64,000 bases of DNA from NCBI RefSeq assembly GCF_900155385.1, contig NZ_LT699744.1:96771-160770 (forward strand), given 5' to 3'. Every line of letters begins with the position of its first letter. Position 1 is the stretch's first letter. The notes beneath the pieces were generated by a model, which was not told the origin of the DNA, ran no database searches, and was given only the letters and a program-made list of their open reading frames with translations. The position numbers were made by a program, and so were the translations under genes. Of this stretch, positions 1-64,000 are shown one piece after another. Source of the stretch: Vreelandella massiliensis (GTDB taxonomy: Bacteria > Pseudomonadota > Gammaproteobacteria > Pseudomonadales > Halomonadaceae).

Positions 1-104
1 TTGCATGCTATATTTTCTCCCACAAACTCCCGCAAAATTGATGACCAACGCAAACGATGACGCTGACGTTTACACGGTTTCTTCAAATCTCTATTAAACC
101 CACT

Positions 105-216
105 GTATAAGACGGTATGTAAGATAGTATCTAAGACCGTACTTGAACTCCTACTTGAGACCGTATCTAAGAGCGTACTTGAGTTCGTATTCAAGACAGT
201 ATCGTTGAGATGTATA
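105..216. repeat. Degenerate 12-bp tandem repeat array upstream of the sirtuin gene
   Basis: Eight consecutive 12-bp units run without a phase break from 115 to 210, with worn partial units on both sides. Units follow a pattern like GTATCTAAGACC or GTACTTGAGACC. The stretch is AT-richer than its surroundings. Because 12 is divisible by 3, an open frame on the + strand (67-231) spells four-residue repeats of the type V-S-K-T / V-L-E-T, but it has no ATG or GTG start, so I do not call it a gene. It could be a protein-binding array, a decayed satellite, or the tail of something further left. Function unknown. Confidence 0.7.
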
Positions 217-269
217 AAGCTTGCCTAGGGGCGAGCCTTCCACGCGCATAAAACAGTGGGAAAACATTG

Positions 270-1154
270 ATGCAGGTAGGGAAAGTTGTCGATACGCCAG
301 AGTCCACCGACGTTGAGCAGGCGGGCGATGCACTGGCGGCGTATATCGCCCGCCACCCGAAGCTCTGGGTGCTGACCGGCGCCGGGGTCAGCACCGATAG
401 CGGCATTCCCGACTATCGCGATGCCGATGGCCAGTGGAAGCGCTCGCCGCCGGTGCAACACGGTGATTTCATGGCCTCGGAAGCGGTACGCAAGCGCTAC
501 TGGGCGCGGGCGTTGGTGGGTTTTAAAGCCCTCAGCGACGCGCAGGTGAGCGGCGCGCACAAGGCGCTTGCCGCGCTTGAAACCATGGGCCATGTGGAAC
601 TTCTGGTCACCCAGAACGTCGACCGGCTGCACCAGCGCGCGGGTTCAAAGCGGGTGATTGACCTGCACGGCCGGGCAGATTTGGTCAAATGCATGGGCTG
701 CGGCTACCAGCTCATGCGTCACGCCATGCACGCCGAAATGGCGCGGCTCAATCCCGTCTTCGCGGCCTTGGATGCCGAGCACGCGCCGGATGGTGACGCC
801 GATCTGGAAGCCGACTTCAGCGCCTTTCAGGTAATGGACTGCCCGCGCTGCGGTGGCATCTTAAAGCCGGACGTCGTCTATTACGGCGACGTGGTGCCGC
901 CCGAGCGTCGCCGCGCCGCCGAGGAAGGGCTTTCCCGCGCGCAAGGCGTGCTCTGCGTGGGCACCTCATTAATGGTCTTTTCCGGCTACCGTTTCTGCCG
1001 TGCCGCCCACGATGCCGGGTTACCGCTGGCGTCGCTATCGCTTGGCGTCACCCGCGCTGATGCGATTTTAACCCACCGGTGGCGCGCGCCACTCACGCCG
1101 GTGCTAGAGCACGCGGTTAACGTGCTCGCGGCTCAGCGGGGGGAGGTGTCTTAG
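270..1154 (+). CDS. Sir2-family NAD-dependent protein deacylase
   Basis: Predicted cytosolic sirtuin that uses NAD+ to remove acyl groups from lysine. The 294-residue protein shows the family motifs in order: GAGVSTDSGIPDYRD near residue 40 (NAD binding), TQNVDRLH near 115 with the catalytic-type HG pair shortly after (LHGRADLV), two Cys-X2-Cys pairs (CMGC and CPRC) for a structural zinc, and VGTSLMV near the C-terminus. The arrangement resembles the SIRT4-like class. A TTG lies directly before the chosen ATG; the ribosome site is weak (GTGGGA). The 12-bp repeat array fills the DNA just upstream. It is followed by selO and dinB on the same strand. Substrates cannot be read from the sequence. 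Confidence 0.9.
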   Translation: MQVGKVVDTPESTDVEQAGDALAAYIARHPKLWVLTGAGVSTDSGIPDYRDADGQWKRSPPVQHGDFMASEAVRKRYWARALVGFKALSDAQVSGAHKALAALETMGHVELLVTQNVDRLHQRAGSKRVIDLHGRADLVKCMGCGYQLMRHAMHAEMARLNPVFAALDAEHAPDGDADLEADFSAFQVMDCPRCGGILKPDVVYYGDVVPPERRRAAEEGLSRAQGVLCVGTSLMVFSGYRFCRAAHDAGLPLASLSLGVTRADAILTHRWRAPLTPVLEHAVNVLAAQRGEVS

Positions 1155-1228
1155 GGTGGCCGCTAAAACCTGATTAAAATAGTCGGGTATTTTGCTATCC
1201 TACTCGCACAGCCAACGAGGAGGTCATC

Positions 1229-2675
1229 GTGCTCACCTTTGACACATCGTACACACGCTTGCCCGAGATGCTTTGGTCCGCCTGCCAGCCCACCGCGGTC
1301 AAGGCGCCCGAGTTGATAGCGTTTAACACCGATCTTGCCGCGAGCCTGGGTGCCCAAGAGCCGCCGGATGACGCAACGCTCGCCGCCTGGTTTAGCGGCA
1401 ACCAGCTGCCGCCGGGGGCGGAGCCGGTGGCGCTGGCTTACGCCGGGCATCAATTTGGGCACTTTGTCCCCCAGCTTGGCGATGGTCGCGCCGTGCTGCT
1501 CGGCGAAGTGGTCGACCCGCAAGGGCGTCGCCGCGATGTACAGCTAAAAGGCAGCGGTCGTACCCCCTACTCGCGTGGGGGGGATGGCCGCGCGCCGCTT
1601 GGGCCGGTACTGCGCGAATACCTGGTCAGCGAGGCGATGGCGGCCATGGGCGTGCCCACCACGCGTGCGCTGGCGGCGGTGACCGCGCCAGCTCGCAGAG
1701 CCGGGGGCTGTGCTCACTCGCGTGGCGGCGAGCCACATCCGCGTGGGCTCCTTCCAGTTTGCCGCCGTGCATCAGGATCACGCCGCGCTTAAGGCGCTGG
1801 CGGATTACGTGATCGAGCGCCACTACCCCGAACTCAAGGGGCTGGATTCACCCTATCTGGCGCTGTTTGAGGCGGTACTAAAGCGCCAGGCGCAGCTGGT
1901 GGCCAAGTGGATGAGCGTGGGCTTTATTCACGGCGTGATGAACACCGACAACATGAGTATCGCCGGGGAAACCATCGACTATGGCCCCTGCGCGTTCATG
2001 GAAGCCTTCGACCCCCAGAAAGTCTACAGCTCCATCGACGAAGGGCGCCGCTACGCCTTCTCTAATCAGCCGGTCATCGCTCAGTGGAACCTCGCCCGTT
2101 TTGTCGAGTGCCTACTGCCGCTGCTTGAAGGCGACCAAGACGCCCGCATCGAGCAGGCCACCGCCGTGCTGCGCCGCTTTAATGACACTTTTGACCCTGA
2201 GTGGGCGCGCATCAGCGCCGATAAGCTCGGGCTTGCCGAAGGCAGCGATCAGGCCGAGCCGATGATGGCCGCCCTACAAGCGCAGATGCAGCAAGGGCGC
2301 ATGGACATGACCGCGACGTTCGACGCGCTAACCCGCTACGCCAGTGAGCCGAGTGGGGAAAGCCGCGACGCGCTGCTGGCGCTGACACAAAAGCCCGAGG
2401 CGCTTGCGCCGTGGCTCGACGAGTGGCAGGGCGTACAGGTTGCCGGACAAAATGCAACGCGCCGGCAGGCGATGCGCCAGGCCAACCCGGTAGTGATTCC
2501 GCGCAACCACCGGGTGGCAGAGGTGATTCAAGCAGCACTTGATGGCGACTTTGCTCCCTTCCATGCTCTGCTGGCCGTGGTCACGCGCCCGTTCGACGAT
2601 ACGCCCGAGGCGCGGGAGTGGGCGCTACCGGCAAGCGAGCAGGAGCAGGTGCTGCGCACCTTCTGCGGCACTTGA
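1229..2675 (+). pseudogene. selO: Protein adenylyltransferase SelO (YdiU), frameshifted by a small deletion
   Basis: SelO is a pseudokinase-fold enzyme that transfers AMP to proteins. The N-terminal part reads in one frame from GTG 1229 (good site GAGGAGG) to about 1685 and includes [14 protein letters not shown] with the ATP-contacting Lys107. The rest reads in another frame, visible from about 1689 ([20 protein letters not shown]) to the stop at 2675, and includes HGVMNTDN and DYGP, the metal/catalytic region. In relatives the residues between VT and QLAEPG include a stretch like TGEPVYRE; here that DNA is replaced by about 4 nt, a net loss near 20 nt. Both halves are otherwise well conserved, so this is either a very recent lesion or a sequence/assembly fault. 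Without correction no complete SelO can be made. Confidence 0.85.
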
Positions 2676-2687
2676 TACACCACACCG

Positions 2688-3755
2688 ATGAAAGGGCGTG
2701 ACTGTTTGCCGCGTAAAATCATCCACTGCGACTGTGACTGCTTTTTTGCCGCCGTCGAGATGCGCGATAACCCTGCTCTCAGGGATATTCCCATTGCCAT
2801 CGGCGGCAGCGTCGAACAGCGCGGTGTGGTGGCCACCTGCAATTATCCCGCCCGAAAGTACGGCATTCATTCGGCCATGCCCATGGCGCAGGCGCTCAAG
2901 CGCTGCCCGCACCTTACCTTGGTGCGCGGTAACATGGCGACCTATAAAGCCGTCGCGCGGCAGGTGTTTGCCATCTATCGCGATGTGACCGAGCTGATAG
3001 AGCCGCTCTCGCTGGATGAGGCGTTTTTGGATGTCTCCGCGGTGACGCTCTATCAAGGCAGCGCCACGCGCATGGCCGAGGCGATTCGCGCCCGGGTGCA
3101 GCAGGAAGTGGGAATTACCGTCTCGGCGGGCGTGGCGCCCAACAAATTTCTGGCCAAAATCGCTAGTGATTGGCACAAACCCGACGGCCTCTGCGTGATC
3201 ACCCCGGCCGAGGTGGAGACGTTTGTGACCACGCTGCCGGTGACCAAGATTCATGGCGTGGGGCCGCGCACCGCCGAGAAGCTGCATGCACTGGGGATTC
3301 ACACCTGTGCCGATGTGCGTAAGCGTCCGCTGACCGAGCTGGTCGAGCAGTTTGGCCGCTTTGGAAAGCGCCTACATGAGCTCAGTTATGGCCACGATGA
3401 GCGCCCGGTGAAAACCCAGCGCGAGCGCAAATCGGTGAGCACCGAGCAGACCTACCCGCAGGATCTACCCACGCTTGACGCCTGCCGCGACGCACTGCCC
3501 GAGCTGATCGCTGACTTGGAGCGCCGCTACGCACGACTGGACCCCGCGCCCGCGGTACGCGGCGTGATGGTCAAAGTAAAGTTCAACGACTTCACCCAAA
3601 CCACCGTGGAGCATGCCGACCCGGCGCCCGATACGGCGCAGTTTGAGGCACTGCTCAAGGTCGGCTGGCAGCGCGGCAAGCGCCCGGTGCGTCTTATCGG
3701 CGTGGGTTACCGGTTGGCACAAGCGCCGCCGGAAACCCAGCTGTCGCTTTTTTAA
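2688..3755 (+). CDS. dinB: DNA polymerase IV (Y-family translesion polymerase)
   Basis: Error-prone polymerase that bypasses DNA lesions. The palm carries the catalytic acidic residues in HCDCDCFF (Asp15; Phe20 is the expected steric gate) and SLDEAFLDV (Asp110, Glu111). A helix-hairpin-helix thumb region (ITKIHGVGPRTAEKL-like) and a little-finger domain follow. The C-terminus ends QLSLF, a beta-clamp binding motif. Length 355 matches the family. Start is ATG 2688; a TTG seven codons in (LPRKIIH) would give the usual E. coli-like N-terminus and is an alternative. Only 12 nt separate it from selO, so it may be co-transcribed. I see no LexA box in the adjacent DNA, unlike recA in this window. 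Confidence 0.95.
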   Translation: MKGRDCLPRKIIHCDCDCFFAAVEMRDNPALRDIPIAIGGSVEQRGVVATCNYPARKYGIHSAMPMAQALKRCPHLTLVRGNMATYKAVARQVFAIYRDVTELIEPLSLDEAFLDVSAVTLYQGSATRMAEAIRARVQQEVGITVSAGVAPNKFLAKIASDWHKPDGLCVITPAEVETFVTTLPVTKIHGVGPRTAEKLHALGIHTCADVRKRPLTELVEQFGRFGKRLHELSYGHDERPVKTQRERKSVSTEQTYPQDLPTLDACRDALPELIADLERRYARLDPAPAVRGVMVKVKFNDFTQTTVEHADPAPDTAQFEALLKVGWQRGKRPVRLIGVGYRLAQAPPETQLSLF

Positions 3756-3774
3756 TCACTTTTTACATACCTGC

Positions 3775-3841
3775 CCTTCGACAGGCTCAGGGCGAACGGT
3801 ACTGTAAAAAGCCAATCCGCTCATCCTGAGCTTGTCGAAGG
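3775..3841. repeat. Intergenic palindrome of the CCTTCGACA-GCTCAGG type
   Basis: Left arm 3775-3791 (CCTTCGACAGGCTCAGG) is the reverse complement of right arm 3825-3841 apart from one G/U-compatible position, with a 33-nt centre. The same motif recurs in degenerate, single-arm form at 35554-35578 between fdxA and mutS. I recall very similar sequences as dispersed intergenic repeats in many proteobacteria. In RNA it would form a 17-bp stem, possibly protecting the 3' end of the dinB message. Confidence 0.75.
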
Positions 3842-3912
3842 ACGATATTCGCCACCATTGACGCTTGGAGCGCGTCGCGTTAAAACGAGTGTATGAAAAT
3901 GATGCAATCACA

Positions 3913-4743
3913 ATGCCCTATAACGATAAGAGCCTGCCCATGATCAGAGCTTCGTCGCGCCCGCGGCTGGTGTTTGCCCACGCCAACGGCTTTCCCGGCC
4001 TGAGTTACAAGAGCCTGTTGGCCCCCTTAAGCGATCAGTTTGACCTGCACCCCATCGACCGGCTGGGGCACCACCCGGACTACCCGGTGAACGCCAACTG
4101 GGCCAATCTGGTCGAGGAGGTGCTGGCGGCGCTACCGGAAAGCGAAGCGCCGGTATTTGGTGTGGGTCACTCGCTGGGGGGTACGCTGATGGCGATGGCG
4201 GCGGCAAAGCGCCCTGAGCGCTTTGCGGGGGTGGTCATGCTCGCCCCGCCGCTCATGCTCGGCGTGGATGCATGGGCCATGAAAGCGGCCAAGCGCTTTG
4301 GCTTTATTGATCGCATTACGCCGGCGGGGAAAAACCAAGGGCGGCGCACGGGGTGGCCCAGCCGCGAGGCGATGGCGATGTACCTGCGCCGTCGCGGGCT
4401 ATTTCGCCGTTTTACGCCGGAGGCCCTCAACGACTATATTGAAGCGGGCACCCGTGAACTGGACGATGGCCGCGCTGAGCTGACGTTCGACCCGGGCATC
4501 GAAGTGGACATTTTTCGTCATCTGCCAGACCATCTCACGCGCCTACCCAAGCGGCTCCGGGTGCCGGTCAGCGTGGTCGCGGGAAAGGATTCGGACTTGC
4601 TCACGCCAAAGCGGATCCAGCGCCTAAAACGCAATGGGTTGCGCGTCGAAACGGTGCCGGGCACGCATATGTTCCCCATGGAACACCCGGAGGAGACGCG
4701 GGCGGCAATACGCGCTGCCTGGCGGCAGATGACGCCATCATAA
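3913..4743 (+). CDS. Alpha/beta hydrolase
   Basis: Soluble alpha/beta-hydrolase fold protein of about 276 residues with unknown substrate. It shows the oxyanion-side motif FAHANGFPG near residue 21, the nucleophile elbow GHSLGG (Ser87), an acidic residue region after VPVSVVAGKDSD, and a C-terminal histidine in GTHMFPMEHP. The open frame extends upstream to a TTG at 3865, but that segment overlaps the palindromic intergenic repeat and has no ribosome site, so ATG 3913 or ATG 3940 is more plausible. It lies 9 nt ahead of a small YkoF-like gene. The cap region is rich in Arg and Lys. Similar proteins are annotated only as hydrolases. Confidence 0.75.
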   Translation: MPYNDKSLPMIRASSRPRLVFAHANGFPGLSYKSLLAPLSDQFDLHPIDRLGHHPDYPVNANWANLVEEVLAALPESEAPVFGVGHSLGGTLMAMAAAKRPERFAGVVMLAPPLMLGVDAWAMKAAKRFGFIDRITPAGKNQGRRTGWPSREAMAMYLRRRGLFRRFTPEALNDYIEAGTRELDDGRAELTFDPGIEVDIFRHLPDHLTRLPKRLRVPVSVVAGKDSDLLTPKRIQRLKRNGLRVETVPGTHMFPMEHPEETRAAIRAAWRQMTPS

Positions 4744-4752
4744 GGAGGCACT

Positions 4753-5007
4753 ATGTATCTCTCCGTACAGCTTAGCTACTACCCCCTCGCCGATGATTTC
4801 AAACCGCCGATCAAAGAGGTGGTGACCAAACTCCAAGCCTCGGGGCTAGAGGTGTACCCTAACCGCATGAGCACGCAGGTATTCGGTGAGTTCGACGCCG
4901 TGATGGGCGCGCTTTCCGAGGTGATGAAGTGGTCGTTTGAGACCTACGGCAAGGCGGTATTCGTGGCCAACTTTCTCCAAGGCGACCGCCGCCCCAAGGA
5001 CGCATAA
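4753..5007 (+). CDS. YkoF/MTH1187-family small protein (possible thiamine-type ligand binder)
   Basis: An 84-residue cytosolic protein preceded by a strong ribosome site (AAGGAGGC). The start (YLSVQLSYYPLAD), the middle (GLEVYPNRMSTQVFGEFD) and the end resemble single-domain members of the YkoF-related / DUF77 family, which form ferredoxin-like folds and in some cases bind thiamine or hydroxymethylpyrimidine. No thi gene or TPP-riboswitch-like element is nearby, so a vitamin role is only a family-based guess. It follows the alpha/beta hydrolase by 9 nt, suggesting one transcript. Confidence 0.7.
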   Translation: MYLSVQLSYYPLADDFKPPIKEVVTKLQASGLEVYPNRMSTQVFGEFDAVMGALSEVMKWSFETYGKAVFVANFLQGDRRPKDA

Positions 5008-5029
5008 ACACACAGCACATCAAAACAAA

Positions 5030-5057
5030 AACGCCGCCCGGGTGGCCGGGCGGCGTT
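5030..5057 (-). terminator. Rho-independent terminator of gabT
   Basis: Perfect 12-bp arms (AACGCCGCCCGG at 5030-5041 and its complement at 5046-5057) with a 4-nt loop. Read on the minus strand the stem is followed by a T-rich run (complement of CAAAACAAAA), so it ends the gabT transcript. It sits 22 nt past the stop of the convergent YkoF-like gene and may serve both sides. Confidence 0.85.
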
Positions 5058-5092
5058 GAAAAAGCGCTAACCGATGGGGTTAGGCCTAGGGG

Positions 5093-6364
5093 TTAGGTCA
5101 GCTCGTCGAGGCAGGCTTCGACGATATCCAAGCCTTCATTGAGCACACTGTCTTCGATGGTCACCGGCATCAAGAAACGGATGGTGTTGCCGTAGAGACC
5201 GCAGGAGAGCAGGATGAGCCCCTTCTCGCGGGCCTTACCGCACAGCTTGGCGGCAAGCTCCGGGTCGGGCGTGTGGTGGTCATCTTTGACCAACTCGAAC
5301 GCGGCCATGGCACCCATGTTGCGCCCGTTATCCACGCAGGTGAACTTGTCTTCCCAGCCGCCGAAGCGTTGGGCGAGCTTCTCACCGAGCGCTTGGCTTT
5401 TTTCCAGAATGTTCTCTTCTTCGAACACTTCCATCACGGCCAGGGCCGCGGCGCAGGCGGTGGGGCTGCCGGTGTAGGTGCCGCCCAGCGAGTTACCGCC
5501 CGAGGCGTCCATGTGCTTGTCGGTGCCCACGACCGCGGAGATCGGCATGCCGTCGGCCATGGATTTCGCCATGGTGATCAGATCCGGTTCGACACCGCTG
5601 TGCTCGATGGCGAACATCTTGCCGGTACGGCCAAAGCCCGACTGCACCTCGTCGATGATCATCAACATGCCGTGCTCGTCGCAGATCTCGCGGATTTTCT
5701 CCAAGAAGCTTTTCGAGGCGGGGTAGAAGCCACCTTCGCCGAGCACCGGCTCAAGAATGATCGCCGCGGTGTCCTTGGGGTTGGCGTCGGTCTTGAGCGC
5801 CATTTTGAGGCCACGAATGGCTTCGTCTTCGCTGACGCCGTGATACGGCACCGGATAGGGCGCGCGGAAGACGTTGCCCGGCATGGGGCCAAAATCGGTG
5901 GCGTAGGGCGCGACTTTACCGTTCATCGCCATGGTGAAGAGCGTGCGGCCGTGATAGCCGCCGTCAAAGCAGATGACGTTGGAGCGACCGGTGGCGGCGC
6001 GGGCGACTTTCACCGCGTTTTCCAGCGCTTCGGCGCCGGAGTTGGCCAGCATGACCTTGGCATGCCCGCGCACCGGCGTAATCTGGCTGAGCTTTTCGGC
6101 TACTTTTACGTAGCCTTCATAAGGCATCACCGTTTGACAGGTGTGCATCACTTTATCCAGCTGCGCTTTCACCGCCGCGACCACCTTGGGGTGGCGATGG
6201 CCGATATTGAGCACGCCGATGCCGCCGGCGAAGTCGATAAAGCGGTTGCCGTCGGCGTCCCACACTTCGGCGTTTTCCGCGCGATCAGCGAAGGCCGTGG
6301 CGGGGCTTGCCGCACCCGCGGCGACGTATTTTTGTTTAAGTTCGTTAAGCTCTGCGTTACTCAT
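5093..6364 (-). CDS. gabT: 4-aminobutyrate aminotransferase
   Basis: PLP-dependent class III aminotransferase that converts 4-aminobutyrate plus 2-oxoglutarate to succinate semialdehyde plus glutamate; enzymes of this family also accept 5-aminovalerate. The 423-residue protein starts MSNAELNELKQKY behind a clear ribosome site (AAGGAGTCAC); an upstream in-frame start at 6430 adds 22 residues with no such site. Visible motifs: the glycine-rich PLP phosphate region NSGAEALENAVKVAR, IIDEVQSGFGRTG with the cofactor-binding Asp, and AKSMADGMP carrying the Schiff-base Lys. No gabD or gabP is adjacent. The neighbour on the same strand is a diguanylate cyclase, and lhgO lies beyond it. Confidence 0.93.
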   Translation of the reverse strand: MSNAELNELKQKYVAAGAASPATAFADRAENAEVWDADGNRFIDFAGGIGVLNIGHRHPKVVAAVKAQLDKVMHTCQTVMPYEGYVKVAEKLSQITPVRGHAKVMLANSGAEALENAVKVARAATGRSNVICFDGGYHGRTLFTMAMNGKVAPYATDFGPMPGNVFRAPYPVPYHGVSEDEAIRGLKMALKTDANPKDTAAIILEPVLGEGGFYPASKSFLEKIREICDEHGMLMIIDEVQSGFGRTGKMFAIEHSGVEPDLITMAKSMADGMPISAVVGTDKHMDASGGNSLGGTYTGSPTACAAALAVMEVFEEENILEKSQALGEKLAQRFGGWEDKFTCVDNGRNMGAMAAFELVKDDHHTPDPELAAKLCGKAREKGLILLSCGLYGNTIRFLMPVTIEDSVLNEGLDIVEACLDELT

Positions 6365-6454
6365 TGTGACTCCTTCAATGGGTGACGTATGAGTGAGGGG
6401 CGTTGAGCAAATAACGCCCGAGTATGACATGCCTTAAGCATAGCGCGTAAAACG

Positions 6455-7393
6455 CTAAGATACCTCCTCGGCCATCATAGCGCGGTTACGTCCGGCCTGC
6501 TTGGCCGCGTACATGGCCTTGTCGGCGCGATCCAAAAGCTGCGTGGAGGAGCTTTCCCGGTAGCTTGCGACACCAGCGGAGAGCGTAACAGGCAGCGCGT
6601 GTTCCGTCATGGACGTTTCGGCGACGCACTGGCGTAGGCGCTCGGCGGCCTGGTAGGCCGAGGCGGCGCTGACTTCGGGCATGATGATTAAAAACTCCTC
6701 ACCGCCTAACCGCACGAGAAAATCCGGCGAGCGAATCTCTTTCGCCATCAGCTGGGTCATCTCTTGGAGCACCTCATCGCCGACGCTATGACCGTAGGTG
6801 TCGTTGATATGTTTGAACTTGTCCAAATCGTACATCATCACGCTCAACTCATTGCCGTAGCGTTTGCAGCGCTCTAGCTCCTGCTCCAAGCGCTGCAGTC
6901 CGGCGCGACGGTTAAAAATGCCGGTGAGCTGATCGTGGTGGGCCAGATAATCCAAGCGCTCGTTGGCTTGTTTTAACTGCTCTTCAAGGCGTTTGCGGCT
7001 GGTGATATCCACCACGTAGGTGACTTTACGCGGCGCGCCGTCATCGCCGTGAACGCGGGCGGCTTCGGCGATGATGGTGCGCGTTTCGCCGTTTTTACAC
7101 CGCACTTCCCACTCTTGGCGGAGCTCAATGTCATCGCCGGCAATAAACGTATCGTGCATTTGGCTAAGCTGGTCGCGATAGGCTTTGGGGACAACCAGGG
7201 TGAAGTGCTGGCCGATAAGCTCCTCTTTTTCATAGCCGTAAAACGCGCAGTAGGCGGGATTGACCATCTCAAAGTTGCCGTTGGCATCGGTAATGCAGAT
7301 GCCGATCGGGGCGGCATTGATCACATTTGCCGTGTCGCGCGGCGACAGGGCGATCAGGTGCTGAAACGGATCAGCGGTGCGGCGCTCGGCCAT
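6455..7393 (-). CDS. PAS-GGDEF diguanylate cyclase
   Basis: Predicted soluble enzyme that makes cyclic di-GMP from two GTP. An N-terminal PAS domain with PAC tail (residues about 20-138, ITDANGNFEMVNPAYCAFYGY) senses an unknown signal; a short coiled helix (KRLEEQLKQANERL) leads into the GGDEF domain (about 150-310). The active site reads GGEEF at residues 230-234 and a canonical inhibitory I-site RSPD (221-224) sits exactly five residues upstream, so catalysis and product inhibition should both be intact. No transmembrane segment or EAL domain. ATG 7393 follows AGGAG. It lies between gabT (same strand, 90 nt) and lhgO (divergent). Confidence 0.93.
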   Translation of the reverse strand: MAERRTADPFQHLIALSPRDTANVINAAPIGICITDANGNFEMVNPAYCAFYGYEKEELIGQHFTLVVPKAYRDQLSQMHDTFIAGDDIELRQEWEVRCKNGETRTIIAEAARVHGDDGAPRKVTYVVDITSRKRLEEQLKQANERLDYLAHHDQLTGIFNRRAGLQRLEQELERCKRYGNELSVMMYDLDKFKHINDTYGHSVGDEVLQEMTQLMAKEIRSPDFLVRLGGEEFLIIMPEVSAASAYQAAERLRQCVAETSMTEHALPVTLSAGVASYRESSSTQLLDRADKAMYAAKQAGRNRAMMAEEVS

Positions 7394-7494
7394 CTGGCTC
7401 TCCTGTTTTGTAAGCCACGTCTAGGCTGATGCCGACGGGCAATCAATGATACAACATAGAGCGCTTATCGCGGCCGTTTCAACAGGAGGTGGGT

Positions 7495-8703
7495 ATGTGG
7501 GATGTGGTGATCGTTGGCGGAGGCATCTTAGGCATGTCCACCGCCATGCAGCTTAAGCAGGCCTACCCGGATAAACGCATGGTCGTGGTGGAGAAAGAGC
7601 GCGGCCCTGCCCAGCATCAAAGCGGGCACAATAGCGGCGTGATTCACGCGGGCGTCTACTACGCGCCGGACAGTCTGAAAGCGCGCTTCTGCTTGGAGGG
7701 TAATCGCGCCACCAAAGCGTTCTGCGACCAGCACGGCGTGGCGTACAACACCTGCGGGAAACTCTTGGTCGCGACCAACGCGGTGGAAGAAAAACGCATG
7801 CAAGCGCTTTGGGAGCGCATCACTCAAAACGGCCTTGAGCGGGAGTGGCTCACTGCCGAGGCGCTGGCCGAGCGAGAACCCCATATCACCGGGGTGGCGG
7901 GGATTTTTGTGCCCTCAAGCGGCATCGTTGACTACGCCGAGGTGACTCGCGCCATGGCCGCCGAGTTTGAGCGTCTAGGGGGCGAAGTGCGCTACGGTCA
8001 CTGTGTCACGGCCCTGGACGAGCGCCGCGATGAGGTGGTCGTCACCACCGAGACAGACGAAGGCGAGGCGTCATTCAGCGGGCGCTATCTGGTGACGTGC
8101 TCGGGGCTAATGGCGGATCGCGTGATTCGGCTTTTAGGGCAGGACCCCGGCTTCACCATCTGTCCGTTTCGCGGCGAGTATTACGTGCTCCCCGAAACGC
8201 ATAACGCCATCGTAAACCATTTGATCTACCCCATACCCGACCCGGCGATGCCGTTTCTGGGCGTGCATTTGACGCGCATGATCGATGGCAGCGTCACTGT
8301 CGGCCCCAACGCGGTGCTCGCGTTCAAACGCGAGGGGTATCGCAAACGCGATGTGTCGCTTAGCGATATGCGCGAGATGCTGGCCCATCCGGGCATACGC
8401 CGGGTGCTGGCCAAGCACGCCAAGGCGGGGCTTTTTGAAATGAAAAACTCGCTTTTCAAACGCGCTTATCTCGCCCAGGTGCAGAAGTACTGCCCAAGCC
8501 TTGCGCTGGACGATTTGAAGCCCTACCCGGCGGGCGTGCGCGCTCAGGCGGTGTCCCACGAGGGTAAATTGGTGGATGACTTTCTGTTTGTGAACACCCG
8601 TCGCACGGTCAATGTGGGTAACGCACCGTCGCCCGCGGCCACTTCGGCGCTGCCGATCGGCGCGCATATCGTCAAAGAGGTAAAAACGCTGATCGATGCC
8701 TAG
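7495..8703 (+). CDS. lhgO: L-2-hydroxyglutarate oxidase
   Basis: FAD-dependent enzyme that oxidises L-2-hydroxyglutarate to 2-oxoglutarate and passes electrons to quinone. The 402-residue protein opens with an FAD Rossmann motif (VIVGGGILGMSTA) and contains the family signature around GVYYAPDSLKARFCLEGN, a PFRGEYYVL segment and SPAATSALPIGAHI near the C-terminus. ATG 7495 is chosen because AGGAGG lies five bases before it; the upstream GTG 7489 overlaps that site. In E. coli lhgO is linked to csiD and gabDT for glutarate breakdown; here gabT is close but on the other strand, and csiD is not in the window. Ends 13 nt from a convergent permease gene. Confidence 0.92.
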   Translation: MWDVVIVGGGILGMSTAMQLKQAYPDKRMVVVEKERGPAQHQSGHNSGVIHAGVYYAPDSLKARFCLEGNRATKAFCDQHGVAYNTCGKLLVATNAVEEKRMQALWERITQNGLEREWLTAEALAEREPHITGVAGIFVPSSGIVDYAEVTRAMAAEFERLGGEVRYGHCVTALDERRDEVVVTTETDEGEASFSGRYLVTCSGLMADRVIRLLGQDPGFTICPFRGEYYVLPETHNAIVNHLIYPIPDPAMPFLGVHLTRMIDGSVTVGPNAVLAFKREGYRKRDVSLSDMREMLAHPGIRRVLAKHAKAGLFEMKNSLFKRAYLAQVQKYCPSLALDDLKPYPAGVRAQAVSHEGKLVDDFLFVNTRRTVNVGNAPSPAATSALPIGAHIVKEVKTLIDA

Positions 8704-8716
8704 CTCTTGGCGCCGG

Positions 8717-9463
8717 CTAACCCAACAGCAAGCGCAGCAAAATCGCCGCGATCACGGCCAGGGTGAGGTACTTAATCCAGAGCGCGCCGCGCGGGCTCAT
8801 GTTGACCTTCACTGCCAGCCACGCCCCGGTCATGCTGCCCAGCGCGAGCAGCAAACCGTAGTGCCAGCGCACCTGGTCAAACCACACAAACAGCACCAGC
8901 GCCGGTACGCTGTAAACCAGGACAATTAGCACCTTGAAGACGTTGACCTGGACAAGGTCGATTTTAAGCAAACGGTAGAGCACGACGATAAACAGAATGC
9001 CCACGCCGACTTGGATAAAACCGCCGTAAAGGCCGATGCCGAACATGGCGAGATAAATCAGCGGCGTCAGGCGCTCAGGCGTCAACGGCCGCGTATCCCG
9101 CTTAGGCTGAGGCAGCAGCATCATCACGGCAGAAACGCTCATTACCACGATCAAAATCGCCTCGAACAGCACATCGCTCACCTGAAGCGCCAGCCAAGCC
9201 CCGAGCAGGGAGCCCGCCACCGCCGGCAGCGCAAGCCGCAGGCTCAGCCCAATATAAGCCGCCCCCGCGCGCAAGAAGTTGCCTACGGCGGAGACGCTCT
9301 GCAGCACAATGGTGACGCGGTTGGTGCCGTTGGCCTCCTGCGGTGGCAAGCCCAAAAGCATCAATAGCGGCAGTGTCATCATCGAGCCGCCGGCGGAGAG
9401 CACATTGATAAATCCGGCCGCAACGCCGATGGCGACCAGCGCCGCCGCTTCCCAAATGGGCAT
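8717..9463 (-). CDS. TauE/SafE-family membrane permease
   Basis: Integral inner-membrane protein with about eight hydrophobic helices, of the TauE/SafE (formerly DUF81) family that exports or transports sulfite, sulfoacetate or related organic anions. The first helix region (GFINVLSAGGSMMTLPLL) and its repeat in the second half (IGLYGGFIQVGVGILFIVVL) are the two internal family repeats. 248 residues from ATG 9463 match the usual size; an upstream TTG at 9493 would add ten residues but is less likely. It stands alone, convergent with lhgO and divergent from the TRAP operon. Substrate cannot be inferred. Confidence 0.9.
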   Translation of the reverse strand: MPIWEAAALVAIGVAAGFINVLSAGGSMMTLPLLMLLGLPPQEANGTNRVTIVLQSVSAVGNFLRAGAAYIGLSLRLALPAVAGSLLGAWLALQVSDVLFEAILIVVMSVSAVMMLLPQPKRDTRPLTPERLTPLIYLAMFGIGLYGGFIQVGVGILFIVVLYRLLKIDLVQVNVFKVLIVLVYSVPALVLFVWFDQVRWHYGLLLALGSMTGAWLAVKVNMSPRGALWIKYLTLAVIAAILLRLLLG

Positions 9464-9681
9464 AAGCAAGACTCTTGGTGGCAAGAAAGCCAATAAGGGG
9501 TGAAAAAACGTGCCCAGTATAGTCGCGTTAGCCGCCGTTGGGACCGTTTGTATTTAACAGGTTGGCGACTAACGCGAAAGGCGTGCTAAGTTCATAACAC
9601 TGAGCGTTTAAGCGCACAGTAATGATTCACCTCCTTTTTTATAACCACTAACAACTCCCTTTTAAGGGCGGAGGAATGTTT

Positions 9682-10641
9682 ATGCGGACGCTTCCCTACG
9701 TTGCGGCGGCTTCTATCCTGGCGGTGGCACTGCCGGCCTCGGCACAGCAAATGTCCATCGCGACCGGCGGCACCGGCGGCACCTACTACCCCATTGGCGG
9801 CGGCTTCGCCGAAATGATCAACGAGCACATCGAAGGCGCGCAGGCGACAGCCGAAGTGACCGGTGCCTCGGTGGAGAACATGGGCTTGATCATGCGCGGC
9901 GATGCCGATATGGCCCTGGCGTTGGCGGATACGGTTTATCAGGCATATACCGGCACCGGCGATTTTGAAGGCCGCCAAATTGAAGCGACCCGGGCGCTGG
10001 CCTCGATGTACCCGAACGCGGTGCAGCTGGTGACCCTGGCAGAGTCGGATATTCACTCGCTGGATGACTTGGAGGGCAAGCGTGTCTCCGTGGGGGCGCC
10101 GGGTAGCGGGACCGAGCTCAATGCGCGGGCGCTGTTGGAAGCCAACGGGATCAGCTACGACGATTTCACGCCGCAGCGTTTGAACTTCAATGAGACCGCT
10201 GATGCGATTCGCGACGGCGATATCGATGCCGGTTTCTGGAGCGTCGGCCCGCCCACTAGCTCGATCATGAACCTGGCGACCACCCGCGATATTCGCCTCA
10301 TCGGGCTTTCCGATGAAGAGATTGCCAACGCGCGGGAAGAGGTCGCGGTCTTTGCCCGCTACTCGCTAAGCGAAAACCTCTACGAAGGCATGGACGAAGC
10401 CGTGCCCACGATCGGTGTTCCCAATGTCCTCGTCGTCAATGCGGCCATGGATGAAGCGCTCGCCTACCAGCTTACCGAGCTGCTGTTTGAGCACACCGAC
10501 GAACTCATTGCGGTGCATCCGGCCGCTAATGACACCACCGTCGAATTCACCATGGAGTCCACGCCGGTACCGCTGCACCCGGGCGCCATCCGCTACTTTG
10601 AGGAAGCGGGCGTTGAGGTGCCAGACCGCCTGCGCCCCTAA
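9682..10641 (+). CDS. TAXI-type TRAP transporter solute-binding protein
   Basis: Periplasmic substrate-binding subunit of a tripartite importer. A typical signal peptide (MRTLPYVAAASILAVALPASA) is followed by the family start MSIATGGTGGTYYPIGGGFAE and later VGAPGSGTELNARALLEANG and GFWSVGPPTSS. ATG 9682 is preferred over ATG 9676 because GGCGGAGG lies at correct spacing only for the former. Length 319 fits. It is the first gene of an operon with a DUF1850 protein and the fused permease. TAXI proteins bind small carboxylates or amino acids such as glutamate; the ligand here is unknown. Confidence 0.93.
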   Translation: MRTLPYVAAASILAVALPASAQQMSIATGGTGGTYYPIGGGFAEMINEHIEGAQATAEVTGASVENMGLIMRGDADMALALADTVYQAYTGTGDFEGRQIEATRALASMYPNAVQLVTLAESDIHSLDDLEGKRVSVGAPGSGTELNARALLEANGISYDDFTPQRLNFNETADAIRDGDIDAGFWSVGPPTSSIMNLATTRDIRLIGLSDEEIANAREEVAVFARYSLSENLYEGMDEAVPTIGVPNVLVVNAAMDEALAYQLTELLFEHTDELIAVHPAANDTTVEFTMESTPVPLHPGAIRYFEEAGVEVPDRLRP

Positions 10642-11163
10642 ATGGCGCGTATTAACCCATCTAGACGACTCCCGGCGCTTGCGCTGGGAGTGTTGGCCTG
10701 TCTGGCTGCCACGCTATCACTGCTCCCCCATCCGGCGCTGGCGGACCGGCTGGTGGTGACCCGAGCGCAGGGCGAACCGCTTTGGCACACCGCCATGCCG
10801 GAAGGCGAGCGCTGGTGCGTTGAGTGGAACCACTCGGTTGCGCACTTCACCGTGCGCGACTGCTATCGCAATGCCGCTGGGCGCATGCAGCTTGAACGCA
10901 GCCATCAACCCGATTTCGCCGCAGGGCTTGGGCATACGCCGGGGCGCGGTAAGCAGGTCTCCGATGGCCAGGGTGGCTACTGGATCGAGCAGATCAATGA
11001 GCCCGTACCGGATAACCGTTACCCGCTACGCGTGGGGGCCACGACGGTGAACCATCGCTTGGTGTGGCAGCAAAACGACGCGATGCAAACGTACAGCTTA
11101 AGCCGCCACGCCGCGGGCGAGCGGGTATGGATTCAACTGGTGAATACGGATGAAAAACGCTGA
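10642..11163 (+). CDS. DUF1850 domain protein of the TRAP operon
   Basis: A 173-residue exported protein whose ATG abuts the stop of the binding-protein gene. It has an N-terminal hydrophobic signal (LALGVLACLAATLSLLPHPALA) and then a DUF1850 domain: WCVEWNHSVAHFTVRDCYR, two cysteines that could pair, a mid-region about removal of a short peptide (LGHTPGRG), and NHRLVWQQNDAMQTYSLS. DUF1850 genes are regularly found between TAXI binding proteins and 4TM/12TM permeases, so a periplasmic accessory role in transport is a context inference. The last 14 nt overlap the permease gene, implying coupled translation. Confidence 0.85.
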   Translation: MARINPSRRLPALALGVLACLAATLSLLPHPALADRLVVTRAQGEPLWHTAMPEGERWCVEWNHSVAHFTVRDCYRNAAGRMQLERSHQPDFAAGLGHTPGRGKQVSDGQGGYWIEQINEPVPDNRYPLRVGATTVNHRLVWQQNDAMQTYSLSRHAAGERVWIQLVNTDEKR

Positions 11164-13174
11164 ACACTCCACCGTCATAATGCCCGGTGGCAATATCCAA
11201 CAGCCTCGCCCGGTGCTTTGGTGTATCACCTTGGTGGCGGTGGGGCTGTCGCTGTTTCAACTCTACTCCGCCGGTATTCAGCCGCTGGGGCTTTTTTATC
11301 AGCGCAGCATTCACCTGGCGCTGATCATGATGCTTGCCTTTTTAATGTTCCCGGCGTTTGGGCCAACGCGCGGCCGAGGGGTTCTGTGCTGGGCGATTGA
11401 TGCCCTCTTTTTTGCCGGGGCGGTGATCACCGGCGGCTATTTAGTGCTCTTTCTGGATGAGATCATCGGTCGCGCCGGCTTCTGGAGCCAGACCGATATC
11501 GTGGTGGCGTGCATTGCCACGGTCACGGTGCTGGAAGCGAGCCGCCGCGCCGTGGGCATGAGCATGACCATCATCGGCGTGATCGCGATTGCCTACGCCA
11601 TGGCGGGGCCGCGCGGGGATTTGGCCTGGCTGGGGGAGTGGCTTCCGGGTATTTTGGCGCACCGCGGCTATAGCCTGGACCGTATCGCCGGCCAGCTCTA
11701 TCTGGGACAAGAGGGGATTTTTGGTCTGCCACTGGGGGTGGCGGCCACCTATATCTTTATTTTTGTGCTCTTCGGCGCCTTTCTGGAAAGCACTGGCGCG
11801 GGCAAGTTTTTTATCGATCTCGCCTATGCGGCCACCGGGCGCCAGCGTGGCGGCCCGGCGAAAGCGGCGGTTTTGGCCTCGGCCGGCATGGGCTCGATTT
11901 CCGGCAGCGCGATTGCCAATGTGGTGACCACCGGTGCCTTTACGATTCCGCTCATGAAGCGCTTGGGTTACAAGGGTAAGCAGGCCGGCGGTATTGAGGC
12001 TGCGTCCTCCACCGGCGGGCAGATCATGCCGCCGCTGATGGGCGCGGGGGCGTTTTTGATCGCCGAGTACACCAACACCCCTTACCTGGATATTGTCAAA
12101 GTCAGCATCTTTCCCGCGGTGATGTATTTCGCCACGGTGTATCTGTTCGTGCATATCATCGCGCTAAAGCAGGGCATGCAGGGTATGGCGAGAAGCGAGT
12201 TGCCAAGGCTTGGCGATGTCATGCGTGAGGGGTGGCACTTTTTGCTGCCGCTGGCGGTGTTGGTATGGCTGCTGGCGATGAGTATGTCACCGATGCGGGT
12301 AGGGTACTACGCCGTGGTGACCATGGTGCTCGTGGCCGTGCTGCGCTATACGCTGTGGTTTCTTTTCGTCGCCCCGCGCCAGGGGCAGCCAGTGACGCTC
12401 AGCCGGATAATGGAGGTGAGCGCGCGCGGCCTGCGCAAGTTGATCGAAGGGCTGGAGCTGGGCGCGCGCAATGCCGTGGCGGTCTCGATGGCGTGTGCCG
12501 TGGCGGGGATTATCGTGGGCGTGGTGGGGCTTACCGGCTTGGGGCTTAAATTCTCCTCCATGATGCTGGCATTCTCCGGCGGCAACCTCGTGCTCGCGCT
12601 TATTTTGGTGCTCTTGGCCAGCTTGGTGCTGGGCATGGGGCTCCCGGTGACGGCAAGCTATATCGTGCTGATTGTGCTGGTCGGCCCCGCCTTGACCCAG
12701 GAGTTTGGCATTCCGCTGTTGATCGCTCACCTTGTGGTGTTTTGGTACTCGCAGGACTCTAACGTCACGCCGCCGGTGGCGCTCGCCGGCTTCGCGGGGG
12801 CGGCGATCGCCGGCAGCAAACCCATGGAGACCAGCTTTCAAGCGTGGAAGTTTGCCAAGGGGCTCTACCTGATTCCGCTGTTCATGGTCTTCAACCCAGA
12901 AATTATTATCGGCGGACCGGTGGGCGTGGTGCTCTGGAACGGGGCGATTGCGCTGCTCGCGCTGGGGGCGTTTGCCGCCGCCCTTGAGGGGTATCTCTTT
13001 ACCACCATGCGCTGGCCGTCGCGCCTAGCGATTGGTGCGGCGATTGTTGGCGTGTTTTACCCCAATGCCATGACCGAACTCGCCGGGGTGGCGGTGATGG
13101 TCATCGCCATTGTGGCCAATGGCGTGGCCGCGAAGCGTCAAGCGCACTCGGCCACGCAAGCCTCAGCGCCTTAG
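11150..13174 (+). CDS. TRAP transporter fused permease (4TM/12TM)
   Basis: Inner-membrane permease of 674 residues that joins the small (DctQ-like, 4 helices, about residues 20-190) and large (DctM-like, about 12 helices, 195-640) TRAP subunits in one chain. Family signatures include SGSAIANVVTTGAFTIPLMKR, AASSTGGQIMPPLMGAGAF, the second-half repeat GMGLPVTASYIVLIVLVGPAL and YSQDSNVTPPVALAGFAGAA. Transport is expected to be driven by the sodium gradient, suited to a halophile. Its start overlaps the DUF1850 gene by 14 nt. Its stop overlaps that of the convergent PBP1A gene by 4 nt (TTAG). Confidence 0.95.
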   Translation: MKNAEHSTVIMPGGNIQQPRPVLWCITLVAVGLSLFQLYSAGIQPLGLFYQRSIHLALIMMLAFLMFPAFGPTRGRGVLCWAIDALFFAGAVITGGYLVLFLDEIIGRAGFWSQTDIVVACIATVTVLEASRRAVGMSMTIIGVIAIAYAMAGPRGDLAWLGEWLPGILAHRGYSLDRIAGQLYLGQEGIFGLPLGVAATYIFIFVLFGAFLESTGAGKFFIDLAYAATGRQRGGPAKAAVLASAGMGSISGSAIANVVTTGAFTIPLMKRLGYKGKQAGGIEAASSTGGQIMPPLMGAGAFLIAEYTNTPYLDIVKVSIFPAVMYFATVYLFVHIIALKQGMQGMARSELPRLGDVMREGWHFLLPLAVLVWLLAMSMSPMRVGYYAVVTMVLVAVLRYTLWFLFVAPRQGQPVTLSRIMEVSARGLRKLIEGLELGARNAVAVSMACAVAGIIVGVVGLTGLGLKFSSMMLAFSGGNLVLALILVLLASLVLGMGLPVTASYIVLIVLVGPALTQEFGIPLLIAHLVVFWYSQDSNVTPPVALAGFAGAAIAGSKPMETSFQAWKFAKGLYLIPLFMVFNPEIIIGGPVGVVLWNGAIALLALGAFAAALEGYLFTTMRWPSRLAIGAAIVGVFYPNAMTELAGVAVMVIAIVANGVAAKRQAHSATQASAP

Positions 13175-15702
13175 AAGATCGATTCGGCCGCCCCTGAACC
13201 TTCCGAGCCACTTGCCTCTTCCAGTTCGCGGCTGATCCGGCGTGATTGGAAGTCGGGCAAGTGCTCGACGTCAAAGAGCTCGCTAATCCCGCCCGGCTGG
13301 TCGTCGTGCAAACGGCGGCCGGTGTCGGGATCGACGCGAGCGGCGACCACTCCTTCCGGGCGCTCAGGCCATGCTTCTGGCTCGCCTTCTAGCGCTTTGC
13401 CCATAAAGTCAGTCCAGATCGGCAGCGCGGCATTGGCGCCGTATTCGGCGATGGTGTCGTTGCTGTCTTTGCCGACCCAGACGGTCGCGACCAAATCGCT
13501 ATTGAAACCGGCAAACCAAGCGTCGCGCTGATTGTTGGTGGTGCCGGTTTTGCCCACGATATCCTCGCGATTAAGGCTCAGGGCGGCACGGCCGGTACCA
13601 CTTTCGATCACGTCGCGCAGCATATCGCGCAGGATATACACCGCTTCGGCGTCGGCGACGCGCGGGGCAATGGGGTGCTCACGGCCGTTGATTTCCACCG
13701 TCTCTTGCTGCTCGTCGCACTCGCGGCAGGCAACGGCGGGGGTGGCTTCAAAGATATTGCTCGCCTCTTCGCCGCCCTGCGTGACGCGGTCGATGAACCA
13801 AGGGCTGACCTGAAAACCGCCGTTTGCCAGCACGGCGTAGGCGTTGGTCATCTCAAGCGGGGTCAAATCGGCGCTCCCAAGCGCCAGCGAAAGTCCGCGG
13901 GGAAGGCGCCCAGGCTCGAAGCCGAAACCTTGCAGGTAGTTAATGGTGTAATCCAGCCCCATGCTGCGCAGTACGCGAATCGTGACCAGGTTGCGCGAAC
14001 GGGCAAGCGCCGGGCGCAGCCGTATAGGCCCCAAAAAGTCGCGGCTGGAGTTGACCGGGCGCCAGAGCGTATCGCTGCCATCCTCTTGCACCACCGGGGC
14101 ATCGTTGACGACGCTTGCGGCGTTCATTTCGCCATCCTCTAGCGCGGCGAGATAGATGAACGGCTTGAAGATGGAACCGGACTGACGCTGCGCCTGAACG
14201 GCGCGATTAAACTTGCTGGCGTTAAAATCAAAGCCCCCCTGCAGGGCCACAATCGCCCCGGTTTGCGGGTTTTGCACCACCAGCGAGCCCTCGGCATCGG
14301 GAAGTTGCGAAAGCCTAAGATCCCCCTCTTCGTCTTCCACCACGCGGACAAGGTCGCCGCGCTCAGCGATTTGGTCGGCCGAGGTGGGGGCCGCGCCGCG
14401 ACTGCGCGGGCTTAAGTAGGGCTCGGCCCACTCCAAACCTTCCCATTCGATAGTGCGTATGCCGCTGTCGCGGGTGATGACGTGCATTTCGCGGCCGCTG
14501 CTTTCGACCACAATGGCGGGCTTAAGCACGCCGTAGCTCGGCGTGCGGCTTAACACTTGCACCCAGTTGCTCACATCGCCATCAAACCCTTCCACTTCGG
14601 TTTGGCTGCGCTCGGCGGCCTGGCGGGCGGTTTCGCGAATCTCAGGCGACTCAGCGAGCTCCTCTTCAAGGCCGCGGGTTTCAGTTTGCTCCTGTGCTTC
14701 CACCAAACTTGCCGGGATGTCTTGCTGTTCCGGGCCTCGCCAGCCGTGGCGGCGGTCGTAAGCCAGCAAGCCTTCGGCCAAGGCGCGGCGGGCATAGGGC
14801 TGTAGCTCGCTATCCAAGGTGGTGTAAATGCGGTAGCCGCCGGTGTAGGCATCGTCGCCGTACTCGTTAATGGCGTATTGACGGGCCATTTCAGCCACAT
14901 AAGCCGCCTCGACTTCAAGCTGTGTTTCGTGGCGCTGAGCGGTGACCGGCGCTTGCACGGCTTGCTCGTAGGCGTTTTCGTCGATAAAGCCGAGTTCGCG
15001 CATGCGAAACAGAATCCAGTTACGCCGAATCAGCGAGCGCTCCGAGTTGGCCAGCGGGTTAAACGCGGAGGGGGCCTTGGGTAAGCCGGCGATCATCGCC
15101 GTTTGCGCCAGCGACAGCTCCGCCAGCGGCTTGTCGTAGTACGTCTCTGCCGCCGAGGCGATGCCGTAAGCGCGATTGCCCAGGAAGATTTTATTGACGT
15201 AAAGCTCAAAGATTTCCTCTTTGCTGAGCACCTGCTCCATCTGCAGGGCGAGCAGAATCTCGCGAATCTTACGCGTGAAGGTTTGGTCGAGGGTGAGCAA
15301 ATAGTTTCGCGCCACCTGCATGGTAATGGTCGAGCCGCCGGACTGAATGGTGCCGCCGCTTTGTGCGAGTTCCACCGCGGCGCGAATCAGCCCGCGGGGG
15401 TCAACGCCGACGTGATCGAAGTAACTTTGGTCCTCCGCGGCGATCAGCGCGTCAATCATGGGTTGCGGAATGGCGTCGAAATCGACCGGAATCCGGCGCT
15501 CTTCACCGAATTCGCCCATCAACTTGCCATCACGGGTGTAAATACGCAGCGGTGTGTGCAGCTCGACGTTTTCCAGTTGGCGCACATCGGGTAAGCCGGG
15601 GGCAAAGTAGATGCCCGCGCCGATAACGGCCAGCGCTGTGGCTCCCACCAGGGCTACGAGAAGGGAAAATAGCGATAAAATCAGTGTGCTAAAAAACTTC
15701 AT
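13171..15702 (-). CDS. mrcA: Penicillin-binding protein 1A (bifunctional murein synthase)
   Basis: Inner-membrane enzyme that polymerises lipid II and cross-links peptidoglycan. From ATG 15702 it has 843 residues: an N-terminal anchor (FFSTLILSLFSLLVALVGATA), the glycosyltransferase domain with the catalytic Glu in AAEDQSYFDHVGVD, STITMQVARNYLL and ELYVNKIFLGNRAYGI, an OB-like insert, then the transpeptidase with SIFK (Ser nucleophile in RQSGSIFKPF), SRN and KTGTT. The open frame extends 32 residues upstream to 15798, but the hydrophobic anchor argues for 15702. It is divergent from pilM, as in pseudomonads. Confidence 0.95.
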   Translation of the reverse strand: MKFFSTLILSLFSLLVALVGATALAVIGAGIYFAPGLPDVRQLENVELHTPLRIYTRDGKLMGEFGEERRIPVDFDAIPQPMIDALIAAEDQSYFDHVGVDPRGLIRAAVELAQSGGTIQSGGSTITMQVARNYLLTLDQTFTRKIREILLALQMEQVLSKEEIFELYVNKIFLGNRAYGIASAAETYYDKPLAELSLAQTAMIAGLPKAPSAFNPLANSERSLIRRNWILFRMRELGFIDENAYEQAVQAPVTAQRHETQLEVEAAYVAEMARQYAINEYGDDAYTGGYRIYTTLDSELQPYARRALAEGLLAYDRRHGWRGPEQQDIPASLVEAQEQTETRGLEEELAESPEIRETARQAAERSQTEVEGFDGDVSNWVQVLSRTPSYGVLKPAIVVESSGREMHVITRDSGIRTIEWEGLEWAEPYLSPRSRGAAPTSADQIAERGDLVRVVEDEEGDLRLSQLPDAEGSLVVQNPQTGAIVALQGGFDFNASKFNRAVQAQRQSGSIFKPFIYLAALEDGEMNAASVVNDAPVVQEDGSDTLWRPVNSSRDFLGPIRLRPALARSRNLVTIRVLRSMGLDYTINYLQGFGFEPGRLPRGLSLALGSADLTPLEMTNAYAVLANGGFQVSPWFIDRVTQGGEEASNIFEATPAVACRECDEQQETVEINGREHPIAPRVADAEAVYILRDMLRDVIESGTGRAALSLNREDIVGKTGTTNNQRDAWFAGFNSDLVATVWVGKDSNDTIAEYGANAALPIWTDFMGKALEGEPEAWPERPEGVVAARVDPDTGRRLHDDQPGGISELFDVEHLPDFQSRRISRELEEASGSEGSGAAESIF

Positions 15703-15939
15703 GAAAACAGAGTACCCGTGGGAAGCGTGAAGTAAGCCCAAATGGCGATGGCGGCGCGATAATGAAGCAGCGCAAGATAACCGTGGCATAGCGCCCATAT
15801 AAGGTGAACGGCTGCCATTATAGGAAGCTCACGCGGCGCTCACCAGTGTTGATATGCAGTGAGCCGTTGCGCGTGTGCCTTAGGTTAAAATCATGTAACC
15901 TCGATTTACCCGTCATCACAGCCGGAGCCAAACACCCTA

Positions 15940-17001
15940 ATGCGCTTGCTCAAATCCAATAACGGCTTGATTGGCGTCGATATTACCTCGGCGACGGTCA
16001 AGCTCTTGGAGCTTAAGCCCACGGCGGATAACTACTGCGTCGAAAGCTATGCCGTGCGCCCGCTACGCGAGGGCGCGGTGATCGAGCGCCGTATCCAAGA
16101 TATTGACGACGTGGCAAGCGTGTTGAGCCGCGCCGTCGAGCATGCCAAACCCTCGACCCGCAAAGCCGCCGTTGCCGTTCCCGCGAGCGCCGCGATTACC
16201 AAGACGCTCAACTTTCCCGCTGGATTGAGCGAAGACGATATCGAAGAGCGCATTATCGCCGAGTCAGACCGCCATATTCCGTTCCCGTTCAACGAAGTGG
16301 CGTTTGATTTTCAGCGCCTAGGCCCCTCGCCTTACGATGAAGGGGAGCAGCGGGTGCTGCTGGTGGCTTGCCGCCAGCACGATGTCAGCCAGTTGACCGA
16401 AACCCTTGAACGCGCCGGCCTTGAACCCGCGGCCGTGGATGTTGAAACCTTTGCCATGGAGCGCAGTTTTGAGGTGCTAAAACGTCAGCTCAGCGTTGAG
16501 TTGGACCCGTCGACCTGTGTGGGGCTGGTCGATTTTGGCGCCAATATGAACGCCTTTCACGTGATGCGCGGCGGACATATCGTTTACAGCCGCGATACGG
16601 TGTTTGGCGGACGGCAGTTAACCGATGCGATTCGGGAGCGTTACGACCTCTCGATGGAAGAAGCCGGGTTTGCCAAAAAACGGGGCGGACTGCCCGACGA
16701 TTACCAGGAAAAAGTGCTAAATCCATTTCTGGAAACCGTGGTACAGCAGGTAGGCCGTTCGCTTCAGCTCTACTACACGGCGGGGCGCCACCACGAGGTG
16801 AAAGAGATCGTCCTCGGCGGTGGGTCGAGCGTTATCCCCGGCCTTGCCGAGCGCATCGCAGAAGATAGCGGCATGCGGGTGACCATTGCCAACCCATTTC
16901 AAACCATGCAGATTAATAAACGCTTAAACATCGAAGGGCTGACCAACGACGCGCCCGCCATGCTGACCGCTTGCGGTCTGGCCATGAGGGCGGGCCAATG
17001 A
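15940..17001 (+). CDS. pilM: Type IV pilus assembly protein PilM
   Basis: Cytoplasmic actin-like ATPase that anchors the pilus alignment complex by binding the N-terminus of PilN. The 353-residue protein has IGVDITSATVKLLEL near the start (first phosphate-binding loop), VGLVDFGANMNAFHV (second loop) and IVLGGGSSVIPGLAE (adenosine motif). First gene of pilMNOPQ; its stop overlaps the pilN start (ATGA). The 237-nt divergent region to mrcA holds a possible -10 (TAAAAT near 15888) but no clear -35. Order and spacing match the pilMNOPQ operons of Pseudomonas. Confidence 0.96.
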   Translation: MRLLKSNNGLIGVDITSATVKLLELKPTADNYCVESYAVRPLREGAVIERRIQDIDDVASVLSRAVEHAKPSTRKAAVAVPASAAITKTLNFPAGLSEDDIEERIIAESDRHIPFPFNEVAFDFQRLGPSPYDEGEQRVLLVACRQHDVSQLTETLERAGLEPAAVDVETFAMERSFEVLKRQLSVELDPSTCVGLVDFGANMNAFHVMRGGHIVYSRDTVFGGRQLTDAIRERYDLSMEEAGFAKKRGGLPDDYQEKVLNPFLETVVQQVGRSLQLYYTAGRHHEVKEIVLGGGSSVIPGLAERIAEDSGMRVTIANPFQTMQINKRLNIEGLTNDAPAMLTACGLAMRAGQ

Positions 17002-17618
17002 GTGTCATGATTAACCTGCTGCCTTGGCGCGAAGAGAGGCGTCAGCGCCAGACCCGCCGCTTCCATATACTGCTGGTGGCGATGCTGGTGCTGGGAACGG
17101 CGCTGGGGTTTGTGGTCGCGCGATTGTATCAGGCGGAGCTAGAGACGCAGCGCGAGCGAAATCGCTATATCACCGCGCAAATCCAAGAGCTGGAAGCGGA
17201 TATTAGCGAAGTGCGCGGCTACGAAGAGGACGCGGTTGAGCTCAGCAACCAACTTGAACTCTTCCAAACGCTGCAAAATGAGCGGATCAAAACCGTGCGT
17301 GTCTTTAACGAGATTGCCCAAAGCGTGGCCAACGGGGTGATTTACCAGCGTCTGTCCCGTAGCGGTGACACCTTGAGCGCGACGGCAGAAGCGGGCAGTG
17401 ACCGCCAGGTTTCCGAACAGCTACGCCGTATTGAGCAGATGCCAGGGCTTGGGGTGGCGCAATTTACCGAGCTTGAGAGCGATAGCGACAGCGCCAGACG
17501 GGTGTTTCGCTTTGAAGTGAAGCAGCAAAGCGTCGCATCCGACGATGATGGAACCGCCGACGGCGACGCCGACGGCGACGCCGAGGGCAGCGATCAGGAG
17601 AGGGATAATGAGGCTTGA
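16998..17618 (+). CDS. pilN: Type IV pilus assembly protein PilN
   Basis: Inner-membrane protein with a cytosolic N-terminal tail and periplasmic domain; it links PilM to PilO. The N-terminal INLLPWREERR is the conserved PilM-binding motif, followed by one helix (ILLVAMLVLGTALGFVVARL), a coiled coil and a ferredoxin-like domain. ATG 16998 overlaps the pilM stop; an open frame exists further upstream but lies inside pilM. The C-terminus is unusual: a very acidic tail (DDDGTADGDADGDAEGSD) encoded by GACGGC/GACGCC hexamers, likely expanded by slippage. 206 residues. Confidence 0.95.
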   Translation: MSVMINLLPWREERRQRQTRRFHILLVAMLVLGTALGFVVARLYQAELETQRERNRYITAQIQELEADISEVRGYEEDAVELSNQLELFQTLQNERIKTVRVFNEIAQSVANGVIYQRLSRSGDTLSATAEAGSDRQVSEQLRRIEQMPGLGVAQFTELESDSDSARRVFRFEVKQQSVASDDDGTADGDADGDAEGSDQERDNEA

Positions 17619-18255
17619 TCGTGACTGGTGGCTAGACGAGTGGCAGCGCTTGCATGAGGTGGATATTCAGGCGCTGGATATCAAAGAGGCCGGGAGTTGG
17701 CCGCTGTTGCTGAAAGCACTCTGCCTGGTGTTGGCGCTGTTGCTCTCACTCGGCGCCATGTACTGGTTTGTGATTAGTGAGCGCCGCGATGGATGGGCGG
17801 CCGCGGAGCGGGAAGAAACGCGGTTACTGGAAGAGTACCGCAGTAAAGCCGCGGAGGCCGCGCACCTGCCGAACATGGAAGAGAAGCTAGAAGAGATTAA
17901 TGCCCAAATGACCCGCTTGCGCGCGATGTTGCCGACAAGCGTTGAGATTCCGTCGCTGCTCGATAGCATTAGCGACGCGGCGGTGGACAATCAGCTCAAC
18001 ATTGAAAATATTCGGCTGCGCTCAACGGTGACGCAAGAGCACTATGTGGAGCATCCTTTCGATATTCAGGTGCGGGGGGAGTACCACCAAATTGCCCAGT
18101 TCGTGGCGGACATGGCGGCCCTCTCGCGGATCGTCACCCAGCATGACTTTACCCTAGAGCCGGTAGAGGGGCAGGGCAGTACGCTGCGTCTCTCCATGTT
18201 GGCGCGCACCTATAGCGATCTGTCCCGTGTGCAAGCATCGGAGGATGATGCATGA
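17608..18255 (+). CDS. pilO: Type IV pilus assembly protein PilO
   Basis: Bitopic inner-membrane partner of PilN. It begins MRLDRDWWLDEWQRLHEVD, has one membrane helix at about residues 31-53 (LLLKALCLVLALLLSLGAMYW), a coiled coil and a periplasmic domain (ENIRLRSTVTQEHYVEHPF, DIQVRGEYHQIAQFVADMA) typical of the family. 215 residues. ATG 17608 overlaps pilN by 11 nt; a longer frame from 17545 reads only the pilN acidic-tail repeats out of frame and is rejected. Its stop overlaps pilP. Confidence 0.95.
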   Translation: MRLDRDWWLDEWQRLHEVDIQALDIKEAGSWPLLLKALCLVLALLLSLGAMYWFVISERRDGWAAAEREETRLLEEYRSKAAEAAHLPNMEEKLEEINAQMTRLRAMLPTSVEIPSLLDSISDAAVDNQLNIENIRLRSTVTQEHYVEHPFDIQVRGEYHQIAQFVADMAALSRIVTQHDFTLEPVEGQGSTLRLSMLARTYSDLSRVQASEDDA

Positions 18256-18803
18256 CGTGGCGCCAAGCGAAACTCATGGTCCTGTCAGGCGTGGCGTTGA
18301 TGCTCGCCGGCTGTGCCGACGCCAATATGGCCCAACTCAAACAAAAGCTGGCGGACATCCGTGAGGCGCCGGGCAGTCAGCCCATGATCGAGATTCCCCG
18401 TGTGCCCGATTACGAACCGCTACCGTACCGTTATAGCGATGCGCGCAGCCCGTTTTTAGCCCCCGATGCGGTAGTGGAAAACACGTTCACGCAGCCAGGC
18501 GACAGCGAGTTGGCGCCCAATCAAGAGCGCTCACCTGAGCCTCTGGAGCGCTACGCGCTGCAAGAGCTGCAGCTTGTGGGGACACTGCAAATGGGCCAGC
18601 GCCAGCGCGCGCTGATACGCACGCCGGACGAGGAAGTAGTCAGCGTCGGCGTGGGCAATTACGTGGGATCGAATTACGGGCGGATCAGCCGCATCACGGA
18701 GCAGCGCATCGACATCAAAGAGCGCGTCTTTACGCAGCGCCAGGGATGGCAAGTCCGTGACGCCGCGCTGACGCTTGCCGATGGCGAGAACGCCGACGAA
18801 TAA
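18252..18803 (+). CDS. pilP: Type IV pilus lipoprotein PilP
   Basis: Inner-membrane lipoprotein that connects PilNO to the outer-membrane secretin PilQ. The signal ends in a lipobox (MLAGC, Cys near residue 21). A flexible linker contains YRYSDARSPFLAPD, a conserved PilP motif, and is followed by a small beta domain (LQLVGTLQMGQRQRALI, VGVGNYVGSNYGRI) that contacts PilQ. ATG 18252 overlaps the pilO stop (ATGA). 183 residues. Followed by 37 nt and pilQ with its own ribosome site. Confidence 0.94.
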   Translation: MTWRQAKLMVLSGVALMLAGCADANMAQLKQKLADIREAPGSQPMIEIPRVPDYEPLPYRYSDARSPFLAPDAVVENTFTQPGDSELAPNQERSPEPLERYALQELQLVGTLQMGQRQRALIRTPDEEVVSVGVGNYVGSNYGRISRITEQRIDIKERVFTQRQGWQVRDAALTLADGENADE

Positions 18804-18840
18804 ATAGGGCCGCGGCCAAAAGAGCAAATTAGGAGAGGGT

Positions 18841-20913
18841 ATGGGCGTAACCGTGTTGCGAAAAGCGTTGAATCAAACACTGCTTACCACCCGCCGTTGT
18901 TTAGGGTGTGCGGCAATGGCGCTGTTGCCACTGCTGCCCGCCTGGGCATCGGCGACCGTGCTTACCCATATCAATGTTGATGATAACGGCAGTGAGCGGG
19001 TTAATATCGACCTGCAGTTTTTTGGCAGTGTGCCCGAGATCAAAAGCTACCGCCTGGACGATCCACCGCGTTTGGCCATTGACCTTCCGAATACCAGTAG
19101 CGGGTTAGCCACACGCCGCTTAGACGTTGCAAAGGGAGGGGTCGAGCATATCACCGCGATTGAGGCGGGCGAGCGTACACGGCTGGTCATCAATCTCGCC
19201 GAGGCGTACGACTACACCACAGAGCCCGGTGACGGCCGGCTGCGCATCGCCTTTGCTACAGATGCGCAGGCACCTGCATTAGAGCCGGACGCGCTCGCCA
19301 CCACGGAAGGGCCTCAGATCGAGGAGATCGACTTTCATCGCGGCGAAAAGGGCGCGGGTAGATTAGAGGTGATCTTTGATCGCGACACGATCGACCCGCG
19401 CGTAGAAGAGCGCGGTGGCGAGGTGGTGGTGAGCTTACGTGATGTGGCGATTCCAGATTCGCTCAACCAAATCTATGACGTGACGGATTTTGCCACGCCG
19501 ATTACCCGGGTCGTGCCACGTGCCAGCGCTCGCGGCACCGAGTTAGCCCTGGAGACTCAAGGCGCTTACGCCATGGTCTCCTCGCAGAGTGGGCGCACGC
19601 TGACGGTGGAGGTGCAACCGGTCAGCGAGGCGCCGCAAGAGCAGCGTAAAGCCAAGGAAGAGGCGTTCACCGGCGAGCGCTTAAGCCTTAACTTTCAAGA
19701 TATTGAAGTGCGCTCGGTGCTCTCCACCCTGGCGGATTTTTCCGGTTTCAATATTGTGGCAAGCGACGGCGTGACCGGGCGCGTGACACTGAACCTCAAC
19801 GATGTGCCTTGGGACCAGGCGTTGGAGTTGATTCTGCAAAGCCAAGGGCTCTCTAGCCGCAAGCGGGGCAATGTGATCGTGGTCGCCCCGGCCGCCGAGC
19901 TTGCCGCGCTGGAGCAGCAAGAGCTTGAAGCGCGCCAGCAGCGCGAGACGCTATCGCCCTTGGTCACCGAGTTTGTGGAAGTGAAGTATGCCCGCGCGGA
20001 AGATTTAGCCCAACTCTTGCGCGGTGAAGAGGGGTTTGGCCTGCTGACTGACCGCGGCCGGGTAACCACCGATCAGCGCACCAACACGCTTCTGGTGCAG
20101 GATACCCGCGAGCAGCTAGAGCAGATTATGAGTACGCTGGATCGGCTTGATGTCGCCGTGCGCCAAGTGCAAATCGAGGCGCGTATTGTCATTGCTCGCG
20201 ATACGGCCTCCCGGGAGTTGGGGGTTAACTGGGACGCATCCAGCACGCGGGGATTTCAGCAGGCGGAGGACGGTACTTACGCAGCGCGTGATATTAATCC
20301 GGCCGGGTTAAACCGTGCACGGGGCGGTCTTGACGTGGATCTGGGTAACTTCGCGGGCAGAACATCGAATTTTAGTTTCGGGTATTTGGCGGGCGATATT
20401 CTGCTCGATCTGGAGCTGCGCGCCCTGGAGAGCGAGGGCAAAAGCCAGACCATTTCACAGCCGCGTATCATCACCGCCAACCAGCGCTCTGCGACCATCA
20501 GCCAAGGGGAAGAGCGCGCCTACCAGAGTGTTGACGAACAAGGTAACCCGGATACCGAGTTTAAAGAAGCACTGTTGGAGCTGGAGGTGACACCTCAGAT
20601 TACTCCCGATAACCGCATTATTATGGACTTGGTGATTCGCAACGACAGCTTCCGCGACTCCGAGTTTGGCGGCGAGCCGCCCATCGATACCAATACCATT
20701 GAAACCCAGGTGCTGGTGGACAACGGCCAAACTGTGGTGCTGGGCGGCATTTTAACCACCGAAGAGCTACGCCAAATCGCGAAAACACCGCTGCTGGGCG
20801 ATTTGCCGTTAATTGGTAGACTGTTCCGGTACAATGAAGAGAGTAATGAAAAGGTCGAGTTACTGGTTTTCATTACGCCACGACTCCTTGATGACGCCCT
20901 GACGGTTCCCTAA
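18841..20913 (+). CDS. pilQ: Type IV pilus secretin PilQ
   Basis: Outer-membrane channel for the pilus fibre. A signal peptide ([16 protein letters not shown]) is followed by two AMIN domains (about residues 40-260, peptidoglycan binding), an STN/N0 domain ([22 protein letters not shown]), an N1 domain ([16 protein letters not shown]) and the secretin core with [18 protein letters not shown] and [24 protein letters not shown]. 690 residues is a normal size. AGGAGAGG precedes ATG 18841. Stop and aroK start overlap (TAATG), so the pilus operon continues into shikimate genes. Confidence 0.96.
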
Positions 20914-21485
20914 TGCAGGATTTACCCAACTTATTTCTGATTGGCCCCATGGGGGCTGGCAAAAGCACCATTGGCCGCCTGTTGGCGGGCGAGCTGTCGC
21001 GCCTTTTCTACGATAGCGATCATGCCATTCAAGACCGCTGCGGCGCGGATATCCCCTGGATTTTTGACGTCGAGGGCGAGGCGGGCTTTCGTCAGCGCGA
21101 AGTGCAGATGATCGACGAGCTGACCCAATACCCTAATGTCGTGGTGGCCACCGGCGGCGGAGCGGTGCTGCGCGAAGAGAACCGGCGCGCGCTACGTGAG
21201 CGCGGCACGGTGATCTACTTGATGACCACGGTGGAGCAGCAGCTTAGGCGCACGGCGAAAGACCGCAACCGGCCGCTTTTACAGTGCGCCGACCGCGAAC
21301 AAGTGCTTTACGACATGTTCGCCAAGCGCGACCCCCTCTATCGTGCCACGGCCGATATTACCGTACGCACCGACCGTCGCAGCCCGCGCGCCGTGGTTAA
21401 CGAGATTTTACGTCGCGTCCAGCGGTTGGTGGACCCCTTGCAAACCGCCGGCGCGGTGCGTAAAGCGGGCGCGGCGCAAAAATAA
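20913..21485 (+). CDS. aroK: Shikimate kinase
   Basis: Phosphorylates shikimate with ATP in the chorismate pathway. P-loop GPMGAGKST near residue 12, the shikimate-binding [34 protein letters not shown] and the lid with RNRPLL. 190 residues. It starts one base into the pilQ stop codon and lies 9 nt before aroB, a pairing conserved in gammaproteobacteria behind pilQ. Confidence 0.96.
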
Positions 21486-21494
21486 GGGATTAAC

Positions 21495-22601
21495 ATGACA
21501 CACCCAAACGGCGTGCTACGCACGCTTCAGGTCGCGCTCGGCGAGCGCAGCTACCCCATTCATATTGGCACGGGGCTGTTGAGCCGCTCCGAATCGATCG
21601 TGCCGTATCTTGCCGGCCAGCAAGTGATGATTGTCACCAATGAGACCATCGCCCCGCTCTACCTTGAGGCGTTGACCCAGTGTCTGCCCGAGACACTCGA
21701 CGTGCGCAGCGTCGTGCTGCCGGACGGCGAGCAGTACAAAAGCGTCGAGCAGGTGGGGCGCATTTGGGATGCGCTATTGGAAGCCGGGTTTAATCGTCGC
21801 TGCACGCTAATCGCCCTCGGTGGCGGCGTGATCGGCGATATGGTCGGCTTTGCAGCGGCAAGCTACCAGCGTGGAGTGGCATTTATCCAGATACCCACGA
21901 CGCTGCTCTCCCAGGTGGATTCGTCCGTTGGCGGCAAGACCGGTGTCAATCACCCGCTGGGGAAAAACATGATCGGCGCGTTTTGGCAGCCCAAGGCGGT
22001 GGTAGTGGCCATCGATTCGCTCGATACCCTGCCTGATCGTGAGCTTTCGGCGGGGCTTGCCGAAGTGATCAAGTATGGCTTTATCCGCGACGCGGCGTTT
22101 TTGAGCTGGCTTGAAGCGAACATGACGGCACTTCGTCAGCGTGACCCCGAGACGCTAGCCGAGGCCATCGCGCGTAGCTGCCAGATCAAGGCCGATATCG
22201 TCGCCGAGGATGAAACCGAGCAAGGGGTGCGCGCGCTTTTGAACCTAGGGCACACCTTTGGTCACGCCATCGAGGCGCATCAAGGCTACGGCAACTGGTT
22301 GCACGGCGAGGCGGTGGGGGCCGGCATGGCCATGGCGGCGACGCTATCCCGGGAGCTTGGCGCTATCGATGACGCCGCCCTTGACCGCGCGCTAGCGGTG
22401 ATCGAAAGCGCTGGCCTGCCGCTTGCCGCGCCCGCCGAGATGACCCGCGAGCACTTTTTGACGCACATGCGCCGCGATAAGAAAAATATCGATAGCCGCT
22501 TGCGTCTGGTGCTGCTCAACGCCTTGGGTGACGCCTGTATCAGCGATGCCACCCCGCCTGAGCGATTAGCGGCGCTATTGGACGCCTACCCGCGCGCTTA
22601 A
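21495..22601 (+). CDS. aroB: 3-dehydroquinate synthase
   Basis: Converts DAHP to 3-dehydroquinate using NAD+ and a divalent metal. Motifs include the NAD-binding [55 protein letters not shown], the metal-binding glutamate in GLAEVIKYG and the histidines of [11 protein letters not shown] and HGEAVGAGM. 368 residues. Last gene of the pil-aro cluster here; the SPOR-domain gene that often follows aroB in relatives is absent, replaced by 502 bp without a gene. Confidence 0.96.
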
Positions 22602-23103
22602 TCAGCTCTCCTCGCCGGGTTGCCCCGCCTTTCCCTATTCCCTTGTCTCAATAAGAGGTAACACCTGTGGCTCACTTCTCACTTATCGAGGGGTGGGCTT
22701 TTTTGTGTGGGCTGCACTCGATGGCTCACTTCCAATAAGACAATCGGCATGCCTTATGCGCTATCGGCATGGGGTTTTAGTGTCTTTTTAGACTAAAGTC
22801 TATGCGCTTTTGGGGTTCGTTAAAATAGCGTTATACGCTGTTACAAGTCGTTGAAGTGTATCGGTTTTTTGACTTTGCTAGAGCGCAACGCTGCGATTTG
22901 CCAAGGTTTTTTGCGGTGCAAAAAGGGGAATGCGATTGCGCGAGGTGGGGGGTGATGGCTATGCTGAGCGGCCATTTTCTCATCCCGGCGAGCACCAAAA
23001 GCGGCCACTAAAGGCCAGAAAGGTAAGCGGTAAAAATACAAAAAAACCTTTCTTTATATCATGGGCTCGCTGTTAATAAAATACGCTTATCAGAGGCACG
23101 CCC
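22602..23103. other. Gene-free leader region between aroB and gltB
   Basis: 502 bp with no convincing coding frame on either strand (a 66-codon minus-strand frame at 22841-23041 lacks a ribosome site and similarity). Visible elements: a direct repeat ATCGGCATG at 22743-22751 and 22763-22771, a small inverted repeat TAGACT-AA-AGTCTA at 22789-22802, T-runs at 22700-22705 and 22864-22870, and an AT-rich stretch before gltB with possible -10 sequences (TATATC, AATAAAAT). It probably holds the aroB terminator and gltB promoter, but I cannot place either with confidence. Confidence 0.6.
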
Positions 23104-29032
<5,929 letters not shown>

Positions 29033-29066
29033 AGGGTTTTGCCACTTACGCATAAGCGGCGCCGGG

Positions 29067-29151
29067 GATAGAGCGTAGCGAGGGTCTTTTGGCATGGATG
29101 CCAAAAGTAGCGCCCAGGGATGGGTTCACAGCGCCCTCGCTTAGCTCTGTC
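29067..29151. repeat. Nested inverted-repeat element between gltD and pyrG
   Basis: Outer arms 29067-29084 and 29134-29151 match at 15 of 18 positions. Inside is a perfect 10-bp palindrome pair, CTTTTGGCAT (29086-29095) and its complement (29098-29107), with a 2-nt loop. A GCGCCC...AGCGCCC repeat lies in the remaining spacer, and GCCGGGGA occurs on both flanks. The design is that of a REP/BIME-like mobile palindrome; it may also act as the gltD 3' end, though no T-run follows. I believe related sequences occur as dispersed repeats in halomonads, but cannot search. Confidence 0.65.
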
Positions 29152-29254
29152 GCCGGGGAAGCCGCCAAACGTCCTTGAGCGCTAATTGAGCCTTTAGGCG
29201 TACTCTGCTATTCTGCCCTCCCATCCTGGTGTGGCATTCTGCCGTGCCTTTTGA

Positions 29255-33138
<3,884 letters not shown>

Positions 33139-33293
33139 GGCCATTGCCCATCGCTGCATGTAAGCGATAGCTTCAGTTGTTGTAAGAGATCTCTTACAAA
33201 AGCCGACGATATTGGCGCTAAACGCTGTATGAAAAAGCGCAATAAGGCGCCGATGCTCACCTAACATACTGTTTTTATTAGCCACCCTCCATC

Positions 33294-33319
33294 AAAAGCG
33301 GACCGATCGGTCCGCTTTT
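33294..33319 (+). terminator. Terminator of the eno transcript (perfect palindrome)
   Basis: A 26-bp perfect palindrome with half-site AAAAGCGGACCGA; transcription would give a very stable GC stem ending in CUUUU, followed by another T4 run at 33324-33327. It separates eno from the small-RNA promoter that starts 17 nt later. Confidence 0.85.
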
Positions 33320-33335
33320 GGCGTTTTGGGCCGCC

Positions 33336-33363
33336 TTGAGCCTAAGCGTAAATCTGACACAAT
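33336..33363 (+). promoter_or_regulatory. Predicted sigma-70 promoter of the RsmZ-like RNA
   Basis: TTGAGC at 33336-33341 and CACAAT at 33358-33363 with a 16-bp spacer, placing transcription start near 33370. It lies just after the eno terminator and before the first GGA motif. No obvious GacA-type upstream palindrome (TGTAAG...CTTACA) is visible in the DNA immediately upstream; the TGTAAGAGATCTCTTACA palindrome at 33179-33196, about 175 nt upstream, is the best candidate for one. Confidence 0.6.
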
Positions 33364-33369
33364 GTGCTC

Positions 33370-33537
33370 AGGACAAGGGGAGGCAAGGACGCTTTCAAGC
33401 AGGATGCAACGGGATGTTAGGGTGCGCCGGGCGATACAGTGACGTAGGCCCCGGCAGGGACAGCACCCTAGGAAGTATTGATGCAGGGAGCATCAAAGGG
33501 AGTGCTTGGAGCGGGCGGCCTACGGGCCGCTTTTTTT
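33370..33537 (+). ncRNA. Predicted CsrA-sequestering small RNA (RsmZ/CsrB type)
   Basis: About 168 nt with ten GGA triplets, several in CAGGA, AAGGA or CAGGGA contexts (33371, 33379, 33387, 33402, 33412, 33458, 33471, 33487, 33499, 33508). A hairpin presents AGGGA in its loop on a perfect 7-bp stem (TTGATGC 33478-33484 with its complement 33490-33496), the ideal CsrA site. A second stem (TAGGGTGC 33418-33425 with 33463-33470, plus GCCGGG with CCCGGC inside) leaves AGGGACA as an unpaired bulge. It ends in a GC hairpin (33515-33530) and seven Ts. In Pseudomonas aeruginosa rsmZ lies beside fdxA; here fdxA, mutS, cinA and recA follow in the same order. Prediction from sequence only. Confidence 0.8.
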
Positions 33538-33661
33538 ATGCCTGAAACTTTCTTCGAACGTCCTATCCGCTCACATCAAAAGAGTAAGTCGCAAGCGAGG
33601 GTGGCCAGCAGAAGGCGGCTCTGGCATCTTGAGCGGACACGACGGAGCGGAGCTGGCCCCC

Positions 33662-34003
33662 ATGTCATCGAGTAAAACAGAATCGAGTAAGGCAGAACCG
33701 ACCAAGACGCTGAGCAAGACCAAAACAAGCTTTTACCGCCGCCTCTATGTGGCCCATCTGATCGCGCGTGGCATTGCCAACGTTCCTGCCCTTATGGCCG
33801 CTACCGGCATGCCCCGGCGCACCGCTCAGGATACCCTGAATGCCCTGGCCGAGCTCGATATCCACTGCGAATTCGAACCCGAACCAGGAGAGCGCCACAA
33901 CAGCGGCCGCTACGTGATTCGCGACTGGGGGCCGATCAAGCCGGAGTGGGTGGCTGAGCAGGCCGAATGCCTGCGTCTAGCGCTTGGCTACCCCGCTTTA
34001 TGA
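33662..34003 (+). CDS. Winged helix-turn-helix DNA-binding protein
   Basis: Small (113 residues) predicted transcription factor. A Ser/Thr/Lys-rich tail (MSSSKTESSKAEPTKTLSK) precedes a winged helix: YVAHLIARGIANVPALMAATG, then the recognition helix MPRRTAQDTLNALAELDIH, then a wing with GERHNSGRYVIRDWGPI. The frame is open upstream to 33506, but that part overlaps the small RNA terminator; ATG 33662 has GGAGCGGAG upstream and is preferred. It shares ATGA with the downstream lipoprotein gene, so the two are translated together. Targets unknown. Confidence 0.75.
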   Translation: MSSSKTESSKAEPTKTLSKTKTSFYRRLYVAHLIARGIANVPALMAATGMPRRTAQDTLNALAELDIHCEFEPEPGERHNSGRYVIRDWGPIKPEWVAEQAECLRLALGYPAL

Positions 34004-35058
34004 CGGCCAGGTTTCTCCCTTGCGGCCTTGCCGTGCTTTTGCTGAGCATGCTTTTTCTGACTGCTTGCGGCGCGGCTCGCCCGCCGCTACCCGATAGGGG
34101 TGACAAGAACAGGGGTGACGAGAACGTAGGCGGCGAGACGGCGCGCCTGGCATCAGGCCGAGTCATTGCCGAAGACGGCTACGCGCTGCCCTTGCATCGC
34201 TGGTCGGCGCGGCAGGAAAGTGGCCAGCCGGCGGCGATCGTGCTGGGCGTACATGGCTTTAACGATCACGGCGGAAGCTTTGAGCGGCTCGCTAACCGCC
34301 TCACTCCCCAAGGCATCACCCTCTATGCCCATGATCAGCGTGGTTTCGGCAACACCGCAAGCCGTGGCCGCTGGCCTGGCCACGAGCGGCTCGTGAAGGA
34401 TGTGCGCTTGATGGTGCGCCTCTTGCGTGAGCGCCATCCCGATACTCCCTTGTACCTGGCGGGCCACAGCATGGGGGGAGCGGTGGTGCTACTGGCCATG
34501 GAGGATGGCCCCCTTGATGTTGCTGGGAGCGTGCTGATTTCACCGGCGGTTTGGGGGCTTGCGGACATGCCGTGGTATCGCCGCTTTGCGCTCTGGCTTG
34601 GCGTACGGCTCTTTCCCGGGCTCAGTTTCTCCGGCGATATCGTGGAGACGCTAGGCATAAGGGCGACCGACGATCCGGAGATTCGCCGCCAGCTGGCAAA
34701 AGACCCAAGGGTATTACACCATGCTCGAGTGGATGCCCTGCATGGGGTGAGCGTGGCGATGGAGCGCGCGCTTGAGGCCGCGCCCGCCCTGCAGGGGCCG
34801 GCGCTTCTGCTCTACGGCGAGAAGGATGATCTCATTCCCCCCGAGGCCATCTGTCATCTGCTCGAAAAGCTCCCGCCAGCCGACGAGGGCCGCTGGCGTA
34901 TGGCGCTCTATCCCGAGGGCTATCATATGCTGACCCGCTACACGCGGCGTGAACAGACCGCCGCCGATATTGGCGCCTGGCTTTTCGACCCTGCCGCTAC
35001 GCTGCCTTCGGGGCATGCGCTGGATAAAAAGGCGGCTCAACGGCGCCTATGTCGCTGA
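34000..35058 (+). CDS. Lipoprotein alpha/beta hydrolase (monoacylglycerol lipase-like)
   Basis: Predicted membrane-anchored serine hydrolase of 352 residues. The signal ends in a lipobox (LFLTAC, Cys near residue 21) followed by a polar linker. The core resembles monoacylglycerol lipases: VHGFNDHGGSFERLANRL, YAHDQRGFGNTASRGRWPG, nucleophile GHSMGG, Asp in YGEKDDLIPPEA and His in YPEGYHML. The start overlaps the winged-helix gene (ATGA). It ends 3 nt from the convergent fdxA. Likely acts on lipid or ester substrates in the periplasm or at the envelope. Confidence 0.85.
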   Translation: MTARFLPCGLAVLLLSMLFLTACGAARPPLPDRGDKNRGDENVGGETARLASGRVIAEDGYALPLHRWSARQESGQPAAIVLGVHGFNDHGGSFERLANRLTPQGITLYAHDQRGFGNTASRGRWPGHERLVKDVRLMVRLLRERHPDTPLYLAGHSMGGAVVLLAMEDGPLDVAGSVLISPAVWGLADMPWYRRFALWLGVRLFPGLSFSGDIVETLGIRATDDPEIRRQLAKDPRVLHHARVDALHGVSVAMERALEAAPALQGPALLLYGEKDDLIPPEAICHLLEKLPPADEGRWRMALYPEGYHMLTRYTRREQTAADIGAWLFDPAATLPSGHALDKKAAQRRLCR

Positions 35059-35061
35059 GCG

Positions 35062-35391
35062 TTACGCGTCTCGCTCAAGCTTCTCCAGCTTGCCGGGCTT
35101 GCCATCCCACTCTTCGGCGTCCGGCAGCGGGTCTTTCTTCTCGGCGATGTTGGGCCATACTTCTGCGAGTTCGGCGTTGATCTCGACAAAGGGCTCTTGC
35201 CCCTCGGGCAGTTCATCCTCGGAGAATATCGCCTCGGCGGGGCATTCGGGCTCGCACAGCGCGCAGTCGATGCACTCATCCGGGTGGATTACCAGGAAGT
35301 TAGGGCCCTCGTAGAAGCAGTCGACCGGGCAAACTTCCACGCAGTCGGTGTATTTGCATTGGATGCAGTTCTCGGTCACGACAAAGGTCAT
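35062..35391 (-). CDS. fdxA: Ferredoxin FdxA (7Fe-8S type)
   Basis: Small electron carrier with one 3Fe-4S and one 4Fe-4S cluster. The N-terminal half has [20 protein letters not shown] and [16 protein letters not shown], the two cysteine sets; the C-terminal half is acidic with ELAEVWPNI and a KPGKLEKL tail as in the Azotobacter/Pseudomonas FdxA family. 109 residues. Transcribed toward the lipoprotein lipase and away from nothing but mutS upstream on the same strand (219 nt gap). The fdxA-mutS-cinA-recA order is that of pseudomonads. Confidence 0.95.
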
Positions 35392-35553
35392 CTCGGTATC
35401 CCTCTTGCGACGCCGGGTGAGGCCGGCGTGGTTAAATGGCGAATGTTTTTAATCACGGATGGTTATAGATTGATTGTTGCTTATAAGTTAAATGCTGGGC
35501 GTCATTTTAGAGGCGCCACCGCCTAGCGGCAAGTTCCGTGTGCTCAGCCCTCT

Positions 35554-35578
35554 GCCGTTCACACTGAGCCTGCCGAAG
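35554..35578. repeat. Degenerate half copy of the CTGAGC-TGTCGAAG repeat
   Basis: The stretch between fdxA and mutS reads CACTGAGCCTGCCGAAG at its core, matching one arm of the palindrome at 3775-3841 with a few changes, and has the GTTCAC lead-in seen in such repeats. No good second arm is present, so it is a decayed copy. Confidence 0.5.
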
Positions 35579-35610
35579 TGAGCCTGGCACAGCGCGTGCC
35601 GGGTTCGGCC

Positions 35611-38175
35611 TCACACTTGAGCGCGCCACTGATACAGAAGCTCCAGCGCTTGCCGCGGTGAAAGGTCATCGACATTAAGCGTCTCTAACGCTTCCACCAC
35701 GGGGTGAGGCGCTTGGGCAAAGAGGTCGTTTTGCAGCGGCGCCTCATGGCTTTTGACCGCCCCGGGGCCTTCGGTATCGCGCTGCTCAAGCGCCACGAGC
35801 TTTTCGCGGGCGCGTTGTATCACCTGCGGGGGCACACCGGCGAGCTGCGCGACCTGTAGGCCATAGCTCTGGCTTGCGGGGCCGGCTTCGATGCGGTGCA
35901 TAAACACAATGCGCTCACCGTGTTCGGTCGCCGTCAAGTGAATGTTGGCCACGCCTTCGGCCTGCTCGGGCAGGGCGGTCATCTCGAAGTAGTGCGTGGC
36001 AAAGAGCGTCAGCGCCTGCGTGTTGGCCAAATGCTCGGCGCTCGCCCAGGCAAGCGAGAGGCCGTCAAAGGTGCTGGTGCCGCGGCCGATTTCATCCATC
36101 AGCACCAAGCTGTGCTCGGTGGCATTGTGCAGGATGTTAGCGGTTTCGGTCATCTCGACCATGAAGGTGGAGCGCCCGCCGGCCAAATCATCCGAGGAGC
36201 CAATGCGGGTAAAAATGCGGTCCACCGGGCCGATCTTGGCGGCGTCAGCGGGCACAAAGCAGCCGCTGTGGGCGAGTAGCGCGATCAGCGCCGTCTGGCG
36301 CATGTAGGTGGATTTCCCCCCCATATTGGGGCCGGTGATGATCAGCATGTGCTGCTCGGGGGTGAGCGTGACATCGTTGGGCACAAACGGGGTCTCGCTT
36401 ACCTGCTCGACCACCGGGTGGCGCCCCGCGTCGATGTTAAGCCCGGTCTCTTCGCTTAGCGTGGGGCGCACCCAGTTGAGCGCTTCGGCGCGTTCGGCGA
36501 AGGCGCACAGCACATCAAGCTCTGCAAGCGCGCGTGAAGTGCCCTGAAGCGCGTGCAGCGTGGCGTTGAGCTCCTCCAGTAGGCGGTCGTAGAGCCACTT
36601 CTCCCGCGCCAGCGCCCGGGATTTGGCCGACAGCGCCTTGTCCTCGAACTCTTTGAGCTCGGGGATGATGAAACGCTCGGCATTTTTCAGCGTCTGGCGA
36701 CGAATATAGTCGGCGGGGGCCTGCTGGGCCTGGGCGCGGGGCAGCTCGATAAAGTAGCCATGAACGCGGTTGTAGCCGACTTTTAAGTGGCTAAGGCCGG
36801 TGCGCTCACGCTCGCGGGTTTCGAGCTGAACCAGGTAATCGCCGGCGTTTTCGGCCATGCCGCGCTGCTCATCGAGATCGGCGTCGAAGCCAGCGGCAAT
36901 CACGCCGCCATCGCGAATGATGACCGGCGGGTTTTCCATCAATGCGCGCTGCAAGGTGTCGGTGATCTCCGGATAAGGCCGGATATGCGGGCGCAAATTG
37001 TCCAGCGCGCTGCCGGTATCGATAGCGCTAAGCGCGCGTTCGAGCTCGGGCAAAGTGGCAAGCGCATCGCGCAGGCGGGCCAAATCCCGTGGACGGGCGC
37101 TGTAGAGCGCCACGCGGGCGAGAATCCGCTCCACATCGCCGACGGCGCTTAGGGTCTCGCGTAGGCCCATATAGGTGGCATCGAGGGTCAAGAGCGCCAC
37201 ACCCGCCTGGCGCTTTTGTACCACCTCACGCTGGCGCAGCGGGCGGTTGAGCCAGCGCTTTAGCAGCCGCGAACCCATGGCGGTGGTGCAGGTATCCAGC
37301 ACGCTCGCGAGGGTGTTCTCCTGGCCGCCACCCAAGTTGGTGTCGATCTCTAAATTACGCCGACTGGCCGCGTCGATCACGACGCTATCGTCGCGATTCT
37401 CCACAGCGATCGCGGTGACGTGCGGCAGGCGTGAGCGCTGAGTGTCGCGGGCGTAATCAATCAGCACGCCGGCAGCAACCAGCGCGGTACTCAGGTGGGC
37501 GCAACCAAACCCGCGCAGGTCCTGCACTTCGAATTGATCGCATAGGCTGCGCGTGGCGCTTTCAAGGTCATAAAGCCACTCGCCTTGGCGGCGCAGGCCG
37601 CGTTCGCGGGCAAGCGATTCGGGCAGCGCCAGGTTTTCCGGCACCAGCAACTCCGCGGGGGAGAGGCGGGTGAGCTCGGCAAGCATCTCCTCTTCGTTTT
37701 CCACTTCCAGTACGCTAAAGCGCCCGCTGGAGAGTTCCAGCCAGGCAAGCCCCCAGCGCTCGCTTCCCGGGGCGATCGACGCGAGTACGTTGTCGCGGCG
37801 CGCATCAAGCAACGCTTCGTCGTGCAGCGTCCCCGGGGTGACGATGCGCACCACTTGGCGGTCGACGGGGCCTTTGCTGGTGGCGGGGTCGCCTATTTGC
37901 TCGCAGATGGCCACGGATTCGCCGGCGCTGACCAGGCGCGCGAGATACCCTTCAGCGCTGTGGTAGGGAACCCCTGCCATGGGAATGGGCTTGCCGCCCG
38001 ATTGGCCGCGCTGGGTGAGAGTGATATCCAAAAGCGCGGCGGCACGCTTGGCGTCGTCGAAAAATAACTCATAAAAATCCCCCATGCGGTAAAACAGCAA
38101 TACCTCGGGGTGTTCGCGCTTGATCTTTAAATACTGTGCGATCATCGGCGTATGCGCCGGTGTGCTGGTGGCCAT
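35611..38175 (-). CDS. mutS: DNA mismatch repair protein MutS
   Basis: Recognises mismatches and starts methyl-directed repair. N-terminal mismatch-binding domain with the Phe-X-Glu motif in RMGDFYELF (about residue 30), connector, lever and clamp domains, then the ATPase with Walker [28 protein letters not shown], Walker [15 protein letters not shown] and the His switch ATHYFEM. A C-terminal tail for tetramer formation is present. 854 residues, normal. CAGGA precedes ATG 38175. Divergent from pncC/cinA (98 nt). Confidence 0.97.
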
Positions 38176-38273
38176 GAGCGTCCTGAAAATGCGCGTGTTC
38201 GTCGAGTATGTGAAATCGTCGGGTGAAACCCGCTATTCTACGCTGAAGTGATGATCGACATGAAGGAGAGACC

Positions 38274-38789
38274 ATGGCAGCAAGCGTTGAGAGTCTAAAA
38301 AACCTGGATTTAACCCTGCTGGCGCAACGCCTCGGCAAATTATGCACCACCCACCAAGTGGAAGTGAGTGCCGCCGAGTCGTGTACCGGCGGTGGGATCG
38401 CCAGTGCCATCACGGCGGTGCCGGGAAGTTCGGCCTACTTCACGACCGGCTATGTCACCTACTCCAATGCGGCCAAAACACGCCTGTTGGGCGTGCCGGA
38501 GGAGATGCTCAGCCACCACGGTGCGGTCAGTGAGGCGGTCGTCAAGGCGATGGTAGCGGGAGCCTGTCGCGAAAGCGGGGCGGATATGGCCATCGCGGTG
38601 AGTGGCGTCGCCGGCCCCGAGGGGGGAAGCGACGAAAAGCCGGTCGGCACCGTCTGGCTTGCCTGGGGCAGCGTGGACGCGCAGCAGGCGGAGTGCTTGC
38701 ACTTCTACGGCGATCGCCAAGCCGTGCGAGAGCAGGCGGTGCGCCAAGGCATCGCGCGCCTGGTCGTGGCGCTGGATAAGCGCGAGTAA
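38274..38789 (+). CDS. pncC: Nicotinamide-nucleotide amidase (CinA C-terminal type)
   Basis: Hydrolyses NMN to nicotinic acid mononucleotide in pyridine nucleotide salvage. 171 residues cover only the C-terminal amidase domain of the CinA family: SAAESCTGGGIASAIT with the catalytic serine region, GSSAYFTTGYVTYSNAAK, and AIAVSGVAGPEGGSDEKPVGTVW. The site AAGGAGAGACC precedes ATG 38274. Its position directly upstream of recA is conserved in many bacteria. recA has its own LexA-controlled promoter in the 108-nt gap. Confidence 0.94.
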   Translation: MAASVESLKNLDLTLLAQRLGKLCTTHQVEVSAAESCTGGGIASAITAVPGSSAYFTTGYVTYSNAAKTRLLGVPEEMLSHHGAVSEAVVKAMVAGACRESGADMAIAVSGVAGPEGGSDEKPVGTVWLAWGSVDAQQAECLHFYGDRQAVREQAVRQGIARLVVALDKRE

Positions 38790-38848
38790 AAGAAAAGCGT
38801 AGAAAATGCCGCCGGGCATTTGTTTATCAGCCAATCTTTGGCATACTG

Positions 38849-38864
38849 CTGGCTAACTATACAG
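38849..38864 (+). promoter_or_regulatory. LexA (SOS) box of recA
   Basis: CTGGCTAACTATACAG fits CTG-N10-CAG with the right half close to the ideal TATACAG. It is centred about 41 bases before the recA start and lies just downstream of a -35-like TTGGCA (38838-38843), so LexA would block the promoter. Only recA shows a box of this quality in the window. Confidence 0.85.
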
Positions 38865-38897
38865 TTTATGTAAACAGCTTTCATGAGGACTCTCCAG

Positions 38898-39995
38898 ATG
38901 GCTCAGGATGAAAACCGCACCAAGGCGCTAAACGCCGCGCTTAGCCAGATCGATCGTCAGTTTGGTAAAGGCACCGTGATGCGCCTGGGCGATACCCCGC
39001 GCGTGGTGATGCCCTCGGTGTCCACCGGCTCGCTGGGGCTGGATATCGCGCTGGGCATTGGGGGCTTGCCCTTTGGCCGTGTGGTGGAGATATTCGGCCC
39101 GGAATCCTCGGGCAAAACCACGCTGACGCTTTCGGTTATTGCCGAGGCGCAAAAGCAGGGCAAGGTGTGCGCCTTTGTCGACGCCGAGCACGCCCTGGAC
39201 CCGAGCTACGCGGAAAAGCTGGGCGTTAACCTGGATGATCTTTTGGTCTCGCAGCCCGATACCGGCGAGCAAGCGTTGGAGATTACCGACATGCTGGTAC
39301 GCTCCGGTGGTGTCGATGTCATTATTATCGACTCCGTGGCCGCGCTCACGCCGCGCGCTGAGATCGAGGGTGAGATGGGTGACTCCCACGTGGGCCTGCA
39401 GGCGCGTTTGATGTCGCAGGCGCTGCGTAAAATCACCGGCAATATCAAAAACGCCAACTGCTTGGTGGTGTTCATCAACCAGATCCGCATGAAGATCGGG
39501 GTGATGTTCGGCAGCCCTGAAACCACGACCGGCGGTAACGCGCTGAAATTCTACTCCAGCGTGCGTTTGGATATCCGCCGCACCGGTTCGGTGAAGTCGG
39601 GTGATGAAGTCACCGGCAATGAAACCCGGGTGAAAGTGGTGAAAAACAAGGTAGCACCGCCCTTTAGACAGGCTGAGTTCCAGATTCTCTACGGTAAGGG
39701 GATTTATCACGCCGGCGAGGTTATTGACCTCGGCGTGCAGTGCAATCTGGTCGATAAAGCCGGTGCCTGGTACAGCTACAAAGGCAAAAAAATCGGCCAA
39801 GGCAAAGCCAACGCCGCGCAGTACCTGGAAGACAACCCCGAGACCATGGAAGAGATCGAGAGCCAAATCCGCGGGCAGCTTCTCGCGCAGCCCGAGCCGA
39901 ATAAAGAGGGCGACAAAGGGGATGGCAAGAAGGGCACGGCTGAAAAAGCCGCTGAGCAAGCGCCGCTTGAGTCAGGCAGCGACGAGCTGCTGTAA
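38898..39995 (+). CDS. recA: Recombinase RecA
   Basis: ATP-dependent strand-exchange protein and SOS co-protease. 365 residues starting [18 protein letters not shown] 38898 has GAGGA at good spacing, while ATG 38883 upstream lacks it. Walker [13 protein letters not shown] near residue 65, Walker [13 protein letters not shown], the L1 loop [15 protein letters not shown], the L2 loop [20 protein letters not shown] and an acidic-basic C-terminal tail ([10 protein letters not shown]) are present. Controlled by the LexA box at 38849. Followed 2 nt later by recX. Confidence 0.98.
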
Positions 39996-39997
39996 CC

Positions 39998-40483
39998 ATG
40001 GCGTTTGGCGCTTCACGCCCCGGTGAGCGCAACCCGCAAGCGCGCTCACCCCGCGATATCGCCATTACCCTGCTGGCTCGGCGCGAGTATTCGCGCGCTG
40101 AGCTAGCCGATCGCCTTGCGCATAAACAGGTGTCGCCTGAAGAGATCGACACCTGTTTGAACGCCCTAGCCGAGCAGGGGCTGCAGTCCGATGCACGCTT
40201 TGCCCAAAGCTTTATCCGCGCGCGTATTTTGCGCGGGCAGGGCGTTCGGCGCATTGATAGCGAGCTGCGCCAGCGCGGTATCGACGCCGCCACCTACGCC
40301 GCCGCGTTGGCCGAGGTGGAGGCACAAGAGGGCGTCGACTGGTTTGAACTCGCCGGCGAGACCCTTTCCCGACGCTTTTCTTCTCCCGGTGATAGCCCCA
40401 AAGAGCGGGCCAAGCGCGAACGCTTTCTGGCCAATCGCGGCTTTGATTTTGACCAGATTCGCTACGCGCTTTCCATGCTTTGA
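39998..40483 (+). CDS. recX: Regulatory protein RecX
   Basis: Binds RecA filaments and limits recombinase activity. The 161-residue protein is built of three-helix repeats: ARDIAITLLARREYSRAEL-like start, LAEQGLQSDARFAQSFIRAR in the second and FLANRGFDFDQIRYAL in the third. A 15-residue polar tail precedes the first repeat. Two bases after the recA stop, so co-transcribed and SOS-linked. Ends in a terminator that overlaps its stop codon. Confidence 0.95.
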   Translation: MAFGASRPGERNPQARSPRDIAITLLARREYSRAELADRLAHKQVSPEEIDTCLNALAEQGLQSDARFAQSFIRARILRGQGVRRIDSELRQRGIDAATYAAALAEVEAQEGVDWFELAGETLSRRFSSPGDSPKERAKRERFLANRGFDFDQIRYALSML

Positions 40484-40505
40484 CGCCACCCAATATGGCG
40501 TTTTT
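40483..40505 (+). terminator. Terminator after recX
   Basis: ACGCCA (40483-40488) pairs with TGGCGT (40496-40501) around a 7-nt loop and is followed by five Ts including the last stem base. Short stem but well placed directly at the recX stop. Confidence 0.7.
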
Positions 40506-40630
40506 CGCGTACATCCCACTAACTGCGGCTTTAGTCGTTTGACAACTGCGCTATAATGGCGCTTTTGCGACCCCGGCGGGTAGCGGCTAAAGCGCCCTGG
40601 GGCATCACGCTCTCTTGTTACGGATACCCT

Positions 40631-43243
40631 ATGAAAAGCGCAGAAATCAGAACAGCCTTTCTCGACTATTTTGCCCAGCACGGCCACACCATCGTGCCGA
40701 CTAGCTCGCTGGTACCGGATAACGACCCGACGCTGCTCTTTACCAATGCGGGCATGGTGCCGTTTAAAGATGTCTTTCTCGGCCGTGACCCGCGCCCCTA
40801 TGTGCGCGCTACTTCGGCACAGCGCTGCGTGCGCGCCGGCGGCAAGCATAACGATTTGGACAACGTCGGTTATACCGCGCGCCACCACACCTTCTTCGAA
40901 ATGCTGGGCAATTTCAGCTTCGGCGACTACTTCAAGCGTGATGCCATCCGCTTTGCCTGGACCTTTCTGACCGAAACACTCGGCCTGCCCAAAGAAAAGC
41001 TCTGGGTGACGGTGCATATCAGCGACGACGAAGCCGAACGTATCTGGAAAGATGAGATCGGTATCGACCCCGAACGCTTCTCCAAGCTTGATGAAGATAA
41101 CTTCTGGCAGATGGGCGATACCGGACCGTGCGGGCCAAGCTCCGAGATCTTTTTTGACCACGGCCCCGAGGTGTGGGGCGGGCCGCCGGGAAGCCCCGAA
41201 GAGGATGGCGATCGCTACATCGAGATTTGGAACCTGGTGTTCATGCAGTTCGACCGCGACGCCGAGGGAACGCTGAATCCGCTGCCCAAGCCGTCGATCG
41301 ATACCGGTATGGGTTTGGAGCGTGTCGCCGCCGTGATGCAGGGCGTTCACTCCAACTACGAAATCGATCTGTTCCAGAACTTGCTCCAGGCGGCGGCCCA
41401 GGCCACCGGCCACAGCGATACCACCTCGCCGTCGCTGCGCGTGATTGCCGACCATATCCGTTCGTGCGCGTTTTTGATTGCCGATGGCGTGTTGCCCTCC
41501 AACGAAGGGCGGGGCTATGTACTGCGCCGGATCATTCGTCGCGCGATTCGCCACGGCCATAAGCTAGGCGCCGCCGAGCCGTTTTTTCATACGCTGGTGG
41601 GTGCGCTCGATGTGGAAATGGGCGAGGCCTATCCGGAACTGCGCGAGGGGCGTGACCAGATCGCCCGCGTGCTGCTCAAGGAGGAGGAGCAGTTTGCCCG
41701 TACGCTCGATCACGGCATGGGGCTTTTGAACGCTGCGCTCGAGGAGCTTGAGGGTAGCGTCTTGCCAGGCGAGACGGTCTTCAAGCTCTACGATACCTAC
41801 GGCTTTCCCTATGACCTGACCGCCGATGTGTGCCGTGAGCGCGAGGTCACCCTCGATGAAGTCGGTTTTCAGCGTGAGCTACAAGCGCAGCGCGAGCGTG
41901 CCCGGGCGGCGAGCCAGTTTGGCGCCGACTACAGCGCCAAGATCGAGCTCGACGGCGAAACGGCGTTTACCGGCTACGAGCGCTTGGAAGATGAGGCCAG
42001 CGTCACCGCGATTGTGGATAGCGAAGGCAATGCGCTTGCCGCGTTAGAGGCCGGGCAAAAAGGCGTTGTCGTGCTCGACCGCACGCCGTTTTACGGCGAG
42101 TCCGGCGGCCAGGTTGGCGATACCGGATATTTGCATTTGGATGATGGCGGTCGCTTTCAGGTCTTGGATACGCAAAAACAGAGCGGTCATCACCTGCATC
42201 AAGGGGTGATGGTCGGGGGCGTGCTCAACGTGGGTGGCCGCGTGCGCCCGCAAGTGGATGCGACGCTGCGCGGTGCGACCGTGCGTAACCACTCGGCGAC
42301 GCATTTGCTGCATAAGGCGCTGCGCATGGTGCTGGGCGATCACGTTCAGCAGAAAGGCTCGCTGGTGACGGCCGAGCGGCTGCGCTTTGACTTCAGCCAT
42401 TTTGAGCCGATGACCGCCGAGCAGCTGGATGAAGTCGAACGCCTGGTGAACGAACAGATTCTCGCCAACGCGCCCACCATAACCGAGCAGATGACCCTCG
42501 ATGAAGCTAAGGCCAAGGGGGCTGCGGCGTTATTTGAGGCGAAGTATGCCGATAGCGTGCGCGTGCTGACCATTGGCGCGGATGATTTCTCCATTGAGCT
42601 TTGCGGCGGCACGCACGTGGCGCGCAGCGGGGACATCGGCTGCTGCCATATTGTCAGCGAAGCCGGTATCGCCGCAGGCGTTAGGCGGATTGAGGCGATT
42701 ACCGGTGAGAATGCATTGGCTTATTTCCGCGAGCAAGAGGCGCGTGTTCAGCGTATCGGCGAGCGTTTGAAAGCCAAGCCTGAGCAGGTGGAGTCGCGCG
42801 TCGAATCGCTGGTCGAGCGCACCCGCCGTCTGGAAAAAGAGCTTGAGCAGGTGAAAGCCAAACTGGCGAGTGCGGCGGGCAGCGATATGCTCAGCCAGGC
42901 GCAAGAAGTGGCCGGCGTGAAGCTACTCGCCAAGGAGCTAGAGGGCGTCTCCGGTAAGGAGTTGCGCGGCGTGATGGATCAGCTCAAAAACAAAATCGGC
43001 TCCGGCGTCATCGTGCTCGGCGTGGCCGATAAGGGCGCCGGCAAGGTCAGCTTGATCGCGGGGGTGACCCAAGACCTCACTGGGCGCGTGAAAGCGGGCG
43101 AGCTGGTCAACCATGTCGCCTCACAGGTAGGCGGCAAGGGCGGCGGCCGCGCGGACATGGCGCAGGCGGGCGGTAGTCAGCCGGAGGCGCTGCCCGGCGC
43201 ACTGAAGAGCGTGCCTGCCTGGTTGGAAGGCGAACTCACCTGA
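40631..43243 (+). CDS. alaS: Alanyl-tRNA synthetase
   Basis: Charges tRNA-Ala. 870 residues from ATG 40631 ([19 protein letters not shown]); the frame runs upstream to 40556 without a ribosome site. Class II catalytic core motifs: [50 protein letters not shown] and [13 protein letters not shown]. The editing domain carries HSATHLLH and [13 protein letters not shown], the zinc/editing residues, and a coiled C-terminal C-Ala domain ends [16 protein letters not shown] perfect -10 (TATAAT 40552-40557) lies upstream. Located between recX and lysC as in several gammaproteobacteria. Confidence 0.97.
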
Positions 43244-43247
43244 TTGC

Positions 43248-43278
43248 AAAGGCCGGTGGCACGATGTCGCCGGCCTTT
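43248..43278 (+). terminator. Terminator after alaS
   Basis: AAAGGCCGG (43248-43256) pairs with CCGGCCTTT (43270-43278), the loop side extended by further GC pairs, ending in CTTTCT. It begins four bases after the alaS stop. Confidence 0.8.
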
Positions 43279-43306
43279 CTGTTGGCTACTAAGAGTTGAA
43301 GAGTAA

Positions 43307-43366
43307 CGGTTTTAAGAGCCGCAGTTTTCAGAACAACAGTTTTAAGAAGAACGGTTTTACATTTCA
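43307..43366. repeat. Four-unit 15-bp tandem repeat in the lysC leader
   Basis: Units start at 43307, 43322, 43337 and 43352 with exact 15-bp spacing; each begins CGGTTTT or CAGTTTT and the first three continue AAGAGCCG-, CAGAACAA- and AAGAAGAA-like. The array lies 34 nt before lysC. It could be a binding array for a regulator or an RNA-level feature. It is far too short and simple for a lysine riboswitch. Confidence 0.65.
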
Positions 43367-43399
43367 CCCTCCATTCCCGACGTAATAGGAAAACGGCAT

Positions 43400-44650
43400 A
43401 TGGCACTATACGTACAGAAGTTCGGCGGTACCTCGGTGGGCTCTGTCGAGCGCATCAAGGCCGTGGCGGAAAAGGTCAAAGGGTTCCGCGACCAAGGCCA
43501 CCAAGTGGTGGTCGTGGTCTCCGCGATGAGCGGCGAGACCAACCGCTTGACCGACATGGCCACGTCGCTCAACAGCGACCCTGATCCGCGCGAGATGGAC
43601 ATGCTGCTCTCCACCGGTGAGCAGGTGACGATTTCGCTGCTGGCAATGGCGCTGCAGCAGTTGGACGTTCCCGCTACATCGCACACCGGGGCGCAAGTGG
43701 GTATTCACACCGACAGCGCCTACACCAAGGCACGCATCCAGCGCATCGAAACCGATGAGCTGAAAGAGGATCTGGATGCGGGCAAGGTTGTCGTGGTGGC
43801 AGGCTTTCAGGGGGTCGATGACGAGGGCAATATCACTACCTTGGGCCGCGGCGGCTCCGACACCACCGGCGTTGCGCTCGCGGCGGCGCTGAACGCCGAT
43901 GAGTGCCAAATTTACACCGATGTTGACGGCGTTTACACCACCGACCCGCGCGTCTGCTCCAGAGCGCAGCGCCTAGAGTCGATCACCGTGGAAGAGATGC
44001 TGGAGCTGGCGAGTTTAGGTTCTAAAGTCTTGCAGATCCGCGCGGTGGAATTCGCCGGCAAGTACAACGTTCCGCTACGGGTGCTCTCAAGCTTTGAAGA
44101 TGGCCCCGGTACCCTTATTGTTGCAGACTCAGACGAAGACGAGGACTCCATGGAAGAACCGCTGATTTCCGGTATCGCCTTTACCAAAAACGAAGCCAAA
44201 CTGACTCTGTTGAACACCCCCGATGTGCCGGGCGTGGCCTCGCGCATTCTGGGGCCGATCGCCGATGCCAATATTGAAGTCGATATGATCGTGCAGAACG
44301 TAGCGCCTGCCGGTGACTACACTGACTTCACCTTTACCGTTGCCAAAGGCGACTATAAAGCGACCAAGAAAATTCTCGAAGAGCAGGTGATCCCCGACCT
44401 CGGCGGCGGCGACCTGCGCGGTGACGACAACATCGCCAAGGTATCGCTGGTGGGTGTCGGGATGCGCTCGCACGCGGGCGTGGCGTCGAAGATGTTCCGT
44501 GTCCTGGCCGATGAAAACGTCAACATCCGTATGGTATCGACCTCGGAAATCAAGATTTCCGTGGTGATCGATGAAAAGCATATGGAGTTGGCGGTGCAAG
44601 CGTTGCACAAGGCGTTTGGCTTGGATAAATCGGATATCGAATCCGAGTAA
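43400..44650 (+). CDS. lysC: Aspartate kinase
   Basis: Phosphorylates aspartate, the first step toward lysine, threonine, methionine and, in halophiles, ectoine through aspartate semialdehyde. Monofunctional 416-residue enzyme: kinase domain with VQKFGGTSVGSVERI, GFQGVDDEGNITTLGRGGSDTT and TDVDGVYTTDPR, then two C-terminal ACT domains (KLTLLNTPDVPGVASRIL; KVSLVGVGMRSHAGVASKMF) that bind feedback inhibitors. A GAC-GTAATAGGAAAA stretch precedes ATG 43400 (AGGAAAA site). Flanked by alaS and csrA, a conserved order. Confidence 0.96.
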   Translation: MALYVQKFGGTSVGSVERIKAVAEKVKGFRDQGHQVVVVVSAMSGETNRLTDMATSLNSDPDPREMDMLLSTGEQVTISLLAMALQQLDVPATSHTGAQVGIHTDSAYTKARIQRIETDELKEDLDAGKVVVVAGFQGVDDEGNITTLGRGGSDTTGVALAAALNADECQIYTDVDGVYTTDPRVCSRAQRLESITVEEMLELASLGSKVLQIRAVEFAGKYNVPLRVLSSFEDGPGTLIVADSDEDEDSMEEPLISGIAFTKNEAKLTLLNTPDVPGVASRILGPIADANIEVDMIVQNVAPAGDYTDFTFTVAKGDYKATKKILEEQVIPDLGGGDLRGDDNIAKVSLVGVGMRSHAGVASKMFRVLADENVNIRMVSTSEIKISVVIDEKHMELAVQALHKAFGLDKSDIESE

Positions 44651-44711
44651 AGCGCCATTTAGCTAACGTAAGACGGGTAAAACCTTCTACGCTGTATGCA
44701 GGTCCGACATA

Positions 44712-44748
44712 AGAGAGCTCGCCGCCGTGGGGTGGTGAGCTCTCTTTC
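44712..44748 (+). terminator. Terminator after lysC
   Basis: AGAGAGCTC (44712-44720) pairs perfectly with GAGCTCTCT (44737-44745) and is followed by TTC. The loop contains a further GCCGCC/GGGTGG pairing. Confidence 0.75.
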
Positions 44749-44782
44749 AACGGGGCGTTAAGTTGAAGATAGCCGCGTACCA

Positions 44783-44811
44783 TTGGTGACAGCGGCGTCA
44801 TGGCGCATAAT
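44783..44811 (+). promoter_or_regulatory. Predicted sigma-70 promoter of csrA
   Basis: TTGGTG (44783-44788) and CATAAT (44806-44811) separated by 17 bp, 65 nt before the csrA start. A GC-rich palindrome CCGCCTTGGCGG lies in the predicted leader at about 44821. Confidence 0.55.
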
Positions 44812-44876
44812 GGCGTTGCGCCGCCTTGGCGGACACATCCCGTTGCAACAAAAAACGTCTGAGAAGGAGATCAGCC

Positions 44877-45065
44877 ATGCTCATCTTAACCCGCCGCGTT
44901 GGTGAAACCCTGATGATCGGCGATGAAATTACCGTTACCGTGCTCGGAGTAAAAGGCAATCAGGTCCGTATTGGCGTTAACGCGCCGAAGGATGTTGCTG
45001 TTCACCGTGAAGAGATTTATCAACGTATTCAGCGTGAGCGCAGTACCGAAGGTGACGACGAGTAA
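44877..45065 (+). CDS. csrA: Carbon storage regulator CsrA/RsmA
   Basis: RNA-binding global regulator that represses or stabilises mRNAs through GGA motifs. 62 residues: [18 protein letters not shown] with the RNA-contacting Arg at position 7-region, [18 protein letters not shown] and the second RNA-contact strand [12 protein letters not shown] (Arg44 region). GAAGGAGA precedes ATG 44877; the upstream frame to 44826 is unsupported. Position after lysC and before tRNA-Ser/tRNA-Arg genes is the E. coli and Pseudomonas arrangement. A candidate sponge RNA for it is predicted at 33370-33537. Confidence 0.97.
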
Positions 45066-45075
45066 GCACCAAAAG

Positions 45076-45132
45076 AGCGGGTTTTTGCCGATGGCACACA
45101 AGGTTAGGTGCCGTAAGCCATGCCCGCTTTTT
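45076..45132 (+). terminator. Long-hairpin terminator after csrA
   Basis: AGCGGG (45076-45081) pairs with CCCGCT (45123-45128), followed by TTTTT; inside, GGCAC (45093-45097) pairs with GTGCC around position 45110. The stem is long and interrupted, ending about 78 nt before the tRNA-Ser gene. Confidence 0.65.
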
Positions 45133-45209
45133 ATCGCGAGCGCGAAAAAATTTGGCACAAGGCTGGACAGAGTCAGGCTAAATCGGTAATATTCGCGCCG
45201 TGCCGTTAA

Positions 45210-45302
45210 GGAGAGGTGGCCGAGTGGCTGAAGGCGCTCCCCTGCTAAGGGAGTATAGGGTTTATAGCCCTATCGAGGGTTCGAATCCCTCTCTCTCCGC
45301 CA
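45210..45302 (+). tRNA. tRNA-Ser (GCU anticodon)
   Basis: 93 nt including encoded CCA. Acceptor GGAGAGG pairs with TCTCTCC (one G-T), anticodon stem CTCCC/GGGAG presents GCT, a long variable arm (TATAGGGTTTATAGCCCTAT) marks a serine tRNA, and the T arm is GAGGG-TTCGAAT-CCCTC. It reads AGC and AGU codons. A possible -10 TAATAT with a GC-rich discriminator lies just upstream, typical of stable RNA promoters. Confidence 0.97.
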
Positions 45303-45354
45303 ACCGGTACGCTATCCCAGCAACGTAATCGTTAACTGAGATAGCAAAAGGTAA

Positions 45355-45431
45355 GCGCCCGTAGCTCAGCTGGATAGAGTACCTGACTACGAATCAGGTG
45401 GTCGGAGGTTCGAATCCTCCCGGGCGCGCCA
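45355..45431 (+). tRNA. tRNA-Arg (ACG anticodon), copy 1
   Basis: 77 nt with encoded CCA. Acceptor GCGCCCG/CGGGCGC, D arm AGCTCAGCTGGATAGAGT, anticodon stem CCTGA/TCAGG with ACG in the loop (modified to ICG by TadA, reading CGU/CGC/CGA), T arm CGGAGG-TTCGAAT-CCTCCC region. 52 nt after tRNA-Ser, probably one transcript. Confidence 0.97.
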
Positions 45432-45465
45432 CCTAGCAAGTACGCTTAAAGTGAAGTTTTGTTTT

Positions 45466-45542
45466 GCGCCCGTAGCTCAGCTGGATAGAGTACCTGACTA
45501 CGAATCAGGTGGTCGGAGGTTCGAATCCTCCCGGGCGCGCCA
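45466..45542 (+). tRNA. tRNA-Arg (ACG anticodon), copy 2
   Basis: Identical over all 77 nt to the copy at 45355-45431, separated by 34 nt. Tandem identical tRNA-Arg(ACG) genes after csrA and tRNA-Ser also occur in E. coli (argV-Y-Z-Q). Ends nine bases before a terminator. Confidence 0.97.
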
Positions 45543-45551
45543 GATTACCAA

Positions 45552-45577
45552 CCCGCTCTCAAAGAGAGCGGGTTTTC
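45552..45577 (+). terminator. Terminator of the tRNA operon
   Basis: CCCGCTCTC (45552-45560) pairs perfectly with GAGAGCGGG (45564-45572) around a 3-nt loop and is followed by TTTTC. Confidence 0.88.
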
Positions 45578-45662
45578 TGTTTGCTAGGCGCTCTCGCCTC
45601 TCTATCGTTCTGTTTTCCTGGCTAGGTCGGCAGTGCTCGCCGCCGATCTTGCGATCGTGTAT

Positions 45663-45697
45663 AGCGCCCCCGTTCGTTGCGGTAGGGCGCTTTTTTT
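45663..45697 (+). terminator. Second + strand terminator before dusC
   Basis: AGCGCCC (45663-45669) pairs with GGGCGCT (45685-45691) and is followed by a run of seven Ts. It lies 86 nt past the first tRNA terminator; read on the minus strand it has no T-run, so it does not belong to dusC. It may be a back-up, or end a short unrecognised transcript. Confidence 0.75.
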
Positions 45698-45719
45698 GCT
45701 CCAGGGGTGGAGGGTCAGG

Positions 45720-46742
45720 TTACATCTTTGGCTCGTGCACGGGGGCGCGATGGGTGGGCGCCTCTACCACCAGCGCATCCAGGAGGGTGGTTAGGTCGGT
45801 GATGCGCTTTACCCGCTGAAAGTGGCGCTCGGCGTCAGCGTTACCCTGGCGCATCTGGGCAAGCCACTGTTTGACCAGCGAGGTAACGATGCGCTCCGGC
45901 AGGTGTTGGCGCTGAAGGCAGGCGTACTCTTTGAGGACGCCAGCGCGCATGGGCCAGGTGGTCTCGGGTAAACGCGCACCGGTTCGCTGCCAGTGGCGAA
46001 TACGCGGGGCAAGCCAGGGGTCGGCGAGGGCGCTTCTGCCCAGCATGACATCGCGACAACCCGACAGCGTGCGCGCCTTCCAATAATCCTCCAGCGTCCA
46101 GATATCGCCGTTTGCAACCACGGGAATTTTTACCCGATGGCGAATTTTGCCGATCCACTCCCAGTGCGCCGGTGGTCGATAACCCTCATCACGCGTGCGT
46201 CCGTGCACCACGAGCTGGCAGGCACCGCCTGCCTCCGCCGCTTGTGCGCACGCAATCGCTAGGCGGCGATCGGAAAAGCCCAGGCGAATTTTTGCCGTGA
46301 CCGGAATCTGCTCTCCCACGGCGTCAAAGACGGCTTTGACAGCCGCGTAGACCCGCTCAGGGCGGCGTAAGAGCGATGCGCCGCCGTCATGGCGGTTGAC
46401 AAGCTTGGCGGGGCAGCCAAAATTGAGGTCAATGCTCAGCGCGCCCAATGAGAGTGCCTGACGGGCATTGGCTGCCAGCGCTTGCGGGTCAGAGCCGAGC
46501 AGCTGTAGGTGAACGGGTACGCCGCTAGGTGTCGCGGCGAGGAGTGTTTGTAGTTCGGGGCAGTGTTTATAAAACACACGCGGCGGCAAACGGGCATCGA
46601 CTACACGGACAAATTCGGTCACCGTCCAATCAAAACCTGCTTTTCGCGTCAATAGGTTACGGGTCAGCGCATCGATCACGCCTTCCATCGGCGCAAGGCC
46701 GATTTTGCCCTTTTGTAGTAAATTAACAACTTTGACTTCCAC
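45720..46742 (-). CDS. dusC: tRNA-dihydrouridine(16) synthase
   Basis: FMN- and NADPH-dependent enzyme that reduces uridine 16 in the tRNA D loop. TIM-barrel motifs: LAPMEGVIDALTRNLL, the VTEFVRVVD segment typical of DusC, DLNFGCPAKLVNRHDGGASLL with the catalytic Cys, VHGRTRDEGY and VANGDIWT, then a C-terminal helical domain. 340 residues as drawn. The start is uncertain: GTG at 46742 is the only candidate that keeps the beta strand before LAPMEG and it has no clear ribosome site. It faces the tRNA genes convergently. Confidence 0.92.
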   Translation of the reverse strand: MEVKVVNLLQKGKIGLAPMEGVIDALTRNLLTRKAGFDWTVTEFVRVVDARLPPRVFYKHCPELQTLLAATPSGVPVHLQLLGSDPQALAANARQALSLGALSIDLNFGCPAKLVNRHDGGASLLRRPERVYAAVKAVFDAVGEQIPVTAKIRLGFSDRRLAIACAQAAEAGGACQLVVHGRTRDEGYRPPAHWEWIGKIRHRVKIPVVANGDIWTLEDYWKARTLSGCRDVMLGRSALADPWLAPRIRHWQRTGARLPETTWPMRAGVLKEYACLQRQHLPERIVTSLVKQWLAQMRQGNADAERHFQRVKRITDLTTLLDALVVEAPTHRAPVHEPKM

Positions 46743-46872
46743 TATGGCGCCATTGCAATCTTTTCTGAGTGTGGCAGTTTATTGTACCACCCTTATTGCG
46801 CCAACCGTGGTAATGCCGCTGGGTTTGCTACATGAGACGCCATGATTCGGCGTGAATTTAGGAGAATACCAA

Positions 46873-47124
46873 ATGCAAAATGCTGAGCTATTGAACGAAG
46901 GGCTTGCCTTGATGGCGTTAGGCATGGGGTTCGTATTTGTTTTTCTTACCGTTCTGGTCATCAGTGTCACCCTGATGTCGAGCGTCGTGCGGCGTTTTCA
47001 GCCCGCGCCTGCTCCATTAGCCCCCGTTAAGCAGGCGCCATCCGCCGCCTTGCAAGATGATGAAACGCTCGCCGTCATTAGCGCGGCCGTTCATCGTTAC
47101 CGGCACCAGAAAGGGCGCGACTAA
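46873..47124 (+). CDS. oadG: Oxaloacetate decarboxylase gamma subunit (OadG family)
   Basis: Small bitopic membrane protein that joins the alpha and beta subunits of the sodium-pumping oxaloacetate decarboxylase. 83 residues: one helix (LMALGMGFVFVFLTVLVISV), a linker of Pro/Ala and a C-terminal segment ending ISAAVHRYRHQKG. Many OadG proteins end in zinc-binding histidines; here a single HRYRH cluster could serve. ATG 46873 follows TAGGAG; the frame from 46852 is unsupported. First gene of oadGAB; divergent from dusC. Confidence 0.9.
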   Translation: MQNAELLNEGLALMALGMGFVFVFLTVLVISVTLMSSVVRRFQPAPAPLAPVKQAPSAALQDDETLAVISAAVHRYRHQKGRD

Positions 47125-47235
47125 CTAAGGCGGTCGCGAAAAAACGTTAGGTTTGTTCGTAAACTAACGACACGTTCAAACACCGATACCACTTTCCTCA
47201 CTTACGCTACTCACTTATCAATACGAGATAATGTC

Positions 47236-49047
47236 ATGAATGAGACAAAGCGCCCTTTGGGTATTACCGACGTTGTGCTGCGTGACGCTCATCAATCGCT
47301 CTTCGCGACGCGGATGCGCCTTGATGACATGCTGCCCATCGCCGAAAAGCTGGATAAAGTGGGCTTTTGGTCCTTGGAGTCTTGGGGCGGTGCCACCTTT
47401 GATGCGTGTATTCGCTACCTGGGCGAAGATCCGTGGGAGCGCATCCGCGCGCTGAAAGAGGCGATGCCCAATACGCCTCAGCAAATGCTGCTGCGCGGCC
47501 AAAATCTGCTGGGTTATCGCCACTACGCCGACGACGTGGTGGATAAGTTCGTCGAGCGCGCCAAGACCAATGGCGTTGACGTATTCCGCGTTTTTGATGC
47601 CATGAACGATCCGCGCAATTTGGAGCGTGCGCTTAAGGCCGTGCGCGACGTTGAAGGTCATGCCCAAGGTACGATCTCCTACACCGTGAGCCCGGTCCAT
47701 ACCCTGGATAGCTGGGTCGATTTGGCCAAAACCATTGCCGATATGGGCGCCGACTCGCTGGCGATCAAGGATATGGCGGGGCTTCTGACGCCGTACACGG
47801 CTTTTGACCTGGTGACGCGCTTAAAGCAGGAGCTGTCGATCCCGATCCACATGCAGTGCCACGCGACCACCGGCCTTTCCACCTCGACGATTCTCAAGGC
47901 TGTCGAAGCGGGTATCGATAACGTCGACACAGCGATTTCGTCGATGTCGATGACCTACGGCCACAGCCCCACCGAGTCGGTGGTGGCGATGCTCAAGGAT
48001 ACCGACCGCGACACCGGGTTGGACTTGGAACTGCTGGAAGACATCGCCGCGTATTTCCGCGATGTACGCAAGAAGTACGCCGCCTTCGAAGGCTCGCTCA
48101 AGGGGATCGATTCGCGCATTCTGACCGCGCAGGTGCCGGGCGGCATGCTGACCAACATGGAAGGCCAGCTCAAAGAGCAGGGCGCCGGCGATAAGCTCGA
48201 CGACGTGCTCAATGAGATCCCGCGTGTGCGCGAAGACCTGGGCTTTATCCCGCTGGTCACGCCCACCTCGCAGATCGTCGGCACCCAAGCGGTGATGAAC
48301 GTGATGATGGGTAGCCGCTATAAGTCGATCTCCAAAGAAGTGCAGGCGCTGCTCAAGGGCGAATATGGCGCGGCCCCGGCCCCGTTCAACGCCGAGCTGC
48401 AAAAGCGCGTGCTCGACGGCGGCGAGCCGATTACCTGCCGGCCGGCGGATAACCTAAGCCCCGAAATGGATAAGCTTGCAAGCGAACTCAAAGAGAAAGC
48501 CAAGGCGGAAAATATCCGCTTGGCCGAGGGCGAGCGCGAAGTGGACGATGTGCTGACCTATGCGCTGTTCCCGCAGATCGGCCTGAAATTCCTCAAAAAT
48601 CGTGATAACCCGGACGCCTTCGAGCCAGCACCGCAGGCGCCGGACGCTACCGCCCAGGCGCCCGCGAAGCAGGAGCCGAAAGCGCCGGCTGCGGCGAGCG
48701 GCCCTGAAACCTACACCGTCAAACTCAACGGCAAGGCATTTGTGGTCGAAGTCGCCGAAGGCGGCGAGATTGGCCAGGTGCAGGAGCAGGCGAGCGCTGC
48801 CACCGCCGCACCGCAAGCGGCGGCCCCGGCGCCAAGTGGCGAAGCAATTACCGCGCCGCTGGCGGGCAATATCTTTAAGGTCAACGTCAAACCCGGTGAT
48901 ACGGTTGCCGAAGGCGACGTGGTGATTATTCTTGAGGCCATGAAGATGGAAACCGAAGTACGGGCGGCAAGTAGCGGCACGGTATCCGCGGTGAAGGTCA
49001 ATGAGGGCGACAGCGTCGCCGTTGGCGATACGCTGATCGAACTCTAA
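47236..49047 (+). CDS. oadA: Oxaloacetate decarboxylase alpha subunit (biotin enzyme)
   Basis: Carboxyltransferase that moves CO2 from oxaloacetate to biotin. HMGL-like TIM barrel with [40 protein letters not shown] and [11 protein letters not shown] (metal-binding His pair), a conserved carboxylase domain, an Ala/Pro-rich linker (about 475-500 and again near 530) and a C-terminal biotinyl domain with the attachment lysine in EAMKMETEV. 603 residues. The 111-nt gap before it contains a hairpin (GTTAG...CTAAC near 47147-47165). In a halophile the complex either uses oxaloacetate to pump Na+ or runs in reverse. Confidence 0.96.
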
Positions 49048-49061
49048 GGGGCTTTCACGCT

Positions 49062-50387
49062 ATGGATAAGTTAATCACGTTATGGGAAGGCTCGGGGCTT
49101 TATAACCTTGAGCTGGGCCAGGCGGTGATGATCGGGGTGGGGCTTGGATTGCTCTATCTGGCGATCTACAAAAAGTTCGAGCCGCTTTTGCTCGTGCCCA
49201 TCGGCTTTGGCGGGATTTTGGCCAATATTCCTGAAGCGGGACTCGCGCTGCCCGCGCTTGAGCAGGCGATCGAGGTGGCAAAGCCGGCGGTGTTGCAGCA
49301 GATCGCCGCGGCGCTTGGCGTGGGGCTCGACCCGCTGGCGGATATTGAGAGCTGGCGCGTGGCGCTGAAAAGCGTGGTAGACGGGGGAGATGCATCGGTT
49401 GAGGCGCTGCGAGAGGCGCGTGACGTGGCCGCGAGTTTTGGCTATAGCAACGGCATGCTCTACAGCTTTTACTCGGTGGCGATCGGCTCCACGATTGCAC
49501 CGCTGCTGATCTTCATGGGGGTCGGGGCGATGACCGATTTTGGCCCGTTGCTGGCCAACCCGCGGACCTTGTTCTTGGGAGCGGCGGCGCAGTTTGGTAT
49601 CTTTGCCACGCTGTTTGGCGCCGTGGCGCTCACCTCCATGGGCGTGATGGATTTTTCGCTCAATCAGGCGGCGGCGATCGGGATCATTGGCGGGGCGGAT
49701 GGCCCCACCTCAATTTACGTCTCCAGCGTGCTGGCACCGGAACTTCTCGGCGCGATTGCGGTGGCGGCGTACGCTTACATGGCCCTGGTGCCGCTGATTC
49801 AGCCGCCCATCATGCGCTTGTTGACCAGCCAGAAAGAGCGCGAGATCACCATGACGCAGCTGCGTCCGGTCTCAAAGCTTGAGAAAATCATTTTCCCGGT
49901 GATGCTGCTGATCTTGGTCGCGCTGTTTCTCCCCGATGCGGCGCCGCTTTTGGGCATGTTCTGTTTTGGTAATCTGATGCGCGAGTGCGGTGTGGTCGAG
50001 CGCTTATCGGATACCGCGCAGAATGCGCTGATCAATATCGTCACCATCATTCTGGGGCTGTCGGTCGGCTCCAAATTGATGGCGGATAGCTTTCTCTCTG
50101 TGGAGACCCTCGGTATTCTTGGGCTTGGCATGGTGGCTTTTGGTATCGGCACCGCGGCTGGGGTGCTGATGGCCAAGCTGATGAACACGATGAGCAAGAT
50201 GCCGATCAACCCGTTGATTGGCGCGGCGGGGGTATCGGCGGTGCCGATGGCTGCCCGCGTGGCTAACAAAGTGGGGCTTGAAGCTAACCCGCACAACTTT
50301 TTGTTAATGCACGCGATGGGTCCCAACGTCGCCGGTGTTATCGGCTCGGCTGTGGCGGCCGGGGTGATGATTAAGTACTTGGGTTAA
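49062..50387 (+). CDS. oadB: Oxaloacetate decarboxylase beta subunit (sodium pump)
   Basis: Polytopic membrane subunit (about nine helices, 441 residues) that decarboxylates carboxybiotin and exports Na+. The conserved sodium-site segment [13 protein letters not shown] with the key Asp and the C-terminal [23 protein letters not shown] are both present. A non-conserved insert of about 40 residues (around 75-130) separates the first two helices. 14 nt after oadA. Ends before a strong terminator. Confidence 0.96.
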
Positions 50388-50448
50388 GGGTTAAGGGCTC
50401 CCCTAGAAATAACACTGCTCGTTAGGGAGCGGTTGTAACCCCCAGGAT

Positions 50449-50483
50449 ACGCGGCACGCTTTCAAGCGTGCCGCGTTTTTTTC
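50449..50483 (+). terminator. Terminator of the oad operon
   Basis: ACGCGGCACGCT (50449-50460) pairs perfectly with its complement at 50465-50476 around TTCA and is followed by seven Ts. Its 3' half lies inside the last codons of the convergent yigZ-like gene, so the two features share DNA. Confidence 0.92.
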
Positions 50484-51097
50484 GTTGGGCTAACGGTAAT
50501 AGGCGCCTTGAGCCGATTTTCCAGCTCGCTAATCTCAAACGCCCGATCCCTCGGCCATCCAATGGTGAGTTGGACGCCGGCACTGTCGTATTCGGCCTTA
50601 TCAACGGGAAGGGCTTTGTCGCGACACCAGGCGCGTGCATCGGCTTCTTGAGCGAATGTCAGGCGTAGGGTGTAAGCATCGCGTTCGACAATCTCGCGGG
50701 TGGGTAGCGTTTCTAGCGCCGCGCTCACGGCTTGCGCATAGGCGCGGGCTAAACCGCCGGTACCCAGTTTGGTGCCGCCAAAATAGCGAATCACGACGCA
50801 GCCGATTTCGCCCATGCCGCTTCCGCTTAAGACCTGGAACATGGGGCGCCCGGCTGTCCCGCCGGGCTCACCGTCGTCGGCAAAGCCGATGCGGTTTTGC
50901 TCGCCCGGCGCACCGGCAATATAGGCGCTGCAGTGGTGGCTGGCATTGGGGTGCGCCTGCTTGGCGGCGGCGAGCAGGGTTTCGAAAGCGCCAACGGTGG
51001 GAGTGTGGCACACCCAGGCGATAAACTGGCTTTTCTCGACCTCAATGCGCTCTTCATGCCAGGCGTTCTGTGCAAGATGGGGAACGGAGTAGCGCAT
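50462..51097 (-). CDS. IMPACT/YigZ-family protein
   Basis: 211-residue member of the YigZ/IMPACT (UPF0029) family, conserved from bacteria to man, with a ribosome-related or translation-stress role suspected but not settled. Motifs: FIAWVCHTPT, ASHHCSAYIAG, FADDGEPGGTAGRPM and VIRYFGGTKLGTGGLARAYAQA; the C-terminal domain is ferredoxin-like. ATG 51097 follows AGGAG. Its 3' end is built from the oad terminator, so its last residues (SPTKKTRHA) come from hairpin DNA. Confidence 0.92.
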   Translation of the reverse strand: MRYSVPHLAQNAWHEERIEVEKSQFIAWVCHTPTVGAFETLLAAAKQAHPNASHHCSAYIAGAPGEQNRIGFADDGEPGGTAGRPMFQVLSGSGMGEIGCVVIRYFGGTKLGTGGLARAYAQAVSAALETLPTREIVERDAYTLRLTFAQEADARAWCRDKALPVDKAEYDSAGVQLTIGWPRDRAFEISELENRLKAPITVSPTKKTRHA

Positions 51098-51132
51098 CAA
51101 TGCTCCTGGTGATGAGGGTGAAGGATAGAGGG

Positions 51133-51474
51133 CTATGTGGCCTGATGCCCAACCCCCATGACCAGCCCAAGTACTTGAATATCACGATTGTGCAGAAACA
51201 TGGCGGGCGTGCCCGCTGGTTCCGGCTGTAGGTAAACGCCGTCGCGGCCGATAGCGAGATGTTTAAGCGCGAGGGGGCGGCGGTTTATCTCGGCAACCGC
51301 GGTTTCCTCGTGTGTATCGTGCTGAAAACGGCGAATAATAATGACATCACCGTCAAACAGGTTGCAATCGTGCATTCGGTTGCCGCGCACTTTGATGGCG
51401 TAGGTATTACGCCGTATGACACCTTTAGTGGTGGGGGCGGAATACAATGGGGCGATAGCGGGCAAGGCGGTCAT
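51133..51474 (-). CDS. LexA/UmuD-fold (peptidase S24-like) protein lacking the catalytic serine
   Basis: 113 residues matching only the C-terminal domain of LexA/UmuD: YAIKVRGNRMHDCNLFDGDVIII, a region ALKHL with Lys71 in the place of the catalytic lysine, VYLQPEPAG and IQVLGLVMGVGH. In active S24 proteins the first motif reads G-(D/N)-S-M; here the serine is Arg33. No Ala-Gly or Cys-Gly cleavage pair lies upstream and there is no DNA-binding domain. No umuC follows. It is therefore probably a non-cleaving scaffold or binding protein. ATG 51474 follows GGGAG; a TTG at 51492 is less likely. CTGTA-type half-sites lie upstream. Confidence 0.75.
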   Translation of the reverse strand: MTALPAIAPLYSAPTTKGVIRRNTYAIKVRGNRMHDCNLFDGDVIIIRRFQHDTHEETAVAEINRRPLALKHLAIGRDGVYLQPEPAGTPAMFLHNRDIQVLGLVMGVGHQAT

Positions 51475-51534
51475 GGAAGTCTCCCGGGGCAAGGTTTGGT
51501 AGCGACATCCTGTGGCTTTAAAAATGTTTTTTAG

Positions 51535-51587
51535 TACAGTCTGTTGTTATGTACATGGTTAACTGTATCGGTGTTTTTCTATACAGT
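51535..51587. promoter_or_regulatory. Cluster of ACTGTA/TACAGT half-sites upstream of the S24-like gene
   Basis: TACAGT (51535-51540), ACTGTAT (51562-51568) and ATACAGT (51581-51587) form two inverted pairs. The sequence at 51541-51556 fits a LexA box except for its last base (CTG-N10-CAT instead of CAG). The half-sites look like LexA halves but their spacing (12 nt between arms) is not that of a standard box, so SOS control is possible, not shown. Confidence 0.45.
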
Positions 51588-51654
51588 CTAGCCCTGGATA
51601 AAAATGCCTTTAAGGACGGTCGTGCCGATGCAAAAGCCGACGTGAAAGACATAG

Positions 51655-51668
51655 TTGATCAAGGTCAA
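51655..51668 (+). promoter_or_regulatory. FNR/ANR-type box upstream of the ccm operon
   Basis: TTGAT-CAAG-GTCAA matches the FNR/ANR consensus TTGAT-N4-ATCAA except for one base. It is centred 96 bases before the ccmA start; a weak -10 (TAGAGT 51720-51725) would place it near -70, an accepted class I activator position. It suggests induction of cytochrome c maturation at low oxygen. Confidence 0.6.
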
Positions 51669-51757
51669 CCTGCGACCGGGCGCCGCAGAGCACGACTGGC
51701 GAGGCGGGCGCTTTCCGTGTAGAGTTCGACGCGAAATCATTATGCCTGGAGTGCCCT

Positions 51758-52378
51758 TTGAGCCTGCGCCTACAAGCCCAACAGTTAGCCTGTGAACGCG
51801 ACGATCGTTGGCTGTTTGAAGGTCTCGATGTGGATATCCAAAGCGGCGAAGTGGTCCGAATCGAAGGGCCCAACGGCAGCGGCAAAACCACGTTACTGAA
51901 AATTCTCTCGGGGCAGCTAAGCGATTACCATGGCGAGCTGTACTGGAATGGCCAGCCCATGCGCGAGGTGCGAGAGCATTTTTTGACCAATTTGCTTTAC
52001 CTTGGCCATGCGCCGGGAGTCAAAACAGGGCTTACGGCGCTAGAAAACCTGGCGTGGTACCAAGCGCTCGATGGCCAGCGCGGCAGCGAGGCCGAGCGGT
52101 TGAACGCGTTGGCCAACGTAGGGCTTGCCGGGTTCGAAGACGTGCCGGCCGGCCAGCTTTCCGCCGGCCAGCAGCGCCGCATTGCGCTGGCGCGGTTGAC
52201 CCTTACCCCGCGTGCTTTATGGGTGCTCGACGAGCCCTTCACCGCCATTGACCGTCACGGTGTCGCCGCGCTTGAAGCGCAACTGGTGACGCACGCGCTA
52301 AGCGGAGGCTGTGTGATCGTGACCACCCACCATGAATTAGCCTCATCCCCGGCGTTACGGCGTATCGCGCTGGGCTGA
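51758..52378 (+). CDS. ccmA: Cytochrome c maturation ATP-binding protein CcmA
   Basis: ABC ATPase that works with CcmB to release holo-CcmE from CcmCD. Walker A GPNGSGKTTLLKIL (about residue 33), signature LSAGQQRRIALARL and Walker B LWVLDEPF, then a His switch (VTTHHEL). 206 residues. The start is TTG 51758 with GGAG seven bases upstream; the ATG at 51742 is out of frame. First gene of ccmABCDEFGHI. Confidence 0.95.
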   Translation: MSLRLQAQQLACERDDRWLFEGLDVDIQSGEVVRIEGPNGSGKTTLLKILSGQLSDYHGELYWNGQPMREVREHFLTNLLYLGHAPGVKTGLTALENLAWYQALDGQRGSEAERLNALANVGLAGFEDVPAGQLSAGQQRRIALARLTLTPRALWVLDEPFTAIDRHGVAALEAQLVTHALSGGCVIVTTHHELASSPALRRIALG

Positions 52379-52392
52379 GTTAAGGGCTAGGT

Positions 52393-53145
52393 ATGAAGGT
52401 CGGTATGAAGGAGAGTGTGGTGCAGCAGGAAACCACAGCGGTTGCCCCGCATCTAAAAGAGCCCGGTGAAGGGTTGTCACTGGCATTAACCGCGACACTG
52501 AGGCGCGATCTGGTATTGATGCTACGTCGGCGTGGCGAAGTGCTTAATCCGTTGGTCTTTTTTGCCCTGGTGATCACGCTGTTTCCTATCGGTATTTCCC
52601 CCGACCCCGATTTGTTAGCGTTAATTGCACCGGGGCTTTTGTGGGTTGCCGCGCTGCTGGCGGCGTTGCTGTCGCTGGATAGCCTGTTTCGCAGCGACTT
52701 TGATGACGGTAGCCTGGAGCAGCTACTGCTGGCGCCTCAGCCACTGGCCGCTTTAACGCTTGCCAAAGTGGCGGTGCACTGGCTGTTGACCGGGCTGCCG
52801 CTGGCGTTAATGGCGCCCGTTTTGGGCATCATGTTGGCGCTGCCGGCGGGGAGCTACTTGATACTTGCCGTGTCGCTAGCCCTTGGCAGCGCGACGCTAA
52901 GCCTTATCGGCGCGATAGGGGCGGCGCTGACGGTGGGACTTGCCCGGGGAGGGGTATTGTTGTCGCTGCTGGTACTACCGCTTTATATACCCGTGCTTAT
53001 TTTTGGCGCCGGGGCGGTGCAGGCGGCGATTGCCGGCGATAGCGTCAGCGCGCATTTGGCCATTTTGGGCGCGCTGCTGGCAGCGGCCCTGATGCTTGCC
53101 CCCTGGGCGATTGCCGCATCGTTGCGAATTAGTATTAACGGTTGA
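52393..53145 (+). CDS. ccmB: Cytochrome c maturation permease CcmB
   Basis: Inner-membrane partner of CcmA with six predicted helices. [20 protein letters not shown] and the [20 protein letters not shown] loop are family hallmarks. 250 residues; a start at ATG 52405 (shorter by four) is also possible. The N-terminal tail of about 28 residues is longer than in E. coli. 14 nt after ccmA and 13 nt before ccmC. Confidence 0.95.
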
Positions 53146-53158
53146 GGACAGACTCACT

Positions 53159-53896
53159 ATGTGGGCTTTTATTCATAAACTGGGCTCGCCCAAGTGGTTT
53201 TACGGCATCAGCGCAAAACTTGAGCCCTGGTTCTGGGTGGCAGCGGTGCTTTGCATCGGGGTAGGCACCGTTTGGGGGCTGGCCTTCGCCCCGGCGGATT
53301 ATCAGCAGGGCAATAGCTTCCGGATTATTTACGTCCACGTGCCCGCTGCGTTTTTGGCGCAGTCCATTTTTGTCTCGATGGCAATCGCCGGTCTGGTGTT
53401 CATGGTCTGGAAAATTAAAGTCGCGGATATGGCGGCGGCGGTGATGGCGCCCTTGGGCGCGGCGATGACGTTTGTGTCGCTATTTTCCGGCGCCGTGTGG
53501 GGAGTGCCGACCTGGGGAACTTGGTGGATGTGGGACGCACGTCTCACCTCGATGCTGATTTTGCTGTTTCTGTACTTAGGGGTGATTGCCCTGCGCGGCG
53601 CTTTTTCTAGCCGAGATAGCGCCTCCCGCGCGGCCTCCGTGCTGGCGATGGTGGGCGTGATCAACATCCCCATCATTAAATACTCGGTGGACTGGTGGTA
53701 TACCTTGCACCAGCCCGCGACCTTCACGATCACTTCGCGCCCGGCGATGCCCACCGAAATGTGGCTGCCGCTTTTGATCATGGTGTTAGGGTTTTATAGC
53801 TTTTTTATTGCCTTGACGCTGATGCGTACACGAAACGAAATTTTGCGCCGCGAATCCAACAAGCGTTGGGTGCGAGAGCTGGCTCAGGAGAGATAA
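53159..53896 (+). CDS. ccmC: Haem exporter/ligand protein CcmC
   Basis: Six-helix membrane protein that loads haem on CcmE in the periplasm. It has the tryptophan-rich WWD motif ([15 protein letters not shown]) and flanking histidines expected for haem ([18 protein letters not shown]). 245 residues from ATG 53159; the frame upstream to 53096 reads the end of ccmB and is rejected. Confidence 0.95.
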
Positions 53897-54118
53897 ATGG
53901 CGTTTGACTCAATCGCAGCCTTTATTGCCATGGGAGGCCACGCGCCCTACGTGTGGTCTGCCTGGGGCGTGACGCTGTTTTTCATCGTGGCCCTGGTGTG
54001 GCATGCACGGTTTGAACGCCGTCAGCTTATTCATAGTTTAAAGCGCCGTGAACGGCGCGAGCGCGCCAGGGAGCAGCAAAATCCCTCCCAAGCGCCATTT
54101 CAATCGGTGGGAGAGTGA
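53897..54118 (+). CDS. ccmD: Haem exporter protein CcmD
   Basis: Small single-helix protein (73 residues) that helps release CcmE from CcmC. N-terminal [16 protein letters not shown], helix [15 protein letters not shown], then a basic tail ([14 protein letters not shown]). ATG directly follows the ccmC stop, behind AGGAGA. Confidence 0.93.
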
Positions 54119-54125
54119 GGTCAGC

Positions 54126-54635
54126 ATGACGCCTAAACGTAAACAGAAACTGTTCGTGATTCTCGGCTTGGTATCGCTTACCGCCATTGCCGTGGGGCTC
54201 ACGCTGTATGCGCTGCGCGCCAATATCAACTTGTTCTTCAGTCCGGTGCAGATCGCCCAGGGCGATGCGCCGCTTGAGCGCACGATCCGCGCCGGGGGCA
54301 TGGTGAAAGAGGGGTCGGTAGCGCGCGATCCCGATAGCCTTAACGTGGAGTTTCAAGTCACCGACTACGTCGATGATCTAGACGTCTACTACAGCGGCAT
54401 TTTGCCGGACCTGTTCCGCGAGGGGCAGGGCGTGGTCGTGGTGGGGCAGCTGCAAGCCGACGGCCGGATGCGAGCGGATGAAGTGCTGGCCCGCCACGAT
54501 GAGAACTACATGCCGCCGGAAGTGGCTCAAGCGCTTGAGGAGGCAGGCTACAAGCCGGCCGACTTCCAGGCCAAAGCCGCTGAAGTCGGCAAGCGCCTAG
54601 AGGCTGAGGGCGTGCCCAAAGCGAGTGAATACTAG
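54126..54635 (+). CDS. ccmE: Haem chaperone CcmE
   Basis: Periplasmic, membrane-anchored chaperone that binds haem covalently and hands it to CcmF. N-terminal basic segment TPKRKQKL and helix [23 protein letters not shown] fold; the attachment histidine lies in [12 protein letters not shown] with the conserved Tyr. 169 residues from ATG 54126. The longer frame from 54048 overlaps ccmD and is rejected. Confidence 0.95.
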
Positions 54636-54690
54636 TGCCACGTCCTGCCAACTGCCTATGCCGACTGTTACGTGCTAACCCGGAGTGCGC

Positions 54691-56715
54691 ATGTTCACTG
54701 AGATGATTCCCGAAATCGGCCACTTTGCCCTTGTTATCGCCCTAATTTTGGCCGTGGCTCAGGCCATCATGCCGTTGGCAGGGGCGGCAACCCGGCGTCC
54801 GCTGTGGATGGCGTATGGCCGGCCCATGGCGGCGGGGCAGTTTCTATTTTTAGCGATTGCCTATGCCTGCTTAACCGCCAGCTACATGCTCGATGATTTC
54901 AGCGTGGCTAACGTGGCGAATAACTCCAATTCTATGCTGCCCTGGTACTACAAGTTGAGCGCCGTCTGGGGCAACCATGAAGGCTCGGTGCTGCTCTGGA
55001 GCCTGATGCTGGCCGGCTGGGGATTTGTTGCCGGTGTCTTCTCGCGGCAGCTACCGCGCGATATGGTCGCCCGTGTGTTGGGGATTTTGGGGGCCGTCAG
55101 CGTCGGGTTTTTGCTCTTTATTCTGGCCACCTCCAACCCCTTTGAGCGCTTGCTGCCCAATATCCCGCAAGATGGCGCCGACCTTAATCCGCTGTTGCAG
55201 GATTTTGGTCTCGTCGTGCACCCGCCGATGTTGTATATGGGCTATGTGGGTTTTTCCGTGGTGTTTGCGTTTGCCATCGCCGCGCTTCTGGGCGGGCGCC
55301 TGGATGCGGCGTGGACGCGCTGGGCCCGCCCCTGGACGAATATCGCCTGGGCCTTTCTTACCGTGGGTATCGCTTTGGGTAGCTGGTGGGCGTACTACGA
55401 ACTCGGTTGGGGCGGCTGGTGGTTCTGGGACCCGGTAGAGAACGCCTCGCTGCTGCCTTGGCTGACCGGTACCGCCCTGATTCACTCGCTAGCGGTGACG
55501 GAAAAGCGCGGCTCGTTCAAGAGTTGGACGGTGCTTTTGGCGATTGCCACTTTCTCGCTCTCGCTGATGGGGACCTTCCTGGTGCGTTCGGGGGTGTTGA
55601 CCTCGGTACACGCCTTCGCCAATGACCCCTCGCGCGGCTTTTTCATTTTGATGCTGCTGGCGATCACGGTCACACTGTCGCTTTTGGTCTTTGCCCTGCG
55701 CGCGCCGCGCGTTAGTCACAAGGTTGGTTTTAACTGGCTGTCGCGGGATGCGCTGCTGCTGATCAACAATATCCTGCTTGTGATCATGACCGTCACGGTG
55801 CTACTGGGCACGCTCTACCCGCTGATTCTGGACTCGCTCGGGTTAGGCAAGATCAGCGTGGGGCCACCCTACTTTAATGCGCTATTTGTCCCGCTGATGG
55901 CCATCATGTGTGTCTTCATGGGCCTGGGGCCGGTGGCGCGCTGGAAGCGTATGGCAGCCAAAGAGCTGTACACCAAGCTTTGGCTATCGGGCGTCGCGGC
56001 GCTGGTGCTGGGCGCTTTAATCCCGCTCTTTTATGGCTCCGAGTGGAACGTATGGGTGGCGCTTGGGTTGCTCATGGCGCTATGGATCGTGCTGCCGATG
56101 CTGCGCGATATTTGGGACAAAACCCGCCATGCGCGCTCTTTTGGCGCAGGCCTGAAAAAGCTGTCCCTGACCTACTGGGGCATGGTGCTAGGGCACTTGG
56201 GCGTGGCTTTTACCATTGTAGGCGTCGCCGTGGTCTCTAATTACAGTATCGAACGCAACGTGCGAATGGGACCGGGCGATAGCGTCGAGGTGGCCGGCTA
56301 CCACTTTACCATGACCGAGCTCACTAGCCGCCGTGGACCGAACTTTCTCGCCGATACGGCCGAGATTGAGGTTCAGCGCGGCGAAAGCGGGCGTACCTTC
56401 ACCATGAAGCCGGAAAAGCGCCTCTACCTGGCCACCGGCATGCCGATGACGCAAGTGGCACTGCGGCCTGGCTTTTTCCGTGACCTCTATGTGGCGATGG
56501 GCGAGGACCTGGGTGATGAAAGCTGGGCCATGCGCGTTCAGTACAAACCGCTGGTGCGTTGGCTGTGGCTGGGTGGTTTATTGATGGCCGCCGGCGGTCT
56601 TCTGGCCGTGGCGGATAAGCGCTACCGCCGAGCGCGCGTTCGCCAGATGCCGCGCGACGCGGTAGGCAATGCGGCTTCCCCCAACGACAGCGCATCCAAG
56701 GAGGCGCTAGCATGA
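54691..56715 (+). CDS. ccmF: Cytochrome c haem lyase subunit CcmF
   Basis: Large membrane protein (674 residues, about 15 helices) that attaches haem to apocytochrome c. It contains WGNHEGSVLLWSL, the WWD domain GWGGWWFWDPVENASLLPW and conserved periplasmic histidines (VVHPPMLYMGY, RSGVLTSVHAFA). ATG 54691 is chosen for its GGAG spacing; GTG 54685 is possible. The stop overlaps ccmG (ATGA). Confidence 0.96.
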   Translation: MFTEMIPEIGHFALVIALILAVAQAIMPLAGAATRRPLWMAYGRPMAAGQFLFLAIAYACLTASYMLDDFSVANVANNSNSMLPWYYKLSAVWGNHEGSVLLWSLMLAGWGFVAGVFSRQLPRDMVARVLGILGAVSVGFLLFILATSNPFERLLPNIPQDGADLNPLLQDFGLVVHPPMLYMGYVGFSVVFAFAIAALLGGRLDAAWTRWARPWTNIAWAFLTVGIALGSWWAYYELGWGGWWFWDPVENASLLPWLTGTALIHSLAVTEKRGSFKSWTVLLAIATFSLSLMGTFLVRSGVLTSVHAFANDPSRGFFILMLLAITVTLSLLVFALRAPRVSHKVGFNWLSRDALLLINNILLVIMTVTVLLGTLYPLILDSLGLGKISVGPPYFNALFVPLMAIMCVFMGLGPVARWKRMAAKELYTKLWLSGVAALVLGALIPLFYGSEWNVWVALGLLMALWIVLPMLRDIWDKTRHARSFGAGLKKLSLTYWGMVLGHLGVAFTIVGVAVVSNYSIERNVRMGPGDSVEVAGYHFTMTELTSRRGPNFLADTAEIEVQRGESGRTFTMKPEKRLYLATGMPMTQVALRPGFFRDLYVAMGEDLGDESWAMRVQYKPLVRWLWLGGLLMAAGGLLAVADKRYRRARVRQMPRDAVGNAASPNDSASKEALA

Positions 56716-57239
56716 AGCGTCGCTTACTGCTCTTTTTGCCCCTGGTGGGCTTTTTACTGCTCGCGGTGTTCCTCTATTTGCGGCTTTCGGAAGACCCGTC
56801 CCATCGTGACTCTGCGTTGATGGCGCGCGACTTTCCTGCCTTTGAGGCTAGCACGCTGGAAGACCCAGATCGCCGCGTGGATCAATCGGTGCTAACCGGC
56901 GAGGTGACGCTGGTCAATGTCTGGGGCGAATGGTGCCCCGCCTGTAAGCAGGAGATGCCTCAGCTTTTGGACCTGGCTGACCGGGGTGTGCGCCTGGTGG
57001 GGATCAACTACCGCGATACCCGGGAAAAGGGGCGCGAATTCTTAAGCGAATTCGGCGATCCTTTTGAGTTGAATATTTTCGATCCCGAGGGCGATATTGG
57101 CTTCGATCTTGGGGTTTATGGCGCACCGGAGACGTTTTTGGTCGACGCGGAGGGCATCATTCGCTACCACCATACAGGGTATATTTCCCCCGCTGACGTG
57201 CGCGATACCATTATGCCGGAGGTAGAAAAATGGCGTTAA
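56712..57239 (+). CDS. ccmG: Thiol:disulfide interchange protein CcmG (DsbE)
   Basis: Membrane-anchored thioredoxin that keeps the CXXCH cysteines of apocytochrome c reduced. One N-terminal helix (LLFLPLVGFLLLAVFLYL) and a periplasmic thioredoxin fold with the active site WGEWCPACKQEMPQ, the cis-Pro region GAPETFLVD and family acidic insertion. 175 residues. Overlaps ccmF by 4 nt and ccmH by 10 nt. Confidence 0.95.
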   Translation: MKRRLLLFLPLVGFLLLAVFLYLRLSEDPSHRDSALMARDFPAFEASTLEDPDRRVDQSVLTGEVTLVNVWGEWCPACKQEMPQLLDLADRGVRLVGINYRDTREKGREFLSEFGDPFELNIFDPEGDIGFDLGVYGAPETFLVDAEGIIRYHHTGYISPADVRDTIMPEVEKWR

Positions 57240-57697
57240 CCCGCTGGCTGATGGCCATGCTGCTTTTGCTTGCAAGCAGCGCACTGGCAGAGACGATTGA
57301 GTTACGCGAGTTCGACGACCCCGTGACCGAACAGCGTTACCACGACCTTACGGCGTCGATGCGCTGCCCGCTGTGCGAAAATCAGGCGATCAACGACTCC
57401 GACGCGCCGATCTCTGGTGATATGCGCGAGCGCGTTTACCGCTTGCTGCAGGATGGGCAATCGGACACCGAAATTATCAACCATATGGTCGAGCGCTTCG
57501 GCGAGTATATTCTCTATAACCCGCGCTTGGAAAACCGCACTTATCTTTTGTGGGGCATTCCGGTGGGCTTGGTACTGCTGGGTACCTTGCTCGTGGTATG
57601 GATGGTGCGGGCGCGGCGCAATGCATCGGCGGCAGCGCTGAGCGCGGAAGAGCGTGCTCGCCTGGATGAATTAATCAATCGCGAGAGGTCCTCATGA
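57230..57697 (+). CDS. ccmH: Cytochrome c maturation protein CcmH
   Basis: Periplasmic thiol reductant and part of the haem lyase. Signal peptide (MALTRWLMAMLLLLASSALA), then the three-helix domain with the LRCPLC-type motif (MRCPLCENQAINDSDA) and one C-terminal helix (LLWGIPVGLVLLGTLLVVWM). 155 residues: the short form, with the TPR part encoded separately as ccmI. Overlaps both neighbours. Confidence 0.95.
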   Translation: MALTRWLMAMLLLLASSALAETIELREFDDPVTEQRYHDLTASMRCPLCENQAINDSDAPISGDMRERVYRLLQDGQSDTEIINHMVERFGEYILYNPRLENRTYLLWGIPVGLVLLGTLLVVWMVRARRNASAAALSAEERARLDELINRERSS

Positions 57698-58956
57698 CGC
57701 TGCTGTGGATTGCGTTCGCCGTGCTGCTGTTGCCGGCTCTGTGGCTTTTGGTGTTGCCGCTGCGCCAGGCGCGCAAGCTGCATGACAAGCAAAAAGACTT
57801 CGAAGACAACGACACCTCGGTAGAGCAAAATATCGCGATCTTTGAGCGTCGACTTGCCTCGTTGGAAGCAGCTCGCGAGCGCGGTGATATCGATGAGGCG
57901 CGTTTTGATGAGGATCGGCTGGAGCTTGAGCGTAACCTTTTGGAGGATACGCAAAACCTGAAGCGCCGCCCGTTGAAAACTTACTCCTCCGGACGCTTTG
58001 TGGTGCCGCTGGTCATGGTCAGCGTCGTGGCGGTGAGCGTGGTTTGGTATCAGTTTCAGGGCGCTGAAGGCGACTTAATGCTGCTGGAAACCCGCCGCGA
58101 GGTACAGGCAGACCCGGAAGCGTCGCTTGCCCTGTACATCGAGCGAATGGAAGCGCAGGCCGAGCGTCAGCCGGATAACCCCAATGTATGGTCGGAGCTT
58201 TTTCCCCTCTACCGCGAAACGGGCCAAACGCAAAAAGCGGTAAATGCGCTTGAGCGGTTGATCGATATCGAAGGCCGCCAAGCCCCGCTGCTGGCTCAGC
58301 TTGCGCAGCTGCGCTTCTTTATGGAGGGGCGTGAGCTCACTTCTGAGGTGCAGGCATTGGTGGATGAGACGCTGGAAAAGGATCCGCGTCAGCCCACTGT
58401 GCTAGGGCTTTTGGGCGTACACGCCTTCGATCAGGGCGAGTATGAAACCGCCATCGATCGCTGGCGCCGCGCCATCGCCAATATTGAGGACCAAGCCACG
58501 GCGGACTCGCTGCGAGAAGGGATTCGCGTTGCCCAGCAGCGCCTGGGTGTTGCACCGGAGCAGACCCAAACCCAAGACCAGGGGAGAGCCCCCGGTATCG
58601 TGGTCAATGTATCGCTGGATGAAGCGCTGGCCGACAGCGTACCGGATGATGCGACGGTGTTTGTTACCGCCCGCGATATGGAAGGCGAGCTGCCCCCGTT
58701 GGCCGTGGTGAGAGCGCAGGTGTCGGAGTTACCCATGACCGTGGTATTGGATGAAACCAACGCCATGTCTCCTCAAGCTTCGTTGTCGCAGGTTGAGCAA
58801 GCGCGTTTGATCGTGCGGGTCTCCTCCTCCGGGCAGGCCACGCCGCAGCCGGGTGATCTGTTCGGCGTGCACGAAGGCGCCAACGTGGCGCCGGTCGACA
58901 CGCAGCAGGGCGTCGATGTCGTGGTCGACCGTGTTGTTGACGAGCCCACCCGTTGA
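57694..58956 (+). CDS. ccmI: Cytochrome c maturation protein CcmI (TPR)
   Basis: Apocytochrome chaperone that holds the C-terminus of apocytochrome c for the lyase. Two N-terminal helices (IAFAVLLLPALWLLVLPL; FVVPLVMVSVVAVSVVWY) flank a short coiled coil; the periplasmic part has TPR repeats at about 145-285 (ALYIERMEAQAERQPDNPNVW) and a C-terminal beta domain (VVNVSLDEAL, DATVFVTARDMEG). 420 residues. Starts inside the ccmH stop and ends 19 nt before smc. Confidence 0.93.
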   Translation: MTLLWIAFAVLLLPALWLLVLPLRQARKLHDKQKDFEDNDTSVEQNIAIFERRLASLEAARERGDIDEARFDEDRLELERNLLEDTQNLKRRPLKTYSSGRFVVPLVMVSVVAVSVVWYQFQGAEGDLMLLETRREVQADPEASLALYIERMEAQAERQPDNPNVWSELFPLYRETGQTQKAVNALERLIDIEGRQAPLLAQLAQLRFFMEGRELTSEVQALVDETLEKDPRQPTVLGLLGVHAFDQGEYETAIDRWRRAIANIEDQATADSLREGIRVAQQRLGVAPEQTQTQDQGRAPGIVVNVSLDEALADSVPDDATVFVTARDMEGELPPLAVVRAQVSELPMTVVLDETNAMSPQASLSQVEQARLIVRVSSSGQATPQPGDLFGVHEGANVAPVDTQQGVDVVVDRVVDEPTR

Positions 58957-58975
58957 GTCATCGTCGCCCCCTGCT

Positions 58976-61900
58976 ATGCGTTTAACCTCCATCCGCCTGG
59001 TCGGATTCAAATCCTTTGTCGACCCCATCACGGTCCCCTTCGATGGCAATATGACCGCCATCGTGGGGCCCAATGGCTGTGGTAAATCCAATATCATCGA
59101 CGCGGTGCGCTGGGTGATGGGCGAGTCCTCGGCTAAAACCCTGCGCGGTGAGTCGATGGCGGATGTTATTTTCAATGGCTCCACGGCACGCAAGCCGGTG
59201 GGGCAAGCCGCGATTGAGCTGAAATTCGACAATCGCGAGGGCGTGATGGGCGGCCCCTACGCGCAATACGCCGAAATCGCGGTGAAGCGCCAAGTCACCC
59301 GCGACGGTCAATCTCACTACTTCTTCAATGGGCAAAAGTGCCGTCGGCGCGATATCGCCGATCTCTTCATGGGAACCGGCCTTGGGCCCCGCTCCTACGC
59401 CATTATCGGCCAGGGCATGATCTCGCGGCTTATCGAGGCGCGCCCCGATGACCTCCGCGCCACCCTGGAAGAAGCCGCCGGCATTTCCAAATACAAAGAG
59501 CGCCGCCGCGAAACCGAAAATCGCATGCGGCGCACCCAGGACAACCTGGACCGCCTCGACGATATTCGCGAAGAGCTGGATAAACAGCTAGAGCGCTTGA
59601 AGCGCCAGGCCGAGGCCGCCAAGCGCTATCAAACCTTGCAGCAGCAGGAGCACCGGCTCAAAGGCGAGCTTGCGTTGCTGCGCGGGCGCGCGCTTAAGGC
59701 TGAGCAGCAGCTCCAAGAAAGCCGCGTTCGCGAGCTTGAGATCAGCGTGGAGAAAGACGTCTTTGGTGTGCGCGAGTGCGAAGCGCGGCTAGAACTTGCG
59801 CGCGAGCAGCACGACGAGCTCGCTGAAGTGCTAGAGCGCCACCAGCAGCAGTTTTACGACACCACGACCCGCATTGCCCGCCTTGAGCAAGATCAGTCGC
59901 ACCGGCGTAGCCGCCTGGCTCAGCTTGCCAGCGAGATCGATAACGCCCGCCGCGAACTCGATGAGCAGCTTAAGCTAGGTGAGTCAGACAGTGAGCGCTT
60001 ACTGGCGATTGAGGAGCGCCTGGATTCACTGCTCCCGGAGGCGGAAGCGCTGGAAGAGCAGCTTGAAACGCTTGAAGCGTCGATGACTGAAGCGGCCCCG
60101 GCGCTGGAGCGCGCCGAAGCGGCCTGGGTGGACGCCGACGAAAAGTGGCGTCAAGCGAGTCGTCACGCCGAGCGCAGCCAAGATCAGCTCCGCGATATCG
60201 AGCAACAACTGCAGCGATTGCATAGCGAACAGCAGCGGCGCCGTCAGCAGCGCAGCGATATCGCCGATTTGAACGCCCTGCGCGCCGAACACGCGCAGGC
60301 GCAAGAGCAGCTCAGCGACGCCGATGCCGAAACCTCCCGGCTCAGCCTTGAGCGCGACACCTGGCAGCAGCGTCTTACCGAGGCAAAGCGCGAGCAACAA
60401 GCCGCTAACGATGAGCGTGATGAAGCGCGGGCGCTGCTCAGCCGCTTGGAGGGCGAGCAGGCCTCGCTCAAGGCGTTGATTGATGCCCAGCTAACCGATC
60501 ACGATCCCGCCCTGGAGGCAGCGCTTGAGGCGCAGGGCCTGAGTGATGCCCCGCGCTTGGGCGAAGTCATCCAGGTCGCGCCCGGTTGGGAGAGCGTGGC
60601 CTCCTGGCTGCTTGCCCCGTGGATGAACGCCAGGATGGTCGCGCCAGAAAAGCTCGCCGCCTTGCCCCAAGCGCTGGCAACGGACTGGTGCCTGCTGGCC
60701 GAGACGCCCAGCGTCACCGTGCCGGAAAACAGCTTTGCCGCCTTGGTGGAGGGTGCGGGCGCGCTACGTGGCTGGTTAAGCACTATCTATTGTGTCGAAA
60801 AGGCAGGACTGGTGGAGTCGCGGCTGGCGACACTATCGATCGGTGAAAGCGTCATCAGCCGCGACGGTGTCTGGCAGTCCCGAGGCTGGCTGCGCCAGCA
60901 AGCCGAGGGAGAGGCGATCGACGCGCTGTTGGTGACGCGCCGGCGTTTCGCTGAGTGCCAAACGCAGTGCCAAGCACAACAAGCGAGCGTAACACTAGCG
61001 CAAGCGCGCTGCGATGAAGCGCTCGCCGCGCTGGAGTCTCTTGAGGAAGCGCGCGAAGCGCACGCGCGAAAGGAGCGCGAAAGCAGCGAATCACGTCAGC
61101 GCCTAGCGCTTAAAGAGCAGACGCTCGCTCAGCAAGTGAAGCATCTTGAGGACCGTGCCACCGAGTTGGATGAAGAGCTAATTCAGCTCCAAGAGGATGA
61201 GGCTGAGCTTGCCCTTACCTTAGAGGAGCAGCGCGCACGCTGGAACGAGGCGATGGAGCGTCTTGAAGAGGCGGCGTTGCAGCGAGAAGACGCGAGTGCC
61301 GCGCGTGAGGAGCAGCGCGAGCAGCGCCAGCGTCTCACTCACGAGCACGCACCGCTTAAAGCCGAACAGCAGCGTTTGGCGCTTGAGCGTGAACGTTTAA
61401 GCACCGAGCAGGCGAGCCTAAGCGCGCAAAAGACGCGCAGCGCGGAAAGCGAAGCGCGGTTATCGCAGCGTATCAGTGAGTTGGAGCAAACCCGCGAAGC
61501 CCTTATCGAGCCGGATGAGCTCGCGGCCGAAGAACTTGAGGCGCTACTTTTTCAGCGCGAGCAGCAAGAGCAGCGGCTCAACGCGACGCGCGAGCAAGCC
61601 CACACCATCGCTGAGCAGATGCGCCACGATGAGCAAGCGCGTCAATCCCATGAGCGCAACCTGACCCAGAGCCGCGAGCAGCTGCAAAACCGCCGAATGG
61701 AAGTGCAAGCGTTGGCGCTGAAGGCCGCCACCCAAGACGAGCAGCTAGCAGAACTGGGGCACGATGCCGATGCGCTGGCGGCGGAATTACAAGAAGGGGC
61801 CACAGAAGCTCGTTGGCAGGAGATGCTGGACGCCACCAGCGATAAAATTCGGCGCCTGGGGGCGATCAACCTCGCAGCGATTGAGGAGTACGATCAGCAG

Positions 61901-62470
61901 GCCGAGCGGCGACACTATTTAGAGGCGCAGCACGCCGAGTTAACCGAAGCGCTGGAGACCCTGGAGCGCGCGATTCGGCGTATCGATCAAGAGACGCGGG
62001 TGCGTTTTAAAGAGACCTTCGAGCAGGTGAACAGTGGTCTGCAAGCCCTTTTCCCGCGAGTGTTCGGCGGCGGTACCGCCTGGCTGACCTTAACCGGCGA
62101 GGACTTGCTGGAAACGGGCGTGGCGATCATGGCGCGGCCACCGGGCAAGAAGAACAGCACTATCCACCTACTTTCTGGCGGTGAAAAAGCGCTAACCGCG
62201 CTTTCGCTGGTATTTGCGATTTTCCAACTGAACCCGGCGCCGTTTTGTATGTTGGATGAAGTGGACGCACCCTTGGACGACGCTAACGTGGGGCGCTACG
62301 CTAAGCTGGTTAAAGAGATGTCAGAGAACGTGCAGTTTATTTATATCACCCACAACAAGATTGCGATGGAGGCGGCAGAACGCTTGATGGGGGTAACCAT
62401 GCAAGAGCCCGGGGTATCCCGCTTAGTGGCGGTCGGCGTGGACGAAGCCGCGGCACTGGCGGATGCCTGA
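58976..62470 (+). CDS. smc: Chromosome partition protein SMC
   Basis: Chromosome-organising ATPase. N-terminal Walker A GPNGCGKSNIIDAV near residue 33, Q-loop region and FFNGQKCRRRDI, two long antiparallel coiled coils around a hinge (about residues 520-640), then the ABC signature LLSGGEKALTALSL at about 1065 and Walker B PFCMLDEVDAPLDD. 1164 residues. ATG 58976 is the only start that matches family N-termini (MRLTSIRLVGFKSF). The coils are rich in Glu, Gln and Arg and are encoded by GCG/GAG-rich DNA, which creates long false frames on the minus strand. Followed by zipA. Confidence 0.96.
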   Translation: MRLTSIRLVGFKSFVDPITVPFDGNMTAIVGPNGCGKSNIIDAVRWVMGESSAKTLRGESMADVIFNGSTARKPVGQAAIELKFDNREGVMGGPYAQYAEIAVKRQVTRDGQSHYFFNGQKCRRRDIADLFMGTGLGPRSYAIIGQGMISRLIEARPDDLRATLEEAAGISKYKERRRETENRMRRTQDNLDRLDDIREELDKQLERLKRQAEAAKRYQTLQQQEHRLKGELALLRGRALKAEQQLQESRVRELEISVEKDVFGVRECEARLELAREQHDELAEVLERHQQQFYDTTTRIARLEQDQSHRRSRLAQLASEIDNARRELDEQLKLGESDSERLLAIEERLDSLLPEAEALEEQLETLEASMTEAAPALERAEAAWVDADEKWRQASRHAERSQDQLRDIEQQLQRLHSEQQRRRQQRSDIADLNALRAEHAQAQEQLSDADAETSRLSLERDTWQQRLTEAKREQQAANDERDEARALLSRLEGEQASLKALIDAQLTDHDPALEAALEAQGLSDAPRLGEVIQVAPGWESVASWLLAPWMNARMVAPEKLAALPQALATDWCLLAETPSVTVPENSFAALVEGAGALRGWLSTIYCVEKAGLVESRLATLSIGESVISRDGVWQSRGWLRQQAEGEAIDALLVTRRRFAECQTQCQAQQASVTLAQARCDEALAALESLEEAREAHARKERESSESRQRLALKEQTLAQQVKHLEDRATELDEELIQLQEDEAELALTLEEQRARWNEAMERLEEAALQREDASAAREEQREQRQRLTHEHAPLKAEQQRLALERERLSTEQASLSAQKTRSAESEARLSQRISELEQTREALIEPDELAAEELEALLFQREQQEQRLNATREQAHTIAEQMRHDEQARQSHERNLTQSREQLQNRRMEVQALALKAATQDEQLAELGHDADALAAELQEGATEARWQEMLDATSDKIRRLGAINLAAIEEYDQQAERRHYLEAQHAELTEALETLERAIRRIDQETRVRFKETFEQVNSGLQALFPRVFGGGTAWLTLTGEDLLETGVAIMARPPGKKNSTIHLLSGGEKALTALSLVFAIFQLNPAPFCMLDEVDAPLDDANVGRYAKLVKEMSENVQFIYITHNKIAMEAAERLMGVTMQEPGVSRLVAVGVDEAAALADA

Positions 62471-62759
62471 CTCATGCTTTAGGACTAATAATACCGCATA
62501 AAAGCAGTATTCAAGCCCCCACAAATAGTGTTAATAAATGCGAGAAACTGTGCTAAAACGTGAAAAATAGCAAAAAAACGGCCCTAGCTGTGGTAATAGC
62601 GCTATGCTTGGCTAAAGAGATTGGGCAGACTGCACTTTAAGATAATCGATATAGACAATCTCAGTGTTCATTGCGTGTTGTGTAAAGTGCGATGTATTGC
62701 GATTCGGCGTATTTAGAGTAAGGTCTTAAATCGGCAAAACGACCCATGGAACGTGCGAC
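62471..62759. other. Gene-free AT-rich region between smc and zipA
   Basis: 289 bp with no coding frame. It has an inverted pair GAGATTG (about 62617-62623) / CAATCTC (about 62656-62662) and AT-rich DNA with possible promoter elements (TTGTGT near 62679 and TGTATTG near 62693) for zipA. I cannot fix a promoter. Confidence 0.5.
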
Positions 62760-64000
62760 ATGGAACTAAGAGAATGGCTAATAGTTTTAGGGCTAGCGTT
62801 GGTTTCGCTGATTGTCATTGACGGCGTTCGCCGCCTTCAGCGCCAACGCCGTGTTCCTCGGCTAGATCAAGCGGCGGAAGGGGACCTTGGCGGCGAAAAT
62901 AAAAGCGCTTCCGGTCCAGATCCCGAAGAGGCGCAGCGTCACGCAGAGCTCAATTGGGAACTACCCAACGGTGGCGCCCGCGTGGTGAAACCGGCGGACT
63001 ATAGTGGCTTAAACGGTAAACCCAAACTAGAACGCCAAGAGCATCCGGGCCCTTCGCGGGTGCTCTCGGAGTTTCGCCGCTCGAAGTCCCAGGACGAAAC
63101 CCCGTCCGACACTGACGCTAAAGCCCCCGAAGTCGGTACAGCGACAGCTGAGCCTCCCCGCCACGCCGAACCTACGCTATCGGTACCTCCGGTGGACGCT
63201 ACTAACGAACCCAAGGCGCATGAAGCGCGGCACGAAGCCCGGGAAGCGCCGGCAGCTCACGCAGAAAGCGGTGAGGCCGTTGAAATTCCCCCTGCGGCAA
63301 CAACTGATACAAGCGAGCCGCCGACCCTTAGGGCCATCCGTGCCGACGAGGATGACATTAAAGCCCACGCTGGGAAAAGCGATACCCCACGCCGCCAACT
63401 GCGCCCTGATATTGCCGGTGAGCGCGAGGAAGCGTCGCACAATGACGAGCAGTACGAAGATGACAGCTACCGGCTGGTTGATTTTGACGGCATCAAGCAC
63501 TCGTTCATTGAGCGCATGGCCGAACGGCGTAAGGCCAGGCAGCTAAAGAAAGAGGAAAAAGCGCGTCGGGCCAAAGCGCTGGCTCAACAAAAAGCGGAGC
63601 GTAAAGCTCAAAAAGAGCGGCAGCGCCTTGAAGCGCAGGCGGCCGCCGAGGCGGAGAAAGCGCGTCTTGTCGCCGAGCAGGCCAGCGCTCAAGAAGCCGC
63701 TGCGGCCAAAACCGCTGAGGCGATGAATGAGCCGCCGATAAGGGCGCAGTCTCAAGAAGTTCAACGCCACGCCGCTTACTCAGCGGGTGAAGATGAAAAC
63801 GGGCATCGTGACGACGCTGAGCCCGCTTTTGATAACGGCTTTGACGACACCGTGCGTCCGCACCCCACGTTGGAGAAGGCGCTGCGCCACGATGTTTGCG
63901 GCGGACATGCGCGTAAAACGCTCAGTAACGCAGAAGAAGTGATCGTGATTAGCGTTATGTCACGCAGCGAAGAGGGGTTTGATGGCAGCACGTTGCTTGA
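62760..64000 (+). CDS. zipA: Cell division protein ZipA (partial, runs off the window)
   Basis: Inner-membrane protein that tethers FtsZ at the septum. ATG 62760 starts MELREWLIVLGLALVSLIVI, the N-terminal anchor of ZipA, then R-rich RRLQRQRR. A very long charged, Pro/Glu/Ala-rich linker follows, with a KARQLKKEEKARRAKALAQQ coiled stretch at about 250-320. The last residues (EEVIVISVMSRSEEGFDGS) start the FtsZ-binding C-terminal domain, which continues past the end. 413 codons are visible, already longer than whole E. coli ZipA (328). Order smc-zipA matches other gammaproteobacteria, where ligA comes next. Confidence 0.9.
   Translation, partial: MELREWLIVLGLALVSLIVIDGVRRLQRQRRVPRLDQAAEGDLGGENKSASGPDPEEAQRHAELNWELPNGGARVVKPADYSGLNGKPKLERQEHPGPSRVLSEFRRSKSQDETPSDTDAKAPEVGTATAEPPRHAEPTLSVPPVDATNEPKAHEARHEAREAPAAHAESGEAVEIPPAATTDTSEPPTLRAIRADEDDIKAHAGKSDTPRRQLRPDIAGEREEASHNDEQYEDDSYRLVDFDGIKHSFIERMAERRKARQLKKEEKARRAKALAQQKAERKAQKERQRLEAQAAAEAEKARLVAEQASAQEAAAAKTAEAMNEPPIRAQSQEVQRHAAYSAGEDENGHRDDAEPAFDNGFDDTVRPHPTLEKALRHDVCGGHARKTLSNAEEVIVISVMSRSEEGFDGSTLL

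Follow-up and report, generated by a model that had tools for sequence, protein, structure and literature searches.

The CsrB and CsrC RNAs of E. coli have a GGA-rich sponge design, which is also the predicted design of the halomonad RNA described here. The likeness to these RNAs (RF00018, RF00084) extends to the control region: as given in the available part of PMC4682653, UvrY binds the DNA of csrB and csrC at a far-upstream palindrome, with upstream contact regions at -222 to -142 (csrB) and -223 to -143 (csrC) and the consensus TGTAAGNNNNNNCTTACA. The counterpart in Pseudomonas is rsmZ. The genes of its region include fdxA, mutS, nlpD and rpoS (figure legend of PMC4353343), and an excerpt of PMC3395598 places an rsmZ-like gene together with fdxA downstream of rpoS. 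For the halomonads, Table 1 of a 2020 review (PMC7366521) lists a GacS-GacA pair of Halomonas anticariensis that controls quorum sensing, exopolysaccharide and biofilm, with CsrA in brackets and the sponge RNA entered as 'Unknown'. There was no report of the present RNA among the matches listed in the open-access literature (from which subscription papers are mostly absent); PMC12889724 and PMC13414033 mention Halomonas, with no such RNA in the portions available. Strain FP35 of H. anticariensis carries the RNA locus (L047), which provides a concrete gene to delete or overexpress in this species. Bioplastics and ectoine are produced industrially in halomonads, and a switch acting on CsrA would therefore be of practical use.

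We analysed a 64-kb stretch of halomonad DNA (hereafter the window), in which a preliminary description had placed the sponge RNA of the CsrA system at 33370-33537. Our analysis bears this out: the stems covary, several GGA triplets are invariant, a promoter-like pair and a terminator are conserved, a palindrome stands upstream, the chromosomal position is that of rsmZ, and csrA, gacA and a likely gacS are present. The interval very probably encodes a CsrA-sponge RNA of the CsrB/RsmZ kind, and that it is an RNA gene at all is well supported by sequence comparison. The coordinates of the features are given in Table 1.

Table 1. Predicted features of the candidate sponge RNA locus and of its neighbouring genes in the window.
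Feature	Position	Strand	Basis
eno (enolase), upstream gene	31849..33138	+	TIGR01060 661 bits, cut-off 300
Second, degenerate palindrome copy (3 mismatches), 22 bp further upstream	33159..33176	.	same-genus loci
Palindrome TGTAAGAGATCTCTTACA, predicted GacA/UvrY binding site	33181..33198	.	exact match to published consensus TGTAAGNNNNNNCTTACA
-35 element TTGAGC	33336..33341	+	conserved, 16-nt spacer
-10 element CACAAT	33358..33363	+	CACAAT in 42/59 loci
Predicted CsrA-sponge small RNA gene, RsmZ-like	33370..33537	+	conserved block, halomonad loci, covariation
CAGGATGCAACGGGATGT, two weakly paired GGA sites	33400..33417	+	CAGGATGC invariant, 49/49 sequences
Two-tier long hairpin, GGA in bulge	33417..33471	+	fold; both helices covary (helices 1, 2)
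Pairings of the two-tier stem	33417-33425 with 33463-33471; 33426-33431 with 33450-33455	+	fold
Bulge AGGGACA	33456-33462	+	GGA 33458-33460 invariant, 49/49 sequences
GGA-loop hairpin TTGATGC-AGGGA-GCATCAA, 7-bp stem	33478..33496	+	fold; stem covaries; loop GGA invariant, 49/49
Intrinsic terminator, stem 33514-33520 / 33525-33531, T7 33531-33537	33514..33537	+	terminator scan, fold, helix 4
Winged-helix (HTH_43) gene, between RNA and fdxA	33662-34003		
Alpha/beta hydrolase gene, between RNA and fdxA	33967-35058		
fdxA, converging on the RNA gene	35062..35391	-	NF045490 178 bits, cut-off 135
csrA, predicted target protein of the RNA	44877..45065	+	NF002469 119.6 bits, cut-off 73

The predicted RNA is about 168 nt long, from a start set 7 nt after the -10 box to the end of the T7 tract. 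Our recount agrees with the ten GGA triplets given earlier for this interval. The background of the window is a mean of 1.76 GGA per 168 nt (maximum 10), neither strand has a non-overlapping 168-nt stretch with ten elsewhere in the 64 kb, and dinucleotide shuffles of the RNA have ten in 22 of 2000 cases. The fold energy is -64.5 kcal/mol (z = -2.76), which 3 of 200 shuffles match in stability. As expected of a sponge, the many GGA triplets include several in loops or unpaired: nine of the ten are mostly unpaired by prediction (0.58-1.00) and one is paired (0.05), the two sites upstream of the long hairpin having unpaired probabilities of 0.93 and 0.95. The same prediction across 68 homologues gives 0.64 for GGA versus 0.38 for other triplets, with GAG and AGG at 0.51. 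The AGGGA loop on its perfect 7-bp stem, the second AGGGACA in a bulge and the T7 tract were all found as they had been described, and the hairpin at 33478-33496 is predicted to be the strongest CsrA site of the RNA. The earlier remark that the interval has no good reading frame also holds over the homologues. Homologues with an open frame number 10, 19 and 29 of the 68 for the three forward frames and 22, 22 and 28 for the three reverse ones; lengths also vary modulo 3, and no reading frame is kept.

An alignment of the interval from other halomonads, suggested in the preliminary description as a check, shows that the GGA-loop hairpin is conserved in 49 sequences. For this alignment, we dropped one locus in which the motif was not found (L038), five non-halomonad loci, and those with a terminator outside the search pattern (L046, L068, L071, L087, L090 and L094), which left 86 RNAs, 68 of them distinct, and 49 of these 68 were aligned. 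All 49 sequences share four unchanged elements, namely CAGGATGC, the GGA of the bulge, that of the hairpin loop and the one ahead of the terminator. Over the 25 stem pairs, 97.1% of the cells are paired and changes on both sides occur in 16, including all five counted pairs of the GGA hairpin stem (helix 3), counts that are inflated by relatedness. None of 500 shuffles reaches any of five covariation measures. When partners are slid, pairing drops to 38-52%, in a control that keeps relatedness but favours the alignment-derived structure. The GGA cores are kept while the stems change, which argues against a conserved small RNA with another job (base-pairing, or serving mainly as a CsrA-bound target) that is GGA-rich by chance. 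The 49 aligned sequences also provide the seed of a family that Rfam 15 failed to detect in the scanned sequences.

The gene appears, from its sequence, to be non-coding with its own promoter and an intrinsic terminator. A CACAAT-like search pattern matched the -10 element in 59 of the 64 loci examined (it failed in 5), and in 58 of those 59 the best -35 element stands at a spacer of 16 nt, chosen as the best of 15-19 tried. The pair matches 8 of the 12 consensus bases, and a single-sequence promoter scan reported only the terminator on the + strand. We nevertheless consider the promoter TTGAGC-16-CACAAT credible because it is conserved across loci. The promoter-like elements noticed earlier are hence retained as a conserved pair, although not as something that the single-sequence scan would have reported. 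The RNA starts about 230 nt past eno, on the same strand, and the weakness of its promoter by consensus would also suit an RNA that lacks a promoter and derives from the eno transcript, as a processed 3' product or as its long 3' end. An inverted repeat near 33295-33320, between the palindrome and the RNA promoter, is the likely eno terminator; it ends before the RNA. Together with the conservation of the -10 and -35 elements at their 16-nt spacing, and with the 11 kb that separate eno from rsmZ in a Pseudomonas-type genome (G239), this makes an origin from the eno transcript extremely improbable.

The palindrome lies about 180 nt upstream of the predicted RNA start. The preliminary description had put it two bases off, at 33179-33196 instead of 33181-33198, and was right about its resemblance to a GacA/UvrY upstream site: it matches the published consensus exactly, and we treat it as a predicted site on the strength of that match. 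It is kept at every one of the 63 named halomonad loci, exactly in 24 and with one, two or three mismatches in 9, 26 and 4, respectively, at -207 to -178 when counted from a start set 30 nt before CAGGATGC. Shuffled upstream regions have a copy with <=2 mismatches in 1.2% of cases and with <=3 in 11%. The second copy is found, with 2-3 mismatches, in the 12 other same-genus loci. Among eleven further halomonad loci, mostly diverged, four have a palindrome with <=2 mismatches and seven have none of that quality within 300 nt. The distance of ~180 nt had been regarded as a weakness of the assignment. This doubt is answered because the UvrY contacts of csrB and csrC and the palindromes of all 13 rsmZ loci stand equally far upstream, i.e., the distance is canonical.

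The genome of the window has six exact copies of the palindrome, and the copy in the window is the only one with a GGA-rich RNA: no CsrB-like RNA was seen by eye within about 450 nt on either side of the other five. Exact or one-mismatch palindromes also occur in six genomes of genus g4 (L221-L226), in surroundings that lack eno, fdxA and any GGA-rich RNA, and may there have other uses or other binders. With these five copies and six genomes lacking the RNA, we rejected the palindrome alone as a marker of sponge genes; because it is not diagnostic by itself, it was used as evidence only together with position.

The distribution of the RNA follows the halomonads. A scan of 84,980 named genomes for the RNA-core motif gave 68 loci, 63 in halomonad records (Halomonas, Vreelandella, Onishia, Billgrantia, Litchfieldella, Franzmannia and Bisbaumannia) and 5 elsewhere. 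The latter are as expected of chance, since they have no palindrome with <=3 mismatches up to 300 nt upstream and no eno or fdxA match. BLASTN with 33340-33540 matched 70 of the 121 genomes of the family (E <= 0.01), many of the weaker matches being to the terminator only; the genus is fully represented, with matches in each of its 13 genomes (that of the window is one of these). Across these 13 genomes, conservation peaks at the palindrome; the RNA, taken from its -10 region through the terminator, ranks next, and conservation drops beyond 33550. A covariance model built from the RNA homologues (R1) matched 87 of the 121 genomes at >=46 bits, leaving 34 without such a match, a count that is not independent because R1 was built from some of the genomes searched, including that of the window. 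At E <= 0.01 the number is 102, but the extra 15 matches have <=31 bits and were not counted. R1 finds one locus, with no second copy, in the genome of the window. In a sample of the order, in a search again not independent of the sequences behind R1, it matches 11 of the 12 genomes of the halomonad family at >=52 bits; in the remaining 281 genomes no match exceeds 31 bits, and 43 of them have weak ones (23-31 bits). The RNA had no match as a query against plasmids. In another genus of the family, three tandem matches to the RNA model stand between eno and fdxA (L236, G031 C1:1221641-1222182).

The genetic context is similarly stable. At each of the 63 named halomonad loci, eno precedes the RNA in the same orientation, and at 62 fdxA follows on the opposite strand, the exception (L068) having only 236 nt before the contig end. 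The gene fdxA starts 149-416 nt after the RNA core in 61 loci and 1,785 nt after it in L105. The eleven further, mostly diverged loci have eno upstream in every case and fdxA downstream within the stretch in nine. The preliminary description had the RNA between eno and fdxA, which is correct for the upstream side; in the window, however, the next gene is not fdxA, as a winged-helix gene and a hydrolase gene intervene. Neither has a match at any of the 63 named loci. The segment 33662-35058 is likely a local insertion, because these loci lack it and 61 of the 62 with fdxA have that gene no more than about 0.4 kb away.

The Rfam models, whose use had also been proposed as a check, did not place the RNA in a family. 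Over the whole window, only three tRNAs reached gathering, and no family of the CsrB/RsmZ kind did. PrrB_RsmZ (RF00166, gathering 44 bits) has no match in the genome of the window or in the 5 same-genus genomes of the order sample. None of the 12 halomonad-family genomes of that sample has a PrrB_RsmZ match above the cut-off, and the weak match in one of them (G020; 28 bits) lies elsewhere than the RNA. CsrB (RF00018), CsrC (RF00084) and RsmV (RF04320) are below gathering in the window and at 22 homologous loci, and scans at relaxed thresholds likewise gave nothing of this kind above a curated score. The CsrC model, which is longer (255 positions), matches one homologue of the 14 loci scanned (L029) at 28.8 bits, far below its gathering value of 61, with E = 5.6e-5; eight further homologous loci have no match of the CsrC-like kind. 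The hairpin at 33480-33494 resembles a hairpin of RsmV at a noise level (10.3 bits, E 1.9, 15 nt); RsmV is described in the available part of PMC7366521 as independent of GacS-GacA. Because no Rfam family is above gathering and PrrB_RsmZ finds nothing in the genome, we regard the RNA as a diverged representative, so far undescribed, of the CsrA sponges. The lack of a CsrB/RsmZ family above cut-off is also what an RNA with another job would show, but such an RNA would hardly be expected with a palindrome at the csrB/rsmZ distance, in the position of rsmZ and with a subthreshold CsrC match at one of 14 loci, and we hold it to be very unlikely. The combination of gene address and activator spacing finds sponge RNAs that the models miss.

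We compared this address with that of rsmZ. In the order sample, 12 of the 293 genomes have a PrrB_RsmZ match over the cut-off, all of them of family f21, which we take to be Pseudomonadaceae. The 13 rsmZ loci of these genomes all have the palindrome, at -190 to -178 and with <=1 mismatch (4 exact), and nine have fdxA close downstream on the opposite strand. The gene order of G239 is pyrG-kdsA-eno-(11 kb)-rsmZ-fdxA(-)-mutS(-)-cinA-recA; a second Pseudomonas-type genome (G362) has only fdxA and mutS of these genes in the 38 kb read, so that the full block from pyrG to recA was seen in one of the two genomes read. The window genes eno, pyrG, kdsA, mutS, recA and fdxA were checked against NCBIfam, and a further one, with no NCBIfam match at the strict threshold used, is presumably cinA. 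The kdsA frame seems to shift near its end (about 31650-31716), by a real break or a sequencing error; the match to its family ends at residue 241 (out of 262) and at profile position 231 (out of 281). The halomonad RNA stands beside fdxA-mutS in the pyrG-kdsA-eno ... recA block, in the same strand relation as rsmZ. It occupies the rsmZ slot in that the adjacent gene order matches, without the eno-rsmZ stretch of G239.

The resemblance to RsmZ (RF00166) thus covers the downstream fdxA(-)-mutS(-) with its strand relation, the distance of the palindrome, the richness in GGA and the terminator. The halomonad RNA differs in being about 30-60 nt longer, in its two-tier long stem with the bulge GGA, and in having eno as its upstream gene where Pseudomonas has rpoS (excerpt of PMC3395598). 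It is probably rsmZ itself, kept at its original site ever since halomonads and pseudomonads shared an ancestor, with a sequence and a fold rewritten beyond the reach of the Rfam models; what quite likely stayed, on this descent, are the address, the activator site about 180 nt upstream and the GGA sites. A sponge RNA that arose by convergence beside fdxA, and does not descend from rsmZ, would account for the differing fold with its two tiers and GGA bulge, for the at most 31 bits that R1 reaches outside the halomonad family, and for the PrrB_RsmZ results given above. This concerns descent only, and we find it rather unlikely, as such a newcomer would have had to settle in the same place of an otherwise conserved gene block, on the same strand and with the same palindrome distance. 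At 8 of the 13 rsmZ loci, R1 also has same-strand matches that overlap the rsmZ RNA, albeit weakly (E 4e-4 to 0.016 over the stretches searched) and likely in part through the terminator. If descent from rsmZ is true, CsrA sponges would be selected for their GGA sites and wiring and not for their fold, and a search by address should turn up many 'missing' sponges.

A sponge of this kind is expected in a genome that encodes CsrA and GacS/GacA, and we found candidates for all three, gacS being likely but below its equivalog cut-off. The genome of the window has one canonical csrA, whose ATG is at 44877 as previously stated and whose product is identical to a solved CsrA chain (1y00) at 51 of 58 aligned residues. 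The gacA gene (G000 C2:210197; 291 bits, cut-off 280) is followed by uvrC. A search for PF09984 (sCache_4) did not find GacS, and a search for Hpt led to a 900-aa hybrid kinase (HisKA-HATPase-REC-Hpt) beside cysM. Its best NCBIfam match is BarA (608 bits, under the equivalog cut-off of 890), and it is likely to be GacS. In the circuit that these genes suggest, GacS would phosphorylate GacA, and phosphorylated GacA would bind the palindrome at 33181-33198 and activate the RNA promoter from about 180 nt upstream, leading the RNA to accumulate. Several of its GGA sites would then hold CsrA dimers; with CsrA sequestered, the mRNAs that it represses would be released.

Some further observations touch on these genes. 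Downstream of csrA, in its orientation, are three tRNA genes (45210-45539 of the window). The genome also has a second, divergent csrA (G000 C2:1895080-1895220; L150:1429-1647) that is over the cut-off of the Pfam CsrA family and reaches 54.9 of the 70.1 bits required by the csrA equivalog. Its neighbours in a phage-like stretch are dUTPase, DNA polymerase and primase-like genes, and it is likely a phage-borne CsrA relative. Four of the six exact TGTAAGN6CTTACA copies lie within 126 kb of one contig (G000 C2:1836117, 1853559, 1912452 and 1961694) and flank this phage-like csrA on both sides, with no GGA-rich RNA seen beside them. Finally, AAGGA-type repeats are found on contig C3 of G000 (L011:1885-1940, minus strand), some 100 nt past a one-mismatch palindrome and immediately ahead of iteron-like plasmid repeats, with no terminator noticed by eye. 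They have a relative on a plasmid of Halomonas sp. KG2 (69.9% identity over 77% of the query), and this array could be another CsrA-binding RNA or a feature of the origin.
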